From Nitratireductor indicus C115 (GTDB taxonomy: Bacteria > Pseudomonadota > Alphaproteobacteria > Rhizobiales > Rhizobiaceae), in contig NZ_AMSI01000004.1 in assembly GCF_000300515.1 (NCBI RefSeq), positions 1 to 64,000 of the forward strand: 64,000 bases of DNA, written 5' to 3'. The position numbers and the translations under genes were made by a program. Shown here one piece after another: positions 1 to 64,000 of this stretch. The notes beneath the pieces were generated by a model. That model saw only the letters and a list, made by a program, of their open reading frames with translations, was not told the origin of the DNA and did not search any database. How positions within the stretch are numbered: the stretch's first letter is position 1; the number at the start of each line of letters is the position of its first letter.

Positions 1-20
1 AGTTTGATTGGGTTTCGACC

Positions 21-695
21 CTAGATAACGCCCCCTGTTTCCTCGAAAAGGGCCACAACGGCGTCGCGTGCAACGGCAATGTGATACCGCAAAGCCTCGC
101 GCAACCGCTCGCCATCACGGTCTCGCAAGGCAGACATGATGGGTTCGTGGGTTTCGGCCATACGGTGCGGATCGTCGTACAGCTTGCCGATCAGGGTGAT
201 TCCCGCCCGCATTTCCATGGCAATCTCGTCATAGACGCGAATCAACCGCGCATTGCCGCTAGCCATGCAAAGCATGCGATGGAAGGCGAAATCCTCGAAT
301 ATCTGGGCCTCGATGGAGTCAGCATCGGCCATGTCGTAAAGCCGGCGCATCTGCCTTTCGAGCAGTTCGATATCCTTGTCGGTCGCCCGCTCGACGGCAA
401 GGCTGGCAGCGTGCAGCTCCAGTCCGATACGCAGTTCGTAGATGTCCCGAAGGTCGCTGGCTTCCAGTGTCCTGACGAAAAAACCCCTTCTGGGACTGAA
501 GGTTACAAGACCCTGGCTTTCCAGAAGGCGGGCCGCCTCGCGCACCGGCGCACGGCTTGTTCCAAACTCTCGCGACAACTGCAATTCGGTCAACCGTTCA
601 CCGGGTTTCAAACGCCCCGCAACAATCGCCTCGGTGATCTGCCGAGCGATCTGCGTGACCAGATCGTTTGATGAAACTTCCGAGAAAACACTCAC
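21..695 (-). CDS. GntR-family (FadR subfamily, FCD domain) transcriptional regulator
   Basis: Predicted ligand-responsive DNA-binding regulator. An N-terminal winged helix holds the GntR pattern RAPVREAARLLESQGLV, and the C-terminal half looks like an all-helical FCD ligand domain, with the usual metal-site histidines (HRML, the histidine before EPIM, and YHIAVA). I chose the GTG at 695 (224 residues): the frame runs open further upstream, but that extension would translate through the palindrome at 787-798 and is unlike any GntR N-terminus, and the GTG has an AGGGG-like ribosome site. It is divergent from the aldolase/ABC operon that starts at 925, so it is probably its local repressor and also autoregulated. 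The family is certain; the ligand is unknown. Confidence 0.88.
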   Translation of the reverse strand: MSVFSEVSSNDLVTQIARQITEAIVAGRLKPGERLTELQLSREFGTSRAPVREAARLLESQGLVTFSPRRGFFVRTLEASDLRDIYELRIGLELHAASLAVERATDKDIELLERQMRRLYDMADADSIEAQIFEDFAFHRMLCMASGNARLIRVYDEIAMEMRAGITLIGKLYDDPHRMAETHEPIMSALRDRDGERLREALRYHIAVARDAVVALFEETGGVI

Positions 696-786
696 CGCAA
701 CAGCCCCTGAGAATCCGAGCTCCCTCTTGCTCCCTTGCCACAAACACGCAGCCTGCGCCATCGGGAGTATGACAGCCATAATGTCG

Positions 787-798
787 ATTGTCGACAAT
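787..798. promoter_or_regulatory. Candidate GntR operator (12-bp perfect palindrome)
   Basis: ATTGTCGACAAT is a perfect palindrome in the divergent gap between the GntR gene and the aldolase operon. FCD-type GntR proteins commonly bind short dyads of this TTGT-N2-ACAA kind. A TTGACA hexamer starts at 798, directly against the palindrome, and would fit a -35 element of the rightward operon, although no good -10 follows. Bound repressor would therefore cover this promoter. The site is seen in sequence; its use is inference. Confidence 0.55.
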
Positions 799-924
799 TG
801 ACACTTGGCCGTCGGTATGCTTGCCTGTGACAAAATTGCACGGCTCTGAGGGGAGCCGGCGAAGCGTCAACAAGCGGGCCGGGGGAGGGGCTTCTCCAGG
901 CATCGCGCAAGCAGGAGGACCCCA

Positions 925-1704
925 ATGAACGTCCAGTCTTCGCTGGCAACCAGCAGTGACGACAGCCAGCCGCGCGAGCGCGTCGAGCTCGCAGCCGCCT
1001 ATCGGCTGATTGCCCACTACAATCTCGACGACAGCATCTTCACTCACATCTCGGCGCGTGCGCCGGAAGCAGAAGGCGAGCATGCCTTCCTGATCAATCC
1101 GTTCGGCCTGCGCTTTGACGAGGTGACGGCATCCAGCCTGGTCACCGTAGATATCAACGGCGACATTTTGCGCGACAACCACGGTGCAGGCATCAACAAG
1201 GCGGGTTTCACGATCCACAGCGCGGTGCATGCGGCCCGGCCGGATGTCCACTGCGTGCTTCACACCCACACTGTGGCCGGCGTCGCCATCTCTTCCATGG
1301 AAGAGGGCATTCTGCCTCTTAATCAGTGGTCGCTGCAGTTTCACAACCGCATCGCCTTCCACGACTATGAGGGCATCGCCCTTGACCTCGCAGAACGCGA
1401 GCGTCTCGTCGCCGATCTTGGCGAGCGCAATGTGATGGTGCTGCGCAATCATGGTCTTCTGACCTGCGGCCGCACGGTGGGCGAGGCTTTCGCGCTGATG
1501 TTCAACATGGAGCGCACCTGTCGCGCGCAGCTGGCGATCATGTCGTCAGGCGGTACGCCGCACAAGATCAGCACCGAACTCGCCGAGAAGACGGCCCGTC
1601 AATATGAGAGCTGGGATACGCATCACACCGGAAACAAGCCGGATCCTCAATGGGACGCCTTCCAGCGTCTTGCCATCAAGCACTATCCCGATCTCGTAAC
1701 GTGA
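925..1704 (+). CDS. Class II aldolase/adducin-domain protein
   Basis: A 259-residue protein of the class II aldolase/adducin fold (fuculose-phosphate aldolase relatives). These proteins hold a catalytic zinc through histidines; the HTHT cluster near residue 112 and a later NHGLL histidine match the metal-site pattern. The ATG has a strong AGGAGG ribosome site. It is the first gene of the operon, followed by a peptide-type ABC transporter, a deacylase and a D-2-hydroxyacid dehydrogenase. It may act as an aldolase or decarboxylase on a product of the imported compound. Many members of this branch lack a known substrate, so specificity is left open. Confidence 0.85.
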   Translation: MNVQSSLATSSDDSQPRERVELAAAYRLIAHYNLDDSIFTHISARAPEAEGEHAFLINPFGLRFDEVTASSLVTVDINGDILRDNHGAGINKAGFTIHSAVHAARPDVHCVLHTHTVAGVAISSMEEGILPLNQWSLQFHNRIAFHDYEGIALDLAERERLVADLGERNVMVLRNHGLLTCGRTVGEAFALMFNMERTCRAQLAIMSSGGTPHKISTELAEKTARQYESWDTHHTGNKPDPQWDAFQRLAIKHYPDLVT

Positions 1705-1784
1705 ACGGAGATAGAGCAAAGCCAACGTCCTGCGGGTTCAAGGAGAACGGCCCGCGAGCATCAGCAAACAGGGGAACGAAAGCC

Positions 1785-3332
1785 ATGCTGACAAGACTGA
1801 CGACCTTAGCCGCGGCCCTTCTGGTTTCCACGGCCCTAAACGCCGAACCGGTAACCGGCGGGCGGGCCAATGTGGTGATCCAGCCGGAACCGCCGAGCCT
1901 GATGATGGGCCTGGTGCAGAACGGTCCGACCCAGATGGTGGCCGGCCAGATCTATGAAGGCCTGCTGCGTTACGATCAGAAGCTGCAGCCCATGCCGCAG
2001 CTTGCCAAGTCGTGGGACGTTTCCGAAGACGGCCTGACTTACACATTCCACCTGCATGACAATGTGAAGTGGCACGATGGCAAACCCTTCACCTCGGCCG
2101 ACGTGGTTTTCTCCGCGGATGTCTTCCTGCGCGAAACCCATGCGCGCCTGCGCACCTCGCTCGAACATGTGGAATCCATCACCGCACCGGACGACACCAC
2201 CGTCATCTTCAAACTGAAGGAGCCTTTCGGGCCTTTCCTCGGTATTTTCGAGGCCGGCACGATGCCGATGGTTCCGAAGCACATCTATGAAGGCACGGAA
2301 TACAAGAGCAATCCGGCCAACAACACGCCCATTGGTACCGGGCCTTTCAAGTTCAAGGAATGGGTCAAGGGTTCCCACATTCTCCTGACCAAGAACGAGG
2401 ACTATTACGAGGAAGGCAAGCCCTATCTCGACGAAATCTACTGGCACATCATTCCCGATGCCGCATCGCGCGCCGTGGCTTATGAGACCGGCGTCGTCGA
2501 CATCCTGCCGGGCGGTTCCATCGAGAATTTCGACGTGCAACGCGTCTCGGAGATGGAAAACACCTGCATCACCGACAAGGGCTGGGAATATTTCGGCCCA
2601 CTTTCCTGGATGTGGCTGAACAATCGCGAAGGTCCAACCGCCGACAAGCGTTTCCGCCAGGCTGTGATGTATGCGATGGACCGCAATTTCGCGCGGGATG
2701 CGCTGTGGAACGGTCTCGGCAAGGTGGCCAAGGGTCCCGTGTCCTCCTCGACCCGCTTCTTCTCCGATGAGGTGACGAATTACGACTACGATCCGGAGAA
2801 GGCAAAGGCACTTCTGGCCGAGATGGGCTACAAGGGCGAGACCGTGCGGCTTCTGCCCCTGCCTTACGGCGAAACCTGGCAGCGCTGGGCCGAGGCCGTG
2901 AAGCAGAACCTCGACGAAGTCGGCATCAATGTCGAACTGGTTTCCACCGATGTCGCGGGCTGGAACCAGAAACTCGCCGAGTGGGACTACGACATCGCCT
3001 TCACCTATCTTTACCAGTATGGCGATCCCGCGCTTGGCGTGGCCCGCACCTACCTCTCCACGAACATTGCCAAGGGTTCGCAGTGGAACAATGTGGAAGG
3101 CTACGACAACAAGGAAGTCGATGCCCTCTTCGACAAGGCTGCGGTCGCGGTGACAGCGGAAGAGCGGCAGAAGCTCTACACCGAAGTCCAGCAGAAGCTG
3201 GTGGATGACGTGCCGGTTGCCTGGCTCCTCGAACTTGGCTTCCCAACCATCTATCGCTGCAATGTGAAGGACCTCGTCACGACCGCCATCGGCGTGAATG
3301 ACGGCTTCAAGAACGCCTATATCGAAAAGTGA
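1785..3332 (+). CDS. ABC transporter substrate-binding protein, family 5 (peptide/nickel type)
   Basis: A periplasmic solute receptor of 515 residues, of the DppA/OppA (SBP_bac_5, cluster C) family. The N-terminal signal peptide runs from MLTRLTTLAAALLV to about residue 20. The body shows typical features: YEGLLRYD, the W-H-DGKPFTSADVVFS segment and GTGPFKFKEW. The start was set at the ATG at 1785, behind GGGGAACG, because the upstream in-frame extension overlaps the aldolase gene and has no signal peptide. A strong hairpin (3341-3371) follows, which would favour excess production of the receptor over the membrane genes. The ligand is not predictable; dipeptide, N-acyl amino acid or opine-like compounds are possible. 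Confidence 0.92.
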   Translation: MLTRLTTLAAALLVSTALNAEPVTGGRANVVIQPEPPSLMMGLVQNGPTQMVAGQIYEGLLRYDQKLQPMPQLAKSWDVSEDGLTYTFHLHDNVKWHDGKPFTSADVVFSADVFLRETHARLRTSLEHVESITAPDDTTVIFKLKEPFGPFLGIFEAGTMPMVPKHIYEGTEYKSNPANNTPIGTGPFKFKEWVKGSHILLTKNEDYYEEGKPYLDEIYWHIIPDAASRAVAYETGVVDILPGGSIENFDVQRVSEMENTCITDKGWEYFGPLSWMWLNNREGPTADKRFRQAVMYAMDRNFARDALWNGLGKVAKGPVSSSTRFFSDEVTNYDYDPEKAKALLAEMGYKGETVRLLPLPYGETWQRWAEAVKQNLDEVGINVELVSTDVAGWNQKLAEWDYDIAFTYLYQYGDPALGVARTYLSTNIAKGSQWNNVEGYDNKEVDALFDKAAVAVTAEERQKLYTEVQQKLVDDVPVAWLLELGFPTIYRCNVKDLVTTAIGVNDGFKNAYIEK

Positions 3333-3340
3333 GCCAACGG

Positions 3341-3371
3341 GCGTCCTCCACGGTCAGGCCGTGGAGGACGC
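3341..3371 (+). terminator. Strong hairpin between receptor and permease genes
   Basis: A perfect 13-bp stem with a 5-nt loop lies 9 nt after the receptor stop codon and runs into CTTTCG. There is no long T-tract, so it is more likely a partial terminator or mRNA 3'-end stabiliser than a full stop, as often seen after ABC receptor genes. Confidence 0.6.
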
Positions 3372-3508
3372 CTTTCGATTCTTGCTCTCTCCACCGGCTG
3401 GAGGGAAAAGAGATAGACGTTACGGCCATCCTCCTTCTTTCCTCGCGGAAAGAGGGGCCCATCGGGGGATGGAGGCCGAACCAACCATGAGGTCAGAGCA
3501 GGGGCCCA

Positions 3509-4477
3509 ATGCTACGCTTCATTCTCATGCGCCTGGGCAAGGCGGCGATCATCCTGATCGCGATCATGACGCTCAATTTCTTCCTGATTCACGCTGCTCC
3601 CGGCGATCCCGCAGCGGTGATGGCGGGGGAGGCAGGGGCTGCCGACGCCAAGTTCATCGCGCAGCTGCGCGAGCAATTCGGCCTCGACAAACCTCTTCTC
3701 GTCCAGCTCGGCATCTATCTGAAGGGCGTGCTGCAATTCGACCTGGGATTCTCCTATCGCCAGCAGATGCCGGTCTCCCAACTCATTCTGGACCGGCTGC
3801 CCGCCACGCTACTGCTTACGATGACGGCCTTCGTGATATCGCTTCTTCTGGGAACGATGGCGGGCGTCCTCGCCTCGGCGCGGGTCGGCAAGTGGTCGGA
3901 CACGGCGATCTCCTCGCTGGCGCTCCTCTTCTACGCCACGCCCCTTTACTGGGCAGCGCTGATGGCGGTGCTCCTGTTCTCCGTCTATTTCAACTGGCTG
4001 CCCGGTTTCGGCTATGAGACGGTCGGCGCCAATTATACGGGGCTGGCGCGCGCGCTCGATATCGGACGCCACCTGATCCTTCCGGCAACGACGCTGGGGC
4101 TCTTCTTCATGGCGGTCTATATGCGCATGACGCGCGCCTCCATGCTGGAAGTCAGCCAGCTCGATTTCGTGAAGACGGCGCGTGCGAAGGGGCTGAAATC
4201 CTCCATCATTCAGCGCCGGCATATCTTCCGCAACGCCATGCTGCCTGTGGTCACGCTGGCCGGTTTGCAGGCAGGGCAGCTCGTCGGCGGCGCGGTGCTC
4301 ACCGAGACGGTGTTCGCCTGGCCCGGCATCGGGCGCCTGATGTTCGAGGCGCTGGCTCAGCGGGACTACAATCTCTTGCTCGGCGTGTTCTTCGTCTCGG
4401 CGGCCATGGTGCTGCTCTTCAATCTCATCACCGACATTCTCTACCGATTTGTCGATCCCAGGATACGGGTGGCGTGA
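3509..4477 (+). CDS. ABC transporter permease, DppB type
   Basis: A 322-residue inner-membrane permease of the BPD_transp_1 fold, first of the pair. It has the N-terminal LRFILMRLGKAAIILI membrane segment followed by a long periplasmic loop, as in DppB/OppB. The EAA cytoplasmic loop that contacts the ATPase lies near residues 217-245 (VKTARAKGLKSSIIQRRHIFRNA), with GQLVGGAVLTETVFAWPG after it. The stop overlaps the next permease by one base (TGATG), so the two are translationally coupled. Confidence 0.93.
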   Translation: MLRFILMRLGKAAIILIAIMTLNFFLIHAAPGDPAAVMAGEAGAADAKFIAQLREQFGLDKPLLVQLGIYLKGVLQFDLGFSYRQQMPVSQLILDRLPATLLLTMTAFVISLLLGTMAGVLASARVGKWSDTAISSLALLFYATPLYWAALMAVLLFSVYFNWLPGFGYETVGANYTGLARALDIGRHLILPATTLGLFFMAVYMRMTRASMLEVSQLDFVKTARAKGLKSSIIQRRHIFRNAMLPVVTLAGLQAGQLVGGAVLTETVFAWPGIGRLMFEALAQRDYNLLLGVFFVSAAMVLLFNLITDILYRFVDPRIRVA

Positions 4478-5316
4478 TGGCTGACTTCTGGAAACGCTTC
4501 TCCCGCAATCGCGGCGCCGTCATCGGCATCATCATTCTTGCAATCGTCGTTCTCGTGGCGGTTCTGGCTCCCTTGCTCTTTCCGCAATCGCCCTGGCGTA
4601 TGGTGCAGCGACCGTTCCTGCCGCCCCTCGCCATGGAGCAATACCCGCTCGGCACCGATGCACTCGGGCGCAATGTCATCTCAGGCCTTGCCTATGGCGC
4701 CCAGGTTTCGCTGCTCGTCGGCCTCGTTTCGACGGTCGCGGCCCTTCTCATCGGCATTCCCATCGGAGCGCTCGCCGGTTATTTCGGCGGCTGGGTGGAC
4801 GATGCGCTGATGCGTTTCACCGAGTTCTTCCAGACCGTGCCCAGCTTCGCGCTCGCCATCGTTCTGGTGGCGATCTTCGAACCGTCCATCCAGTCGATCA
4901 TCGCCGCCATCGCCATCGTGAGCTGGCCGCCGGTGGCCCGCCTGGTGCGCGGCGAGGTGATGTCGCTGCGCTCGCGCGAATATGTGGAGGCGGCGATCCT
5001 CTCAGGCCAGACCAACCTGACAATCATTCTGCGCCAGGTCCTGCCCAACACGCTGTCGCCGATCATCGTTCTGGCCTCCCTCATGGTGGCGACCGCCATC
5101 CTTCTGGAATCCTCGCTTTCCTTCCTCGGGCTCGGCGATCCCAACATGATGTCCTGGGGCTATATGATCGGCGCGGCCCGCACCGTGATCCGGCAGGCGT
5201 GGTGGCTGTCCTTCTTCCCCGGCGTCGCGATCCTCTTGACCGTTCTGGCGCTCAACCTGATCGGCGAAGGGCTGAACGATGCACTCAATCCGCGCCTTGC
5301 GCGCCGCGGCAAATAG
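4477..5316 (+). CDS. ABC transporter permease, DppC type
   Basis: The second membrane subunit, 279 residues, with the DppC-type N-terminus (short cytoplasmic tail, FSRNRGAVIGIIILAIV membrane helix, then LGTDALGRNVISGLAYGAQ, a signature of OppC/DppC). The EAA loop is near residues 169-195. The ATG at 4477 overlaps the stop of the previous gene; the GTG one codon upstream is possible but less likely. It forms the pore with the preceding gene and is driven by the fused ATPase that follows 9 nt later. Confidence 0.93.
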   Translation: MADFWKRFSRNRGAVIGIIILAIVVLVAVLAPLLFPQSPWRMVQRPFLPPLAMEQYPLGTDALGRNVISGLAYGAQVSLLVGLVSTVAALLIGIPIGALAGYFGGWVDDALMRFTEFFQTVPSFALAIVLVAIFEPSIQSIIAAIAIVSWPPVARLVRGEVMSLRSREYVEAAILSGQTNLTIILRQVLPNTLSPIIVLASLMVATAILLESSLSFLGLGDPNMMSWGYMIGAARTVIRQAWWLSFFPGVAILLTVLALNLIGEGLNDALNPRLARRGK

Positions 5317-5325
5317 GAGGGCGCC

Positions 5326-6960
5326 ATGATGGATTCTGTGACGGAACCGGTTCTGCAAATCCGCGACCTGAAAATCGCCTTGCCGGAAGGTGCTGACCGC
5401 GACTTCGCCGTCGACGGCGTCAGCTACGATCTCAACGCAGGTGAAATCCTCTGTATCGTGGGGGAGAGCGGGTCGGGAAAATCCATGTCGGCCAACGCCA
5501 CGATGGGGCTCCTGCCCGAGCTCGTGCGGCCGGTGGGCGGCGAGATCGTCTTCGAAGGCAAGGATGTCCTGAAGCTTTCCGACAGCGAGATGATCGATCT
5601 GCGCGGGCGCAAGATCGCGATGATCTTCCAGGAGCCCATGTCGGCTCTCAACCCGTTGATGCGGGTGGAGGACCAGATTGCCGAGGTCTTCGAGGCCCAC
5701 AATCTGCTTACCCCGCGCGAGCGCAAGCGGCGCGCTGTCGAGCTTTTGACGGAGGTGGGTATTCCCGATCCATCGAAGGCGGCGCGGGCCTATCCCTTCC
5801 AGCTCTCGGGCGGTCAGCGCCAACGCGTCATGATCGCCATGGCGCTCGCGCTGGAGCCGAAAATCCTGATCGCCGACGAACCCACCACAGCGCTCGACGT
5901 GACGACGCAGGCACAGATCCTCGAACTCATCCGCAACCTGCAAGAAACGCACGGCATGGCGGTGATGTTCATCACCCATGATTTCGGCGTGGTGGCGGAG
6001 ATCGCCGACCGGGTCGCGGTGATGCAATATGGCAAGATCGTCGAAAGCGGCACGGCCGACGAGGTGCTCGACAACCCACAGCATCCCTATACGCAGAAGC
6101 TCATCGCGGCGATCCCCAAGCTCGCCGCAGAGCCGAGCGAAGTGCCCGCCGACAAGGCGCCCATTCTCGAAGTGGAGGGGTTGAACAAGACCTATGTCAC
6201 GGGCGGCGGGATGTTCTTTTCCAACGCCCGGGTGGTGCATGCGGTCAATGAGGTCAACCTGACGCTGCGCGAGGGCGAAACGCTGGGCATCGTGGGGGAA
6301 AGCGGTTCGGGCAAGTCTAGCGTCGGGCGCTGCCTGGTGCGGCTGATGGACCCCGATTCCGGTACGGTGAAACTCGCCGGGCAGGATATGGCGACCTTGA
6401 CCGGCAGCGCGCTGCGCGAGGCGCGCAAATCGATCCAGATGATCTTCCAAGACCCCTATGCCTCGCTCAACCCGCGCAGCAAGGTCGGACAGATCATCGC
6501 CGAAGGCCCGATGGCGCACGGCGTGTCGAAGACGGAAGCCTATTCGCGCGCCGTGAAGCTTCTGGAACTGGTCGATCTCGATGCCCTTGCCATCGAGCGC
6601 TATCCGCACGAGTTTTCCGGTGGCCAGCGGCAACGCATCGGCATCGCGCGTGCTCTTGCGCTTGAGCCGCGCGTCATCATCGCAGACGAGGCTGTTTCGG
6701 CGCTCGACGTGTCGATCCAGGCGCAGGTTCTCGATCTTCTTGCCGATCTCAAGGAGCGGCTGAACCTGGCGCTTATCTTCATCACCCATGATCTTCGCGT
6801 CGCCGCGCAGATATGCGACCGCATTGCGGTCATGCAGAAAGGCAAGATCGTGGAGATGGGGCCGGCGCATGCGATCTTCGACAATCCGCAGAACGCCTAT
6901 ACCCGTACGCTGATCGAGGCCATTCCCGGCCGCGAGAAGGAGCTGGCTGCGGCCGGATGA
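5326..6960 (+). CDS. Fused dual ABC ATPase, DppD-DppF type
   Basis: One 544-residue polypeptide carrying two complete nucleotide-binding domains, equivalent to DppD and DppF joined. The first half has Walker [13 protein letters not shown], signature LSGGQRQRV and Walker [13 protein letters not shown]; the second half has Walker [13 protein letters not shown], signature [10 protein letters not shown] and Walker [13 protein letters not shown]. Both halves end in oligopeptide-type C-terminal extensions ([22 protein letters not shown]). Such fusions are common in alphaproteobacterial peptide importers. ATG codons at 5326 and 5329 are both possible, behind AGGAGGG. It powers the two upstream permeases. 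Confidence 0.94.
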
Positions 6961-6999
6961 CCGATGAGCGCAGCGTTTCGTTCCGGCAATGCCGTGTGT

Positions 7000-7148
7000 G
7001 CCTTTTCCCGCGCCCTTCGACAAACTCGGGATGAGGGAAAAGGCATGGAGACGCCCGTCGTGGCGGCACCGATGGTTGAAAGCGCACCAGCAGCACCGGC
7101 TCTCATCCTGAACCCGTCGCCAGCCCTTATCCTGAGCTTGTCGAAGGA
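7000..7148. repeat. Short palindromic intergenic repeats, two facing copies
   Basis: The 257-nt gap before the deacylase gene holds a CCTTCGACAAACTCGGGATG unit (from about 7014) and, about 100 nt later, an opposite-facing unit reading CCTGAGCTTGTCGAAGGA (7131-7148). The first unit is enclosed by the 10-bp inverted repeat GCCTTTTCCC (7000-7009) and GGGAAAAGGC (7035-7044). A degenerate third copy (CATCCTGAACCCGTCG) is at 7104-7119. This unit type is widespread between genes in many alphaproteobacteria, from memory. It may act as an mRNA boundary inside the operon. Confidence 0.7.
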
Positions 7149-7217
7149 CGAGGACGGGATGATGCGCGACGACGCCCGGAAATCCCTTCACCCCACCAGC
7201 CCGCAGGAACGACAGAC

Positions 7218-8519
7218 GTGGACGAACAACTCATAGAGAAAATACTCGCCGCCGTCGAGGACGGTTTCGAAGAACAGATCGTCTTCACCGAAGACCTGAT
7301 CCGCTTTCCTTCCCTGCGCGGCAAGGAAAAGCCTGCGCAGGAATTCGTGCACAAGGCGCTGGAACAGCGCGGCTATGCCGTGGAAACCTTCCACATCGAT
7401 GAGGACAAGATCAAGGATCACCTCGGTTTCTCGCCGGTCGCGGTGGATTACTCCGATGCGGTCAACGTTATAGCCACCCATGAGCCACGAAAGGCAACCG
7501 GCCGTTCGCTGATTCTTAACGGCCATATGGACGTGGTGCCGGAGGGGCCGCACGACATGTGGGAGGTGTCGCCACCCTATGAACCCAGGCGTGTCGGCGA
7601 CTGGCTTTATGGTCGCGGCGGCGGCGACATGAAGGCGGGCATCGCGGCCAATATCTTCGCGCTCGATGCTTTGCGCCGCATCGGCCTGCAACCGGCGGCA
7701 AGGGTGCATGTCCAAAGCGTGGTGGAAGAAGAGTGCACCGGCAATGGCGCGCTTGCCTGCCTCGTGGAGGGCTACACGGCGGATGCCGCTATCATTCCCG
7801 AACCTGAGGACGAAAAGCTGGTGCGCGCCAATTGCGGCGTCCTGTGGTTTGAGGTGACGGTCTCCGGCCATCCGGTCCATGTGCGCGAGGCCGGTACAGG
7901 CGCCAACGCCATCGAGGCGAGTTTCCGCGTCATCGAAAGCCTGAAGCGCATGACGGAGAACTGGAACGCCGAGAAGGCGAACTACCCCTATTTCGAGGAC
8001 CTCGATCATCCGATCAACTTCAATGTCGGCAAGATCGAAGGCGGGGACTGGGCATCCAGCGTGCCGGCCTGGTGCAAGCTTTCCTGTCGCATAGCGATTT
8101 ATCCCGGCGATGACCCGAAGGATCGGGCCGCACAGATCGAGGCGCATCTGGCGCGCGAGCTCGCGGACGATGCATTTCTCGGCAATCGCCTGCCGGAGAT
8201 TATCTGGAACGGCTTCTTCGCGCGCGGCTATGTGCTTGAGGAGGGGAGCGATGCGGAAAAGGCGCTTGCCGAAGCCCACCGCAAGGCGACATCAAGCGAA
8301 CTGGAAGCCTTCGTCACGCCCGGCTATCTCGATGCGCGCGTCTTCGTCATCTATGCAGGCATGCCCTGCCTGGTCTATGGCCCCATCACCGAGAACATCC
8401 ACGGCTTCGATGAGCGCGTGAGCCTGTCCTCGCTCAAGCGGGTGACAGGCGCGATCGCGCTCTTCATCGCGCAATGGTGCGGTGTGGAGGCAATAGAGCC
8501 GGAGAACGCAGATGACTGA
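7218..8519 (+). CDS. M20-family amidohydrolase (ArgE/DapE/acylase type)
   Basis: A 433-residue metallohydrolase of the M20 family, whose members cleave N-acyl groups from amino acids or split dipeptides with two zinc ions. Visible metal-site motifs are LILNGHMDVV (His, Asp), RGGGDMKAG (bridging Asp) and VVEEECTGNGAL (catalytic Glu plus ligand); the dimerisation domain follows at about 205-320. The start is a GTG at 7218 behind AGGAAC; no in-frame ATG fits. It overlaps the next gene by 8 nt. In this operon it is the likely first enzyme acting on the imported compound. ArgE-like, acetylornithine-like or acyl-amino-acid substrates are all possible. Confidence 0.9.
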   Translation: MDEQLIEKILAAVEDGFEEQIVFTEDLIRFPSLRGKEKPAQEFVHKALEQRGYAVETFHIDEDKIKDHLGFSPVAVDYSDAVNVIATHEPRKATGRSLILNGHMDVVPEGPHDMWEVSPPYEPRRVGDWLYGRGGGDMKAGIAANIFALDALRRIGLQPAARVHVQSVVEEECTGNGALACLVEGYTADAAIIPEPEDEKLVRANCGVLWFEVTVSGHPVHVREAGTGANAIEASFRVIESLKRMTENWNAEKANYPYFEDLDHPINFNVGKIEGGDWASSVPAWCKLSCRIAIYPGDDPKDRAAQIEAHLARELADDAFLGNRLPEIIWNGFFARGYVLEEGSDAEKALAEAHRKATSSELEAFVTPGYLDARVFVIYAGMPCLVYGPITENIHGFDERVSLSSLKRVTGAIALFIAQWCGVEAIEPENADD

Positions 8520-9480
8520 ACAGGCGCGGATCGAGGGTGTCTATCTGAGCACCACGCTTGACCTCGAAAAGCTATTCTCGCCAGCTTTTTCCGCCCACGC
8601 GCAAACGATACGCCTGCGCCGGCCCGAGGAGATCGAGGATCCTTCCGCCATAAGCTTCGCGCTGTGCTGGAACCCGGCGCCGCAGGCCTTCGCGCCTTAT
8701 CCCAATCTCAAGCTGGCAAGCTCCATCGCTGCCGGCGTCGACAGCATCATCAATTGCCCGAGCCTCCCACCGGAGGCCTATGTCACCCGCGTGCGCGATG
8801 AAAGCCAGGGCGATCTGATGGCAGGCTTTGCCGCATGGCACGTGATCTGGCATCACCGCAACATGCGGCACCACATCGTGCACGAGGCAAAACACGAATG
8901 GTCGCGCCAGTGGACCCGCGCCTTCCTGCCGCCTGGCCGCTGCACCGTGGGTGTTCTGGGATATGGCATCATGGGCCGGGCCATCGCCCGCGCCGTCACC
9001 GCAATGGGCTTTCCCGTGGTGGCGGCCGTGCGCAACGAGCCCGACACGCCACCACCGCCAGGCGTGCGTTTCGAAGCGGGCGAGGGCGCCATCGAACGCG
9101 TTGCCGCGGCAGCGCGCATTCTCATCAACGTGCTTCCGCTGACGCCCGCCACGCGCGGCATCCTCAACGCGGAGTTCTTTCAGAAGATGCCGCATGGGGC
9201 CTCGCTCATCCAGCTTGGCCGCGGCGAACACATGATCGAGGCAGATTTCGCAGCCGCCCTCGACAGCGGGCGGATCGCCAGCGCGTCTCTCGACGTGTTC
9301 GCGGTCGAGCCGCTCCCCCCCGAACATCCATTCTGGGCAGACGAACGCATCTTCATCACCCCCCATCAGGCGAGCGACAGCTCCAGCGAACTGATGGCGG
9401 AGCAGGTTATGCGCGCGGCCTCAGCCATTGCCGCCGGCAAGGCGCCCGAGACCGCCGTGGACAAGGCCAAAGGATATTGA
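8512..9480 (+). CDS. D-2-hydroxyacid dehydrogenase (glyoxylate/hydroxypyruvate reductase-like)
   Basis: A 322-residue NAD(P)-dependent dehydrogenase. The Rossmann motif GVLGYGIMGRAIA lies in the middle of the chain (about 147-159), as usual for this family. The catalytic Arg is in QLGRGEHMIE, the Glu in DVFAVEPLP and the His in ITPHQASDSS. The N-terminal substrate domain is short, as in GhrA-type enzymes. It probably interconverts a 2-oxo acid and its D-2-hydroxy acid, downstream of the deacylase. It is translationally coupled to the genes on both sides (8-nt overlap before, 3-nt gap after). Confidence 0.88.
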   Translation: MTEQARIEGVYLSTTLDLEKLFSPAFSAHAQTIRLRRPEEIEDPSAISFALCWNPAPQAFAPYPNLKLASSIAAGVDSIINCPSLPPEAYVTRVRDESQGDLMAGFAAWHVIWHHRNMRHHIVHEAKHEWSRQWTRAFLPPGRCTVGVLGYGIMGRAIARAVTAMGFPVVAAVRNEPDTPPPPGVRFEAGEGAIERVAAAARILINVLPLTPATRGILNAEFFQKMPHGASLIQLGRGEHMIEADFAAALDSGRIASASLDVFAVEPLPPEHPFWADERIFITPHQASDSSSELMAEQVMRAASAIAAGKAPETAVDKAKGY

Positions 9481-9483
9481 CGC

Positions 9484-10527
9484 ATGAGCATCAAAGCGAT
9501 TTTCGATGAACGCCAGCTTCTGCACGCCCCGGAACATTATTTCCGGCGCGGCGTGAACATCCCCCATCCAGAACAGGCAGAACGCGCGATCCTCATCCGC
9601 GACATGCTGGTGCGCAATGCCTTTCCGGTCGAAAAACCCCGCGATTTCGGCGATGCGCCGATCAAGGCCGTGCACGATCCCGATTATGTTGATTTCTGGA
9701 AGGACGCCTATGAGCGCTGGCAGAAGGAAGCGCCGGGCCAGGCAATGGTGCCCAATTGCCATCCCGGTCCGCGACGTGGGCGCCCATCCTCCACCATCTT
9801 CGGCCAGCTTGGCTGGTGGACGACCGACACGTCCTTTCCGATAACCGAGGGAACCTGGCAGGCGATCTACTGGTCGGCCCAGACCGCACTTGAAACCGCC
9901 GAGCGGGTGAAGGCCGGCAGCCGCATGGTCTATGGCTTGTGCCGGCCGCCCGGCCATCATGCCCTGTCCAATGCCTCGAACGGCTTCTGCGCCTTCAACA
10001 ACGCCGCAATCGCCGCCCAGAGCCTGCGCGGGCGTTTCGGCAAGGTCGCCGTACTCGACATCGATACCCATACGGGCAACGGCACGCTCGATATCTTCTA
10101 TGAGCGCAGCGACGTTTTCGTGTGCTCGCTGCATACCGACCCGGACCTCTATCCGACCTACTATCTCGGCTATCCCGACGAGCGCGGTGAAGGCGAGGGG
10201 GAAGGGGCGACCCTGAATCTGTGCCTGAAACCGGGTTCGGACACCGAGACGATCCTTGGCCGCTTCCAGGAGGGCCTTGCGGCGATCCGCGCGTTTGGCG
10301 CCGAGGCCATCGTGATATCGCTCGGGTTCGACATGGCTGCCGACGACCCCTTGTCGGAAGTGAAACTGACTGGCGACGGCTTTGCCGCCATGGCGCGCGG
10401 GATCGTGGGGCTGGGGCTGCCCACCGCGTTGATCCAGGAGGGCGGCTATCTCGGCCCTTCACTTGCCAACAATGCCGAAATCTTCCTCACAGCCTGCCGC
10501 GAAGCGCTGGCCAAGGAAGCTGCCTAG
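9484..10527 (+). CDS. Histone-deacetylase-fold amidohydrolase (acetylpolyamine amidohydrolase-like)
   Basis: A 347-residue member of the arginase/deacetylase fold. Class hallmarks are RPPGHHAL (tandem active-site histidines), DIDTHTGNGT (zinc Asp and His) and GFDMAADDP (second zinc Asp), with QEGGY near the end. The usual HH of the zinc loop is HT here, but the DxH ligands are kept. Bacterial relatives remove acetyl groups from polyamines or other small amides. It is the last gene of the operon and, with the M20 protein, gives the operon two unrelated amide-cleaving enzymes. The substrate is unknown. Confidence 0.87.
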   Translation: MSIKAIFDERQLLHAPEHYFRRGVNIPHPEQAERAILIRDMLVRNAFPVEKPRDFGDAPIKAVHDPDYVDFWKDAYERWQKEAPGQAMVPNCHPGPRRGRPSSTIFGQLGWWTTDTSFPITEGTWQAIYWSAQTALETAERVKAGSRMVYGLCRPPGHHALSNASNGFCAFNNAAIAAQSLRGRFGKVAVLDIDTHTGNGTLDIFYERSDVFVCSLHTDPDLYPTYYLGYPDERGEGEGEGATLNLCLKPGSDTETILGRFQEGLAAIRAFGAEAIVISLGFDMAADDPLSEVKLTGDGFAAMARGIVGLGLPTALIQEGGYLGPSLANNAEIFLTACREALAKEAA

Positions 10528-10643
10528 AGCGGTTCATCGTTTCATGGAAACCCTGAACCGCTCTATCTCGTTGTTTTTCCGCATTTATGTTGTTTTTCCG
10601 CATTTATGCAGAAGGTGATTCCACCTGACTGCAAAATGCTCTA
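10526..10643. repeat. Rhizobial-type intergenic repeat, long copy
   Basis: It begins with an 11-bp inverted repeat (AGAGCGGTTCA 10526-10536 with TGAACCGCTCT 10554-10564) that overlaps the stop codon of the deacetylase-like gene. Next come two perfect tandem copies of a 19-bp unit (10571-10589 and 10590-10608), and it closes with GATTCCACCTGACTGCAAAA and TGCTCT. Related sequences recur near 14850, 20545-20649, 30516-30570 and 48316-48421. Confidence 0.75.
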
Positions 10644-10650
10644 AAGGGGT

Positions 10651-11289
10651 CTATCCCCGCAACCGCGCCACCAAGCGCCACGAGCGCCTGAGCGCGGTGA
10701 CGGCCGCGCCGATGGCGATGACCCACAAGGCCGCCGTCAGCACTTCATTGTGGCCATTCCACAATCGCTCGAACAGGGTGAGGGCGGCGGCAATCGTGAC
10801 CGCCGCCATGCGATGGGGCTTTGCCATGGGACCTGAAAAATCGGCGGGCTGACCGCAAGCCCGGCCAAGCTCGCGCACATAGGCCGTCAGAACGGCAAAA
10901 CCCGCTGCGGCCCAGCCCAGCGCCGGCTCCACGACGCCATATCCCAGGCCGACGAGAATCAGCATATCGGCGACGCGGTCGGGAAATTCGTTCCAGAAGG
11001 CTCCATCGGGCTCCTTCTTGCCGGCTTCGATCGCGACCATGCCGTCGAAGAGGTTGCACAGGAGCCGCGCCTGCGTGCAAAGGCCCCCTGCAAGAAGGGC
11101 CGCGATCCGCCCGCCGCCTTCAGCACTCCCGGCAAGGAAGAAGGAAGCTCCGGCGAGTGCGGCGAACACCATGCTGAACATGGAAATCTGGTTCGGCGTG
11201 ACGGATGTCTTCGCGATCCGCCGGGCAACTCCCTGTGCCCAGCCGGTATCCCGGCTGGCAAGCGGGCGGCGGTTTTCAGCGTCGCTCAT
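10651..11289 (-). CDS. CDP-alcohol phosphatidyltransferase-family membrane protein with degenerate motif
   Basis: A 212-residue polytopic membrane protein. The CAPT signature normally reads D-x2-D-G-x2-A-R-x8-G-x3-D-x3-D; here it is NLFDGMVAIEAGK, then DGAFWNEFPDRVAD. The first and third Asp are Asn and the Arg is Ile, while the second and fourth Asp are kept. The start at 11289 (MSDAENRR) overlaps the previous stop as ATGA; the longer upstream frame is a shadow. It is the last gene of a four-gene phospholipid operon. It may attach an alcohol to CDP-diacylglycerol, but the altered motif leaves activity and substrate uncertain. E. coli YnbA/YnjF-type proteins are the nearest comparison I recall. 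Confidence 0.78.
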   Translation of the reverse strand: MSDAENRRPLASRDTGWAQGVARRIAKTSVTPNQISMFSMVFAALAGASFFLAGSAEGGGRIAALLAGGLCTQARLLCNLFDGMVAIEAGKKEPDGAFWNEFPDRVADMLILVGLGYGVVEPALGWAAAGFAVLTAYVRELGRACGQPADFSGPMAKPHRMAAVTIAAALTLFERLWNGHNEVLTAALWVIAIGAAVTALRRSWRLVARLRG

Positions 11290-11672
11290 GGGCGGGCTCT
11301 CCAAAGCGTGTAGGTGTAGATTGCGGCATAAGAGGTCGCAACCGTCAGCGGCACGACGATTGTGGCGAGTATCTCGGGCGTGCCGGCAAGCCGGTGGATC
11401 GTGGAAAGCAGGACGACCGACACGAGAAACGCAATTGCCGGCGGCAGGAACAGTCCCGCAAGGCCCGGAAGCCGCAGCGACAGCCATTCAAGCACGCGCT
11501 TCAGGAAAAGCGTGATGCATGCGGAAAGCAGCCCTTGCACCACCCCCGCCAGAAGCGGGCGAGGCATGGGGTGGCCGCGATTGGCGAAAAAGGCCCAGCC
11601 TCCCATGGCCAGAAATGCGACGCCCATGTGGACAGCGCTGCTGCGGGCAATCCGCGAGAAAGCGACGCTCAT
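11286..11672 (-). CDS. Small polytopic membrane protein, unknown function
   Basis: A 128-residue hydrophobic protein with about four predicted membrane segments (near residues 12-28, 41-58, 71-90 and 98-120). I recognise no named family. It lies between CdsA-like and CAPT-like genes and overlaps both by ATGA, which fixes its start at the ATG at 11672 and argues strongly that it is translated as part of this lipid operon. It may be an accessory or scaffold subunit of a membrane lipid enzyme; this is inference from context only. Confidence 0.75.
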   Translation of the reverse strand: MSVAFSRIARSSAVHMGVAFLAMGGWAFFANRGHPMPRPLLAGVVQGLLSACITLFLKRVLEWLSLRLPGLAGLFLPPAIAFLVSVVLLSTIHRLAGTPEILATIVVPLTVATSYAAIYTYTLWRARP

Positions 11673-12619
11673 GTGAGCGACCACCAGTAGCGCACGAGAT
11701 GAAAGAAGATCGGCGCGGAAAAGATGACCGAATCGAGCCGGTCGATGAAGCCGCCATGCCCCGCGATCAGATGCCCCCAGTCCTTCACGCCGCGGTCGCG
11801 CTTGATGGCCGACATGACGAGGCCGCCGAAGAACCCCATGAGCACGATCACAAAGGAAAGCGCACCTGCCTGCCAGGGCGTGAACGGCGTCATCCAGAAC
11901 AGGCCGGCACCCACCAGCGTTGCGCTGAGCGCTCCACCGGCAAACCCCTCGACCGTCTTGGAAGGCGAAAGGCGCGGAGCGATCTTGGTGCGGCCGGCAA
12001 GCTTGCCCCAGACATATTGCAGGACGTCGCTCGACTGCACGACCACGACAAGAAAGGCGATGAGAAGCAGGTTGCGGCCCTCATAACCGGGAATCTGCAA
12101 GGTCAGCAGGGCCGGCACATGCGACACGCAGAACACGCAGATCATCAGCGCCCATTGCACCTCCGCGACCCGAACCAGAAAACGATCCGTATCGCCCCGC
12201 AGCGCGGCAACGATGGGCAGAAGCAGGAACGCATAGACCGGAATGAAGATCGAATAGAGCCCGTACCAGTCGATGAAGACCAGATAATATTGCAGCGGCA
12301 GAATGAGGAAAAAGCTCGCCGCCAGCGCCCAATGGTCGCCGCGGCGCGTGTCGGTGAGCGTCACGAATTCGCGCAGAGCCGCGAAGGAGGCGAAGCCGAA
12401 CAACAGGATGATGCCTGTTCGACCGAAGAGAAGCGCGCCTCCCATGAAAATGATCATCACCCACCAGGCGTTGACCCGCGCATTGAGGTTTTCGATCACC
12501 GCATTGGAGCCGTCCGGCGAGTAACGCCGGGCCAAAAAATGACCGGCAAGCGAGGCGATCAGCAAGACGGCGGCCAGTCCGGCAAACAGTTTCAACAGGT
12601 CGGCATGCGGGGCCATCAT
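11669..12619 (-). CDS. Phosphatidate cytidylyltransferase (CdsA family)
   Basis: A 316-residue integral membrane enzyme of the CdsA family, which makes CDP-diacylglycerol from phosphatidate and CTP. The family signature is near the C-terminus: SAIKRDRGVKDWGHLIAGHG followed by GFIDRLDS, with the KD pair, HGG and DRxDS all present. About eight membrane helices precede it. It is coupled by an ATGA overlap to an acyltransferase upstream, which would make its phosphatidate, and by another to a small membrane protein. It is probably a second, specialised CdsA paralogue; the housekeeping copy usually sits with uppS/dxr, which are not here. Confidence 0.9.
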   Translation of the reverse strand: MMAPHADLLKLFAGLAAVLLIASLAGHFLARRYSPDGSNAVIENLNARVNAWWVMIIFMGGALLFGRTGIILLFGFASFAALREFVTLTDTRRGDHWALAASFFLILPLQYYLVFIDWYGLYSIFIPVYAFLLLPIVAALRGDTDRFLVRVAEVQWALMICVFCVSHVPALLTLQIPGYEGRNLLLIAFLVVVVQSSDVLQYVWGKLAGRTKIAPRLSPSKTVEGFAGGALSATLVGAGLFWMTPFTPWQAGALSFVIVLMGFFGGLVMSAIKRDRGVKDWGHLIAGHGGFIDRLDSVIFSAPIFFHLVRYWWSLT

Positions 12620-13302
12620 GTGCGCTGTTCCTGGTTTTCAGCCCGGCTCTCCGCCAGGCTTTCAGCGTTGTCTTCTTCGTCATTCGACAGTGCACGCAAG
12701 GCCTGCTCGGCACGGGCGAGAAAATCCGTTTTTTCTTCGCCATCGCTCACATGCATCGGCGCACCGAAGGCAACCGTGCAGATAAGGGGGATCGGCACGA
12801 ACTCGCCCTTGGGCATGACACGGTTCAGATTGTCGATCCAGACCGGAACAAGGTCGATTTCCGGTCGTGCTCGCGCCAGATGATAAATCCCGCTCTTGAA
12901 AGGAAGAAGCGGAGCATCGGTCTCATTGCGCGTGCCCTCAGGAAACACGATGAGCGAGGCGCCTCCATCCAGTGCCTCGACCATTTGGGCCACGGGATCG
13001 TCTTTGCGGCTGGCGCGGTCGCGGTCGATCAGCACGGCATTGAAGACGTCGCGGCCGATGAAACGGCGAAGCGGAGATTTCAGCCAGTAGTCGGCACCCG
13101 CAACAGGCCGCGTCTGGCGGCGCAAATTGGGCGGCAGCACGCTCCATAATAAAATGAAATCGCCATGGCTGACATGGTTCGCAAAATAGATTCGCTGGCG
13201 GGGCACGGGTTCCACACCGCGCCAGTCCGCGCGGACCGCAGTGATGAATCGCGCAAAAAGTGTAATCGCGGCAGCTGCAGCACGCGCTGGAAGTTCCATC
13301 AT
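12616..13302 (-). CDS. 1-acyl-sn-glycerol-3-phosphate acyltransferase-like protein (PlsC family)
   Basis: A 228-residue acyltransferase of the PlsC/LPLAT family. The catalytic HX4D motif reads NHVSHGDF (about residue 44), and the substrate motif is FPEGTRNE (about 115). It would acylate lysophosphatidate to phosphatidate for the CdsA-like enzyme encoded next. The ATG pair at 13302/13299 is preferred over a TTG at 13317; no strong ribosome site is seen. It is first in a leftward operon, divergent from ugpB 197 nt away. The N-terminus has one probable membrane-associating segment. Confidence 0.87.
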   Translation of the reverse strand: MMELPARAAAAAITLFARFITAVRADWRGVEPVPRQRIYFANHVSHGDFILLWSVLPPNLRRQTRPVAGADYWLKSPLRRFIGRDVFNAVLIDRDRASRKDDPVAQMVEALDGGASLIVFPEGTRNETDAPLLPFKSGIYHLARARPEIDLVPVWIDNLNRVMPKGEFVPIPLICTVAFGAPMHVSDGEEKTDFLARAEQALRALSNDEEDNAESLAESRAENQEQRT

Positions 13303-13499
13303 CGCTTGGTCACACAACTATAACTGTCATGCGACAAATCTATATTCCGAGCCTGCTTGTCAGGCCAAGCGCATATATAGAAACCCGCTCGGAAAAGGGT
13401 GGACAATATATTCCCTAGATGGTGTCATCCGCTCGTTACATTGCGTGACCAATAGAGATCGGTCTCAACCCGGCGACACGCTATTCAGGGAGAACGGCT

Positions 13500-14810
13500 A
13501 TGTACTTTCGCGCACTGATTTCCGCAGCCACGGCGCTGACGGCAATGGTCGGCGCCGCACAGGCGCAGACGGAGATTCAATTCTGGCATGCCATGACCGG
13601 CAGGCTGGGTGAGCTGGTCGACAAGCAGATCAGCGATTTCAACGCCAGCCAGAGCGACTACACGGTCATCGGCAACTACAAAGGCAATTATTCCGAGGCC
13701 CTGAATGCAGGCATCGCTGCCTTCCGCGCCGGCGAGCAACCCCACATCCTCCAGGTCTTCGAAGTGGGCACCGCGACGATGATGGCCGCCAAGGGCGCCA
13801 TCAAGCCGGTCTACGAAGTGATGGAAGAATCGAAGGAGCCCTTCGATCCCAGCGCCTATCTGGCGCCGGTGGCCGGTTACTACACCACGGCTGAAGGCCA
13901 GATGCTTTCGCTGCCCTACAATTCCTCGACGCCTGTTCTCTATATCAACAAGGATGCTCTGAAAGCAGCCGGCATTGATCCGGAAACCAAGCCGGCCACC
14001 TGGCCCGAGGTTGAGGAAATCCTCGTCAAGCTGAAGGAATCGGGCAATGCCTGCCCGCTCACGACCGCCTGGCAGTCGTGGATCCACCTGGAAAATCTCA
14101 GCGCCTATCACAACAAGCCGTTCGCCACGAAATCGAACGGCTTCGAAGGCATCGATACGGAACTCGTCTTCAACGGCGACCTGCAGGTCAAGCACATTTC
14201 CAAGCTTGCCGAATGGGTCAAGGACGGCCTGTTCAGCTATTCCGGTCGCCGCAACGAGGGCGGCGCGCGCTTCCGTTCGGGCGAATGCGCGATGTTCACC
14301 GAATCCTCCGCCGGCTATGCGGGCGTGAAGGCTGAAGCCCAGTTCGACTTCGCCGTCACCAACCTGCCTTACTGGCCGGACCAGGAAGACGCGCCGTTCA
14401 ACACGATCATCGGCGGCGCTTCGCTGTGGGTGATGTCGGGCCATGATGCTCCCGAATATGCCGGTGTCGCCAAGTTCCTGACCTATCTCTCGAGCGCCGA
14501 GGTTCAGGCCCAGTGGCACCAGGACACGGGCTACCTGCCGATCACGCTGTCTGCCTACGATCTGACCAAACAGCAGGGCTTCTATGACAAGAACCCCGGC
14601 ACGGACGTGGCCATCCTGCAGATGACCGGCAAGGCCCCCACGGCCAACTCGAAGGGTATCCGGCTCGGCAATTTCGACCAAATCCGCACTGTGATCGATG
14701 AGGAACTGGAAGCCGTCTGGCAGGGCCAGAAGGACGCCAAGACCGCGCTCGACGAAGCGGTATCGCGTGGCAACGATCTTCTGCGCCGTTTCGAACAGTC
14801 TGCCCGATAG
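13500..14810 (+). CDS. ugpB: sn-Glycerol-3-phosphate ABC transporter substrate-binding protein UgpB
   Basis: A 436-residue periplasmic receptor with a signal peptide ending near AQA (residue 22). The mature N-terminus TEIQFWHAMTG, the LPYNSSTPVLYINKDA segment and the GASLWVMSGH stretch are typical of UgpB, which binds glycerol-3-phosphate and glycerophosphodiesters. The ATG follows CAGGGAGAAC. The first of the ugpBAEC genes, it is separated from ugpA by two hairpins. One CTGTCAT heptamer at 13324-13330 could be half a Pho box, but a second half is not convincing. Confidence 0.93.
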   Translation: MYFRALISAATALTAMVGAAQAQTEIQFWHAMTGRLGELVDKQISDFNASQSDYTVIGNYKGNYSEALNAGIAAFRAGEQPHILQVFEVGTATMMAAKGAIKPVYEVMEESKEPFDPSAYLAPVAGYYTTAEGQMLSLPYNSSTPVLYINKDALKAAGIDPETKPATWPEVEEILVKLKESGNACPLTTAWQSWIHLENLSAYHNKPFATKSNGFEGIDTELVFNGDLQVKHISKLAEWVKDGLFSYSGRRNEGGARFRSGECAMFTESSAGYAGVKAEAQFDFAVTNLPYWPDQEDAPFNTIIGGASLWVMSGHDAPEYAGVAKFLTYLSSAEVQAQWHQDTGYLPITLSAYDLTKQQGFYDKNPGTDVAILQMTGKAPTANSKGIRLGNFDQIRTVIDEELEAVWQGQKDAKTALDEAVSRGNDLLRRFEQSAR

Positions 14811-14818
14811 ATAGAACG

Positions 14819-14842
14819 CTGTGCATCCTTCCGGGTGCACAG
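14819..14842 (+). terminator. Hairpin after ugpB
   Basis: A 10-bp stem (one G-T pair) with a TTCC loop begins 9 nt after the ugpB stop. It has no T-tract, and a remnant of the intergenic repeat (CTGATTGCAAAATGCTCC) follows directly. It is likely an mRNA 3'-end stabiliser or partial terminator that raises UgpB over the membrane subunits. Confidence 0.5.
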
Positions 14843-14876
14843 TTCATCTGATTGCAAAATGCTCCAGTGAAAGAAG

Positions 14877-14903
14877 GAATGCGGCGGCCCGGCCGCCGCA
14901 TTC
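14877..14903 (+). promoter_or_regulatory. Very GC-rich hairpin just before the ugpA ribosome site
   Basis: A 13-bp perfect inverted repeat around a single central base (arms GAATGCGGCGGCC and GGCCGCCGCATTC) ends 15 nt before the ugpA start codon. In mRNA it would be a very stable stem beside the ribosome-binding region, so it could lower ugpA translation or block 3' decay of the ugpB message. Confidence 0.45.
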
Positions 14904-14918
14904 CCTCCAGAGAACGCC

Positions 14919-15800
14919 ATGGAAAAACGCGTAACCTTCGACAACCGGCTGCTGCCCTACCTGCTTCTGGCGCCTCAGCTGCTGGTAACGATCGTCTTCT
15001 TTTTCTGGCCGGCGGGGCAGGCACTCTACCAGTCGCTGCTCCTGCCCGACCCGTTCGGGCTCGGCGCGCGTTTCGTCTGGTTCTCCAATTTCGAATATCT
15101 GTTCAACGACCGCTATTATCTGCAGGCTTTCGTGACAACGGCGGTTTTCACCTTCTTCGTGACCCTGGTGTCGATGACGGTAGCGCTCTTCTTTGCCGTC
15201 CTGGCCGATCAGGTCATCAAGGGGGCGGGGGTCTACAAAACCTTGTTGATCTGGCCCTACGCAGTGGCTCCGGCCGTTGCGGGCGTGATGTGGCTCTTCA
15301 TGTTCCAGCCTTCCATCGGCGTGCTCGCCTTCTACATGAAGGCGCTGGGGGTGAACTGGAACCCGGTTCTGGACAGCACGCAGGCGATGACGCTGGTGAT
15401 CGCGGCGGCGGCCTGGAAGCAGATCAGCTACAATTTCCTGTTCTTTCTCGCCGGTCTTCAGGCGATCCCCAAAAGCCTGATCGAGGCAGCTGCCATCGAC
15501 GGAGCAGGCCGCTGGCATCGTTTCCGCACCATCATCTTTCCGCTGCTTTCGCCCACCACCTTCTTCCTGCTGGTGGTGAACATCGTGTACGCCTTCTTCG
15601 AGACCTTCGGCGTCATTCACACAATGACCGCCGGCGGGCCCGGCCGCTCAACCACCATCCTCGTCTACAAGGTCTTCTCCGACGGTTTCGTGGGCCAGGA
15701 CCTTGGTTCATCCGCCGCCCAGTCGGTCATTCTGATGGTCGTGGTCGGCCTTCTGACCATCATCCAGTTCCGCTTCATCGAGCGGCGTGTGCATTACTAG
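14919..15800 (+). CDS. ugpA: Glycerol-3-phosphate ABC transporter permease UgpA
   Basis: A 293-residue inner-membrane permease (MalF-like fold, six helices). The N-terminus [20 protein letters not shown], the EAA loop with [20 protein letters not shown] (about 189-208) and the C-terminal [13 protein letters not shown] match UgpA. It pairs with UgpE to form the channel for glycerol-3-phosphate. The ATG at 14919 follows a strong hairpin and has no strong Shine-Dalgarno match. Confidence 0.94.
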
Positions 15801-15809
15801 GAGCGGGCG

Positions 15810-16646
15810 ATGGTCGAAAAACGCGGTTTCGGAACGATATTCATGCATGCCGTGCTGATCCTCGGCATCGCCATCGTCTGCTTTCCGATCTATCTCACCT
15901 TCGTCGGTTCGACGGTTACGCACTACGACATCGTCCGCGTGCCGATGCCGCTGGTGCCGGGTCCCCATTTCATCGAGAACTACACCAATGCACTGACCGC
16001 CGGCATCAACGTGCCGGTCGGGCGCATGCTCTTCAATTCGCTGGTGATGGCGGCCGGGATCGCCGTCGGCAAGATCGCGATTTCCATCCTGTCGGCCTAT
16101 GCCATCGTCTATTTCCGCTTTCCCTTCCGCATGCTCGGCTTCTGGGCGATCTTCATGACGCTGATGCTTCCCGTGGAAGTGCGCATCGTGCCGACATACG
16201 AGGTCGCCGCCTCGCTTGGGCTCCTCAATTCCTATACCGGGCTTGTTCTGCCGCTCATCGCCTCGGCAACCGCTACGTTCCTGTTCCGACAGTTCTTCCT
16301 GACGGTGCCCGACGAACTGGTGGAGGCCGCGCGCGTGGATGGCGCGGGGCCTTTGCGCTTTTTCAAGGATATTCTCCTGCCTCTGTCGACGACCAACATC
16401 GCCGCGCTTTTCGTGATCCTCTTCATCTATGGCTGGAACCAGTTTCTCTGGCCGCTTCTCATCACGACCAAGCCGGAGATGAACACCATCGTCATGGGGC
16501 TGAAACAGATGATGCCCTCGGCCGATGACTACGGCAACTGGCCCGTGACCATGGCAACCGCGATCCTGGCCATTCTGCCGCCCGTCGCGGTGGTGGTGTT
16601 CATGCAGCGCCTGTTCGTCAAGGGTCTCGTTGAGACGGAAAAATAG
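15810..16646 (+). CDS. ugpE: Glycerol-3-phosphate ABC transporter permease UgpE
   Basis: A 278-residue permease (MalG-like). The EAA loop reads [20 protein letters not shown] (about residues 169-188), and the C-terminus includes [20 protein letters not shown], a UgpE-type feature. It starts 9 nt after ugpA behind AGGAG. It forms a heterodimer with UgpA and couples to UgpC, whose gene follows 16 nt downstream. Confidence 0.94.
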
Positions 16647-16662
16647 AAGGACCGCAGCCGGC

Positions 16663-17739
16663 ATGGCGACGATTTCCATCAAGAACATCACCAAATCCTA
16701 CGGCAAGACCGAAGTCATCCACGGTGTGAGCCTCGATGTGGCCGATGGCGAATTCATTGTCATCGTTGGACCGTCGGGCTGCGGGAAATCCACATTGCTG
16801 CGCATGGTCGCAGGGCTGGAGCGCATAACCGGCGGCACCATCGAGATCGGGGGGCGGGTGGTCAACGATCTGGAGCCGCGCGAACGCGACATCGCCATGG
16901 TCTTCCAGAACTATGCGCTCTATCCGCATATGAGCGTGTTCGACAACATGGCCTACGGCCTGAAGATCGCCAACAAGTCGAAAGACGAGATTCGCGAGCG
17001 TGTCGGCAAGGCAGCCCGGATGCTGCAGCTCGAACCTTATCTCGAACGTAAGCCACGGGCACTTTCCGGTGGGCAGCGCCAGCGCGTGGCCATGGGCAGG
17101 GCACTTGTGCGCGATCCTGCCGTGTTTCTTTTCGATGAACCACTCTCCAACCTCGATGCCAAGTTGCGCGTGCAGATGCGGCTTGAAATCAAGGAAATGC
17201 AGCGCTCTGTGGAAACCACAGCGCTCTATGTCACCCATGACCAGGTGGAGGCCATGACGCTGGCTGACCGGCTGGTGGTGATGAATGGGGGCGTGGCCGA
17301 ACAGATCGACACACCCATGGCCGTTTATGATCGGCCAGCCACCCGCTTTGTGGCGGGCTTCATAGGGTCGCCAGCAATGAACATCATGAAGGGAGCGGCT
17401 TCCGGCAGGGAATTCACGCTGGAGGGCGGGACGACACTGCCGCTCGGCGAAGCCGCCCTTTCAGGAGAAGGGCGGCCGGTTCTGTTCGGCGTCAGGCCCG
17501 AGCATCTCCGCCTCGTGCCGGATAGCGAGGCCTCAATCAGGCTCAAGGTGCGCGCCATCGAAACCCTCGGCGCGGACACGCTGGCGCACGGTCGGTTCGA
17601 TGGTGCTGGCGCGGAAGGCGGCGAGTTCATCGCCCGCCTGCCCGGCAAGACGAAACTTGCCGAAGGCGATCTTCTTCCGCTTGCCATGGACCCCGGCAGC
17701 ATCCATCTTTTCGACGCCGAGAGCGGCAAGCGCATCTGA
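16663..17739 (+). CDS. ugpC: Glycerol-3-phosphate ABC transporter ATP-binding protein UgpC
   Basis: A 358-residue ATPase of the MalK/UgpC group. Walker A is GPSGCGKST, the signature [15 protein letters not shown] and Walker [13 protein letters not shown], with the C-terminal TOBE/regulatory domain after about residue 235 ([18 protein letters not shown]). The start was moved to the ATG at 16663, behind AGAAGGA, because the longer frame begins at TTG inside ugpE. No ugpQ phosphodiesterase gene follows; transcription ends at the hairpin at 17761-17790. Confidence 0.94.
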
Positions 17740-17760
17740 TCCCGTGTTCAGAACAATGGA

Positions 17761-17790
17761 AAGGGCGGCACAGCAGACTGTGCCGCCCTT
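17761..17790. terminator. Bidirectional terminator between ugpC and the phoX-like gene
   Basis: A perfect 13-bp stem (AAGGGCGGCACAG with its complement) and a 4-nt loop, followed by CCTGTTT. It lies between two convergent genes, 21 nt from each stop codon, and would serve both. Confidence 0.75.
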
Positions 17791-17810
17791 CCTGTTTCGC
17801 GTGGGCGCGA

Positions 17811-19799
17811 TCAGGCGATCTTGCCGCCACCCTTGCGGGTGATCGCGACGACCGCGGGACGCACCGGCATGTCGTCCCGGAAATCGGGCCAGCGGGTGGA
17901 GAGATCCTCGTAATAGGAGGGGCGGCCAAAGCCTTCCCAATCCTCGCCGCCATCGCCGGGATGCTGCACGGCGACGAAGAAGGTGGTCATGTCCGGCGAA
18001 GGGCAGGGGCCGCACATTTCAGCGCCCACCGGAACACGGTAGAAGAGCTTCGACGTGCCGCGCGCAGCACCCTCCGTGTCGACCGCCCAAAGACCGTCGG
18101 TGCGCCCCGTGTCAGAGGGGGAGTTGCCGTCGGTGGAAACCCAAAGGCGGCCATCGGCATCGACGGCGCAATTGTCCGGCATGCCGAACCAGCCATTGAC
18201 GGAAGTCTCGGTGGAGAAGGTAGCGCCGACCTCGGCAACTGAGGGATCGCCGCATTTGAGCAGGATTTCCCACTTGCCCGCCTCTGCGGTGAAGTCACCG
18301 TCATTCTCGTGAATTTCCACGATATGACCGAAGGCATTGTCGACGCGCGGGTTTGCCGCGTTGGGTTCCTTGCGCTTCGTATTGTTGGTGAGCATCACAT
18401 AGACGCGACCATTGGTTCCGTTCGGCTGGATGTCCTCCGGGCGATCCATCGGCGTGGCGCCGAGGAGGTCTGCCGCGCGACGGGTTTCGATCAGCACGTC
18501 GGCCTGGCCGGCAAAACCATTGTCGGTCGTGAGCGGCCCCTTACCATGCACAAGCGGGAGCCACTGCATGCTGCCGTCCTCATCGAACCGGGCGACGTAG
18601 AGCGTGCCTTCGTCGAGGAGATCCATATTGGCAGCGCGATCATCGGGGTTGTACTTACCCGCGGTCACGAACTTGTAGACATAGTCGAAGCGCTCGTCGT
18701 CACCGAGATAGAACACGACACGACCATCCGGCGCCACGATGCTCTCGGCGCCCTCATGCTTGAAACGACCAAGCGCGGTACGCTTCTTGGGCATCGCATT
18801 CGGGTCCATGACGTCGACCTCGACCACCCAGCCGAAGCGGTTCGGCTCGTTGGGCTCCTTGGCAAGGTCGAAACGGTCGTGGAAATCCGCCCAGTCATAG
18901 CTGCCGCCAGGAACGCCCATGCGTTTGTAATTGGCCGTTTCGGCATGTCCCTCGGGCAACGTGCCCTTGAAATAACCGTGGATGTTTTCCTCGGCCATGA
19001 TGTAGGTGCCCCAGGGCGTGACACCGCCGGCGCAGTTGTTGACGGTGCCCAGCACCCTGGTGCCGGTGGCATCGGCGCCGGTCTTGAGGCGATCATGGCC
19101 GGCAGCCGGGCCGGAGAGCGTCATCTCCGTCTTGGACGTGATGCGGCGGTTGAGCCTGCCGTCGAGCACCGGCTGCCACTTGCCATCGACCTTGCGGATT
19201 TCAACGATCGTGCCGCCATGGGCTGCCATCTCGATGTTGACGCGGTCTTCCGTCGCGGGAGCGACCTCGACCTTGCCCTCCTTCACCGTGACGATGCCGG
19301 GGAACATCAAATGTTCGTTGGTATATTCATGGTTCACCACGAGCAGGCCGTGATCATCCGCCCCGTCGAGCGGAATGAAGCCGACGAAGTCATTATTGTA
19401 GCCGAACTGGCGCTGCTGGGCGGCTTCCGACTGTTTCAGCGGGTCGAATTCCGGCGCATCGGCAAAAAGCTTGTCGCCCCAGCGGAACAGCACGTCGGCA
19501 TCATAGCCTTCGGCAACGTGATGGTCTGCATCGACACCTGCAGTCACCTCGGGGAAATCGAAGGCGGACTTGCCTTCGGAAGCGCGCGCCTCGTCGGCGG
19601 CCATCAGGGCCATGGGGCTGACCGTGGCAGTGATAGCCGCTGTCGCCATGGCACCGCGCAGGAAGCCGCGGCGCGAGAAACGGGCTGCGATGATCTCGCC
19701 CATGGTGCGGTTTTCGGTCGGGTTCGTGCCCGGTCCGTCGGCCTCTTCAAGGCGGGTGGTCCGGAAAATGCCGTTGCCGGCGGTGCTATCGTCGCTCAT
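17811..19799 (-). CDS. PhoX-family (DUF839) phosphatase, Tat-exported
   Basis: A 662-residue protein of the PhoX/DUF839 family, calcium- and iron-dependent phosphatases that release phosphate from organic monoesters in the periplasm. The twin-arginine signal SRRGFLRGAMATAA is at residues 42-55, after a long hydrophilic N-terminus. Family features include FVNHEYTN-like VVNHEYTNEHLMFPG, the NNCAGGVTPWGTYIMAEEN segment, HEGAESIV and DNCAVDADGRLWVSTDGN. The start at 19799 (MSDDSTAG) was chosen because the upstream in-frame residues look unrelated to the family. It is convergent with ugpC, a context that suggests phosphate scavenging, but I see no clear Pho box upstream. Confidence 0.9.
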   Translation of the reverse strand: MSDDSTAGNGIFRTTRLEEADGPGTNPTENRTMGEIIAARFSRRGFLRGAMATAAITATVSPMALMAADEARASEGKSAFDFPEVTAGVDADHHVAEGYDADVLFRWGDKLFADAPEFDPLKQSEAAQQRQFGYNNDFVGFIPLDGADDHGLLVVNHEYTNEHLMFPGIVTVKEGKVEVAPATEDRVNIEMAAHGGTIVEIRKVDGKWQPVLDGRLNRRITSKTEMTLSGPAAGHDRLKTGADATGTRVLGTVNNCAGGVTPWGTYIMAEENIHGYFKGTLPEGHAETANYKRMGVPGGSYDWADFHDRFDLAKEPNEPNRFGWVVEVDVMDPNAMPKKRTALGRFKHEGAESIVAPDGRVVFYLGDDERFDYVYKFVTAGKYNPDDRAANMDLLDEGTLYVARFDEDGSMQWLPLVHGKGPLTTDNGFAGQADVLIETRRAADLLGATPMDRPEDIQPNGTNGRVYVMLTNNTKRKEPNAANPRVDNAFGHIVEIHENDGDFTAEAGKWEILLKCGDPSVAEVGATFSTETSVNGWFGMPDNCAVDADGRLWVSTDGNSPSDTGRTDGLWAVDTEGAARGTSKLFYRVPVGAEMCGPCPSPDMTTFFVAVQHPGDGGEDWEGFGRPSYYEDLSTRWPDFRDDMPVRPAVVAITRKGGGKIA

Positions 19800-20153
19800 C
19801 TCGAAACCTGCGTGAACAAGGTTGTTGTTTGCGTGGGAGGTCTTGATCCACAAGGCGGAACGGATGGTCTTTAACGACGCCACATAACAAGCGGATGAAA
19901 CGGGCAATGAAAAACGCATGGCAAAGCCATGCGTTAAGTTCCATAATTCATATTATGCAACTTTATGAGACCAAACCGTGCGCTCGACTTTGAAGTGCAC
20001 CGACTCCCGGTTCGATCTGGAGAAACACAGCGGAATGCCTATCTGCGGTTTACTGACCGAAGCTCTGTCTCGTTGAACTCGGGGATTGAAAACCAAGGCT
20101 CGGCGTGTTGATGTTCCTGTTTTATTCTGTCGACAAGAAGGGAGACGCCCTGC
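19800..20153. other. 354-nt gap between the phoX-like and VOC genes
   Basis: No credible gene is seen. The gap holds the phoX leader on the minus strand and a perfect hairpin at 19913-19935 (10-bp arms AACGCATGGC and GCCATGCGTT, AAA loop) with no T-tract. The AT-rich stretch at about 19938-19968 could hold promoters for either gene, but no clear -35/-10 pair was found. A small minus-strand frame at 19953-20192 has no ribosome site and atypical composition. Confidence 0.5.
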
Positions 20154-20546
20154 ATGTCTGTTATCAGCCATATCACGCTTGGCACAAACCATCCCGAACG
20201 CTCCGGTCGTTTCTATGATGAAGTTCTGGGTGTTTTAGGGTTTGAGCGCCTCCCCAAACCACCCGGAAAGCCGCCCGCTTATGAGAAAGGCGGAATGCCA
20301 ACGATCTATCTTTACAGTCCAGAGGACGGTCGGCCTGCGACCTGGGGCAATGGAACACATATTGCGTTTATCGCGGAGTCGAGGGATGCGGTGCATCATT
20401 TTCACGATGCAGCGCTGCGGTTGGGAGGAACCTGCGAGGGTCCGCCAGGCACGCGCCCGCACTATGGAAAAAACTATTATGCGGCCTATGTTCGCGACCC
20501 AGATGGCAATAAGCTCCAAGCCGTTTGTTACAGTGCGGGTGACTAG
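20154..20546 (+). CDS. VOC-superfamily protein (glyoxalase/bleomycin-resistance fold)
   Basis: A 130-residue protein with the vicinal-oxygen-chelate fold. It opens with ISHITLGTNHPERSGRFYDE and closes with YAAYVRDPDGNKLQAVC, the usual paired metal-ligand regions (His near 7, Glu-equivalent near the C-terminus). Members include glyoxalases, extradiol dioxygenases and antibiotic-binding proteins; this short single-module type is common and rarely assigned. The ATG follows AAGGGAGA. It stands alone and is followed by a copy of the intergenic repeat. Confidence 0.83.
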   Translation: MSVISHITLGTNHPERSGRFYDEVLGVLGFERLPKPPGKPPAYEKGGMPTIYLYSPEDGRPATWGNGTHIAFIAESRDAVHHFHDAALRLGGTCEGPPGTRPHYGKNYYAAYVRDPDGNKLQAVCYSAGD

Positions 20547-20649
20547 CGCATTTTGCAGTCAGGTGGAATCACTTGACGTCTGTATAAATGCCTAAAAACA
20601 AGAAGATAGGGCGGGACAGCGTTTCTGCGAAACGATGAAGCACTCTAGG
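20545..20649. repeat. Rhizobial-type intergenic repeat, reverse copy
   Basis: AGCGCATTTTGCAGTCAGGT then GGAATCAC opens this copy, the reverse complement of the end of the 10526-10643 element; GCGAAACGATGAAGCACTCTA closes it, matching the start of that element. It begins at the VOC stop codon. Confidence 0.7.
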
Positions 20650-20766
20650 CCCGGAGCATATCGATCGACCTATGAGCAATTGGAAAGCCGAAAGTGCATC
20701 CGACCACCACTCTTACACAAGCTGTGACGGGAATTTGCCGGCAGATACAGAGACTTTGGGATTGCA

Positions 20767-21624
20767 ATGAAAGGTCTTCGTTATCGATCCGACTATGCCC
20801 AGACGGATACAGGTTTTTCGGAACTGGGGCGGCTGATCAACGACACATTCGAGATCGATATCTCTCCCCTGAACCGGTTGGGACACGATCCATCCATCAT
20901 TGCATTCGGATGGTGGCATGAGGAGCGTCTGGTCGCGAATGTCAGTCTGTATGAACGCCAGTTCTATCTGGATGGAAACCGTGTCTTTGCGTTTGGCGTG
21001 CAGTCGGTTGCAGTTCGACCCGATTGGCGTGGAAAGGGCCTGTTTCGCGATCTGATGCTGCGTGCGTTGCGCTATGCCGACACCCGCGCGGAGCTGGTGA
21101 TCCTCGTCACCGGGACGCCTGAGCTTTATAAGCCTTTTGGATTCAGGCAGTTGCATGAGACGATCTTCAGCGCTGAACTGACATTGCAGAACTCCACCAC
21201 CGAATATCGCGATTTGTCTCTGGATGCGGCCGAGGATGTCAGTTTGCTGCGCGATATCTTCTCACGCCGGGTCCCCACCTCCCTGCTTGCGGCAGCCTGC
21301 GATCATCCCTCATTGTTCTTTCTGAGAGCGGTGCTCACCCCCGATATCAGGCTCGTTTACCTTCCAGCTCTCGATGCCGTCGCGGCTCTTCGTACGACGC
21401 GGGAGGCCCTCGTTCTTATGGATGTGGTCGCAGCGAAAATTCCGACCCTCGAGGACATTCTGGCCAATATCGGCTTCGGGCGCGGCCGCGTGGACGTGCA
21501 TTTCACGCCCGACCGGTTGGGCTGGAAGCCGCAGCGGCAGCATCGCGTCGACAATGGATACATGGTTCGCGGTGCTTTTGCGCCGGAAGGACAAGCCTTC
21601 ATGCTGTCCGATATGCGCGTTTGA
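20767..21624 (+). CDS. GNAT-family N-acetyltransferase (two-domain, Eis-like)
   Basis: A 285-residue protein whose N-terminal half is a GNAT domain: the acetyl-CoA loop VRPDWRGKGLFRDLM (about 79-93) and the following TPELYKPFGF are typical. The C-terminal half (about 140-285) resembles a second, degenerate GNAT-like or sterol-carrier-like module, as in larger acetyltransferases. The substrate is unknown. The ATG at 20767 has only a weak TTGGGA-like ribosome site. It stands alone, convergent with the autotransporter gene. Confidence 0.82.
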   Translation: MKGLRYRSDYAQTDTGFSELGRLINDTFEIDISPLNRLGHDPSIIAFGWWHEERLVANVSLYERQFYLDGNRVFAFGVQSVAVRPDWRGKGLFRDLMLRALRYADTRAELVILVTGTPELYKPFGFRQLHETIFSAELTLQNSTTEYRDLSLDAAEDVSLLRDIFSRRVPTSLLAAACDHPSLFFLRAVLTPDIRLVYLPALDAVAALRTTREALVLMDVVAAKIPTLEDILANIGFGRGRVDVHFTPDRLGWKPQRQHRVDNGYMVRGAFAPEGQAFMLSDMRV

Positions 21625-21646
21625 ACGCTCTCCGCGCTGCAGAAGA

Positions 21647-21676
21647 AACAGGACGCGTGCAACCGCGCGTCCTGTT
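21647..21676. terminator. Bidirectional hairpin between the GNAT and autotransporter genes
   Basis: An 11-bp stem (AACAGGACGCG with CGCGTCCTGTT) and an 8-nt loop between two convergent stop codons. There is no long T-run; a bidirectional terminator role is likely from its position. Confidence 0.6.
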
Positions 21677-21687
21677 GCGGATCAGGG

Positions 21688-24600
21688 TCAGAATGTCTTG
21701 CCGACCTTCAGGCCGAATGCGTGGTCCTGATTGTCGTTTCCGAAAGCCGTACGGTAATCGAACCGCACTGTCCAATCCAGGTCAAGCTCTGCGTCGAGCG
21801 ACACTCCAAGCGTTACGTAGTCACGCCTCGAAGCCTCGATATCGAGCCAGTAAGGCAGGTTGGCAAGGTTGATATAGCCCAGATTGATCCGGCTGGAGCC
21901 GGCGAAATCATGCGTGTACTCGATACGCGCGCCCGGCGTGAGCGTTCCCCAGCCAGTCTTGAAGGCATAGGCCGCCCGAAGGCCAATGACACCCGATACC
22001 GTGTCAATGTCCTGGTCTCCGTAGCGCAGACCGAAAGCACCTCCGCCGTCCTCTGTGAAGCCGTCGAGCCATGTGCGGGACAGTTCGACCCGGCCATAGG
22101 GCGAGACAAGCCATCTTTCCTTGCGGAATTCGTAAGCTGCACTCAACGATCCGAAGACCTGTTGTCCCGACCTACTGCCGGTGGCGAAATCGCCGGTGGC
22201 GGTGATATAGCGACGGCTGTCGAAATCGAGCCAGCTCGCACCGATGAGCCCATCGATGAAGAAATTATCAGCCGGCTTGTAGCTTCCGTAGAGCGCGGCG
22301 CTGTAGGCGCGCCCCGTATTTTCGGTTCCGTTTGCGCCGACTTCCGTGCGGTCGCGGCCGAACCCGACGCCGAACCCGCCGATGAATTTGTCAGAAAAGC
22401 GATAGTCGACGCCAGCGCTTACCCCGACGAGAGTGCTGTCGAGATCGATGCCGCCATTATCGCTCTCGCTGAAATCCACGAAGCCGCCTGTCCAGATGGC
22501 ATAGCGTCCAAGGTTCATGCCCCCGCCATTGAACACACCCGATCCGCTGGCCTTGTCTGCGGCAAGTCCCGCGCCCCCTGCCCTGCCGGAAGACTGTGAT
22601 GCATAGCCGAGAAGACCGGGCACATCGGCCCCGGCTTCGTTCAATGCGCGAACCGTGCGGTCGTTGCCGCTCCCCGCGCTTTCATTGTAGCCCAACCGCA
22701 CATTCATGCTGTTTCTGCGGCGGTCGCCTTCATCGTGCAGCTGCTCCAGTCGCCCGTTGAAATTGCGTGTCTGCACCTGCGCGAAGCGCTTCGCCGTGTC
22801 GACCTGCGCCTTCAGCAATCCAATCACTTCGGCATCCTGCGAAGGGTCGGGGCGTGCAAGGACCGTAAAGGAGATCGTTCCGGGGGCTGAGGTTCCGTAT
22901 GCGTTCGAGAGCGTGAACCGGACATCCGCGCCGCCCGAGAAGATCGGGCTGGAAGCAAAGACGAGCAGGAAACTCTGCCCGTTCTGTTCGATATGCGCGG
23001 AGCCGGCGCCACTGTCGGATATGTCGACAATCGCCGCGCCAGTAAATGGACCGCCCGTCGCACCTTCGGTGAGTTCGATCGATGACGTCTGGCCCGCATT
23101 GATTTCGATGGTGCGTGACAGGACGGTCGGGGCGGGCAATGCCCGGTTGACCGTTACCGTATAGGTCTGCGTCGTCGTACCGTCCTGCGCTGTGACGATA
23201 ACGGGGATCGCCGTCGTTCCAACCGCGAGGGCGAGCGGCTGGCTGGCATTGCCGGACGCAACTGCCGTGCCGTCGACGGTAATCGTCGCATTGGCGTCAT
23301 CGGCGATCGGGGTCAGGGTCAGGCTGGCAACGGAATTGGCAACAGCGACGGCATAGCCGAACGTGGCCCCATCGAACACAGGATCGAGGCTGCCGACGCT
23401 CGGCGCAAGGCCGGCCAGCGAAGCGTTGGTTGAGGCGGCGCGGGTGACGGTAACCGTGTAGGTCTGCACAGTCGTGCCGTCCTGCGCCGTCACGACGACA
23501 GGGATCGCCGTCGCCCCAACCGTGAGGGCGAGTGACTGGCTGGGGCTGCCCGAAGCAACCGCCGTGCCGTCGACGGTGATCGTGGCATTGGCGTCATCGG
23601 CGGTCGGGGTCAGGGTCAGGCTGGCAACGGAATTGGCAACAGCAACGGCATAGCCGAACGTGGCCCCATCGAACGCGGGATCGAGGGTGCCGATGCTCGG
23701 CGCAAGGCCGGCCAGCGAGGCGTTGGCGGATCCGCTGCGCACCCAGGGCGTTCCCGACGCATAAGCAGCAGCCATCGGATTGCCGGGCGTATCGGTGATC
23801 GACCCGTCCGCCAGAACATCGAGCCGCAACGAGCCGATCCCGGAAATACCGGTAACGCTGACCGTATATGTCACGTTGTCCGAGGTGGCGAGGCCGGAGA
23901 TCGCGCCCATGGCGCTCCCCGTCGTCGTCAGGACGAAATCCGATGAATCGACACCAATCACCGGCTTCGAGAATGTCACCAGGAAATCGACCGCAATCGC
24001 ATCCGAGTTCGGGCTGCCGCTGACTGCGCTGGAAGTCACCTTTGGCGCGACTGCGTCGACGAGAACACCGGTGGTGCTCCCAACGTTGTTGAGGGTCAGA
24101 TCGGCAGGCGTGCTGAAGGCGTTTGCAATTGCGCCGCCGTTCAGACCAATGGCGCCTCCAACCTGGATGCCGTTCACGTCCAGATCGCCCGGATTGACGG
24201 CATACTGGAAGACAAGTGCATTCGATGCGCTGCCCGCCACATAGCTGGCATCAACCGTTGCGGCTCCGATCACCACAGGAACGCTTGGCGAGCCGCCCAA
24301 CGTGTTGACCAGAACGGTTTCGTTGAAGTTGACAACGAAGGAAAGAACGTCCCCCGTGCGATAATACCCGTTGGCGGGAACGCTCACGGAACTGACCATC
24401 GGCGGAGTGCCGGCGCTTATCTGGAACGAATAGGCCTGGCTGCCGCCATATGGACCACTGCCAGCGCTGTTGTCAGTAGCGGTGACGGTGAAGTTGAATG
24501 TTCCGTTTACCGTCGGCGAGCCGGAGAGCACGCCAGAGCTGCTCAGACTCAGGCCCGAAGGCAGGCCACCGGCGGTAACGGAGTAGCTATAAGGCGCCGT

Positions 24601-27411
24601 GCCGCCGCTGGCGGTTATGGTCTGTGAGTAGGGGACACCCTGGCTGGCGGGTGGCAACGTGGCGGGACTCACGGTGATGACGGGCGCTGCAACGTTGAGC
24701 GTATAGGACCTGCTGCCGCTGTATGGCCCGGCTCCGCCACTGCCGTCCGTGGCGGTAATGGTGAAATTGAACGTTCCGCCCGCCGTAGGGGCGCCGGAAA
24801 GCATCCCCCCTGAGCTCAGGTTCATGCCTGAGGGCAAAGCGCCAGCCGTAACTGCAAAACTATGCGGTGCGGTTCCGCCGCTGGCGGTCACGGACTGGCT
24901 AAAGGGCGTGCCGACGGTTGCGGCAGGCAATGTGGCCGGACTGACTGTCACGGTGGGCGCAGCGACATCAATCGTGTAGGCCCTGCTTCCACTATATGGC
25001 CCGGTTCCTGCGCTGCTGTCGGTTGCGCTGATGGTGAAATTGAACGTGCCCTCATCCGTCGGCGTGCCGGAAAGCACGCCTGAGGAGGTCAAAGTCAGGC
25101 CCCCGGGCAAGGCGCCCACGGTGACGGCATAGGTGTATGGACCCGTTCCGCCGCTGGCGGTCAGGGTTTCACTGTAGGACGCCCCGACTGTTGTTGCGGG
25201 AAGGGTGGCAGGAGCCAGAGTGATCGTGGGTACGGGATCGTCGTTGACGATGGTGCCCAGTCCCTGGACATCGCCCGCGGTAGCGCCTGTCAGGTTGGTG
25301 ATGTTGACGAAAAATGTCTCGGTGGTTTCGTGGGTCGTATCGCCGTAGACATCAACATAGAAGGGTTTGGAGACCTGCCCTGCCGGTATGCTGAAGCCCG
25401 TAGTGCTGGTTGCTTGGTAGTCCTCGCCTGCTGTTGCCGTGCCGTCGGCAGTGGCGATGTCGAACGTTACCCCGCCTGCACCGGCGGGACTGCTGAGGAT
25501 TATCGTGAACGGTATCGCTAGAGTTCCCGTGTCACCCTCGGGAAAGGTGAGGCTGTTGATCCTCAGAGTAGGAAGCACGGGTGGATTGTAGGTGAAGCCA
25601 CCCGTTTCCGTATCCGTGCCGCCGGCTGTCGTCACCGCCACATCCACCGCCCCGGCCGTGCCGGCCGGCGTCACTGCCGAAATAGTTGTGCTGCTGTTGA
25701 CGGTGAAACTCGCAGCCGCCGTACCGCCAAAGGTCACGGCCGTTGCACCGGTGAAGTTCGTTCCGGTGATCGTCACCGACGTGCCGCCTGCCTCCGGACC
25801 ATTGTTCGGCGAGATGGAAGTGATCGACGGGCCCGCAAGGTCGTCGTTGACGATGGTGCCCACGCCCTGGCCATCGCCCGTGATAGCGTTTGTCACGTTG
25901 GTGATGTTGACGAAAAACGTCTCATTGGGTTCGTTGGACGTATCGCCGTATACATCAACAGAGAAGACATAAGTGCTCTCCCCCGGCGCGATGGTGGCGC
26001 CCACCATGCTTTTCGCCTGATAGTCCTCGCCTGCTGTCGCGGTACCGTCGGCGGTTGCGATGTCGAACGTTACACCACCGGGTCCGGCAGGACTGCTGAG
26101 CGATATTGTGAACGGTATCGCTTGAGTTCCGGAGTCACCCTCGGGAATGGTGGCATTGTTGATCGTCAGAACCCCAAGGTCGTCGTTCAGGATCGTGCCT
26201 GTGGCAGAGGAAGGTGCACCGATGGTATAGCCTGAGCCGCTCTGTATGCTAACGACTACAGTCTCGTCCGCCTCCACGGAGAGATCGGCGGACGGGTTTA
26301 TCACCACGATGCCGCTCGTCGAGCCGGACGGAATGGTCACGGTCAAGGTCGCACCGGTATAGTCGCTGGCATCCGCGCTGCCCGTGTAACCGAGATTGAC
26401 GATCGTGGATGACGACAGGTTCTGGCTGCGCGTGACCGTGTAAACCAAATCGGCTACGCCGTCCTCACTCACCGAGGCCGGGCTGACGCTGATGGACACG
26501 GACGGTGCCGGTGCGACCGTCAGAGTGAAGCTCTCAAGCTCGAAATAGGCCCCCGGTCCGGTGCTGGAATCCGTGACCCGCAGCATCAGAGGGTAAGATC
26601 CGGGCGCGCTGGAGGTGGTGCCGCTGAGAAGGCCGCTGCTGGACAGGGATATCCCCGCCGGCAAAAGGCCGCTCTCCACGGCGAAGGTGCGCGGGCCGAC
26701 GCCGCCGCTGGCGAAGATGGTCTGCGAGAACGATACGCCCTGAATGGCCGTCGCCGATGTCGGGGAAATGGAGAGCACCGGGTTCAGCACCGTGCTGGTA
26801 TAGCCCTTGTCGACAAACTGCCCGATATTGTCGGTCGCCCTTACGGTAAAAGCGTAACCACCGCGCTGCGTTGGCGTTCCGCTCAGCAGTCCCCCGGAGG
26901 TTAGAGAGATTCCGAGAGGTAACGATCCCGACTGCAGGCTGTAGGTGTAAGGTGCCGTACCGCCACTTGCCGACAGCGCCTGGCTGAAGGCCGTTCCCGC
27001 GGTCATGGCCGGCAGCGTGCCCGGCGAGACCGTGATGGGCGAGGCCGGCGGATCGATGGTTATGTTGACCGTCACGACCCCGTTGTCGTTGTCTTCCAGA
27101 AAGAACTGGTCGCTCGTCGCCGAATCACCGCTGTGCGCATAGGTCACGAACTGCGTGCCGCCGCTGTTGGCGCCGATGGTCACCGTGCCGTGCTGGGCAT
27201 CTGGCGGGATCGGCCCGCTCATGCCGCCATCAATCGGGCCGTCACATGCGCTGACATCGATGGCCACCGATCCGCCATTGGCGACAGTGGCGTTCAGGGT
27301 CGGACAGTAGGCTGACGGCGCGGCTGAAGCAGCAACCGGCAACCAAAGCAGCAAGGCTATCAGAGTCGTTGCGATCGACAGGCTTGTTCTGCCCGATAAC
27401 GGTGCCCGCAT
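21688..27411 (-). CDS. Giant Ig/Calx-beta repeat autotransporter adhesin
   Basis: A surface protein of 1,907 residues. A signal peptide (ends about residue 31) is followed by a passenger built from sandwich domains: two putative-Ig modules (about 126-300), two Calx-beta (305-525), an IPT/TIG domain (528-610), a third Calx-beta (612-725), three more putative-Ig modules (728-1000), two looser Ig-like modules (1003-1226) and two near-identical cadherin-like modules (1229-1425). After a linker with an R-rich helical stretch (1520-1570) comes a beta-barrel of about 270 residues ending in Phe, typical of type V secretion. It probably mediates adhesion or biofilm formation. The ATG at 27411 is preferred over a GTG at 27417. 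It lacks the usual beta-helix passenger. Confidence 0.9.
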   Translation of the reverse strand: MRAPLSGRTSLSIATTLIALLLWLPVAASAAPSAYCPTLNATVANGGSVAIDVSACDGPIDGGMSGPIPPDAQHGTVTIGANSGGTQFVTYAHSGDSATSDQFFLEDNDNGVVTVNITIDPPASPITVSPGTLPAMTAGTAFSQALSASGGTAPYTYSLQSGSLPLGISLTSGGLLSGTPTQRGGYAFTVRATDNIGQFVDKGYTSTVLNPVLSISPTSATAIQGVSFSQTIFASGGVGPRTFAVESGLLPAGISLSSSGLLSGTTSSAPGSYPLMLRVTDSSTGPGAYFELESFTLTVAPAPSVSISVSPASVSEDGVADLVYTVTRSQNLSSSTIVNLGYTGSADASDYTGATLTVTIPSGSTSGIVVINPSADLSVEADETVVVSIQSGSGYTIGAPSSATGTILNDDLGVLTINNATIPEGDSGTQAIPFTISLSSPAGPGGVTFDIATADGTATAGEDYQAKSMVGATIAPGESTYVFSVDVYGDTSNEPNETFFVNITNVTNAITGDGQGVGTIVNDDLAGPSITSISPNNGPEAGGTSVTITGTNFTGATAVTFGGTAAASFTVNSSTTISAVTPAGTAGAVDVAVTTAGGTDTETGGFTYNPPVLPTLRINSLTFPEGDTGTLAIPFTIILSSPAGAGGVTFDIATADGTATAGEDYQATSTTGFSIPAGQVSKPFYVDVYGDTTHETTETFFVNITNLTGATAGDVQGLGTIVNDDPVPTITLAPATLPATTVGASYSETLTASGGTGPYTYAVTVGALPGGLTLTSSGVLSGTPTDEGTFNFTISATDSSAGTGPYSGSRAYTIDVAAPTVTVSPATLPAATVGTPFSQSVTASGGTAPHSFAVTAGALPSGMNLSSGGMLSGAPTAGGTFNFTITATDGSGGAGPYSGSRSYTLNVAAPVITVSPATLPPASQGVPYSQTITASGGTAPYSYSVTAGGLPSGLSLSSSGVLSGSPTVNGTFNFTVTATDNSAGSGPYGGSQAYSFQISAGTPPMVSSVSVPANGYYRTGDVLSFVVNFNETVLVNTLGGSPSVPVVIGAATVDASYVAGSASNALVFQYAVNPGDLDVNGIQVGGAIGLNGGAIANAFSTPADLTLNNVGSTTGVLVDAVAPKVTSSAVSGSPNSDAIAVDFLVTFSKPVIGVDSSDFVLTTTGSAMGAISGLATSDNVTYTVSVTGISGIGSLRLDVLADGSITDTPGNPMAAAYASGTPWVRSGSANASLAGLAPSIGTLDPAFDGATFGYAVAVANSVASLTLTPTADDANATITVDGTAVASGSPSQSLALTVGATAIPVVVTAQDGTTVQTYTVTVTRAASTNASLAGLAPSVGSLDPVFDGATFGYAVAVANSVASLTLTPIADDANATITVDGTAVASGNASQPLALAVGTTAIPVIVTAQDGTTTQTYTVTVNRALPAPTVLSRTIEINAGQTSSIELTEGATGGPFTGAAIVDISDSGAGSAHIEQNGQSFLLVFASSPIFSGGADVRFTLSNAYGTSAPGTISFTVLARPDPSQDAEVIGLLKAQVDTAKRFAQVQTRNFNGRLEQLHDEGDRRRNSMNVRLGYNESAGSGNDRTVRALNEAGADVPGLLGYASQSSGRAGGAGLAADKASGSGVFNGGGMNLGRYAIWTGGFVDFSESDNGGIDLDSTLVGVSAGVDYRFSDKFIGGFGVGFGRDRTEVGANGTENTGRAYSAALYGSYKPADNFFIDGLIGASWLDFDSRRYITATGDFATGSRSGQQVFGSLSAAYEFRKERWLVSPYGRVELSRTWLDGFTEDGGGAFGLRYGDQDIDTVSGVIGLRAAYAFKTGWGTLTPGARIEYTHDFAGSSRINLGYINLANLPYWLDIEASRRDYVTLGVSLDAELDLDWTVRFDYRTAFGNDNQDHAFGLKVGKTF
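23134..23727 (-). repeat. 297-bp tandem duplication inside the autotransporter
   Basis: Two adjacent 99-codon units (roughly 23727-23431 and 23430-23134) encode cadherin-like modules that start NASLAGLAPS and differ at about a tenth of positions. Long identical DNA stretches remain, so this looks like a recent duplication and a site where repeat number could change. Confidence 0.8.
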
Positions 27412-27863
27412 CTCCACTCCCCCTCATCTTCCCCGTTCGCGTCAGACGGAGTCGTGGAGCCGCCTCCCCAAAGAGGTGTTACGATAAATCCCGCTTCATA
27501 AATTTTGCAAGCATTTCAGCCGGCAAATTTTAATGAATCATATTTTAGTACCAGAATTTTTAGCCGACATTACACCAATTGAACTAAGTTATAATGACTA
27601 GTTCAGAGGCGCCTCAAGCATTCCATCCAAGGTTTTCAGACGACAAATCGATGGGCAGGAGCGATATTCCCCAAAATCCCTGAGAAGCCGGCTTCGAGGC
27701 ATTTCGGACCGCCACAACATTTGTCTGCGTCGGCATATAGGCGTTCGAGTGGGCAGGCGACGCACCTGGCGGTTTTTCAACGCTGCCTTGCAGGAATGCG
27801 GCTTTTTTCTCTTTTCTGAGACACGTCTATGTTGCAAGTTCAGAGACAAGGAGGAAATGCCTT
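27412..27863. other. 452-nt AT-rich gap upstream of the autotransporter and an ABC operon
   Basis: The divergent gap contains no convincing gene. Bases 27490-27600 are far more AT-rich than the surroundings, suiting a promoter region or an H-NS/MucR-type silenced upstream region for the adhesin. TATAAT occurs at 27590-27595 without a matching -35. An 83-codon minus-strand frame (27598-27849) is basic, has no family resemblance and is judged spurious. The AAGGAGG at 27848-27854 belongs to the ABC ATPase gene. Confidence 0.5.
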
Positions 27864-28685
27864 ATGCCCAACGAGAATTCGCATGCCGTGCGGTTGCACG
27901 GCGTGTCCATTGATTTTGCGCTTGCCAACGGAAAGCGCTTCGAAGCCGTAGCGCCTGTCGACCTTTCCGTCGGGGACCATGAATTCGTCGCCATCGTCGG
28001 CCCGACAGGCTGCGGGAAATCCACCCTGCTCAATGCGGCTGCCGGTCTTTTGAAGCCGGCGAGCGGCTCCGTCGAAATTTTCGGCGAGCGCCTTTCCGAC
28101 ATCAATCGCAAGGCGGGCTATCTTTTCCAGCAGGATGCCCTGATGCCCTGGAAAACGGTCAGCGACAATGTCGCCATCGGCCTTGAGATCGCAGGAACAC
28201 CCACAAGGGTCGCACGCGAGAAAGCGCAAGAATGGCTGGTCCGGGTCGGTCTCGGCGCCTTCGGCGACCGCTTCCCGCAAATGCTCTCGGGCGGCCAGCG
28301 CAAGCGTGTCGGCCTGGCGCAGGTGCTGATCCGCGATCCCAAGATCCTCTTGATGGACGAACCTTTCGGCCCTCTCGACGCGCAGACCCGTCTGATCATG
28401 GGCGATCTGCTTCTGAAACTGTGGTCGGAAGACCGCAAGGCGGTGATGTTCGTCACGCACGATCTGGACGAGGCCATCGCACTCGCCGATCGAATCATCA
28501 TCATGTCGGCGGGACCGCGCTCGCGCATCATCGGCGATTTCCCGGTCACGCTGGAGCGGCCGCGCGATGTGGGCGAAATCCGCCATGACCCGCGCTTCAA
28601 TGCACTGCATCGCGAAATCTGGGACGCCCTGCGCGACCAGGTCATGGCCGCCTATCAGAACACAGCCGGAGCGCCCGCAGCATGA
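27864..28685 (+). CDS. ABC transporter ATP-binding protein (nitrate/sulfonate/taurine type)
   Basis: A 273-residue ATPase of the SsuB/TauB/NrtD group. Walker A is GPTGCGKST, the Q-loop FQQDALMPWKTV (a hallmark of this group), the signature LSGGQRKRVGLAQVL and Walker B ILLMDEPFGPLD. A strong AAGGAGG precedes the ATG. The stop overlaps the permease start (ATGA). It forms an importer with the next two genes. Substrates of this family are small organic molecules such as alkanesulfonates, taurine, pyrimidine precursors or riboflavin-like compounds. Confidence 0.92.
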   Translation: MPNENSHAVRLHGVSIDFALANGKRFEAVAPVDLSVGDHEFVAIVGPTGCGKSTLLNAAAGLLKPASGSVEIFGERLSDINRKAGYLFQQDALMPWKTVSDNVAIGLEIAGTPTRVAREKAQEWLVRVGLGAFGDRFPQMLSGGQRKRVGLAQVLIRDPKILLMDEPFGPLDAQTRLIMGDLLLKLWSEDRKAVMFVTHDLDEAIALADRIIIMSAGPRSRIIGDFPVTLERPRDVGEIRHDPRFNALHREIWDALRDQVMAAYQNTAGAPAA

Positions 28686-29452
28686 ACCGCGGCTTATTGA
28701 TTTCCCTTCAAATTCTCGTTGCCGTGGTCACGCTGGTGCTCTGGCATATCGCGTCCAGCACCACATTGTTCGGCGATCCCAAGACGATTTCCTTCTTCTT
28801 CGCCGACCCGATCAGTGTGATCAAGCGCATCTGGACCTGGTTCAGCAGCGGCACGATCTGGTATCATCTGGGCATCACGCTGACGGAAGCCGTACTTGCC
28901 TTCCTGATTGGCGCCATAGGCGGCGTCGTGTTCGGCTTCTGGTTCGCCCGCAAGCCGCTTCTGGCCGCCGTGTTCGACCCCTATGTGAAGGCCGCCAATG
29001 CCCTGCCCCGCGTGGTTCTTGCGCCGATCTTTGCCCTGTGGTTCGGCCTCGGCATCTGGTCGAAGGTGGCGCTCGGCGTCACGCTGGTGTTCTTCATCGT
29101 CTTTTTCAACGTCTATCAGGGCGTGAAGGAAGTGAGCCAGCCGGTGCTGAACAACGCGCGCATGCTTGGCATGAATGAGCGCCAGCTCCTGCGCCATATC
29201 TATCTGCCCTCCGCGCTCTCCTGGGTGTTCTCGAGCCTTCACACCTCGGTCGGGTTTGCAGTGGTGGGTGCTGTTGTCGGCGAATATCTGGGGTCGGCTG
29301 CCGGCCTCGGCTACCTGATCCATCAGGCGGAAGGCGTGTTCGACGTGGTCGGCGTTTTTGCCGGCATGTTCGTGCTCATGGCCTTCGTTCTGGTGGTCGA
29401 CGGGCTTGTCAGCCTCGTCGAAAAACGTCTGCTCGCCTGGCGGGCATCATAA
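28682..29452 (+). CDS. ABC transporter permease (SsuC/TauC type)
   Basis: A 256-residue inner-membrane permease with about six helices. The family pattern includes NALPRVVLAPIFALWFGLG (about 105-123), followed by the EAA-like NNARMLGMNERQLLRHIYLP and the C-terminal GEYLGSAAGLGYLI. It is ATGA-coupled to the ATPase and separated from the receptor gene by 43 nt. Confidence 0.92.
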   Translation: MNRGLLISLQILVAVVTLVLWHIASSTTLFGDPKTISFFFADPISVIKRIWTWFSSGTIWYHLGITLTEAVLAFLIGAIGGVVFGFWFARKPLLAAVFDPYVKAANALPRVVLAPIFALWFGLGIWSKVALGVTLVFFIVFFNVYQGVKEVSQPVLNNARMLGMNERQLLRHIYLPSALSWVFSSLHTSVGFAVVGAVVGEYLGSAAGLGYLIHQAEGVFDVVGVFAGMFVLMAFVLVVDGLVSLVEKRLLAWRAS

Positions 29453-29495
29453 GCGAAAACAATTCCACAGGGACGGAAACGACAGGAGAAATGGA

Positions 29496-30518
29496 ATGAA
29501 ACGCAGAACGGTTCTTCTTGGCGGCGGCGCATTGACGCTCGGCGCACTCGCCAGCAGCCTGCCGGCGATCGCACAGGACGCGAAGCCTGAAAAAACGGAT
29601 GTGACGCTCGGCGTCGGCGGCAAGCCCCTGCTCTATTACCTGCCGCTGACCATCGCGGAAAAGAAGGGCTTCTTCGAGGAGCAGGGCCTGAACGTCACGA
29701 TCAACGATTTCGCCGGCGGCTCCAAATCGCTGCAGGCGCTGATCGGCGGTTCGGTGGACATGGTCACCGGTGCCTATGAACATACGATCCGCATGCAGCA
29801 CAAGGGGCAGGACATTGTCGGCGTCTGCAATATGGGCCGCTTCCCCGGCATCGTGATCGGCGTGCGCAAGGACATTGCCGGCGAAGTGAAGTCGGTTGCC
29901 GACCTGAAGGGCCGCACGATGGGGGTCACCGCGCCGGGCTCCTCCACATCGCTGATGCTGCAATATGCGCTCCTGAAGAACGGCCTCGAGGCCACCGACG
30001 TCTCGCTTGTCGGCGTTGGCGGTGGTGCCGGCGCCGTGGCAGCGATCAAGCAGAAGCAGGTCGAGGGCCTGTCGCATCTCGATCCGGTGATCGCGCAGCT
30101 TCAATATGACGGCGACATCGAGGTTCTGCTCGACACCCGCACAGAAGCCGGCACCCGCGAGCTGTTCGGTGGACCGAACCCCGCTGCCACGCTCTACACG
30201 ACCGCTGCCTTCACCAATGATAATCCGGTAACGACCCAGCGTCTCGTCAACGGCATGCTCGCAGCCCTGAAATGGTTGCAGACGGCATCCGCCGACGAGG
30301 TGGCGGATGCGGTTCCGGAAGAATATCTGCTCGGCAACCGCGACCTCTACAAGCAGGCCTTCGAGAATTCCAAGGAGATGTATTCGCCCGATGGCGTGGT
30401 CTCCAAGGAGGGCTACGATTCCATGATGGCGGTGCTGAAGACGCTCGATCCGGAGCTCGCCAATGCCGATGTGCCCTATGAGAAGACCTTCGACGCCCGC
30501 TTCGTGACGGCGGCTTAA
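29496..30518 (+). CDS. ABC transporter substrate-binding protein (NMT1/SsuA family)
   Basis: A 340-residue receptor of the NMT1/THI5-like or SsuA family. The signal MKRRTVLLGGGALTLGALAS contains a twin-arginine pattern and ends around AIAQDA. The body has PLTIAEKKGFFEEQGLNV, GGSKSLQALIGGSVDMVTG and GVTAPGSSTSLMLQYAL, typical of the fold. The start at 29496 follows AGGAG; an upstream ATG at 29491 opens only a two-codon frame. The ligand is unknown. Although a thiamine operon lies 2.5 kb downstream, no TPP riboswitch precedes this cluster, so a thiamine-precursor role is unsupported. Confidence 0.88.
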   Translation: MKRRTVLLGGGALTLGALASSLPAIAQDAKPEKTDVTLGVGGKPLLYYLPLTIAEKKGFFEEQGLNVTINDFAGGSKSLQALIGGSVDMVTGAYEHTIRMQHKGQDIVGVCNMGRFPGIVIGVRKDIAGEVKSVADLKGRTMGVTAPGSSTSLMLQYALLKNGLEATDVSLVGVGGGAGAVAAIKQKQVEGLSHLDPVIAQLQYDGDIEVLLDTRTEAGTRELFGGPNPAATLYTTAAFTNDNPVTTQRLVNGMLAALKWLQTASADEVADAVPEEYLLGNRDLYKQAFENSKEMYSPDGVVSKEGYDSMMAVLKTLDPELANADVPYEKTFDARFVTAA

Positions 30519-30570
30519 AGCGTGTCGTACAGTCAGGTGGGACCACCTGACTGAGGCACGATTGCGAACC
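30516..30570. repeat. Short intergenic repeat fragment with hairpin
   Basis: AAAGCGTGTCGT followed by a near-perfect dyad (AGTCAGGTGG at 30531-30540 with CCACCTGACT at 30543-30552). It shares the AGTCAGGTGG core with the 20545 copy and the AAAGCGTGTCGT head with the 46393 copy. Confidence 0.6.
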
Positions 30571-30580
30571 CGGAAGAGAG

Positions 30581-30609
30581 ACAGGCCGTCCTCGGTTGGG
30601 ACGGCCTGT
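30581..30609. terminator. Bidirectional terminator between ABC operon and GntR gene
   Basis: An 11-bp perfect stem (ACAGGCCGTCC with GGACGGCCTGT) and a 7-nt loop between convergent genes. No T-run follows on the plus strand. Confidence 0.65.
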
Positions 30610-30631
30610 CATCCATAAGTTTCCACCATTT

Positions 30632-31282
30632 TCAGAGACCGCGCATTTGCGCCGACAAAAGCCCGTGCAGGGCTTTGCCTGCGTCTTCTATGTGTTGCGC
30701 GAGCATGCCGCAGGCCTGCGCTTCATCGCGCCTGCGGCATGCTTCAAGCAAAGCCCTATGCTCATGATGGGATTGCGCGACATAATCGAGCTCGATGGCC
30801 GCAACGCGCAAATAGCGATCCGCAAGCTCGTTCAGTCCGGCGATGTGGGTGAGCAGGCGTGGCCGCCCGCACGGCTCGTAAAGAGCCATGTGGAATGCCT
30901 TGTTGAGCGCCCCGAAAGTGCGAATATCCCCCTCCTCCGCCTGCATCTGGATTTCGCTCGCGCGATCGAGCTGCCGATTTGTGAGTTCGGGAATGGCGAG
31001 CCGCAAAGCCAGAACTTCGGCAGCGCCCCGCATTTCGTAGATCTCCTGAAACTCCGCTGCATCGAGCGGTGCAACCGTCGCGCCGCGATTGGGCAGCATC
31101 TGCACCAGCCCCTCCGCTTCCAGAAAACGCAACGCATCGCGCACCGGCATGCGACTGGTGCCGTAGGTTTCGGCGATCTTCTCCTGGCGCAGCGCCGAAC
31201 CAGCCGCGAGCGCGCCTGAGACGATCTCGCCGCGCAACCCCGCTGCAATGCGCTCAGCCTGTTCGCCCCGCTTTTCGCTCAT
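30632..31282 (-). CDS. GntR-family (FCD domain) transcriptional regulator
   Basis: A 216-residue regulator. The winged helix has RQEKIAETYGTSRMPVRDALRFLEAEGLV (residues about 32-60), and the C-terminal FCD domain keeps likely metal-site residues (FHMALYE, the HHEHRALLEA stretch, LAQHIEDA). It is divergent from an aminotransferase 123 nt away with a strong dyad in between, and convergent with the ABC importer. It probably represses the aminotransferase gene and perhaps its own. Confidence 0.9.
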   Translation of the reverse strand: MSEKRGEQAERIAAGLRGEIVSGALAAGSALRQEKIAETYGTSRMPVRDALRFLEAEGLVQMLPNRGATVAPLDAAEFQEIYEMRGAAEVLALRLAIPELTNRQLDRASEIQMQAEEGDIRTFGALNKAFHMALYEPCGRPRLLTHIAGLNELADRYLRVAAIELDYVAQSHHEHRALLEACRRRDEAQACGMLAQHIEDAGKALHGLLSAQMRGL

Positions 31283-31364
31283 TCACCGCATCCGCTGTTG
31301 TGGCCTGTCTTGCGGCCTCTGACCTTGTGTAATGCGCTGCCTGATTGACAGCAATCCAGATTTA

Positions 31365-31391
31365 TGTATCCAATTTATATAAATGGATACA
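31365..31391. promoter_or_regulatory. Candidate operator of the divergent GntR regulator
   Basis: An inverted repeat TGTATCCA-N11-TGGATACA with an AT-only spacer, centred in the gap between the regulator and aminotransferase. TTGACA at 31345-31350 is a plausible -35, and the left arm (TATCCA) would fall in the -10 region, so binding would block transcription. The second arm ends 14 nt before the aminotransferase ATG. Confidence 0.55.
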
Positions 31392-31405
31392 ATAAGGATT
31401 TTGAT

Positions 31406-32578
31406 ATGACAGTGGAGCGCTTACGGCACATTCCCGGTATTGGCGTGGACAGGATGGGCGATGCAGCCGATGCAGCCGATGCAGCCAGCAGTAGGGAAAT
31501 GCTGCGGCTGGAGAATCTGGACACCGACATTCCCCCGCCGCGCGAGGCGATCGAGGCCACGCAGGCAGCGATCACCCGTGATGACGCCAATTCCTATCTG
31601 CCTTTTCTCGGCATCGACGATCTGCGCAAGGCGGCAGCCGAAAGGCTGACGAAAACGACGGGCGTTTCCTATGACTGGAAGAGCCAGTGCGTCATCTCGG
31701 CGGGTGGGCTTTCGGGCATTCTCAACGCGCTTCTGGCCATGCTCGAACCCGGCGACGAGGTGGTGATCACCGACCCTGCCTATGCCGGGCTGATCAACCG
31801 CATCAGGCTGGTGGGTGGCATTCCAAGGCTGGTGCCGCTTGTCGAGATGGACGGCGGCTGGCGGCTCGACCTGGAAGCCCTCTCGCAGGCAGCAAGCGCG
31901 CGAACAAAAGCCATCCTCACGATGAGCCCGTCCATGCCATCGGGCATTGTGCACACGAAGGAGGAGTGGGAGGCCATTGCCGATCTGGTGCGCCGAACCG
32001 GGGCCTGGCTCCTGCATGACGCGGCCATGGAGCGGATTCTTTATATCGACGGGCCTGTCATACATCCCGCTGGCATCGATGGACTGGCCGAGCGCACCGT
32101 CAGTGTCGGCTCGGTTTCGAAGGAATACCGGATGATCGGCTGGCGAGTCGGCTGGATCACCGGTCCGCGCGCGATCATGGATGACATCGGCCTTGTGAGC
32201 CTCACCAATGTTGTCTGCCAGGTGGGCATCGGCATGCCCGGCGCAGCAGCAGCCATCACGGCGCCGGACGATGGCATTGCCGCCGCCACCGCCGAATGGA
32301 AGGCCCGGCGCGACGTGATCCTAGCCGAGCTTTCGGGTCTTCCGGTCATCCGTCCGGATGGCGGCTGGTCTCTTCTCATCGACACCCGCGCAATGGGCAT
32401 GGAACCCGGTGAGGCTTCGAGGCTGCTGTTCGAGAAGGCCGCAATCGCCGCAACCCCCATGACCGGCTGGGGCAGCCCCGACCGGGCCGGGCGTTATCTG
32501 CGCTTCGTCTTTGCCAACGAGCCGGTGCATCGACTTGCCGGGATCGGTGACCGCGTGCGACGGGCCTGGAGCATCTAG
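31406..32578 (+). CDS. PLP-dependent aminotransferase, class I/II
   Basis: A 390-residue fold-type I aminotransferase. The Schiff-base lysine is in SVGSVSKEYRMIGWRVGW (about residue 243); the Asp contacting the PLP nitrogen is in LLHDAAMERI. The sequence SYLPFLGIDDLRKAAA marks the early conserved region. The start at 31406 follows AAGGAT; the longer frame would translate the operator. The N-terminus has a DAADAADAA run from a triple GATGCAGCC repeat (31460-31486). The substrate is unknown; the nearby importer and GntR regulator hint at catabolism of an imported amine or amino acid. Confidence 0.88.
   Translation: MTVERLRHIPGIGVDRMGDAADAADAASSREMLRLENLDTDIPPPREAIEATQAAITRDDANSYLPFLGIDDLRKAAAERLTKTTGVSYDWKSQCVISAGGLSGILNALLAMLEPGDEVVITDPAYAGLINRIRLVGGIPRLVPLVEMDGGWRLDLEALSQAASARTKAILTMSPSMPSGIVHTKEEWEAIADLVRRTGAWLLHDAAMERILYIDGPVIHPAGIDGLAERTVSVGSVSKEYRMIGWRVGWITGPRAIMDDIGLVSLTNVVCQVGIGMPGAAAAITAPDDGIAAATAEWKARRDVILAELSGLPVIRPDGGWSLLIDTRAMGMEPGEASRLLFEKAAIAATPMTGWGSPDRAGRYLRFVFANEPVHRLAGIGDRVRRAWSI
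31460..31486. repeat. Triple 9-bp tandem repeat in the aminotransferase gene
   Basis: Three perfect copies of GATGCAGCC encode Asp-Ala-Ala three times near the N-terminus. It is in frame, so copy-number change would lengthen or shorten a flexible segment only. Confidence 0.8.
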
Positions 32579-32690
32579 GGATATCGCAAACGGTGCCGCA
32601 GCCCGCATCGCGCGGCCTCCTTCCCAATCAACAGGTGATGAGCTGACAGCCGGCTTGACAAACTCGCTGCCCTTCATCACCCTGAAGGCT

Positions 32691-32797
32691 CACCTGGGGG
32701 GTCCCGCCAAGGGGCTGAGATTCTGCTGGGCATGGTTATCCATGCAGCGCAGTGACCCGATGAACCTGATCCAGTTCATACTGGCGTAGGGATGGTG
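32691..32797 (+). ncRNA. TPP riboswitch (THI element) upstream of thiC
   Basis: All conserved THI blocks are present in order: CACCTGGGG opening P1, GGGGCTGAGA (CTGAGA at 32715-32720), the variable P3 hairpin, GTGACCCGATGAACCTGATC (to 32771), and the closing GCGTAGGGATGGTG. It binds thiamine pyrophosphate and would shut off the thi operon when the cofactor is plentiful. A 175-nt leader separates it from the thiC ATG, which follows GAGGAGG. A CTTGACA hexamer region at 32654-32660 may be the -35. The remainder of the 394-nt gap holds no gene. Confidence 0.95.
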
Positions 32798-32969
32798 CAA
32801 GCTTCGCGGGCAAACGGCTCTCAGCAGCCGGAAACCATACGGGTCCAAATCCTCGAAGCCCTTCCTCCTCTCGGCAAGAACTGGGTCTCCATTGCGTTGA
32901 GAAGACGCATTTGTCTGCACCGGGCTTCACCGTCCGGCTGCAAAATGCAAATCGCAGAGGAGGCTCTGA

Positions 32970-34787
<1,818 letters not shown>

Positions 34788-34901
34788 GCTTGCCGTGAAC
34801 GACGAGACTTTTGGTTTCTCGGCTTTTGAGAGGCGCGCGTCCGTCTTGTCCCACGACGCGCACTCCTCATCCTCCGGCAACGCGTTCGCGGGAGATCGAT
34901 A

Positions 34902-35861
34902 ATGCATGTTCTCGTTCGTGGGGCCGGCGTTGCCGGCCTCACCCTTGCGCATGAACTTTTGGAACAGGGCGCCAAGGTCACCGTATTCGACCTCCTGCCC
35001 GATTCTTCCGGCAGTGCTTCATGGCTTGCGGGCGGCATGCTTGCACCATGGTGCGAGCGCGAAAGCGCCGAAGAACCCGTTCTGACCCTCGGCCGACTTG
35101 CGGCTGACTGGTGGGAAAATGCACTCCCCGGCCATGTGGTCCGTAACGGAACGCTCGTCGTGGCCCCGCCGCGCGATGCCGGCGAGCTTGGCCGCTTTGC
35201 TGCCCGCACGAGCGGCTTCGAGGAAATTGCCGGTGAGCGGATCGCCGCGCTCGAACCCGACCTCGACGGGCGCTTCCGCCGCGGGCTGTTCTTCGCCGGC
35301 GAAGCGCATCTCGACCCTCGCCGCGCGCTTCTGGCGCTTCGGAAAAAGCTTGGGGCGCGGGGCGTCGCTTTTCTCTGTGGGGGCAAGGAGCCCGCAGGCG
35401 CTGACCGCATCGCCGATTGCACCGGCATTGCCTCCGCAGCGCCCGCGCTGCGCGGCGTGCGCGGCGAGATGCTGGTTCTGGAAACGCCGGATATAAGCCT
35501 GTCGCGCCCCGTGCGCCTGCTGCATCCGCGCATCCCGGTCTATATCGTGCCAAGAGACGGCAATCGTTTCATGGTTGGTGCGACGATGATCGAGAGCGAA
35601 GATGACGGCCCGGTCACGGCGCGCTCCATGATGGAGCTTCTGAACGCCGCCTATGGCCTGCATCCGGCCTTTGCCGAGGCAAAGATCGTGGAGACCGGGG
35701 TGGGCGTGCGCCCGGCCTATGCCGACAACCTGCCCCGCGTGACGCGCACGGCGGAAGGCGTCAGCGTGAACGGGCTCTACCGCCACGGCTTCCTGCTCTC
35801 GCCGGCAATGGCACAGGAGGCAGCGGCGATGATACTGCAGGAAAAGCGGCAATATGCCTGA
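34902..35861 (+). CDS. thiO: Glycine oxidase ThiO
   Basis: A 319-residue FAD-dependent amine oxidase. The dinucleotide-binding motif RGAGVAGLTLAHELLEQGAK is at the N-terminus, and ASWLAGGMLAPWCE marks the ThiO branch. It oxidises glycine to iminoacetate, which supplies C2-N for the thiazole ring made by ThiG. The GVRPAYADNLPRV and NGLYRHGFLLSPAMA segments near the end are typical. It sits between thiC and thiS; the 114-nt gap before it shows no other gene. Confidence 0.94.
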   Translation: MHVLVRGAGVAGLTLAHELLEQGAKVTVFDLLPDSSGSASWLAGGMLAPWCERESAEEPVLTLGRLAADWWENALPGHVVRNGTLVVAPPRDAGELGRFAARTSGFEEIAGERIAALEPDLDGRFRRGLFFAGEAHLDPRRALLALRKKLGARGVAFLCGGKEPAGADRIADCTGIASAAPALRGVRGEMLVLETPDISLSRPVRLLHPRIPVYIVPRDGNRFMVGATMIESEDDGPVTARSMMELLNAAYGLHPAFAEAKIVETGVGVRPAYADNLPRVTRTAEGVSVNGLYRHGFLLSPAMAQEAAAMILQEKRQYA

Positions 35862-35918
35862 CGTCATGCACGATAATACCCACCTCTGGCCTGCCGCGCG
35901 GTACATGGAGATGATGCG

Positions 35919-36116
35919 ATGAAACTGACGGTCAACGGCGAGGAACAGGCCGTTTCCGCTACGACTCTGGCTGCTCTGCTTGCGGAGCTCGATTACGAGC
36001 CCGATTTTCTGGCGACGGCGCTCAATGGCGAGTTGGTGCCGGCCATCGAGCGCGCGGAATGCGCGCTACACGACGGCGACCGGATCGAAATCCTCGCGCC
36101 GATGCAGGGGGGCTGA
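35919..36116 (+). CDS. thiS: Sulfur carrier protein ThiS
   Basis: A 65-residue ubiquitin-fold carrier that begins MKLTVNGEEQAVSATTLAAL and ends in the essential Gly-Gly (PMQGG). Its C-terminal thiocarboxylate donates sulfur to the thiazole. It is followed 3 nt later by thiG. No thiF-type activating gene is in the window. Confidence 0.96.
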   Translation: MKLTVNGEEQAVSATTLAALLAELDYEPDFLATALNGELVPAIERAECALHDGDRIEILAPMQGG

Positions 36117-36119
36117 ACC

Positions 36120-36893
36120 ATGCTTTCCCTTTATGGTGAAGATATCGCCTCCCGGCTGCTTCTGGGCACGGCGCAATATCCCTCCCCGTCCATTCTGGCC
36201 GAGGCGGTGCGCGCATCAGGCGCAGGCATCGTTACCGTGTCGCTGCGCCGCGAGACGGCGGGTGGGCGCACAGGCGGACAGTTCTGGGAGCTGATCCGCG
36301 AGCTGGGCGTGCGCATCCTGCCAAACACGGCAGGTTGCCACTCGGTGAAGGAAGCCGTGACCACGGCAAGGATGGCGCGCGATCTTTTCGGCACCGACTG
36401 GATCAAGCTGGAGGTAATCGGCCATCACGACACGCTTCAGCCCGATGTGTTCGGGCTTGTCGAGGCCGCGCGCATTCTTATCGAAGAGGGCTTCAAGGTG
36501 TTTCCCTACACGACCGAAGACCTCGTCGTTGCCGGGCGCCTGCTCGAAGCGGGGTGCGAGGTCCTGATGCCCTGGTGCGCGCCCATTGGCTCTGCGCGCG
36601 GGCCCGTCAATCCCGATGCGCTGCGCTCCTTCCGCGCCGAATTCCCCGATATTCCGCTCATCGTCGATGCCGGTCTCGGGCGTCCTTCCCATGCGGCAAG
36701 CGTGATGGAACTGGGCTTCGACGCCGTGCTTCTCAACACGGCTGTAGCCAAGGCCGGGGACCCGGCGGCGATGGCCAGCGCCTTCGCACAAGCCGTGGAA
36801 GCCGGACGCCGTGCCTTCAAGGCAGGCCCGCTGGAACCCCGCGACATGGCCGTTCCCTCCACCCCTGTCATCGGCAAGGCAGTGTTCGAATGA
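36120..36893 (+). CDS. thiG: Thiazole synthase ThiG
   Basis: A 257-residue TIM-barrel enzyme that builds thiazole phosphate from deoxyxylulose phosphate, iminoacetate and ThiS thiocarboxylate. The Schiff-base lysine is in DWIKLEVIG (about residue 98). [29 protein letters not shown] and [15 protein letters not shown] are typical. It overlaps thiE by ATGA. Confidence 0.96.
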
Positions 36894-37495
36894 AGCTCGA
36901 CCCGTTTTATCTGATCGTCGACAGCGCCGCCTGGATCGAGCGGCTGGTGCCGCTCGGCGTCAGGCTCGTACAGCTGCGCATCAAGGAAATGGACGAGGCC
37001 GGCCTGCGCGCAGAAATTGCCGAGGCGAAACGGCTTTGTGCGGCGCATGGCTGCCAGCTCATCGTCAACGATCACTGGCAGCTTGCCATCGAGACGGGTT
37101 GCGACTTTGTGCATCTGGGGCAGGAGGATCTCGCCGAAGCCGACCTCGCCGTGATCCGCAGGGCGGGCCTGAAGCTTGGTGTCAGCACCCATGACGGCGC
37201 AGAATTGCAGACCGCGCTCGATGCAAATCCCGAGTATGTGGCGCTCGGCCCCGTCTACCCGACCATTCTGAAAAAGATGAAATGGCGCCCGCAGGGGCTC
37301 GACCGGCTGGCCGACTGGCGCCAGCGCGTGCCGGGCCTGCCGCTGGTTGCCATAGGCGGGCTCAACCCCGAACGGCTGCCCGGCGTCTTTGCGGCGGGTG
37401 CCGACAGTGCCGCCGTCGTGACCGACATCACGCTCAACCCCGACCCGGAGGCGCGCACGCGCGAATGGATCGCGGCGACCGCGCAATGGCGTTGA
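36890..37495 (+). CDS. thiE: Thiamine phosphate synthase ThiE
   Basis: A 201-residue TIM-barrel enzyme that joins pyrimidine diphosphate and thiazole phosphate. Motifs are [41 protein letters not shown] and [10 protein letters not shown]. The last is the phosphate-binding loop. The ATG at 36890 overlaps the thiG stop and is the only sensible start; the longer frame upstream is a shadow of thiG. It overlaps thiD by 10 nt. The TKKK-type loop appears here as ILKKMKWRP, so it is an alphaproteobacterial variant. Confidence 0.94.
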
Positions 37496-38235
37496 GCAAA
37501 CCTCATGTGCTGATCGTTGCCGGCTCGGATTGTTCGGGCGGCGCGGGCATTGCCCGCGACATCGAAACACTGGCTGGCTTCGGTCTGCGGGCGGCACTGG
37601 CCGTCACCGCCGTCACCGTGCAGACGCATGACGCCGTGCGCGCGGTCGAGCTGTGCGAACCCGGCCTCGTGGAAGCGCAGATGCGAGCCGCGCTCGAAGC
37701 CAATCGCATCGCGGCCATCAAGATCGGCATGCTCGGCAGCCGCGCCATCGCCGAACGCGTTGCCGGGGTGCTTGCCGATCACGCGGGCATTCCCGTCGTG
37801 CTCGATCCCGTCATCGCCTCGTCCTCCGGGCGTCCGCTGATCGGCCCCGACGCACTGGACTGGTTGCGCGAAAATCTCATGCCGCTTTGCGCGCTGGTAA
37901 CGCCGAACCTGCCCGAGCTTGCTCTTTTGAGCGGCAGCGCGCCTGCCCTGACGGAAGCCGAGATCGGCAGACAGGCAAAGCTCCTTCTGGCAGCAGGCAC
38001 CCGCGCCATACTGGCCAAGGGCGGGCATGCGGAAGGGACCGAGGCCGCCGACCTTCTTTTCAGGCCTCTTGTCGAACCTCTTCGTTTTACGAGCGTGCGC
38101 CTTCAGGGCAGCCGGCGCGGTACGGGTTGCATGTTGGCAAGCGGTATCGCCGCCGGCCTTGCAACCGGAAAAGCGCTGGAAACGGCCATTGCTGCGGCAA
38201 AAAAGACTGTCTCTGCGCATTGGTGCCCAGCGTGA
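37486..38235 (+). CDS. thiD: Hydroxymethylpyrimidine (phosphate) kinase ThiD
   Basis: A 249-residue ribokinase-fold enzyme that phosphorylates hydroxymethylpyrimidine phosphate for ThiE. It begins VLIVAGSDCSGGAGIARDIE, and it has KIGMLGSRAIAE, VLDPVIASSSG and TPNLPELALLSG. The catalytic region near the C-terminus, GSRRGTGCMLASGIAAGLA, is complete. It ends the thi operon; the stop codon lies inside a 17-bp palindrome (38230-38246). Confidence 0.95.
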   Translation: MALSKPHVLIVAGSDCSGGAGIARDIETLAGFGLRAALAVTAVTVQTHDAVRAVELCEPGLVEAQMRAALEANRIAAIKIGMLGSRAIAERVAGVLADHAGIPVVLDPVIASSSGRPLIGPDALDWLRENLMPLCALVTPNLPELALLSGSAPALTEAEIGRQAKLLLAAGTRAILAKGGHAEGTEAADLLFRPLVEPLRFTSVRLQGSRRGTGCMLASGIAAGLATGKALETAIAAAKKTVSAHWCPA

Positions 38236-38246
38236 ATTATTCACGC
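38230..38246. promoter_or_regulatory. 17-bp palindrome over the thiD stop codon
   Basis: GCGTGAAT-T-ATTCACGC is a perfect dyad with one central base. It lies 3 nt from the FNR/FixK box at 38249-38262 and upstream of the baeRF gene, so it could be a second regulator site or a weak terminator of the thi operon. Confidence 0.4.
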
Positions 38247-38248
38247 GT

Positions 38249-38262
38249 TTGACACCGATCAA
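38249..38262. promoter_or_regulatory. FNR/FixK-type box upstream of the baeRF gene
   Basis: TTGAC-ACCG-ATCAA matches the FNR/FixK consensus TTGAT-N4-ATCAA at 9 of 10 informative bases. It is 79 nt upstream of the ATG at 38341, a usual distance for an activator site. Confidence 0.7.
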
Positions 38263-38340
38263 GGAAGTTCCCGGCTGAACTGCGAATGTGCGCCCGCATC
38301 GTCCCGATGGACCATGCGGGCAGACCGAAGGAATTTTCTT

Positions 38341-38745
38341 ATGATCCTACCCAACGACACGACCGTTCTGGTGGCCAATGGCGAGAAGCTGAAGCTCTAC
38401 CGCAACAAGGGCACGGAGCCGCATATCAAGCTTGCCGAACTGCCCGAGCCGAAGCTCGACAGCCACAATAGCGGTACCGGCGTGCACCATCGCAGTTCCT
38501 CGGCCAATCCGGACGCCAAACGGCTTGAGGAAGACAATTTCGCGGCAGCCATTGCGGGTTATCTGAACGAGCAGGTGGTGGCGGGCCATTTTGCCTCGCT
38601 CTTCGTGATTGCCGACCCGCGCACGCTGGGCGAGCTGCGCCGTCACCTTCACGCCAACGTCAAGGCCGCTCTGGTTGGCGAGCTGGCAAAGGATCTCACC
38701 CACCATTCGCTTCAGGACCTCGAAGCAGCCCTGACCGGTCACTGA
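38341..38745 (+). CDS. Host-attachment (baeRF-type) family protein
   Basis: A 134-residue protein of the Host_attach family, first named from an Agrobacterium attachment gene and later grouped with bacterial release-factor-like (baeRF) proteins. It opens with ILPNDTTVLVANGEKLKLYR and contains FASLFVIADPRTLGELRRHL, the conserved middle. The start at 38341 follows GAAGGAATT. It likely acts in the cytoplasm on ribosome or RNA stress, rather than directly in attachment; function is unproven. An FNR/FixK box upstream predicts low-oxygen induction. Confidence 0.82.
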   Translation: MILPNDTTVLVANGEKLKLYRNKGTEPHIKLAELPEPKLDSHNSGTGVHHRSSSANPDAKRLEEDNFAAAIAGYLNEQVVAGHFASLFVIADPRTLGELRRHLHANVKAALVGELAKDLTHHSLQDLEAALTGH

Positions 38746-38849
38746 GAATTTTTCAGTGCAAGGTTAGAGGGGCACCTCACGGCAGCGCGGAGGAAACGCC
38801 TGAAAAGAACCCGATGCCAGTCGGGATTGCGAGACCGTGATGGTGACAG

Positions 38850-38882
38850 AACCGGCCCGGCGACACCGCCGGCCGGTTTTCA
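38850..38882 (+). terminator. Rho-independent terminator
   Basis: AACCGGCC (38850-38857) pairs with GGCCGGTT (38871-38878), an inner GGCG/CGCC extends the stem, and TTTTC follows. It is 105 nt after the baeRF stop and 160 nt before purU. Confidence 0.75.
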
Positions 38883-39043
38883 TTTTGGCGCCGTCGGCCT
38901 GAAATCGCCCTGCTCCCGACTACCCGAAGGCGGGCTGCGACAGGAAGCCGGTTCCAATCCCTCACGATCGCGTATAGATCGATTTCCCGCAATGGCCGTT
39001 CCGCGCCCTTGCCATTCCAAAGACCAGAAGACCGGATCGCGCC

Positions 39044-39898
39044 ATGACCGAGAAGACGTTCGACATCAATCTTTCCTGCGAGGACCGGCCCGGCATCGTG
39101 GCCGCCGTGACGACGGAACTCGCCGGGCTTGGCGCCAATATCGCCGAATCCAATCAGTTCTGGGATCGCCAGACGAACCGCTTCTTCATGCGCCTTTCCG
39201 TCACCGTCCCGGACGCGCTGGAACGCGATGGCATCATGCGCGCCCTAGAACCGGCAATTGCACGCTTTGACATGAAGACGGCGCTCGCCGACCGTTCCCG
39301 GCGTCCCAAGATCATCATCATGGTCTCGAAGTTCGACCATGCGCTGCTTCATCTCCTCTATCAGATCCGTGTCGGCTGGCTCGATGCGGAGGTGGCGGCA
39401 ATCGTGTCTAACCACGAGGATTCCCGCCGCACGGCCGAGGCCGAAAACATCCCGTATCACTGCTGGAAAGTGACCCGCGAAAACAAGGCGGAACAGGAGG
39501 CGAAGCTCATCGCTCTCTTCAAGGAGACCAATGCCGATCTCGTGGTTCTCGCCCGCTACATGCAGGTGCTTTCGAACGAGTTGTCGAACCGCCTCTATGG
39601 CAAGGTCATCAACATCCACCACTCCTTCCTGCCGAGCTTCAAGGGTGCGAAGCCATACCATCAGGCCCATGAGCGCGGTGTGAAGCTGATCGGCGCGACA
39701 GCGCATTATGTAACGCCCGATCTCGACGAAGGCCCGATCATCGAGCAGGAAACCGAACGCGTGACCCATGCGCTGAGTCCGGAGGATTTTGTCGCCTCGG
39801 GTCGCGATATCGAGAGCCGGGTGCTTGCCCGTGCGGTGAAGCTGCATCTGGAAAACCGGGTCATGCTGAACGGCCACAAGACAATCGTCTTCGGCTGA
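39044..39898 (+). CDS. purU: Formyltetrahydrofolate deformylase PurU
   Basis: A 284-residue enzyme that hydrolyses 10-formyl-tetrahydrofolate to formate and tetrahydrofolate. An N-terminal ACT domain (FDINLSCEDRPGIVAAVT, residues 5-80) precedes the formyltransferase-like domain with KVINIHHSFLPSFKGAKPYH and the catalytic Asp region TPDLDEGPIIEQ. It balances one-carbon pools and purine supply. It stands alone, between a terminator upstream and a second one downstream. A leader of about 300 nt precedes it. Confidence 0.96.
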   Translation: MTEKTFDINLSCEDRPGIVAAVTTELAGLGANIAESNQFWDRQTNRFFMRLSVTVPDALERDGIMRALEPAIARFDMKTALADRSRRPKIIIMVSKFDHALLHLLYQIRVGWLDAEVAAIVSNHEDSRRTAEAENIPYHCWKVTRENKAEQEAKLIALFKETNADLVVLARYMQVLSNELSNRLYGKVINIHHSFLPSFKGAKPYHQAHERGVKLIGATAHYVTPDLDEGPIIEQETERVTHALSPEDFVASGRDIESRVLARAVKLHLENRVMLNGHKTIVFG

Positions 39899-39933
39899 TC
39901 CGCGCACCCTCGCCTTCTAGTGTTTTTCCCGAC

Positions 39934-39967
39934 GGCCCGTTGTTTCGCACGAAATGACGGGCCATTT
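39934..39967 (+). terminator. Probable terminator after purU
   Basis: GGCCCGT (39934-39940) and ACGGGCC (39957-39963) form the base of a 14-bp imperfect stem, whose upper part is TTTCG/CGAAA, followed by ATTTTC. Confidence 0.65.
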
Positions 39968-40079
39968 TCATGACGCCGGCAAAACGCTGCCGAAATCCGT
40001 CTGACGTCCCCTGCTCTTCTCTTGCAAAATCCGCACAAGGAAATATATGAGAACATCATAATATATATGGAGACACCCC

Positions 40080-40283
40080 ATGTCCCTCGATAAAGCCGTT
40101 CTCGCCTTTGCCGGCACCATGGTGCTGATTTCAGTGGCGCTCACATTCTGGGTCTCGCCGCTGTTTGTCTGGTTCACCGTGTTCATCGGCTTCAACATGA
40201 TCCAGTCGGCCTTTACCGGCTTCTGTCCGGCAGCCATGATCTTCCGCAAGCTTGGCTTTAAGGCCGGCTGCGCCTTCAACTGA
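40080..40283 (+). CDS. DUF2892 (YgaP-type) small membrane protein
   Basis: A 67-residue protein with two membrane helices and the DUF2892 ending GFCPAAMIFRKLGFKAGC. In other bacteria this domain is fused to rhodanese in YgaP or travels with sulfide/persulfide genes. Cysteines at about 49 and 64 flank the last segment and could carry persulfide sulfur. It starts the operon with the RND efflux genes 14 nt downstream. AT-rich dyads (TATGA-N5-TCATA at 40046-40060) lie just upstream and may be a repressor site. Confidence 0.85.
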   Translation: MSLDKAVLAFAGTMVLISVALTFWVSPLFVWFTVFIGFNMIQSAFTGFCPAAMIFRKLGFKAGCAFN

Positions 40284-40297
40284 ACGGGAGACAAGTC

Positions 40298-41275
40298 ATG
40301 CGCGCGCTTCTTCCAGCCATCGGCCTTCTTGCTGCCAGTCTTCTTGCTGCCAATCCGGCATCGGCCGAGACCCTAACCCTTTCGCCGACGACCATTCCCG
40401 AATGGAAGCCGGTCTATGGTCGGGTGGAGACGCGTGACACCGTTCCAGCCCGTGCGCGCATCGGCGGCGTGGTGGTCGACCTTTCGGTCAGCGAAGGCGA
40501 CGAAGTGAGTACGGGCCAGAAGATTGGCGAGGTCCGCGACGACAAGCTGGCTTTCCAGGTCGCTGCGCTCGATGCACAGCTGCGCGCGCTCCAGTCCCAG
40601 CTCCAGACCGCCGAAACGGAACTGGAGCGTGGCCAGACACTGGTACAGCGCGGCGTCATCACCACGCAGCGCCTCGACCAGCTGCGCACCGATGTCGATG
40701 TCGTTCGCAACCAGATTGCGGCAACAGAGGCCCAGCGTTCCGTGATCGAGCAACAGGCGGCCGAAGGGGCCGTCCTGGCGCCGGTCGGCGGGCGCGTCCT
40801 GACCGTACCGGTTACCCGCGGGGCCGTCATCATGGCCGGTGAAAGCGTGGCCACCATCGGCGGTGGCGGCTTCTTCCTGCGCCTTGCCATTCCCGAGCGC
40901 CACGCCCTCTCGCTGGAAGAAGGCGCCGATATCCGCATTACCGCCGCCGGCAAGGAGATGCCCGGCAGGCTTGCCAAGATCTATCCGCAGATCGAAAACG
41001 GCCGGGTCATTGCCGACGTGGAGGTCGACGGGCTCGACACCGCCTTCGTGGATGCGCGCGTTCTTGTGGAGGTTCCAGTCGGTGAGCGTCAGGCGCTTCT
41101 CGTACCTGCGGCAGCGGTGGCCACGCGTTCGGGCATCGATTTCGTCACCGTATCGAGCGCCGGCGACACTCTGGAACGCGCCGTGGTTTCGGGCGAGACG
41201 ATCCACCGCGATGCGGGCGAATTTATTGAAATCCTGAGCGGCCTCGCCGCTGGAGACACGGTCATCGTGCCATGA
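40298..41275 (+). CDS. RND efflux periplasmic adaptor subunit (membrane fusion protein)
   Basis: A 325-residue adaptor. A signal peptide ends at ASA (about 23); biotinyl-lipoyl-like halves (RARIGGVVVDLSVSEGDEVS and GAVLAPVGGRVLTVPV) flank a coiled-coil hairpin at about 85-150, rich in Gln, Glu and Leu. It links the inner-membrane pump encoded by the next gene (4-nt overlap) to an outer-membrane channel not encoded here. Confidence 0.92.
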   Translation: MRALLPAIGLLAASLLAANPASAETLTLSPTTIPEWKPVYGRVETRDTVPARARIGGVVVDLSVSEGDEVSTGQKIGEVRDDKLAFQVAALDAQLRALQSQLQTAETELERGQTLVQRGVITTQRLDQLRTDVDVVRNQIAATEAQRSVIEQQAAEGAVLAPVGGRVLTVPVTRGAVIMAGESVATIGGGGFFLRLAIPERHALSLEEGADIRITAAGKEMPGRLAKIYPQIENGRVIADVEVDGLDTAFVDARVLVEVPVGERQALLVPAAAVATRSGIDFVTVSSAGDTLERAVVSGETIHRDAGEFIEILSGLAAGDTVIVP

Positions 41276-44200
41276 ACGAGACACAGCACAGACTGGGTAT
41301 TGCGGGTGTGCTCACGCGCGCCTTCATCCATTCGCCCCTCACCCCCCTCTTCCTGATCGCCGCTTTCGCCTTCGGGCTGGTGGCGCTTGCCACCCTGCCG
41401 CGCGAGGAAGAGCCCCAGATTTCCGTTCCCATGGTGGATATCCATGTCACCGCCAACGGCTTGAAGGCCGAGGATGCGGTGAAGCTCATCACCGAGCCCC
41501 TGGAAACCATCGTCAAGGGAATTGACGGCGTCGAGCATGTCTACTCCCAGAGCGGCGACGACCACGTCATGGTCACTGCACGCTTCGTCGTCGGCACCTC
41601 GTCCGATGCGGCGGTGCTGCGCGTGCACGACAAGGTGCGCGCCAATATGGACCGTATCCCCGTCGGCATCCCCGAGCCGCTCATCGTCGGCCGCGGCATC
41701 GACGACGTGGCCATCGTCTCGCTCACCCTTTCACCAAGGCCCGAAGCCGCATCGGAGATGACGGCCAACGATCTGACGCGCATCGCGCGCGAACTGCGCA
41801 CCGAGATTTCCAAGATCGAGAATGTGGGGCTCACCTATCTTGTCGGCGAAACGGGCGAGACGATCCGCATAGCCCCCGATCCCAGACGACTGGCCCTCAA
41901 CGGCATCACGCTGCAACAGCTTTCAGCCAAGGTGAGCGGCGCCAACCGTGCATTTCCCGCCGGGCAGGTGCGCGACCAGGGCGAACAGATCATGGTCGTT
42001 GCCGGCGAGACGCTGCGCACGCCGGAGGAAATCGGCAACCTGCTTCTGACTGCCCGCGACGGCAGGCCGATCTATGTGCGTGACGTGGCCGATGTCGCAT
42101 TCGCGACCGATACGAGCGAGGCGCGCGTATCGACCGTGACGCGCGCTGACGATGGCAGCTATCTGCGCGTGCCTTCCGTTACGCTGGCGATTGCAAAGCG
42201 TGCCGGCGCCAATGCGGTGACGGTGGCCGAGCAGGTGCTCGAACGCGTCGAACTGCTGGAAGGCACGCTCATCCCCGACAGCATGGAGGTTGCCGTCACG
42301 CGTGACTATGGCGAGACGGCAAACGAGAAGGCCAACGAACTGCTCTTCCATCTGGGGCTTGCGACCGTTTCGATCATCGCGCTGGTATGGCTCGCCATCG
42401 GCTGGCGCGAGGCCGTCGTGGTGGCAATCGTGATCCCGGTGACGATCCTGCTCACCCTCTTCGCCTCGCGGGTTATGGGCTACACGCTCAATCGTGTCTC
42501 GCTCTTCGCGCTCATCTTTTCCATCGGCATCCTGGTGGACGATGCCATCGTGGTGATCGAGAACATCGCCCGCCATTGGGGCATGAAGGATGGACGTGAC
42601 CGCCAGCAGGCCGCCATCGAGGCTGTCGCGGAGGTCGGCAATCCGACAATCGTCGCCACGCTGACGGTGGTCGCGGCATTGCTGCCCATGCTCTTCGTGT
42701 CGGGCATGATGGGTCCCTATATGAGCCCCATTCCAGCCAATGCCTCGGCGGCGATGATTTTTTCCTTCTTCGTGGCCGTCATGGTCACCCCCTGGCTGAT
42801 GATGAAGGCCGCCGGTCGCGCACCGCTGCATCATGGCGCGGACGGAGATCACGCGCAGGGTGGCCGGCTGGGCAAGGTCTATAGCGCCGTCGCGCGCCCG
42901 ATCCTGAAAACCAAGAAGAGGAGCTGGGTGTTCCTGATCGGCGTCGGCATCCTGACCCTTGGCTCGCTCGCCCTGTTCTACACCAAGGACGTGACGGTGA
43001 AGCTGCTTCCCTTCGACAACAAGTCGGAACTGGCGGTGATGATCGACCTGCCGGAGGGCTCCTCCGTGGAGGCGACGGACGCCGTGGCGCAGATGGTCGC
43101 CCGCAACGTGCTGGAACTGCCGGAGGTACACTCCGTGCAGACCCATGCGGGCGCCGCAGCACCTTTCAATTTCAACGGCCTGGTGCGCCACTATTATCTG
43201 CGCGCCGAACCGCAGCTCGGTGAAGTAGCACTCAACCTGACGCCCAAGGGCAACCGCGACCGCTCGAGCCATGACATCGCACTCGACGTGCGTGAGCGGC
43301 TTGCCGCCCTGCCCTTGCCAGCCGGCACGAACATCAAGGTCGTCGAGCCGCCGCCGGGACCGCCGGTCATGGCAACGCTGCTGGCTGAAATTTACGGCCC
43401 CGACGCGCAAACGCGCCGTCAGGTGGCGGCCAAGGTCGAGGAAGCTTTCCGTTCCGTGCCCTTCGTGGTGGACGTGGACAATTCCTATGGCGATCCAGCC
43501 CGACGCCTGCGCGCCACCATCTCCACCGACGATGCCGAGTTCTTCGGGGTCCAGGAAAGCGACGTCTTCGACACGATCGCCATTCTCAATGGCGGCTCGA
43601 CGGTCGGTTACTCGCATCGCGGCGGGGGCCGCCCGCCGATCCCGATCCGCGTCGAACGCCCCAAGGGCGAGAAGGTGCTGGACGAAGACTTCCTGACCAC
43701 GCCGATCCCGGCCAATGTGCTGCCGGGCGCGCGCGGAGTGGTGGAACTGGGCGATGTCGTGCGCATTGCCGATGAGCGCGCCTCCTACCCGGTGTTCCGG
43801 CACAATGGACGCGCAGCGGAAATGGTGACCGCAGAGCTTGCCGGCGCCTTCGAGGCCCCACTCTATGGCATGCTTGCCGTGCAGGAGGCCATCGACGCGC
43901 AGGACTGGACCCGACTTCAAAAGCCGGTCATCAAGCTGCACGGGCAACCCGCCGATGAAAGCCAGCCCACACTTCTGTGGGACGGTGAGTGGGAAGTCAC
44001 ATGGGTCACGTTCCGCGACATGGGGGCTGCGTTCATGGTGGCGCTGCTTGGCATCTATATCCTGGTCGTCGCCCAGTTCGGCTCCTTCAAGGTGCCGCTC
44101 GTGATCCTCACGCCCATACCGCTGACCTTTATCGGCATTCTCGGCGGGCACTGGCTGTTCGGCGCGCCCTTCACGGCGACATCGATGATCGGCTTCATCG

Positions 44201-44481
44201 CGCTTGCCGGCATCATCGTGCGAAACTCGATCCTGCTGGTGGACTTCATCCGCCATTCAGGCTCGCCGGACAAGCCGCTGACGGACGTGCTGATCGAAGC
44301 CGGTGCAATCCGTTTCAAGCCGATCCTGCTCACGGCCTTTGCAGCAATGATCGGCGCGGCGGTGATCCTCGCCGATCCGATCTTCCAGGGACTGGCGATT
44401 TCGCTCTTGTTCGGCCTTGCATCATCGACCCTTTTGACAGTGCTCGTCATTCCGGCGATCTATCGGGTGCTGAGAACCTGA
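41272..44481 (+). CDS. RND efflux transporter permease
   Basis: A 1,069-residue proton-driven pump of the AcrB-like RND superfamily. After a first helix (AFIHSPLTPLFLIAAFAFGL) comes a large periplasmic domain. The proton-relay aspartates are in the fourth helix, FSIGILVDDAIVVIENIARH. The second half repeats the layout, ending in a set of C-terminal helices with GIIVRNSILLVDFIRHSG. This branch is separate from AcrB drug pumps and its substrate is unknown. Convergent with the sulfide:quinone oxidoreductase gene and led by DUF2892, it may export a thiol or sulfur-linked compound; that is inference. Confidence 0.92.
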   Translation: MNETQHRLGIAGVLTRAFIHSPLTPLFLIAAFAFGLVALATLPREEEPQISVPMVDIHVTANGLKAEDAVKLITEPLETIVKGIDGVEHVYSQSGDDHVMVTARFVVGTSSDAAVLRVHDKVRANMDRIPVGIPEPLIVGRGIDDVAIVSLTLSPRPEAASEMTANDLTRIARELRTEISKIENVGLTYLVGETGETIRIAPDPRRLALNGITLQQLSAKVSGANRAFPAGQVRDQGEQIMVVAGETLRTPEEIGNLLLTARDGRPIYVRDVADVAFATDTSEARVSTVTRADDGSYLRVPSVTLAIAKRAGANAVTVAEQVLERVELLEGTLIPDSMEVAVTRDYGETANEKANELLFHLGLATVSIIALVWLAIGWREAVVVAIVIPVTILLTLFASRVMGYTLNRVSLFALIFSIGILVDDAIVVIENIARHWGMKDGRDRQQAAIEAVAEVGNPTIVATLTVVAALLPMLFVSGMMGPYMSPIPANASAAMIFSFFVAVMVTPWLMMKAAGRAPLHHGADGDHAQGGRLGKVYSAVARPILKTKKRSWVFLIGVGILTLGSLALFYTKDVTVKLLPFDNKSELAVMIDLPEGSSVEATDAVAQMVARNVLELPEVHSVQTHAGAAAPFNFNGLVRHYYLRAEPQLGEVALNLTPKGNRDRSSHDIALDVRERLAALPLPAGTNIKVVEPPPGPPVMATLLAEIYGPDAQTRRQVAAKVEEAFRSVPFVVDVDNSYGDPARRLRATISTDDAEFFGVQESDVFDTIAILNGGSTVGYSHRGGGRPPIPIRVERPKGEKVLDEDFLTTPIPANVLPGARGVVELGDVVRIADERASYPVFRHNGRAAEMVTAELAGAFEAPLYGMLAVQEAIDAQDWTRLQKPVIKLHGQPADESQPTLLWDGEWEVTWVTFRDMGAAFMVALLGIYILVVAQFGSFKVPLVILTPIPLTFIGILGGHWLFGAPFTATSMIGFIALAGIIVRNSILLVDFIRHSGSPDKPLTDVLIEAGAIRFKPILLTAFAAMIGAAVILADPIFQGLAISLLFGLASSTLLTVLVIPAIYRVLRT

Positions 44482-44498
44482 AGCCAGGCAAGAACAGA

Positions 44499-44533
44499 AA
44501 AAACCCATCGCCTTCATCAGGCGATGGGTTTTT
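44499..44533. terminator. Bidirectional Rho-independent terminator
   Basis: A 15-bp perfect stem with a 5-nt loop whose outer arms are A5 and T5, so a T-run exists in both directions. It separates the convergent RND and sqr genes. Confidence 0.9.
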
Positions 44534-44554
44534 AACCGACGGGACCCGTGAGGA

Positions 44555-45850
44555 TCATTCAGCCGGGTGGTCGAATTTCACTTCCTTGAGCTTGTCGATG
44601 CCGAGCGCCTGCAAGGCCAGCTTCTCATAGAAGGGTTCGGAAACACCGCTGCGGATCTTGTGCAGGAAGTATTTCTCAAAACCCACCTTGGCCGCATGCA
44701 CCCATTTGCCGGAGGAGGCCCAGTTCACATTGCGCGGGGGTATCTGCGGCTGGGCGACGAAGGCAACACCGGAATCGCCGAAATCGGCAAGGCATACGGC
44801 ATTCCATGTCGCCTCGGCGTCTGGCTCCTTACCCTCGATCAGGCGAACGATGTTGTGCGCCGTAGCGGTGACCATGGATTCGATCATGAAGCCCGTCTTC
44901 GGCACACCCACCGGAACCGGTGTCTTGCCGACCGGTGGAATAGCGACGCAGACGCCGATGGCAAAAACCTCCGGGAAAGCCGGGTTGCGCTGATGCCTGT
45001 CGACCAGGACGAAACCACGTGGATTGACCAGCCCCTCGATGTCGCGCACGGCCTCCACGCCCCGAAAGGCCGGAAGCATCATGGAAAAGACCTGCGGAAG
45101 ATCGTGGGTCTGGCGCACACTGCCGTCTTCGGCCATTTCGGAGACGAGCATCCGCTCCGCGTCGAGTTTGTCCACCTTGGCGTTGCATATCCACTTGATG
45201 TGATGAGCCCGCAGTTCGCTTTCCAGCAGGCCCTTCGTATCACCGACCCCGTCAAGGCCGAGATGGCCGATATAGGGCTCCGAGGTCACAAAGGTCATGG
45301 GCACGCGATCGCGCACCTTCGCATCGCGCAACGCCTTGTCGAGAATGAAGGCGAACTCATAGGCCGGCCCGAAGCAGGATGCGCCCTGCACCGCCCCGAC
45401 GATGACAGGCCCCGGCTTGCGGACCAGCGCGTCGACAGCTTCCTTCGCCTTCAAGGCATGATCGATATGGCAGACGGATTGGCTGTGCGCCTGCGGCCCC
45501 AACCCTTCGATCTCGTCGAAGGCAAGCTCGGGCCCCGTGGCGATGACGAGATAATCGTAATCGAGGGAAGCGCCATCATTGAGTTCGATGCGCTTTTCCT
45601 GTGGCTGCACCTTGCGCGCACCCTGCGGATAAAGCTTCAGGCCGCGCTTGCGGCAAACTTCTTCCAGATCGACCTCGATGGATTCGCGACTGCGCCAGCC
45701 CACCGCCACCCAAGGGTTGGACGGCACGAAGGAATACTGCCTGCCGAGCCCGATCATCGAGATTTCATGTCCCTTGCCCAGAGCCTCGCGCAGCTCATAG
45801 GCCATGATGGTGCCGCCAAGTCCGGCGCCCAGAATTGCAATTCTTGCCAT
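44555..45850 (-). CDS. sqr: Sulfide:quinone oxidoreductase, type I
   Basis: A 431-residue FAD enzyme that oxidises sulfide to zero-valent sulfur or polysulfide and passes electrons to quinone at the membrane. FAD motif: ILGAGLGGTIMAYELREAL. Three cysteines fall at 127 (SVCHID), 159 (GASCFGP) and 353 (AVCLADFG), and histidines at 131 and 196. These are the same numbers I recall for the catalytic Cys and quinone-site His of the Rhodobacter capsulatus enzyme, so the assignment to type I is strong. AGGAGG precedes the ATG. It is divergent from a BigR-like repressor, with an FNR/FixK box between. Confidence 0.93.
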   Translation of the reverse strand: MARIAILGAGLGGTIMAYELREALGKGHEISMIGLGRQYSFVPSNPWVAVGWRSRESIEVDLEEVCRKRGLKLYPQGARKVQPQEKRIELNDGASLDYDYLVIATGPELAFDEIEGLGPQAHSQSVCHIDHALKAKEAVDALVRKPGPVIVGAVQGASCFGPAYEFAFILDKALRDAKVRDRVPMTFVTSEPYIGHLGLDGVGDTKGLLESELRAHHIKWICNAKVDKLDAERMLVSEMAEDGSVRQTHDLPQVFSMMLPAFRGVEAVRDIEGLVNPRGFVLVDRHQRNPAFPEVFAIGVCVAIPPVGKTPVPVGVPKTGFMIESMVTATAHNIVRLIEGKEPDAEATWNAVCLADFGDSGVAFVAQPQIPPRNVNWASSGKWVHAAKVGFEKYFLHKIRSGVSEPFYEKLALQALGIDKLKEVKFDHPAE

Positions 45851-45946
45851 TTCCAGTCCTCCTCATTGCCAAGCTGGTCCGGAAAGGCAGGTCGGTGTAT
45901 GACCCGCATTCCGAACAGATCATGCGGCCCCGCCCCGGAACGGGCA

Positions 45947-45960
45947 TTGACTCCGATCAA
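45947..45960. promoter_or_regulatory. FNR/FixK-type box upstream of sqr
   Basis: TTGAC-TCCG-ATCAA, one base from the symmetric consensus, lies 97 nt upstream of the sqr start codon and 80 nt upstream of the ArsR gene. Position favours activation of sqr at low oxygen. Confidence 0.7.
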
Positions 45961-46027
45961 CCCGCTGCCCACGTTTGAAGGCTTGACAGAACGGCGGCAG
46001 AGCACAACATACTTATCTGCTAATATA

Positions 46028-46045
46028 TTCATATAGGCAAATGAA
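46028..46045. promoter_or_regulatory. Candidate BigR/SqrR self-operator over its own start codon
   Basis: TTCAT-N8-ATGAA is an inverted repeat whose right arm includes the ATG of the ArsR-type gene. It also reads ATTC-N8-AAAT, close to the ATTC-N8-GAAT pattern I recall for SqrR. Binding would block both transcription and the ribosome region. Confidence 0.45.
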
Positions 46046-46361
46046 ACGCAAAGAAATCGCTGAATTCGAGGCAAAGGCCAAAGACGCCTCGGAGCTGTTA
46101 ACAGCCATGGCCAACCAGAACCGTCTCCTGATCCTGTGTCATCTGCTGCAGGGTGAGACGAGCGTGAACGCGCTTGCCGAGGCGATAGGCATGAGCCAGT
46201 CTGCGCTCTCGCAGCAGCTCGCCAAGCTGCGCGCGCTGAAGATCGTGGAAACGCGACGCGACGGCCAGCTGATCCATTATCGCCTGTCCGCCCCTGAAGT
46301 GGAAAAGGTGCTGGAGACGCTCTACGGCATCTATTGTGCGCCGAAGAACGCGGTCGCCTGA
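46041..46361 (+). CDS. ArsR-family persulfide-responsive repressor (BigR/SqrR-like)
   Basis: A 106-residue winged-helix repressor. The recognition region is VNALAEAIGMSQSALSQQLAKL (residues about 42-63; shown in part). It has exactly two cysteines, C33 and C99, 66 residues apart. That spacing equals the C42/C108 and C41/C107 pairs I recall for BigR and SqrR, which form a disulfide or polysulfide bridge and release DNA when sulfide rises. No ArsR metal-box CxC is present. It is divergent from sqr and probably controls sqr and nearby genes. Confidence 0.88.
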   Translation: MKRKEIAEFEAKAKDASELLTAMANQNRLLILCHLLQGETSVNALAEAIGMSQSALSQQLAKLRALKIVETRRDGQLIHYRLSAPEVEKVLETLYGIYCAPKNAVA

Positions 46362-46392
46362 GGCTTCTTGCCCACGTGGGTTCGAATGGCCT

Positions 46393-46499
46393 TAAAGCGT
46401 GTCGTGATCTTTCAGATTCGCTCCCTACGCTTTAAGTTCTCGATCTTACGCATGTCTTTATCCCGGAACCGGTTCCCACTTCGGGGAGACATGCGTTAA
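46393..46499. repeat. Intergenic repeat with two dyads
   Basis: AAAGCGTGTCGTGATCTTTC and following bases to ACGCTTTAAG, then ACGCATGTC and GACATGCGT as facing arms around CCGGAACCGGTTCC. It overlaps the stop of the Usp gene. Its second half is a separate type from the 10526 family, though its head is shared with the 30516 copy. Confidence 0.65.
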
Positions 46500-47338
46500 T
46501 GGGCGAGAAGCAGGGGCACCGGCACCGTTTCCAGCATCGAACGCGTCACCCCTCCGAGGATCGCCTCGCGGAAACGCGAATGGGCAAAGGCGCCCATCAC
46601 CAGAAGCTCGATCCCCTCCGCATCGGCGAATGCCTTCAGGCGCGCGGTCACGTCGCCATCGGGTGCGGCCAATGTTTCAAGCATCGGGTCGCGCACGCCG
46701 TGCCGTGCGAGATAAGCGGCGAGATCGGCCCCCGGCGCCATGCGCGACAGATCCTTCTCGCCCGTCACCGAAACGATGAAGACGCTCTCTGCCCCTTTGA
46801 AAAACGACAGGGCGTTGTTTACCGCGCGGGCTGCCCGCGCACTTCCATCCCAGGCAATGGCGACGCGCCTGGGCGCAGCGTGGCCGCCTGCCGGCGGCAC
46901 CAGAAGCACCGCACGGCCGCTATCGAAAATCACTTCCTCCACCGCCTCGCCCTGTGCGTCCTCGCTCGCTTGCGGCGCATCCATAACGCACAGATCGTTG
47001 ACGCGCGCGAGACGGGCAAGATATGCCGCCCGGCGTTCCAGCCGCGACAACGATTGCTCGATGAGACAATCGACGCCGGCCGCCGAGGCAAGCTTGCCGG
47101 CGGCACGCGCGCTCGTGATCGTCATCTTCTCCATCGTTTCGAGCTCGCTCTTGAAAAGCGCGGCAGCGGTGGCACCCGTGCGCGAGATCGGCAGAAACAC
47201 CGAAGGCGGAAGGGCGCAAACGGTCAGACAGGAATCGTGCAGGCCGGCAAGCTCCAGAGCATATGCCAAGGCCGGCGTGATCTTGAATGGATCCTGCGCC
47301 TCGAAGCCGACGAGAATGCATTTCGGCTCATCGGCCAT
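46496..47338 (-). CDS. Tandem-domain universal stress protein
   Basis: A 280-residue protein with two Usp folds. The C-terminal copy is clearer: VAIAWDGSARAARAVNNAL at its start and GIELLVMGAFAHSRFREAIL near its end, where the GxxGxxR-like ATP loop becomes LGGVTRSML. The N-terminal half (residues 8-145) is degenerate. The ATG at 47338 was chosen; the frame upstream is a shadow of the cytochrome gene. It lies 32 nt after the cytochrome c gene in one operon whose promoter region has FNR/FixK boxes. In related bacteria Usp proteins often belong to low-oxygen regulons. Confidence 0.88.
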   Translation of the reverse strand: MADEPKCILVGFEAQDPFKITPALAYALELAGLHDSCLTVCALPPSVFLPISRTGATAAALFKSELETMEKMTITSARAAGKLASAAGVDCLIEQSLSRLERRAAYLARLARVNDLCVMDAPQASEDAQGEAVEEVIFDSGRAVLLVPPAGGHAAPRRVAIAWDGSARAARAVNNALSFFKGAESVFIVSVTGEKDLSRMAPGADLAAYLARHGVRDPMLETLAAPDGDVTARLKAFADAEGIELLVMGAFAHSRFREAILGGVTRSMLETVPVPLLLAH

Positions 47339-47370
47339 GGCACGGTCCTTTCCGTCGATTTTTCCCAAGC

Positions 47371-47703
47371 CTATTTCTGGAGCGTTTCGATATAGGCGAT
47401 GATCGCGTCGATCTGATCCGGCTCGGCGATGAATTCCGGCATGTCCGGATGTCCCACGACGATGCCCTCGGCAAAGGCCTCTTCCAGCGCATCGATGGGA
47501 TAGCGCTCGGAGAGCGTGCGGAAGGCGGGCGCCTCCGGATGAGTGCTTTCGTCCTTGAGACCGACCGCATGGCAGCGTGCGCAATTGGCTTCCACCAGTT
47601 GCCGGCCGAAGGTCACAAGGTCCTCCGGCTGCGCTGCAACGGGTGCACACGACAGAAAACCGGCAACGGCGATCGCGCCGGTCAGACTCAGCAAATTCCG
47701 CAT
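47371..47703 (-). CDS. Small class I c-type cytochrome
   Basis: A 110-residue exported protein with one haem site CARCH (residues 41-45) and a probable axial Met at 88 (HPDMPEF). The signal peptide ends near VAA-Q (residues 22-25). The body (ALEEAFAEGIVVGHPDMPEF, then DAIIAYIETLQK) is a typical short cytochrome c. Near sqr it could carry electrons from sulfide oxidation or act with a low-oxygen oxidase. The ATG at 47703 is preferred to an earlier one at 47736. Confidence 0.88.
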   Translation of the reverse strand: MRNLLSLTGAIAVAGFLSCAPVAAQPEDLVTFGRQLVEANCARCHAVGLKDESTHPEAPAFRTLSERYPIDALEEAFAEGIVVGHPDMPEFIAEPDQIDAIIAYIETLQK

Positions 47704-47774
47704 TTTTATCCCAATCGTCCCGATGGCGCGAAGCACGCCACTTTCAATGTTAACCGTGCCACCGCAATCGCGAC

Positions 47775-47788
47775 TTGATCCGGATCAA
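47775..47788. promoter_or_regulatory. Perfect FNR/FixK box (cytochrome c/Usp side)
   Basis: TTGAT-CCGG-ATCAA, a perfect match to the consensus, 72 nt upstream of the cytochrome c start codon. Confidence 0.8.
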
Positions 47789-47816
47789 GAATAGGCCGAA
47801 CCTTCATCCACGCCCC

Positions 47817-47830
47817 TTGATCTTCGTCAA
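47817..47830. promoter_or_regulatory. FNR/FixK-type box (hypothetical-protein side)
   Basis: TTGAT-CTTC-GTCAA, one base from the consensus, 98 nt upstream of the ATG at 47928. With the box at 47775 it forms a pair spaced 42 bp centre to centre, four helical turns. Confidence 0.72.
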
Positions 47831-47927
47831 GGCGACCGCGGCATGCAAAAGGTTACGGCTAGCCCGGCATTCTTTGTGCACTTGCAGGAATGTGTGGCGC
47901 TGTAGCACGCAATCGAAAGGATCGACC

Positions 47928-48317
47928 ATGACCACAGCTTCGGACCTCTCTCCCAAGTTCCGCCACGTGCGGCTGACGCTCGCCCGCGAGAAGGGCCACC
48001 CGCTCGGTGACCAGGAAGAAGGTTACGATCTGCTCGTGCCGCTCAACGAGGAGGGTCATCTCGACGCCGAAGAGTGGAAGAAGCACCAGATGCAGTGTCG
48101 GGTGCGCCAGTTCGCCCCTGATGCGCAAGATCGTATCGGCCGCCTGCGCCGCAAGCCCGGCGGGCAATGGTATTTCGACTATGAGGAAGGTGAACGCGAC
48201 GACGAGATCGGCTTCCGCCTGGGTGAGGAACGGTTTGTGCAGGGCGAATATGTCTCCGTGGCCCGCGAAGGCACGATGCACACTTACCAGATCAAGCTGG
48301 TCGAGAGGATTCGCTAA
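47928..48317 (+). CDS. Conserved-looking protein of unknown function
   Basis: A 129-residue, charged, probably cytoplasmic protein that I cannot assign to a named family. It has an N-terminal VRLTLAREKGHPLGDQEEGY segment, a DAEEWKKHQMQCRVRQF stretch and a C-terminal half rich in acidic and aromatic residues, with many beta-strand-like stretches (GQWYFDYEEGERDDEIGFRL). No signal peptide or membrane helix. The ATG follows GAAAGGA. An FNR/FixK box 98 nt upstream suggests low-oxygen expression with the adjacent cytochrome and Usp genes. Confidence 0.8.
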   Translation: MTTASDLSPKFRHVRLTLAREKGHPLGDQEEGYDLLVPLNEEGHLDAEEWKKHQMQCRVRQFAPDAQDRIGRLRRKPGGQWYFDYEEGERDDEIGFRLGEERFVQGEYVSVAREGTMHTYQIKLVERIR

Positions 48318-48421
48318 AGCGTTTCATCGTTTGATTGAAATTCAGAGCCGCACTATCTCATTGTTTGTCGGCATTAATGCGGGCGTCAGATGCTCCGGCC
48401 TGACTGCAAAATGCTCTGAAG
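48316..48421. repeat. Rhizobial-type intergenic repeat
   Basis: AAAGCGTTTCATCGTTTGAT opens it and CTGACTGCAAAATGCTCTGA closes it, matching both ends of the 10526-10643 copy. The middle ATCTCATTGTTTGTCGGCAT resembles one unit of the 19-bp repeat there. Confidence 0.7.
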
Positions 48422-48434
48422 CGGTAGCCGGGCC

Positions 48435-49367
48435 TCAGCCTTCCATCTGAAGCACATGGGTTGCCTTGATGGCTGCCGAGGCTCGGTTTTCGACTCCGAG
48501 CTTGGCGTAGACCTGCTCCAGATGCTTGTTCACGGTGCGCGGGCTCAACCCCAATATCTCGGCGATGTCGCGATTGGATTTCCCGCGCGCGATCCATAAG
48601 AGAACCTCGCTCTCGCGGTTGGTCAGGCCAAAATTCTGGCGCAGCACTGCATCCTGATCGCCGCTGCCGCCCGCCACAAGCCGGAACAGATGCTCGTCGG
48701 GTGCGATGGTGCCGAGGCATACGAGCTGCAAGCCCGCCGGGCGCTCGGGATCGAGCAACAATGTCTCGCCGGCGAGCGCCGCCGTTCCCCGCTCTGCAAT
48801 CCATGCGCCCGCCCTCTGCGACAGACGCGCCTCGGCATCCGGTCCCAGCTCCGGCGCGCGCAGGAGCCTTGTGGCCTGCGGCGTCACCCACTGGATGCCC
48901 CCGGCCGAAGACAGTGCCAGAAGATGCCGCCCCGCCGCATCCAGCGCCAGGCGCGCGCTCTGGGCGCGGCGGGCATTGGCCAGATGCACTCTTATGCGCG
49001 CGTTCAATTCATCAAGGTTGATGGGCTTGGTGAGATAATCGACCCCGCCTGATTCCAGCGCATGAACCACATGCTCCGTCTCCGTGAGACCGGTCATGAA
49101 GATGACCGGCACATGTGCGACACCCGCCATGGATTTCAGCTTCCGGCAGGTCTCGAACCCATCGAGGCCCGGCATCACCGCGTCCATGAGAATGATGTCC
49201 GGGGCAAGCCGCTCTGCGATGGCCAAGGCCGCCTCGCCGCTGCGCGCCACCAGAACCGTGACGCCCGCCGCTTCCATGGCGCCCGTCAGGAAACCGAGCG
49301 CCTCGGGGGAATCATCGACCACCAGCACGATGTCGCCCGCTGGCCGGGCCGTTGCCACTTCAATCAT
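48435..49367 (-). CDS. Response regulator: receiver plus LuxR-type HTH
   Basis: A 310-residue two-component regulator. The receiver domain (about 12-130) has VVDDS at the acidic pocket, the phosphorylated Asp62 in ILMDAVMPG and the KPIN lysine. A middle segment (about 135-240) looks like a small sensory or PAS-like linker. The C-terminus is a GerE/LuxR helix-turn-helix: LTNRESEVLLWIARGKSNRD, then IAEILGLSPRTVNKHLEQVY. It overlaps the 3' end of the kinase gene by 8 nt, so it is the cognate partner, and the pair is divergent from the urea transporter operon. Confidence 0.92.
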   Translation of the reverse strand: MIEVATARPAGDIVLVVDDSPEALGFLTGAMEAAGVTVLVARSGEAALAIAERLAPDIILMDAVMPGLDGFETCRKLKSMAGVAHVPVIFMTGLTETEHVVHALESGGVDYLTKPINLDELNARIRVHLANARRAQSARLALDAAGRHLLALSSAGGIQWVTPQATRLLRAPELGPDAEARLSQRAGAWIAERGTAALAGETLLLDPERPAGLQLVCLGTIAPDEHLFRLVAGGSGDQDAVLRQNFGLTNRESEVLLWIARGKSNRDIAEILGLSPRTVNKHLEQVYAKLGVENRASAAIKATHVLQMEG

Positions 49368-52300
49368 CGCCGCTCACGCTTTCCAGGAAACGCGTGTAAC
49401 CAGCAAAGTCGTAACTTCGCATATGCGATCTCAATACCTCCACGAACTGGGTGTTGTCCGGCGAGCGCGCAAGCTCCTCCAGCTTGGTTTCGATGCCGCG
49501 CACGTGGCCGATCTGGCCAAGGCCGATCAACTCGCGCACATGGGCCGCACCGGGCGATCTGAGAACAGTGCGGGCAGTGCGCTCTGCCGTATCCCGGTCT
49601 TCGCCTTCATAGACCCATTCAAGCCGCAAATGCCCTTCCAGCTTTTCGAGAAGCTGGCGCAGGGCGAATGGCTTGGCAAGTGCATCGCTATGGCCTGCGT
49701 CGCGCGTGCTGCGGTTGGTGCCGTCGCCGATATTCGCCGACAGCATAACGAGCGGCACGCCAACGCCGCGCGCGCGCAGGCGCTTGACCAGATCCCAGCC
49801 GCTCATGCCTGGCATCAGGATGTCGATGAAGAAGAGGTCGGGCTGGATGGCTTCCGTCAATGTCATGCAATCGGGACCGTCCACGGCGGTCAGCACGGTG
49901 AAGTCGAGCGGTTGAAGCATGTGCCGCATCATCTCGCGGTGCTCGGCATTGTCGTCGACCACGACAATTGTGCGGCGCGGCCCACGATAGGCGACGATGC
50001 GGCGCTCCGAGGGCGCGCTGACGACGGGTCGGTCCACACGCGCAAGCATCAGCCGCACCTGGAATGTGGAGCCGGAGCCCGGTTCGCTTTCCACCGCAAT
50101 GTCGCCGCCCAGCGTCTCCACCAGCAACTTGGTGATGGTAAGGCCTAGCCCCAGCCCCGGCGACAGGCGGTTGCGCTCGGCACTGCCCCGCGCGAAGGGT
50201 TCGAAAATGCGCCCCCGATCCTCCTCGCCAATACCCGGTCCGCTGTCGCCAACGCGGAAATGGGCCACCTCCGAGCGATAGACGACCGCGAATTCCACAT
50301 GACCCCGATCTGTGAACTTGATGGCATTGGAAAGCAGGTTGACGAGAATCTGCCGCAGGCGTTTTTCATCGGCCCGCACATGGCGCGGCAGCGCCTTGTC
50401 ACGGCTGTGACGAAACTCCAGCCCCTTGGCCTCCGCCTGAAGCCGGAACATGTCGACGATCTGGTCGAGAAAATCGGCGAGATTGATCTCGGCCATGTGC
50501 ACCTGCAGCCGCCCGGCCTCGATCTTGGAAATGTCGAGCAGGCCATCGATGAGGCCGGACAGATGCTCGGCGCTGCGGCGGATGACCTTGATGGACGATT
50601 TGCGCGGTGCAGGAATATCGTCCTCGCGCTCGAGGATCTGCGCGTAGCCCATCACGGCATTGAGCGGTGTGCGCAGCTCGTGGCTCAGCCCCACCACATA
50701 GCGGCTCTTGGCCTGGTTGGCCGCCTCCGCCGCTTCCTTGGCGCGCTGGAGTGCGGCGTCGGTCTTACCATGGGCTGCGATCTCCCGGAGCAGCGCCGTG
50801 TTCTGGCGCGAGCTTTCTTCCTCCGCCACGCGGCGGCTGTCTTCGGCCAGCACCAGATACCAGGTAACGATGCCCGCCACGACGGAGAAGACAAAGAAGA
50901 CCACGAGGATCGTTCCGCCCACGACATCGGCTGTCTGGGGGGCCGCCTTGACGGCGAATGTGTAGATCATAGCCAGCATGACGCCGATCAGCGCAACAGC
51001 GAAACCCATCGCCATGCCGTAGCGGCCAAGCCGCGTCTGCAGGGTTTCAATGACGACGGAAGGCAGGATATGCCGGGCGACAGTGGCAGCCTGGGCTCGG
51101 AAATGAGCCTTGGGCTTGCACAGGTCGTGGCAGCGCGCGTCGAGCGAACAGCATAACGAACAGATCGGGGCGGCATAGGCCGGGCACCAGGCCATATCCT
51201 CCGGCTCGAAGGGATGCTCGCAAATGGAACAGGCGATGCTGCCTTCCCCCTGCCATCCCCGCCGCGCCTTGCGCGCAAGATAATAACGCCCGCCCGTGGC
51301 CCAGGCGATTGCGGGTGCCGCGATGAAGGCAATGGCGAGCGCGATATAGGGGGCGAGCGCCGCCGCGAACGGGCCGAACAGGCCGAAATGCGCTGCAAGC
51401 GCGATGGTCGCCGACAGCGTCATGGACCCCATGCCGACCGGGTTGATGTCGTAGAGATGGGCCCGCTTGAACTCGATGCCGGGCGGCGCCAGTCCGAGCG
51501 GCTTGTTGATGAAGAGATCGGCGGAGATGGTGCAGAGCCAGGCCATCGCAACGATGGAAAAGACAGCAAGCGTCGCTTCCAGAAGCCGGTAGATGCCAAG
51601 CTCCATCAAGAGCAGTGCAATGGCCACGTTGAAGAGAAGCCAGACCACCCGGCCGGGATGGCTGTGGGTAAGGCGGGAAAAGAAGTTCGACCACGCAAGC
51701 GAGCCGGCATAGGCATTCATCACGTTGATCTTGAGCTGCGAGACCACAACGAACACGGCCATCAGGATCATCGCCGCCGTTTCGTTGGGGATCATGTAGC
51801 CGAAGGCCACGGCGTACATCTGCGCCGGTTCCGAGGCATGTTCGGCCGGCACGCCCGTCGACAGGACGAGCACAGCGAGAAAGGAACCGGCGAGAAGCTT
51901 CGGCGCACCGAGCACCACCCAGCCCGGCCCCGCCAGGAACACCGCCAGACGGTGGCGCTTGCGCGATTGCTCCTGCGGCGGCAGGAAGCGCAGGAAATCC
52001 ACCTGCTCGCCGATCTGCGTCAAAAGCGCGAGGATGACGGCGGAGGCCGCGCCGAACTGCAACAGGTCGAAAGACGCGACCCCACTGGCAGCCGGCGGCG
52101 CATGGGCGCCGGCAAAGGCGCGCCATAGATCGAATTTCTCCCAGTCTAGAAAGGCGATGAAGAAGAACGGAAGAATGTTGAGGACGATCCAGACGGGCTG
52201 GGTCAGAAGCTGGAAGCGGCTGATGAGACGAACGCCGTGGGTGACGAGCGGAATGACGGCGACCGCGCTGACGATATAGCCGATCCATAATGGCAGGCCG

Positions 52301-52731
52301 AAGGCAAGCTCCAGCGCGCTCGACATGATCGAGGCCTCGATGGCGAAGAGAATGAAGGTGAAGCTGGCATAGACCAGCGAGGTGATGGTGGAGCCGATAT
52401 ATCCAAAGCCCGCGCCGCGCGTGAGAAGGTCGATATCGAGCCCGTGCCGTGTGGCATAACGTGAGATCGGCACGCCGATCACGAGGATCACCGCACTTGC
52501 CACGAGGATCGCGACGAAGGCGTTGGTTGTGCCGTAGGAGAGCGTAATCGCACCGCCGATCGCCTCCAGAGCCAGAAAGGAAATAGCGCCGATAGCGGTT
52601 TGCGATATGCGTTGGCTCGAGAACCGCCGCGCGCTCTTCGCCGTAAAGCGCAGCGCGTAATCCTCCAGCGTCTGGTTGGCCACCCAGCGATTATACTCGC
52701 GCCTGATGGGAAGAATTCGCTGTCGCGCCAT
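49360..52731 (-). CDS. NCS1-type permease fused to hybrid sensor histidine kinase
   Basis: A 1,123-residue fusion. Residues about 5-485 resemble NCS1 (cytosine/purine/allantoin) permeases, with REYNRWVANQTLEDYALRFT at the front and about twelve helices. Eight cysteines follow (501-538: CSIC, C, CSLCC, C, C), like a cross-brace zinc site. Then two helices (about 570-625), a coiled coil (630-675), HisKA with His684 in SHELRTPLNAV, HATPase motifs (DSGPGIGEEDRGRIFEPFAR, then GLGLGLTI), a receiver with FIDILMPGMSG, and an 80-residue tail. It probably senses or transports a urea- or purine-type compound and signals to the LuxR-type regulator. The ATG at 52731 is preferred to a GTG at 52773. Confidence 0.9.
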   Translation of the reverse strand: MARQRILPIRREYNRWVANQTLEDYALRFTAKSARRFSSQRISQTAIGAISFLALEAIGGAITLSYGTTNAFVAILVASAVILVIGVPISRYATRHGLDIDLLTRGAGFGYIGSTITSLVYASFTFILFAIEASIMSSALELAFGLPLWIGYIVSAVAVIPLVTHGVRLISRFQLLTQPVWIVLNILPFFFIAFLDWEKFDLWRAFAGAHAPPAASGVASFDLLQFGAASAVILALLTQIGEQVDFLRFLPPQEQSRKRHRLAVFLAGPGWVVLGAPKLLAGSFLAVLVLSTGVPAEHASEPAQMYAVAFGYMIPNETAAMILMAVFVVVSQLKINVMNAYAGSLAWSNFFSRLTHSHPGRVVWLLFNVAIALLLMELGIYRLLEATLAVFSIVAMAWLCTISADLFINKPLGLAPPGIEFKRAHLYDINPVGMGSMTLSATIALAAHFGLFGPFAAALAPYIALAIAFIAAPAIAWATGGRYYLARKARRGWQGEGSIACSICEHPFEPEDMAWCPAYAAPICSLCCSLDARCHDLCKPKAHFRAQAATVARHILPSVVIETLQTRLGRYGMAMGFAVALIGVMLAMIYTFAVKAAPQTADVVGGTILVVFFVFSVVAGIVTWYLVLAEDSRRVAEEESSRQNTALLREIAAHGKTDAALQRAKEAAEAANQAKSRYVVGLSHELRTPLNAVMGYAQILEREDDIPAPRKSSIKVIRRSAEHLSGLIDGLLDISKIEAGRLQVHMAEINLADFLDQIVDMFRLQAEAKGLEFRHSRDKALPRHVRADEKRLRQILVNLLSNAIKFTDRGHVEFAVVYRSEVAHFRVGDSGPGIGEEDRGRIFEPFARGSAERNRLSPGLGLGLTITKLLVETLGGDIAVESEPGSGSTFQVRLMLARVDRPVVSAPSERRIVAYRGPRRTIVVVDDNAEHREMMRHMLQPLDFTVLTAVDGPDCMTLTEAIQPDLFFIDILMPGMSGWDLVKRLRARGVGVPLVMLSANIGDGTNRSTRDAGHSDALAKPFALRQLLEKLEGHLRLEWVYEGEDRDTAERTARTVLRSPGAAHVRELIGLGQIGHVRGIETKLEELARSPDNTQFVEVLRSHMRSYDFAGYTRFLESVSGDD

Positions 52732-52896
52732 GAATTTGCGGGCTGCCCCTCGCCTCTTGTGTTGCCTCGGCACACAGATGACTACTTTTTGATCATTTCC
52801 GCAATATGCTGAAAATTTAGGCTGGTCGCAGAAGCCGACTAATCCATTGCGAATCCTTGCCTTTTCCTCTCTGGAGCAACTTCAGGAAAAAGGACC

Positions 52897-52912
52897 TACG
52901 TCATTCAACGTA
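52897..52912. promoter_or_regulatory. Candidate regulator site upstream of urtA
   Basis: TACGT-N6-ACGTA, a perfect inverted repeat 95 nt upstream of the urtA ATG, in the gap shared with the sensor kinase gene. LuxR/GerE-type regulators often bind short dyads of this size. No sigma-54 promoter or NtrC site was found in the gap. Confidence 0.4.
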
Positions 52913-52950
52913 TATGAGCCCCCTCTGCTGCATCGCACAATCGGCTTCGA

Positions 52951-52975
52951 GGTCGGGAACAGGGCATGCCCGACC
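52951..52975 (+). promoter_or_regulatory. Leader hairpin before urtA
   Basis: GGTCGGG (52951-52957) pairs with CCCGACC (52969-52975) around an 11-nt loop, 31 nt before the urtA ATG. It may affect mRNA stability; no T-run follows. Confidence 0.35.
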
Positions 52976-53006
52976 CACTCGAAAAATCAGCCAGGGGAAC
53001 AATCAG

Positions 53007-54302
53007 ATGACTCTCAATCTTACACGCCGCGCGACACTCGCCGCAGCGCTGACCGGCGCAATGGCCCTGTCGCTCGGCCTGGTGCGCGCTGCTGACGACA
53101 CGATCAAGGTCGGCATCCTGCATTCGCTATCCGGCACCATGGCCATTTCGGAAACGACTCTAAAGGACACGATGCTGTTCCTGATCGACGAGCAGAACAA
53201 GAAGGGCGGCCTGCTCGGCAAGAAACTGGAAGCCGTCGTGGTCGATCCGGCCTCAGACTGGCCTCTGTTTGCGGAAAAGGCGCGTGAGCTGATCTCCGTG
53301 AACAAGGTGGCTGCCGTGTTCGGTTGCTGGACCTCGGTCAGCCGCAAGTCGGTTCTGCCGGTGTTCGAGGAACTGAACTCGATCCTGTTCTATCCCGTTC
53401 AGTATGAGGGCGAGGAAAGCCAGCGCAACGTGTTCTACACGGGTGCGGCCCCCAACCAGCAGGCCATTCCCGCCGTCGATTATCTGATGAATGAGGAGGG
53501 CGTGGAACGCTGGGTTCTGGCCGGCACCGACTATGTCTATCCACGTACGACCAACAAGATCCTGGAGCAATATCTCAAGGATAAGGGCGTTGCCGCCGAA
53601 GACATCATGATCAACTACACGCCTTTCGGTCATTCCGACTGGCAGACGATCGTTTCCGACATCAAGGCGTTCGGCTCGGCCGGCAAGAAAACGGCCGTGG
53701 TCTCCACCATCAACGGCGACGCCAACGTGCCCTTCTACAAGGAACTCGGCAACCAGGGCATCTCGGCCACCGACATTCCCGTCGTGGCCTTCTCCGTCGG
53801 CGAGGAGGAACTGGCAGGTATCGACACGGGGCCACTCGTCGGCCATCTCGCCGCGTGGAACTATTTCGAATCCGTCGACACGCCCGAAAACAAGGAATTC
53901 ATCGACAAGTGGCACGCCTATATCGGCAACGACAAGCGCGTGACCAACGATCCGATGGAAGCCCACGTGATCGGCTTCAACCTGTGGGTCAAGGCCGTGG
54001 AGAAGGCCGGCACCACCGACACCGACGCCGTGCTCGATGCGATTATCGGCCTTGAGACGCCGAACCTTACGGGCGGCATCGCCAAGATGCTTCCCAACCA
54101 CCACATCACCAAGCCAGTGCTGATCGGCGAGATTCAGGACAACGGCCAGTTCGACGTGGTGTGGGAAACGGAAGGCACGGTGCCCGGCGACGCCTGGTCG
54201 GACTTCCTGCCCGAATCCAAGATGATCGAGGCCGATTGGACCGCACCGATCAATTGCGGGAACTACAACACCGAAACGAAGGCCTGCGGCGGAGCAAGCT
54301 GA
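53007..54302 (+). CDS. urtA: Urea ABC transporter substrate-binding protein UrtA
   Basis: A 431-residue periplasmic receptor of the branched-chain amino acid/urea type. The signal peptide carries a TRRATLAAALTG pattern that could be Tat-dependent. The mature start IKVGILHSLSGTMAISETTL, FGCWTSVSRKSVLPVFEE and LFYPVQYEGEESQRNVFYTG are diagnostic of UrtA/AmiC-like urea or short-amide receptors. The ATG follows CAGGGGAAC. The first gene of urtABCDE. Confidence 0.95.
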   Translation: MTLNLTRRATLAAALTGAMALSLGLVRAADDTIKVGILHSLSGTMAISETTLKDTMLFLIDEQNKKGGLLGKKLEAVVVDPASDWPLFAEKARELISVNKVAAVFGCWTSVSRKSVLPVFEELNSILFYPVQYEGEESQRNVFYTGAAPNQQAIPAVDYLMNEEGVERWVLAGTDYVYPRTTNKILEQYLKDKGVAAEDIMINYTPFGHSDWQTIVSDIKAFGSAGKKTAVVSTINGDANVPFYKELGNQGISATDIPVVAFSVGEEELAGIDTGPLVGHLAAWNYFESVDTPENKEFIDKWHAYIGNDKRVTNDPMEAHVIGFNLWVKAVEKAGTTDTDAVLDAIIGLETPNLTGGIAKMLPNHHITKPVLIGEIQDNGQFDVVWETEGTVPGDAWSDFLPESKMIEADWTAPINCGNYNTETKACGGAS

Positions 54303-54317
54303 GCTCGCCCCGACACC

Positions 54318-54382
54318 GCTCCTCACCCTTCCCTTCTCCCCGCACGCGGGGAGAAGCCGGCCTGAAGGCCGGATGAGGGGCT
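54318..54382. repeat. Palindromic repeat between urtA and urtB
   Basis: Two adjacent hairpins: CTTCTCCCCGC/GCGGGGAGAAG (54333-54356, 2-nt loop) and CCGGCC/GGCCGG (54357-54372, TGAA loop), followed by GGATGAGGGGC. This resembles the rhizobial palindromic elements found between genes. It may protect the urtA message. Confidence 0.7.
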
Positions 54383-54412
54383 GGCGCCAACTCGATCAAG
54401 AACAGGCCCCTC

Positions 54413-56032
54413 ATGTCAGTCATCCGCCTCGTCATAAGCATGATTGCCACGCTTCTTCTGCTGGCGGCAACAGCGCCGTCCATGGCACAGACGGACCCGC
54501 TTCAGACACTGGTCCAGGCCCTGCCCAAGGGCGGCTACGCGGAGCGGGAAAAAGTTATCCTCGACCTGGCCGGAACCGGCGATCCTCGCGTGGCGGATGT
54601 GCTTGGGGCACTCGGCAAGGGCGATCTCTACACGCTCAAGGACAGCGGGACCGTCATTGTCGCGACCGGACGCGGAAACAGCCTGGAAACCGCCGACCCT
54701 CTGACGGGTAAAGCGCTTGGCGCCGTGGACAAGAGCGGCCTCGACAAGATTCGCGTCAACAATCGCCTGCGCCGCGCCATCGACAGCGCCGTCGGTCAGC
54801 TCACCCTGATGGGCAAGGACCCCGCCACCCGCCTTGCGGCGGCACAAAGCATGCTGAAGACCACCGATCCGGCGGCAATCGGGATGCTCGACACGGCAAT
54901 CGCCCAGGAAGACGACGCACGCGTCAAAACCGCGATGGAACAGGCACGTGCCGCGGCTCTGCTCAAATCCGATGCAGCGCTTGAAAACAAGATCGCCGCA
55001 ATCGACACGCTGATCGCGAAGGGCGACCGTGAGGCACTGGCCTTTCTCACGGGCGCCCGCAGCGGCGCTTCCGCAGACCTCCTGCCCGCCATCGAGAGCG
55101 GCATCAAATCCATCGAAGACAAGCTCGCCTTCTGGTCGGCGTTGCAGAATGTCTGGTACGGGCTTTCGCTTGGTTCCGTTCTTCTTCTTGCGGCCATCGG
55201 CCTTGCCATCACCTTCGGCGTGATGGGCGTCATCAACATGGCCCATGGCGAGATCGTTATGCTCGGCGCCTACACAACCTTTGTCGTGCAGGAGGTGATC
55301 CGCAATAATTTCCCGGGCCTGTTCGACTATTCGCTGGCCATCGCACTGCCGCTGGCCTTTCTGGTGACGGGGGCCGTGGGCGTGGCCATAGAGCGCGGCA
55401 TCATCCGCTGGCTCTACGGCCGCCCGCTCGAAACACTGCTTGCGACGTGGGGCCTGAGCCTCATCCTCCAGCAGACGGTGCGCACCATCTTCGGCCCCAA
55501 CAACCGCGAGGTGGGCAATCCTTCCTGGATGTCCGGCGCCTTCGACCTGTGGGGCCTGTCCATCACCTGGAACCGGTTGTGGATCGTCATCTTCGCCATG
55601 ATCGTCTTCGCGGTGCTGCTTGCCGTGCTCAACCGCACGCCGCTCGGCCTGCAGATGCGCGCCGTCACGCAGAACCGGCGCATGGCTTCATCCATGGGTA
55701 TCCGCACCCCCTGGGTCGACGCGCTGACCTTCGGTCTTGGCTCGGGCATCGCCGGCATTGCCGGTGTCGCGCTCTCGCAGATCGACAATGTCTCGCCCAA
55801 TCTCGGTCAGAGCTACATCATCGACAGTTTCATGGTCGTCGTCTTCGGGGGTGTCGGCAATCTGTGGGGAACGCTGGTCGGCGCGCTGACACTCGGCATC
55901 GCCAACAAATTCCTCGAACCCTATGCGGGCGCGGTGCTGGGCAAGATCCTCATCCTCGTCTTCATCATTCTTTTCATCCAGAGACGGCCGCGCGGGCTAT
56001 TCGCCCTCAAGGGCCGGGCGGTGGACGCATGA
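54413..56032 (+). CDS. urtB: Urea ABC transporter permease UrtB
   Basis: A 539-residue permease. Unlike LivH it has a signal sequence and a large periplasmic N-terminal region (about 25-235) made of helical repeats, as usual for UrtB. The C-terminal half has the LivH-type core: GLAITFGVMGVINMAHGEIV, ERGIIRWLYGRPLETLLATW and MRAVTQNRRMASSMGI. The start follows the palindromic repeat. It overlaps urtC by ATGA. Confidence 0.95.
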   Translation: MSVIRLVISMIATLLLLAATAPSMAQTDPLQTLVQALPKGGYAEREKVILDLAGTGDPRVADVLGALGKGDLYTLKDSGTVIVATGRGNSLETADPLTGKALGAVDKSGLDKIRVNNRLRRAIDSAVGQLTLMGKDPATRLAAAQSMLKTTDPAAIGMLDTAIAQEDDARVKTAMEQARAAALLKSDAALENKIAAIDTLIAKGDREALAFLTGARSGASADLLPAIESGIKSIEDKLAFWSALQNVWYGLSLGSVLLLAAIGLAITFGVMGVINMAHGEIVMLGAYTTFVVQEVIRNNFPGLFDYSLAIALPLAFLVTGAVGVAIERGIIRWLYGRPLETLLATWGLSLILQQTVRTIFGPNNREVGNPSWMSGAFDLWGLSITWNRLWIVIFAMIVFAVLLAVLNRTPLGLQMRAVTQNRRMASSMGIRTPWVDALTFGLGSGIAGIAGVALSQIDNVSPNLGQSYIIDSFMVVVFGGVGNLWGTLVGALTLGIANKFLEPYAGAVLGKILILVFIILFIQRRPRGLFALKGRAVDA

Positions 56033-57195
56033 TCACGCAAACTCTCATCCGCGCACTGGACCGCAAGGCACTCTTCGTCGTCGCCCTGCTTCTCTTCATC
56101 GCGGTGGCGGTGCCGGTCTCCAATCTCTACCTGCCGGAGGGGCACCCGCTGCGTGTGCCCGACCATTTCGTCCCGCTGTTCGGCAAATACCTGACCTATG
56201 CCATGCTGGCGCTGGCGCTCGATCTGGTGTGGGGCTATTGCGGCATTCTCTCGCTTGGCCATGGCGCGTTCTTCGCCCTCGGCGGCTATGCGATGGGCAT
56301 GTACCTGATGCGTCAGATCGGTGATCGCGGCGTCTATGCGAACCCGGTCCTGCCCGACTTCATGGTATTCCTGAACTGGAAGGAACTGCCCTGGTTCTGG
56401 CACGGCTTCGACATGTTCTGGTTCGCGGCGCTCATGGTGGTTGCGGTGCCGGGCCTGCTTGCCTTCGTCTTCGGCTGGCTCGCTTTCCGAAGCAGGGTCA
56501 CTGGCGTCTATCTCTCCATCATCAGCCAGGCCATGACCTATGCGCTGCTGCTTGCCTTCTTCCGCAACGACATGGGCTTCGGCGGCAATAACGGCCTGAC
56601 CGACTTCAAGGATATTCTCGGCACGCCGATCCAGTCCGGCACGACACGCGCCGTTCTTTTCGCCGCCTCCGCCATAGCGCTGGCGCTCGCCTTCCTGGTC
56701 TGTTCGGCCATCGTGCGCTCCAAGCTCGGCAAGGTGCTGGTCGCGGTGCGCGACGCAGAAAGCAGGACGCGCTTCCTCGGTTACCGGGTGGACAATTACA
56801 AGCTGTTCGCCTTCACCGCCTCGGCCATCATCGCCGGCATTGCCGGCGCGCTCTACGTGCCGCAGGTGGGCATCATCAATCCGGGCGAATTCGCCCCGGC
56901 CAATTCTATCGAGATCGTCATCTGGACCGCCGTCGGGGGACGCGGCACGCTGATCGGCCCGATTATCGGCGCCGTGCTCGTCAACGCCGGAAAATCCTGG
57001 TTCACCGGCGTCCTTCCCGAATTCTGGCTGTTTGCGTTGGGCGGTCTTTTCGTGGCGGTCACCATCTTGCTGCCGAAGGGCATCGTCGGTGCCTTTACCG
57101 GCGGCTGGTCGGCGCTGAAGGCAAGGCGCGCTTCAGCACGCGCCGAGGAAGGAACGAACCTTTCCGGCGACCTCAAGACCTCGCCGGCGGAGTGA
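56029..57195 (+). CDS. urtC: Urea ABC transporter permease UrtC
   Basis: A 388-residue LivM-type permease. LDLVWGYCGILSLGHGAFFA, FRNDMGFGGNNGLTDFKDIL and AVRDAESRTRFLGYRVDNYK are conserved UrtC segments. About eight to ten helices, with a short hydrophilic tail. The start is fixed by the ATGA overlap with urtB; the frame open further upstream is antisense-like noise over urtB. It pairs with UrtB in the channel. Confidence 0.95.
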   Translation: MITQTLIRALDRKALFVVALLLFIAVAVPVSNLYLPEGHPLRVPDHFVPLFGKYLTYAMLALALDLVWGYCGILSLGHGAFFALGGYAMGMYLMRQIGDRGVYANPVLPDFMVFLNWKELPWFWHGFDMFWFAALMVVAVPGLLAFVFGWLAFRSRVTGVYLSIISQAMTYALLLAFFRNDMGFGGNNGLTDFKDILGTPIQSGTTRAVLFAASAIALALAFLVCSAIVRSKLGKVLVAVRDAESRTRFLGYRVDNYKLFAFTASAIIAGIAGALYVPQVGIINPGEFAPANSIEIVIWTAVGGRGTLIGPIIGAVLVNAGKSWFTGVLPEFWLFALGGLFVAVTILLPKGIVGAFTGGWSALKARRASARAEEGTNLSGDLKTSPAE

Positions 57196-57199
57196 CATT

Positions 57200-57946
57200 A
57201 TGGGCAGACAGGAAACCCTCCTCTATCTCGACGGCGTCTCCGTTTCCTTCGACGGGTTCAAGGCGATCAACAACCTTTCCTTGATCGTCGGGCACAACGA
57301 GCTGCAGGCCATCATCGGTCCGAACGGCGCCGGCAAGACGACGATGATGGACATCATCACCGGCAAGACGCGGCCCGACGAGGGCGACGTCTATTTCTCC
57401 GGCACGGTCGACCTAACGAAGCTCGACGAGGCGGCGATCGCCGAACTCGGCATTGGCCGGAAATTCCAGAAGCCGACCGTCTTCGAGAGTCATACCATAC
57501 GGGACAATCTGGAACTCGCATTGAAGAAGCCCCGCGATGTCTTCTCGGCCTGGTTCTACCAGCCGGACGACAAGGACACCGCCCGCATCGACGAAATCCT
57601 CGACATGGTGCGGCTGACGGCGCGCGCGCAGGAGCTTGCCGCCAATCTAAGCCATGGGCAGAAGCAATGGCTGGAAATCGGCATGCTGCTTGCGCAGGAC
57701 CCCCAACTCCTGCTGGTCGATGAACCTGTTGCCGGCATGACCGACGCGGAGACTGTGGAAACGGCAAAGCTTCTGAAGGATATCGCCACGACACGCTCCG
57801 TCGTCGTCGTTGAGCACGACATGAGTTTTATCCGCGATCTCGCCGCCCGCGTGACGGTGCTCGCGGAGGGCTCCGTTCTGGCGCAGGGCAGCCTCGACCA
57901 TGTGAGCGCGGATCCGCGCGTCATCGAAAGCTATCTGGGGAGGTGA
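57200..57946 (+). CDS. urtD: Urea ABC transporter ATP-binding protein UrtD
   Basis: A 248-residue LivG-type ATPase. Walker A is IGPNGAGKTTMMD, the signature NLSHGQKQWLEIGMLL (the LSHGQ form typical of UrtD) and Walker B LLLVDEPVAGMTDAE. GRKFQKPTVFESHTIRDNLE is the Q-loop region. It follows urtC by 4 nt and abuts urtE. Confidence 0.96.
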   Translation: MGRQETLLYLDGVSVSFDGFKAINNLSLIVGHNELQAIIGPNGAGKTTMMDIITGKTRPDEGDVYFSGTVDLTKLDEAAIAELGIGRKFQKPTVFESHTIRDNLELALKKPRDVFSAWFYQPDDKDTARIDEILDMVRLTARAQELAANLSHGQKQWLEIGMLLAQDPQLLLVDEPVAGMTDAETVETAKLLKDIATTRSVVVVEHDMSFIRDLAARVTVLAEGSVLAQGSLDHVSADPRVIESYLGR

Positions 57947-57948
57947 GG

Positions 57949-58653
57949 ATGGGAACCGGTCTGAGCATTGACGGTATCGACCTCTACTACGGCGCCGCAC
58001 AGGCGCTGCGCGGCGTCAGCGTCGAGGCAGAGCCGGCAAAGATCACCGCCGTTCTTGGGCGCAACGGTGTCGGCAAGTCCTCCCTGCTCAGGGCAATCGC
58101 CGGCATTCAGCCGGTGGCGCGCGGCGAGATCGCCATAGGTGGAGAAAACATGCGCCGGACACCGCCCTATGCCCGGGCGCGGCTTGGGCTCGGCTATGTG
58201 CCGCAGGGACGGGAAATCTTCCCGCTCCTGACGGTGAGGGAGAACCTGCAGACGGGCTTTGCCCCGCTGAAGCCCGCTGAACGCAACATTCCCGACACGG
58301 TGTTCACCCTGTTTCCGGTACTGAAGAACATGCTGTCGCGGCGCGGCGGCGATCTGTCCGGCGGCCAGCAGCAGCAACTTGCCATCGGACGGGCTCTGGT
58401 CACGCGGCCCAGAGTGCTGATACTCGACGAGCCGACGGAAGGCATTCAACCCTCGATTATCAAGGATATCGGTCGCGCATTGCAGTTTTTGCGTGATGAA
58501 TTGGGTATGACTATTCTTCTTGTTGAACAATATCTCGACTTCTGCCGCGACCTGGCCGACAGTATCTACATCATGGATCGAGGCGAGATCCTGCATACCG
58601 GGCCCGCTTCCGATCTCGACAAACCCGAGATCAAGCGTCATCTCACGGTATGA
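57949..58653 (+). CDS. urtE: Urea ABC transporter ATP-binding protein UrtE
   Basis: A 234-residue LivF-type ATPase. Walker A is LGRNGVGKSSLLR, the signature DLSGGQQQQLAIGRALV and Walker B VLILDEPTEGIQPS. The ATG at 57949 fits GGGGAGG; a GTG at 57943 overlapping the urtD stop is possible. ureD starts 5 nt after it, which ties urea uptake directly to urease. Confidence 0.95.
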   Translation: MGTGLSIDGIDLYYGAAQALRGVSVEAEPAKITAVLGRNGVGKSSLLRAIAGIQPVARGEIAIGGENMRRTPPYARARLGLGYVPQGREIFPLLTVRENLQTGFAPLKPAERNIPDTVFTLFPVLKNMLSRRGGDLSGGQQQQLAIGRALVTRPRVLILDEPTEGIQPSIIKDIGRALQFLRDELGMTILLVEQYLDFCRDLADSIYIMDRGEILHTGPASDLDKPEIKRHLTV

Positions 58654-58657
58654 GCCA

Positions 58658-59509
58658 GTGATCGTGCAGTCAGCGGCAAGCCCGTCCAAGGAGCCTCCCT
58701 TATCCCCTGCCCGTCTTCAGCGGGCGCAGGGAACAGGGTGCATTGGCGTTGCCCATAGCGAAGGCCGAACCCGGCTCAAGACGTTTTTCCAGGAAGGCTG
58801 CGCCAAGATTCGCCTGCCCCGCGCGCATCGCGGCGCGCTCGAGGCCGTCATCATCAACACCTCGGGCGGCCTGACCGGCGGCGACAGGCTCGACTGGCAC
58901 GCGGAAGCAGGCGCAGACGCGCGACTTTCCCTCACCACGCAGGCCTGCGAGCGCATCTACCGCTCAGCCGGGGGTGACGCCGATGTCTCGACCCGGCTCG
59001 TCATCGGCGAAAACGCGCATATCGACTGGCTGCCGCAGGAAACCATTCTGTTCGAACGCAGCCGGCTCAAACGGAGCCTGACCGTCGAGCTTGCAGCAGG
59101 CGCGACCTTCACCGGCGTCGAAGCCGTGCTCCTCGGGCGCGAGGCGATGGGGGAAAAAGCCCGCACCGCCCGGCTTCGCGACAACTGGCGCATCTTCCGG
59201 GAAGGGCGCCTCATCCATGCGGAAGCGACACGCCTGACCGGAGCCGACCATGAGCGCGACGGGCTGTCGCTTCTCGCCGGCAACAATGCCTTTGCCACGC
59301 TGCTTGCCATCGCTCCGAACGCCGACGCCCGGCTTGAACCGCTGCGCCGCCTTTTACCCGCCGGCGCACAGGCTGACGCGAGCGCCATCGGCGAAAGGCT
59401 GGTGCTGCGCCTTGCCGCTCCCTCGGGACTTGCCCTGCGGCGCGTACTGGCTCCCGCGATTGTCTATCTCTCGGGCGCGGGCGCCTTGCCCCGCCTGTGG
59501 ACCATCTGA
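58658..59509 (+). CDS. ureD: Urease accessory protein UreD
   Basis: A 283-residue scaffold for nickel loading of urease (UreD/UreH family). RTRLKTFFQEGCAKIRLPRA, INTSGGLTGGDRL and TTQACERIYRS are family hallmarks, followed by WLPQETILFERSRLKRSL. There is no usable ATG; the GTG at 58658 (or 58664) just after urtE is the likely start, so translation is probably coupled to urtE. Confidence 0.93.
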   Translation: MIVQSAASPSKEPPLSPARLQRAQGTGCIGVAHSEGRTRLKTFFQEGCAKIRLPRAHRGALEAVIINTSGGLTGGDRLDWHAEAGADARLSLTTQACERIYRSAGGDADVSTRLVIGENAHIDWLPQETILFERSRLKRSLTVELAAGATFTGVEAVLLGREAMGEKARTARLRDNWRIFREGRLIHAEATRLTGADHERDGLSLLAGNNAFATLLAIAPNADARLEPLRRLLPAGAQADASAIGERLVLRLAAPSGLALRRVLAPAIVYLSGAGALPRLWTI

Positions 59510-59524
59510 ACCAGGAAACCCCGC

Positions 59525-59827
59525 ATGAACCTGACACCGCGCGAAAAAGACAAGCTCCTCATCGCCATGGCGGCCATGGTCGCCCGAAGGCGGCTGGAGC
59601 GCGGCGTGAAGCTCAACCATCCGGAAGCGGTGGCTCTCATCACCGACTTCGTGGTGGAGGGCGCACGCGACGGGCGCAGCGTCGCCGATCTGATGGAAGC
59701 GGGCGCGCATGTCGTCACCCGCGCGCAGGTGATGGAGGGCGTGCCCGAGATGATCCACGACATTCAGGTGGAGGCCACCTTCCCGGACGGAACCAAGCTC
59801 GTCACCGTCCACGAACCCATTCGCTGA
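59525..59827 (+). CDS. ureA: Urease gamma subunit UreA
   Basis: A 100-residue urease gamma subunit. [20 protein letters not shown], the [20 protein letters not shown] segment and [18 protein letters not shown] are conserved. It forms the (UreABC)3 complex with the genes below. It starts 15 nt after ureD. Confidence 0.97.
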
Positions 59828-59904
59828 AACATTTCCTGAAGAAGCAGGCTCGCTTCGCCAGGATAAACCGCAAAAACAAGACTCCAGAACCACGGGGAAC
59901 CAGA

Positions 59905-60486
59905 ATGTTACGACGCCTCTCGCTTGCCGCCTTCCTTGCCCTTTCCGCTACGGCGCCTGCCTTCGCGCATCTCAATCCGGCCGAGCACGGTTCCCTCGCC
60001 GCCGGTTTTTCGCACCCTCTCTTCGGTCTTGACCATATTCTGGTGATGGTGGCGGTGGGCCTGTGGGCCGCCAACCTCGGAGGACGGGCCCTGTATCTGG
60101 TTCCCGCCGCCTTCGTCGGCACGATGATCGCAGGTTTTGGCGCAGCCATTCTCGGCGCGCCGCTGCCCTTCGTGGAACCGGTCATCCTCGCTTCGATCGT
60201 GTTCCTGGGGCTGATGGTGACCCTTGCTCTACCCCTCCCCCTGGGCGGCGTGATGGGCGCCGTGGCCTTCTTCGCCTTCTTTCACGGCCACGCCCATGGT
60301 GGTGAACTGGGGGCGGCGGGCGCATTGCTCTTCGCAGCCGGCTTCGCAATCGCGACGGCCATGCTCCACGCGGCCGGCATAGGGGCGGGCATCGCGCTCG
60401 GACGTGTGCAGCGGGCAGGGCTCTTCACCCGCATTGCCGGTGCAGCCACGGCGCTTGCCGGTCTCTGGCTCGCCTTCGCCGGCTGA
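59905..60486 (+). CDS. HupE/UreJ-family membrane protein (probable nickel uptake)
   Basis: A 193-residue membrane protein with a signal sequence ending AFA-HLNP and six or so helices. The HupE/UreJ motif [19 protein letters not shown] (about 37-55) and [10 protein letters not shown] (about 126-135) carry the conserved His and Asp residues. These proteins are linked to nickel or cobalt entry beside hydrogenase and urease genes. The gene lies inside the urease operon between ureA and ureB. The ATG at 59905 follows GGGGAAC. Confidence 0.88.
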
Positions 60487-60508
60487 GCAACAGGCAGGGA
60501 GAAGAGCC

Positions 60509-60813
60509 ATGATACCCGGCGAAATCATCACCGCTACCGGCGAGATCGAACTCAACGCGGGGGCCGAGCGTGTGACGCTCGAAGTCGCCAACAGCGGCGA
60601 CCGGCCCGTGCAGGTCGGCTCGCATTATCATTTCTACGAAACCAATCCGGCGCTGAAGTTCGACCGCGACAAGGCGCGGGGCTTTCGGCTCGACATCGCC
60701 GCCGGCACCGCCGTGCGCTTCGAGCCGGGGCAGACGCGCGAGGTGACGCTGGTGCCGATCTCAGGTGCGCGGCGGATCTACGGGTTCCGCCAGGAAATCA
60801 TGGGAGCGCTGTA

Positions 60814-60814
<1 letters not shown>
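60509..60814 (+). CDS. ureB: Urease beta subunit UreB
   Basis: A 101-residue urease beta subunit: [20 protein letters not shown], then [16 protein letters not shown] and [15 protein letters not shown] are diagnostic. The start at 60509 follows AGGGAGAAG. The stop and the ureC start share one base (TAATG). Confidence 0.97.
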
Positions 60815-62523
<1,709 letters not shown>

Positions 62524-62577
62524 CTTCGCCGGTGCCGAAAATGCCAGCCCATGGCAACCTCAAGGAGTCCATTTGCG

Positions 62578-63186
62578 ATGATTGCCTGGACGTTGTTCAT
62601 CCCGGCCTGTTTCGCGCTCAATTGCGCGCCGGGCCCGAACAACATGCTTGCCTTCGCCAACGGCGCACGTCTGGGGCTGGTGCCGGCCTTCCTCGGCGGA
62701 ATGGGGCGCATTCCCGCCTTCTCGCTGATGATCCTCATCACCGTGATCGGCCTCGGCACGATCCTTGCCGCCTCGGCGATGGCCTTCACCGCGATCAAGA
62801 TCGCCGGCGCTGTCTATCTCGTCTATGTGGGCATCCAGTTCTGGCGCAAGGCGCGCGCCATGGCCGCTGCCCGCTCGCTCGATTCCGCCCTGTGGTCGCT
62901 GATGCGCCGCGATTTCATGATGGCGATCAGCAATCCAAAGGCAATCGCGATCTTCACGGCATTCTTTCCACAGTTCATCACGGCGGCCGAACCCGCCTGG
63001 CGACAACTCGCGGCGATGGGCGGCGTGTTCCTTTTGCTCGAGGTCGGCGCAGTCGCGCTTTATGCCGTAGCCGGCGTGGCGTTCGGCAAAGTATTGAAAT
63101 CCGAGCGTGTCTTCGTCTACCTCAACCGCTTCGTGGGCGCAGTGCTCATCATTTCGGGCGGCAGCATGGCCCTCTCCCGATCCTGA
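62578..63186 (+). CDS. LysE/RhtB-family amino-acid exporter
   Basis: A 202-residue membrane protein with six helices. CAPGPNNMLAFANGARLGLV is the family signature near the N-terminus, and RRDFMMAISNPKAIAIFTAF is the conserved middle. The family exports amino acids or similar small molecules. The start was moved to 62578 behind AAGGAG; an ATG at 62551 is less likely. It sits 54 nt after ureC in the same direction, where ureE would be expected. The exported compound is unknown. Confidence 0.9.
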   Translation: MIAWTLFIPACFALNCAPGPNNMLAFANGARLGLVPAFLGGMGRIPAFSLMILITVIGLGTILAASAMAFTAIKIAGAVYLVYVGIQFWRKARAMAAARSLDSALWSLMRRDFMMAISNPKAIAIFTAFFPQFITAAEPAWRQLAAMGGVFLLLEVGAVALYAVAGVAFGKVLKSERVFVYLNRFVGAVLIISGGSMALSRS

Positions 63187-63357
63187 GGATGCAGCGGAAT
63201 GACGCGCTGCAGGGTCTTTCCTTCGCAAGTGCAACATGCTCTATTCCCGATGCCGTTTCCGAAGCCCTCCTCCCGGCTTCCGGAATTCACCACCAAAAGC
63301 GCGATGACGCCCCGAATTCTCGTGGGCGCCGCCTGATATTTGCCCAAGGAGTCTTCA

Positions 63358-63900
63358 ATGACCGTGAGAAAAGTTCCCGATGTGACGTTCCGCACCCGCG
63401 TGCGCGACGAAGCCATCGAAGGACCGAACCCTTTCCGCTGGGAAGACAAGACGACCGCCGACTATTTCGCTGGCAAGCGCGTGGTGCTCTTCTCGCTGCC
63501 GGGCGCCTTCACCCCGACCTGCTCGACCTTCCAGCTTCCCGACTTCGAGAAGCTCTATGGCGAATTCCAGGCACAGGGCATCGACGAAATCTACTGCATC
63601 TCCGTCAACGACGCCTTCGTCATGAATGCCTGGGGCAAGTCCCAGGGCCTGAAGAATGTGAAGCTCATCCCGGATGGTTCGGGCGAGTTCACCCGCAAGA
63701 TGGGCATGCTGGTCGCCAAGGACAATCTCGGTTTCGGCATGCGCTCCTGGCGCTATGCCGCCGTGGTCAACAACGGTTTGATCGAGAAGTGGTTCGAGGA
63801 AGAAGGTTTCTCCGACAACTGCGATACGGACCCCTATGGCGTTTCCTCACCGCAGAACATTCTCGAGGCATTGAAGGCCGGCGAAGCCGTCGCAGCCTGA
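63358..63900 (+). CDS. Prx5-type peroxiredoxin
   Basis: A 180-residue thiol peroxidase of the Prx5/AhpE-like branch. The peroxidatic Cys55 is in PGAFTPTCSTFQLPDFEKLY, the hallmark of Prx5. The other catalytic residues (Thr52, Arg of GMRSWRYA) are present. A second cysteine in CISVND and one in DNCDTDPYGV could resolve the intermediate. It reduces peroxides in the cytoplasm using glutathione/glutaredoxin or thioredoxin. The ATG follows CAAGGAG. It stands alone with its own terminator. Confidence 0.93.
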   Translation: MTVRKVPDVTFRTRVRDEAIEGPNPFRWEDKTTADYFAGKRVVLFSLPGAFTPTCSTFQLPDFEKLYGEFQAQGIDEIYCISVNDAFVMNAWGKSQGLKNVKLIPDGSGEFTRKMGMLVAKDNLGFGMRSWRYAAVVNNGLIEKWFEEEGFSDNCDTDPYGVSSPQNILEALKAGEAVAA

Positions 63901-63920
63901 CCCTCCTCACACATTCCTGC

Positions 63921-63960
63921 AAAGCCCCGGGCAAGGTCTCCTTGCCCGGGGCTTTTTGTT
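63921..63960 (+). terminator. Strong Rho-independent terminator after the peroxiredoxin gene
   Basis: A 16-bp perfect stem (AAAGCCCCGGGCAAGG and its complement), a TCT loop, then TTTTTGTTT. The last 40 bases of the window after it show no gene. Confidence 0.93.
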
Positions 63961-64000
63961 TGAGTCATGATCGAGCAATGAAAGGCCGCACCCCATGATC

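Follow-up and report, generated by a model that had tools for sequence, protein, structure and literature searches.

Which signal is read by a sensor kinase that carries an entire permease at its N-terminus, and which genes does it control? The question is raised by a gene (49360–52731, reverse strand) in a 64 000-nucleotide stretch of Nitratireductor indicus C115 DNA, which was analysed as a whole and is called the window below. Open reading frame translation, Pfam and AlphaFold/Foldseek identify the product as a hybrid sensor kinase of 1123 residues. The initial annotation of the locus had proposed a transporter used as a sensor, following the logic of CbrA, and both the fold and the gene context support this idea at the level of sequence. 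Taken as a whole, our best explanation, which we consider likely, is that the protein is a transporter-derived urea sensor controlling the urt and ure genes through a LuxR-type partner.

Architecture of the kinase and of its locus

From the N-terminus to the C-terminus, the protein comprises an NCS1-related permease module (residues ~20–490), a cysteine module (501–538), a transmembrane hairpin (568–631), a coiled coil, a HisKA domain, a HATPase domain and a receiver. The hairpin corresponds to two hydrophobic stretches following the cysteine module (568–598 and 599–631), and in the predicted structure a long helix leads from it to the kinase part. Pfam places HisKA at residues 675–740, the HATPase at 788–896 and the receiver at 922–1031, and the catalytic residues H684 (HisKA), N798 and D970 (receiver) are present; it detects no domain N-terminal of HisKA, and the protein has a receiver but no Pfam HPt domain. 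An alternative GTG start at 52773 lies 5′ of the ATG, and conservation begins at the ATG. The order of domains given in the initial annotation (permease, eight-cysteine cluster, coiled coil, histidine kinase and receiver) was thus borne out by Pfam, AlphaFold/Foldseek and residue checks.

The kinase gene overlaps by 8 nt the gene of a LuxR/GerE-type response regulator (REC–GerE by Pfam, 310 residues; 48435–49367, reverse strand), whose phospho-acceptor D62 is kept in 155/155 aligned homologues. The pair therefore contains the HisKA histidine, the HATPase, the receiver aspartate and the partner-regulator aspartate of a hybrid-kinase two-component system (Pfam and residue check). Both genes are divergent from urtABCDE–ureDAJBC on the forward strand: urtA at 53007–54302, urtB, urtC, urtD and urtE at 54413–58653 (by their translations, a homologous gene string being annotated urtA–E elsewhere), and ureD (start codon not settled), ureA, hupE/ureJ, ureB and ureC at 58640–62523 (by their translations). 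The overlap and the divergence, both claimed initially, are confirmed by these coordinates. On the 3′ side of ureC (62523–63900) lie a LysE-type exporter gene and then a redoxin-family gene; in reading on to the end of the window, no ureE, ureF or ureG was noticed. Antisense to ureC, Rfam 5_ureB_sRNA (RF02514) matches at 60967–61255 (reverse strand) with 128 bits, which most likely reflects conserved urease coding sequence and is no evidence for an sRNA. Elsewhere in the window, a TPP riboswitch (32685–32810, forward strand) lies 5′ of the open reading frame at 32973.

Comparison of the AlphaFold model with known structures by Foldseek placed residues ~22–513 nearest to CodB and Mhp1, i.e. in a LeuT-type fold. 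The module shares this fold with Mhp1 and CodB, although the identity in structural alignments is only 13–16% and a kinase is attached here. By sequence the relationship is remote: Pfam, NCBIfam and phmmer searches with the whole kinase pick up only the kinase and receiver, and an HMM built from six N-domains found no permease in the PDB. By hhalign, the permease module aligns to four PF02133 members with a probability of 97 and an E-value of 8e-11. A direct PF02133 match is absent at E ≤ 1 (Pfam) both for the kinase and for a 41%-identical Acinetobacter permease, while a 29%-identical free-standing relative clears the PF02133 cut-off; we therefore term the module NCS1-related and do not file it under PF02133. 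An SSF (SLC5) domain was not found in the kinase at E ≤ 1 (Pfam), and CodB and Mhp1 outrank SLC5 structures in the fold search. According to a two-step alignment (hhalign of the module to L177, then phmmer of L177 to Mhp1), Mhp1 Gln121 is replaced by Glu132 and Mhp1 Ser312 by Lys334.

Seven residues of the module (E132, Q239, E242, D245, K334, N336 and N339) are kept in 157/157 sensors (homologues 700 residues or longer whose context had been labelled) and are shared with 5/6 aligned free-standing relatives. There is hence no sign of a loss of transport, and this speaks for a different reading, possible but in our judgement unlikely, in which the permease module is functional in urea transport (a transceptor) and the kinase responds to the transport flux or to urea in the cytoplasm, and not to ligand binding as such. 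Such a reading would agree with CbrA, whose SLC5 domain by itself suffices for histidine uptake according to the available text of one report (PMC13022988); it agrees less well with the Amt-kinase Ks-Amt5, described in the accessible part of its report as having lost transport (PMC5764959), or with the presence of a dedicated ABC importer encoded next door. The SLC5 domain of CbrA is also described, in the portion available of another source, as inessential for signal perception (PMC9100948), so that sensing need not reside in a permease domain. We nonetheless prefer a permease module that itself senses urea by binding it.

Gene neighbourhoods of the sensors and of their free-standing relatives

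At E ≤ 0.001, the permease module is matched in 27/385 genomes of the class (in one case with an identity of only 22%) and in 65/398 genomes of the phylum, where the weakest matches are free-standing permeases and 57 kinase-type loci were counted. A scan of named genomes gave at least 592 relatives and indicates that the sensor family is common in rhizobia; the 80 loci kept from it are mainly from Devosia, Rhizobium, Sinorhizobium, Agrobacterium, Neorhizobium and Bradyrhizobium. The module is also matched by 530 plasmid records, 342 of them from Klebsiella, and in a spread sample of 60 plasmid rows most Klebsiella matches have kinase-type names.

In four partly overlapping surveys, 153/166 homologous loci adjoin urea genes (urt/ure) or amide genes (an urt-like transporter and/or formamidase); since the surveys overlap and hold close relatives, these counts are of loci and not of events. 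The transporter was called urt when the best urtA match had at least 60% identity and urt-like below 60%. The first survey (23 kinase loci; 20/23 with such genes) comprises ten loci with true urt, three with urt-like and formamidase genes, seven with formamidase and AmiS/UreI genes, all seven encoding short kinases without a receiver, and three with none. The class genomes (25 loci; 20/25) gave seven urt, 11 urt-like with formamidase, two urt-like and five none, and the phylum genomes (38 of the 57 loci; 37/38) gave 21 urt-like with formamidase, seven urt, seven ure, two formamidase with AmiS, and one none, on a 4.8-kb contig. Finally, the named genomes (80 loci; 76/80) gave 63 urt, 12 urt-like with formamidase, one urt-like and four none. 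Annotated plasmid regions of Klebsiella, Thioclava, Methylosinus and Paracoccus agree with the urea/amide context.

At 13 of the 166 loci, the stretch examined contains none of the urt, ure and FmdA genes. Four of them end at contig ends (L058, L220, L154 and L146), one holds a partial kinase (L084), two stand for a single place, from which urtA is 9 kb distant (L047 and L152), one has a distant AmiF-like match (L170) and one encodes a short sister from the genus Devosia (L086); the real exceptions are L071–L073 and L079. The initial annotation had made its reading depend on a neighbourhood link to urea or purine genes, and the link to urea genes withstood this survey.

Short sister kinases without a receiver (L053–L057, L059, L087, L187, L213 and L216) adjoin the formamidase gene fmdA and an AmiS/UreI-type channel gene; in one of them, from Paracoccus (L187), a stand-alone REC-kinase protein and an OmpR-type regulator come after the short kinase. 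On a Klebsiella IncFIB plasmid (AP022554.1; L183), the kinase–regulator pair is found with an urt-like transporter and the formamidase AmiF, near ClpK/Hsp20 heat-survival genes and an acetamidase gene. In the available text of the respective reports, an urt operon of Pseudomonas veronii that adjoins fmdA has been proposed to import formamide (PMC13209695), and urtABC of R. leguminosarum is induced in acidic minimal medium, with no regulator given there (PMC11547076).

The permease module also has relatives that are not fused to a kinase, and six of 15 such rows were examined (H61 as L184, H62, H69, H71, H73 and H75). At five of the six loci, the permease gene adjoins urease, formamidase or amidase genes: urease in Acinetobacter ursingii, A. 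johnsonii and Klebsiella (there 3′ of ureG), formamidase in Moraxella and an aliphatic amidase in Arthrobacter; the Streptomyces permease has no urea/amide gene among its annotated neighbours. A 29%-identical relative in genome G612 precedes a double C–N hydrolase and an AmiC-like protein, as judged from their translations. Some of these permeases (L307:6956–8563, L184:9950–11557 and L308:6926–8569) are annotated as cytosine or allantoin permeases and adjoin urease or formamidase genes; they are probably urea/amide permeases. The most likely interpretation is that this subfamily handles urea and small amides, which would suggest that bacteria have a urea/amide permease subfamily concealed by other annotations.

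Could the ligand instead be allantoin, a hydantoin or a purine, the urea genes being downstream steps of its degradation? Such compounds are transported by members of the fold family, relatives are annotated as allantoin or cytosine permeases, and a distant free-standing permease of Rhodococcus (~30% identical) adjoins hydantoinase/oxoprolinase genes. However, no gene of a purine or allantoin enzyme is found in the annotated neighbourhoods from Klebsiella, Thioclava, Methylosinus and Paracoccus or in those of the six free-standing relatives examined, and the amide-linked branch has formamidase, which fits urea-like ligands; we regard this alternative as very improbable. Among the ligands listed in the initial annotation, urea is thus favoured by context, and allantoin, hydantoin and purine are not, these annotated neighbourhoods being of the urea/amide kind in all but Streptomyces.

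How the modules might distinguish urea from amides was approached through a tree of 91 modules (thinned rows), in which contexts cluster (19 changes versus 42.5 when shuffled), yet with several switches. Among 49 representatives under 75% identity, residue 128 best separates the contexts, with 12 Leu and five Phe in the urea-linked modules (n = 17) and Phe in 32/32 amide-linked ones. In the two-step alignment it corresponds to Mhp1 Trp117, which we take to be the substrate-stacking residue, and the invariant E132 to Mhp1 Gln121. In a paired test, residue 128 never changed the wrong way, whereas positions 234 and 238 sometimes did; with just four independent and well supported switches no column can reach significance, and residue 128 is therefore a lead. 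The wider proposal, of an NCS1-derived urea/short-chain-amide transceptor family that has been fused to a kinase, has switched between urea and formamide and is shared with the misnamed free-standing permeases, seems to us evenly balanced between right and wrong.

The cysteine module (C-x2-C-x11-C-x7-C-x2-CC-x5-C-x3-C; 51118–51231, reverse strand, as positioned from the residue numbering) is strictly conserved: all eight cysteines are present in 156/157 homologues, the exception (L217) being cut off by the 575-residue extraction. Four cysteines (CxxC...CxxC) are found at the C-terminus of the Klebsiella, Moraxella, Streptomyces and Acinetobacter free-standing relatives (4/6), and not in those of Arthrobacter and Rhodococcus, so that part of the module probably came with the permease. 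Modelled alone (pLDDT 81), it gave no significant fold match; weak matches are spread over several zinc-finger folds, many of them treble-clef and cross-brace. A B-box fold appeared only as a TRIM54 chain at E = 8 in a PDB profile search, the fold searches not being significant. The module probably binds zinc and would be cytoplasmic, together with the kinase, provided that the customary topology of 12 helices applies to the permease.

Urease requires nickel, and this requirement, like the invariance of the eight cysteines, would suit a scheme in which the cysteine module is the true sensor of nickel, zinc or redox state and the permease is a membrane anchor. The cysteines are equally strict in cousins with amide-gene neighbours, though, and the four that are kept in free-standing permeases are as expected for a structural zinc site; we find this scheme improbable and retain the permease module as the candidate urea sensor.

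A palindrome upstream of urtA

Between the divergent genes, the palindrome TACGTCATTCAACGTA (52897–52912), a putative operator of the regulator, starts, at its 5′ end, 110 bp ahead of the ATG of urtA. It differs by two mismatches from the 16-bp consensus TACGTCA-nn-TGACGTA, as does the next-best match in the genome (C21:22409). Its strict form, TACGT-N6-ACGTA, occurs once in the 4.99-Mb N. indicus genome, upstream of urtA. A reversed control pattern gives 0–6 matches per genome, the same order as the palindrome, and the single match is therefore telling by its location and not by its rarity.

Across 95 divergent kinase–urtA regions, TACGT-N6-ACGTA is the top inverted repeat, being present in 36 of the 43 regions with true urtA; the 52 urt-like regions show ATACG-N8-CGTAT in 27, TACGC-N6-GCGTA in 18 and TACGT-N6-ACGTA in 15. 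In 20 dinucleotide-randomised sets, no dyad whatsoever was found in more than two (true urt) or three (urt-like) regions. The loose form, TACG-N8-CGTA, occurs in 41/43 true-urt and 39/52 urt-like divergent regions (random means 0.07 and 0.1), which leaves 13/52 urt-like kinase loci without it near urtA; counted by rows, it precedes the urt-like urtA in 39/53, one row (L223) being a free-standing permease. It lies 80–121 bp upstream of true urtA in 79/90 kinase-bearing loci, at any distance of the kinase, and the 11/90 without a site near urtA fall mostly in two divergent clades, several having a site near the kinase instead. The site is also kept at urtA where the kinase is far off: on pSymB of S. 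meliloti (L188), it lies 101 bp ahead of the start of urtA, with the kinase at a distance of ~8 kb; in G024, sites precede both urtA and the kinase gene, 9 kb apart; and in two loci outside the class where the kinase adjoins ureA (L206 and L214), a variant site stands just before urtA. The Bradyrhizobium variant is TACGCGATCTTGCGTA. The scan of nine short-kinase loci (L053–L057, L059, L086, L087 and L187) gave no TACG-N8-CGTA, and no sigma-54-like promoter was found in the 43 true-urt or the 52 urt-like intergenic regions.

The palindrome follows the presence of the kinase. The loose form is absent from the urtA promoters of kinase-free genomes (0/18), and in the 30 urtA promoters of relatives scanned for the strict form, of 35 matches listed, it is present in 11/11 with an urt-type kinase and 0/18 without a kinase, as well as 0/1 in G030, where the kinase is part of a formamidase cluster. 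This distribution supports a role of the palindrome as a putative operator controlling urtA, and with it the target genes suggested by the initial annotation. Some genomes also have the strict form at places other than urtA, as in G720, with three such copies and the loose form at its urtA. Another lies in G477 (L305:6650), a near-perfect palindrome with no urt, ure or formamidase query above 100 bits, and is possibly a further target or chance.

One may wonder whether the palindrome belongs to another nitrogen regulator, its link with the kinase being a phylogenetic coincidence. Related genomes share promoters, and the pairing of regulator and palindrome proposed here is a prediction. Moreover, the putative recognition helix of the Bradyrhizobium and Afipia regulators reads TVDKHLE, and these regulators occur with TACGC...GCGTA sites, but so do regulators with TVNKHLE and TVTKHLE, so that helix and site variants do not pair cleanly. 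Nevertheless, within the family of N. indicus the palindrome is found at urtA in 9/9 genomes with an urt-type kinase versus 0/8 without the kinase, and two kinase-bearing members of other families agree, which makes a coincidence, in our estimation, improbable compared with control by the kinase-linked regulator.

Proposed mechanism and relation to known sensors

In the mechanism that we propose, the permease module, of a urea/short-chain-amide subfamily, would bind urea at the membrane, and its alternating-access movement would be relayed through the cytoplasmic, probably zinc-containing cysteine module to the transmembrane hairpin, the coiled coil and the kinase. The kinase would then phosphorylate the LuxR-type regulator, the product of the overlapping gene, its own receiver serving as a phosphate sink or a relay. 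Once phosphorylated, the regulator may bind the TACGTCA-nn-TGACGTA site ~100 bp upstream of urtA and turn on, presumably as an activator and not a repressor, urtABCDE; the ure genes would be turned on too if they are co-transcribed as the distal part of the urt gene string. Cousin sensors would have been retuned several times to formamide-type amides, and would control formamidase and an urt-like transporter.

Dedicated sensors of urea itself are, to our knowledge, hardly known, and none was found among the open-access literature matches listed; nor did these matches include a description of an NCS1–kinase fusion. The closest systems are the SLC5/STAC kinases (CbrA, CrbS and RpuS), which, in the available part of their description, likewise join a permease to a kinase, have a LuxR-type partner and control nutrient-use genes, those of Sinorhizobium also having the C-terminal receiver and LuxR partners of the present layout (PMC9100948). 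They differ in carrying an SLC5 permease with STAC and PAS domains where this kinase has an NCS1-related permease, a cysteine module and a transmembrane hairpin, and they lack its urea/amide gene context. By sequence, the kinase part is no particularly close match to the probable SLC5-type kinase of G030 (31.6% over residues 620–997, E = 3e-29, tblastn), another kinase of that genome scoring 188.8 bits.

Ks-Amt5 of Kuenenia is likewise a nitrogen-nutrient transporter turned kinase sensor, in which nothing but DHp and CA domains is attached to the Amt module and for which the accessible text names no response regulator (PMC5764959). With these SLC5/STAC and Amt precedents, an NCS1-type sensor is a variant of transporter–kinase fusions and not a new category. 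In Ectopseudomonas guguanensis G3, a hybrid kinase and a LuxR regulator adjoin urtABCDE operon III, to which fmdA is close by locus number; these genes were compared by their description, the available part of which mentions no permease domain, ligand or operator (PMC13296017).

If the proposed mechanism is true, an importer would have become a signal receptor by an apparently independent third route, beside the SLC5- and Amt-type kinases, and the predicted operator, together with the natural series of urea/amide switches, would make the coupling of a transporter cycle to a kinase testable. In two homologous loci, a small open reading frame of ~100 residues lies just 5′ of the kinase gene (L186:11653–11970 and L170:9660–9950), an arrangement that recalls cbrX before cbrA.
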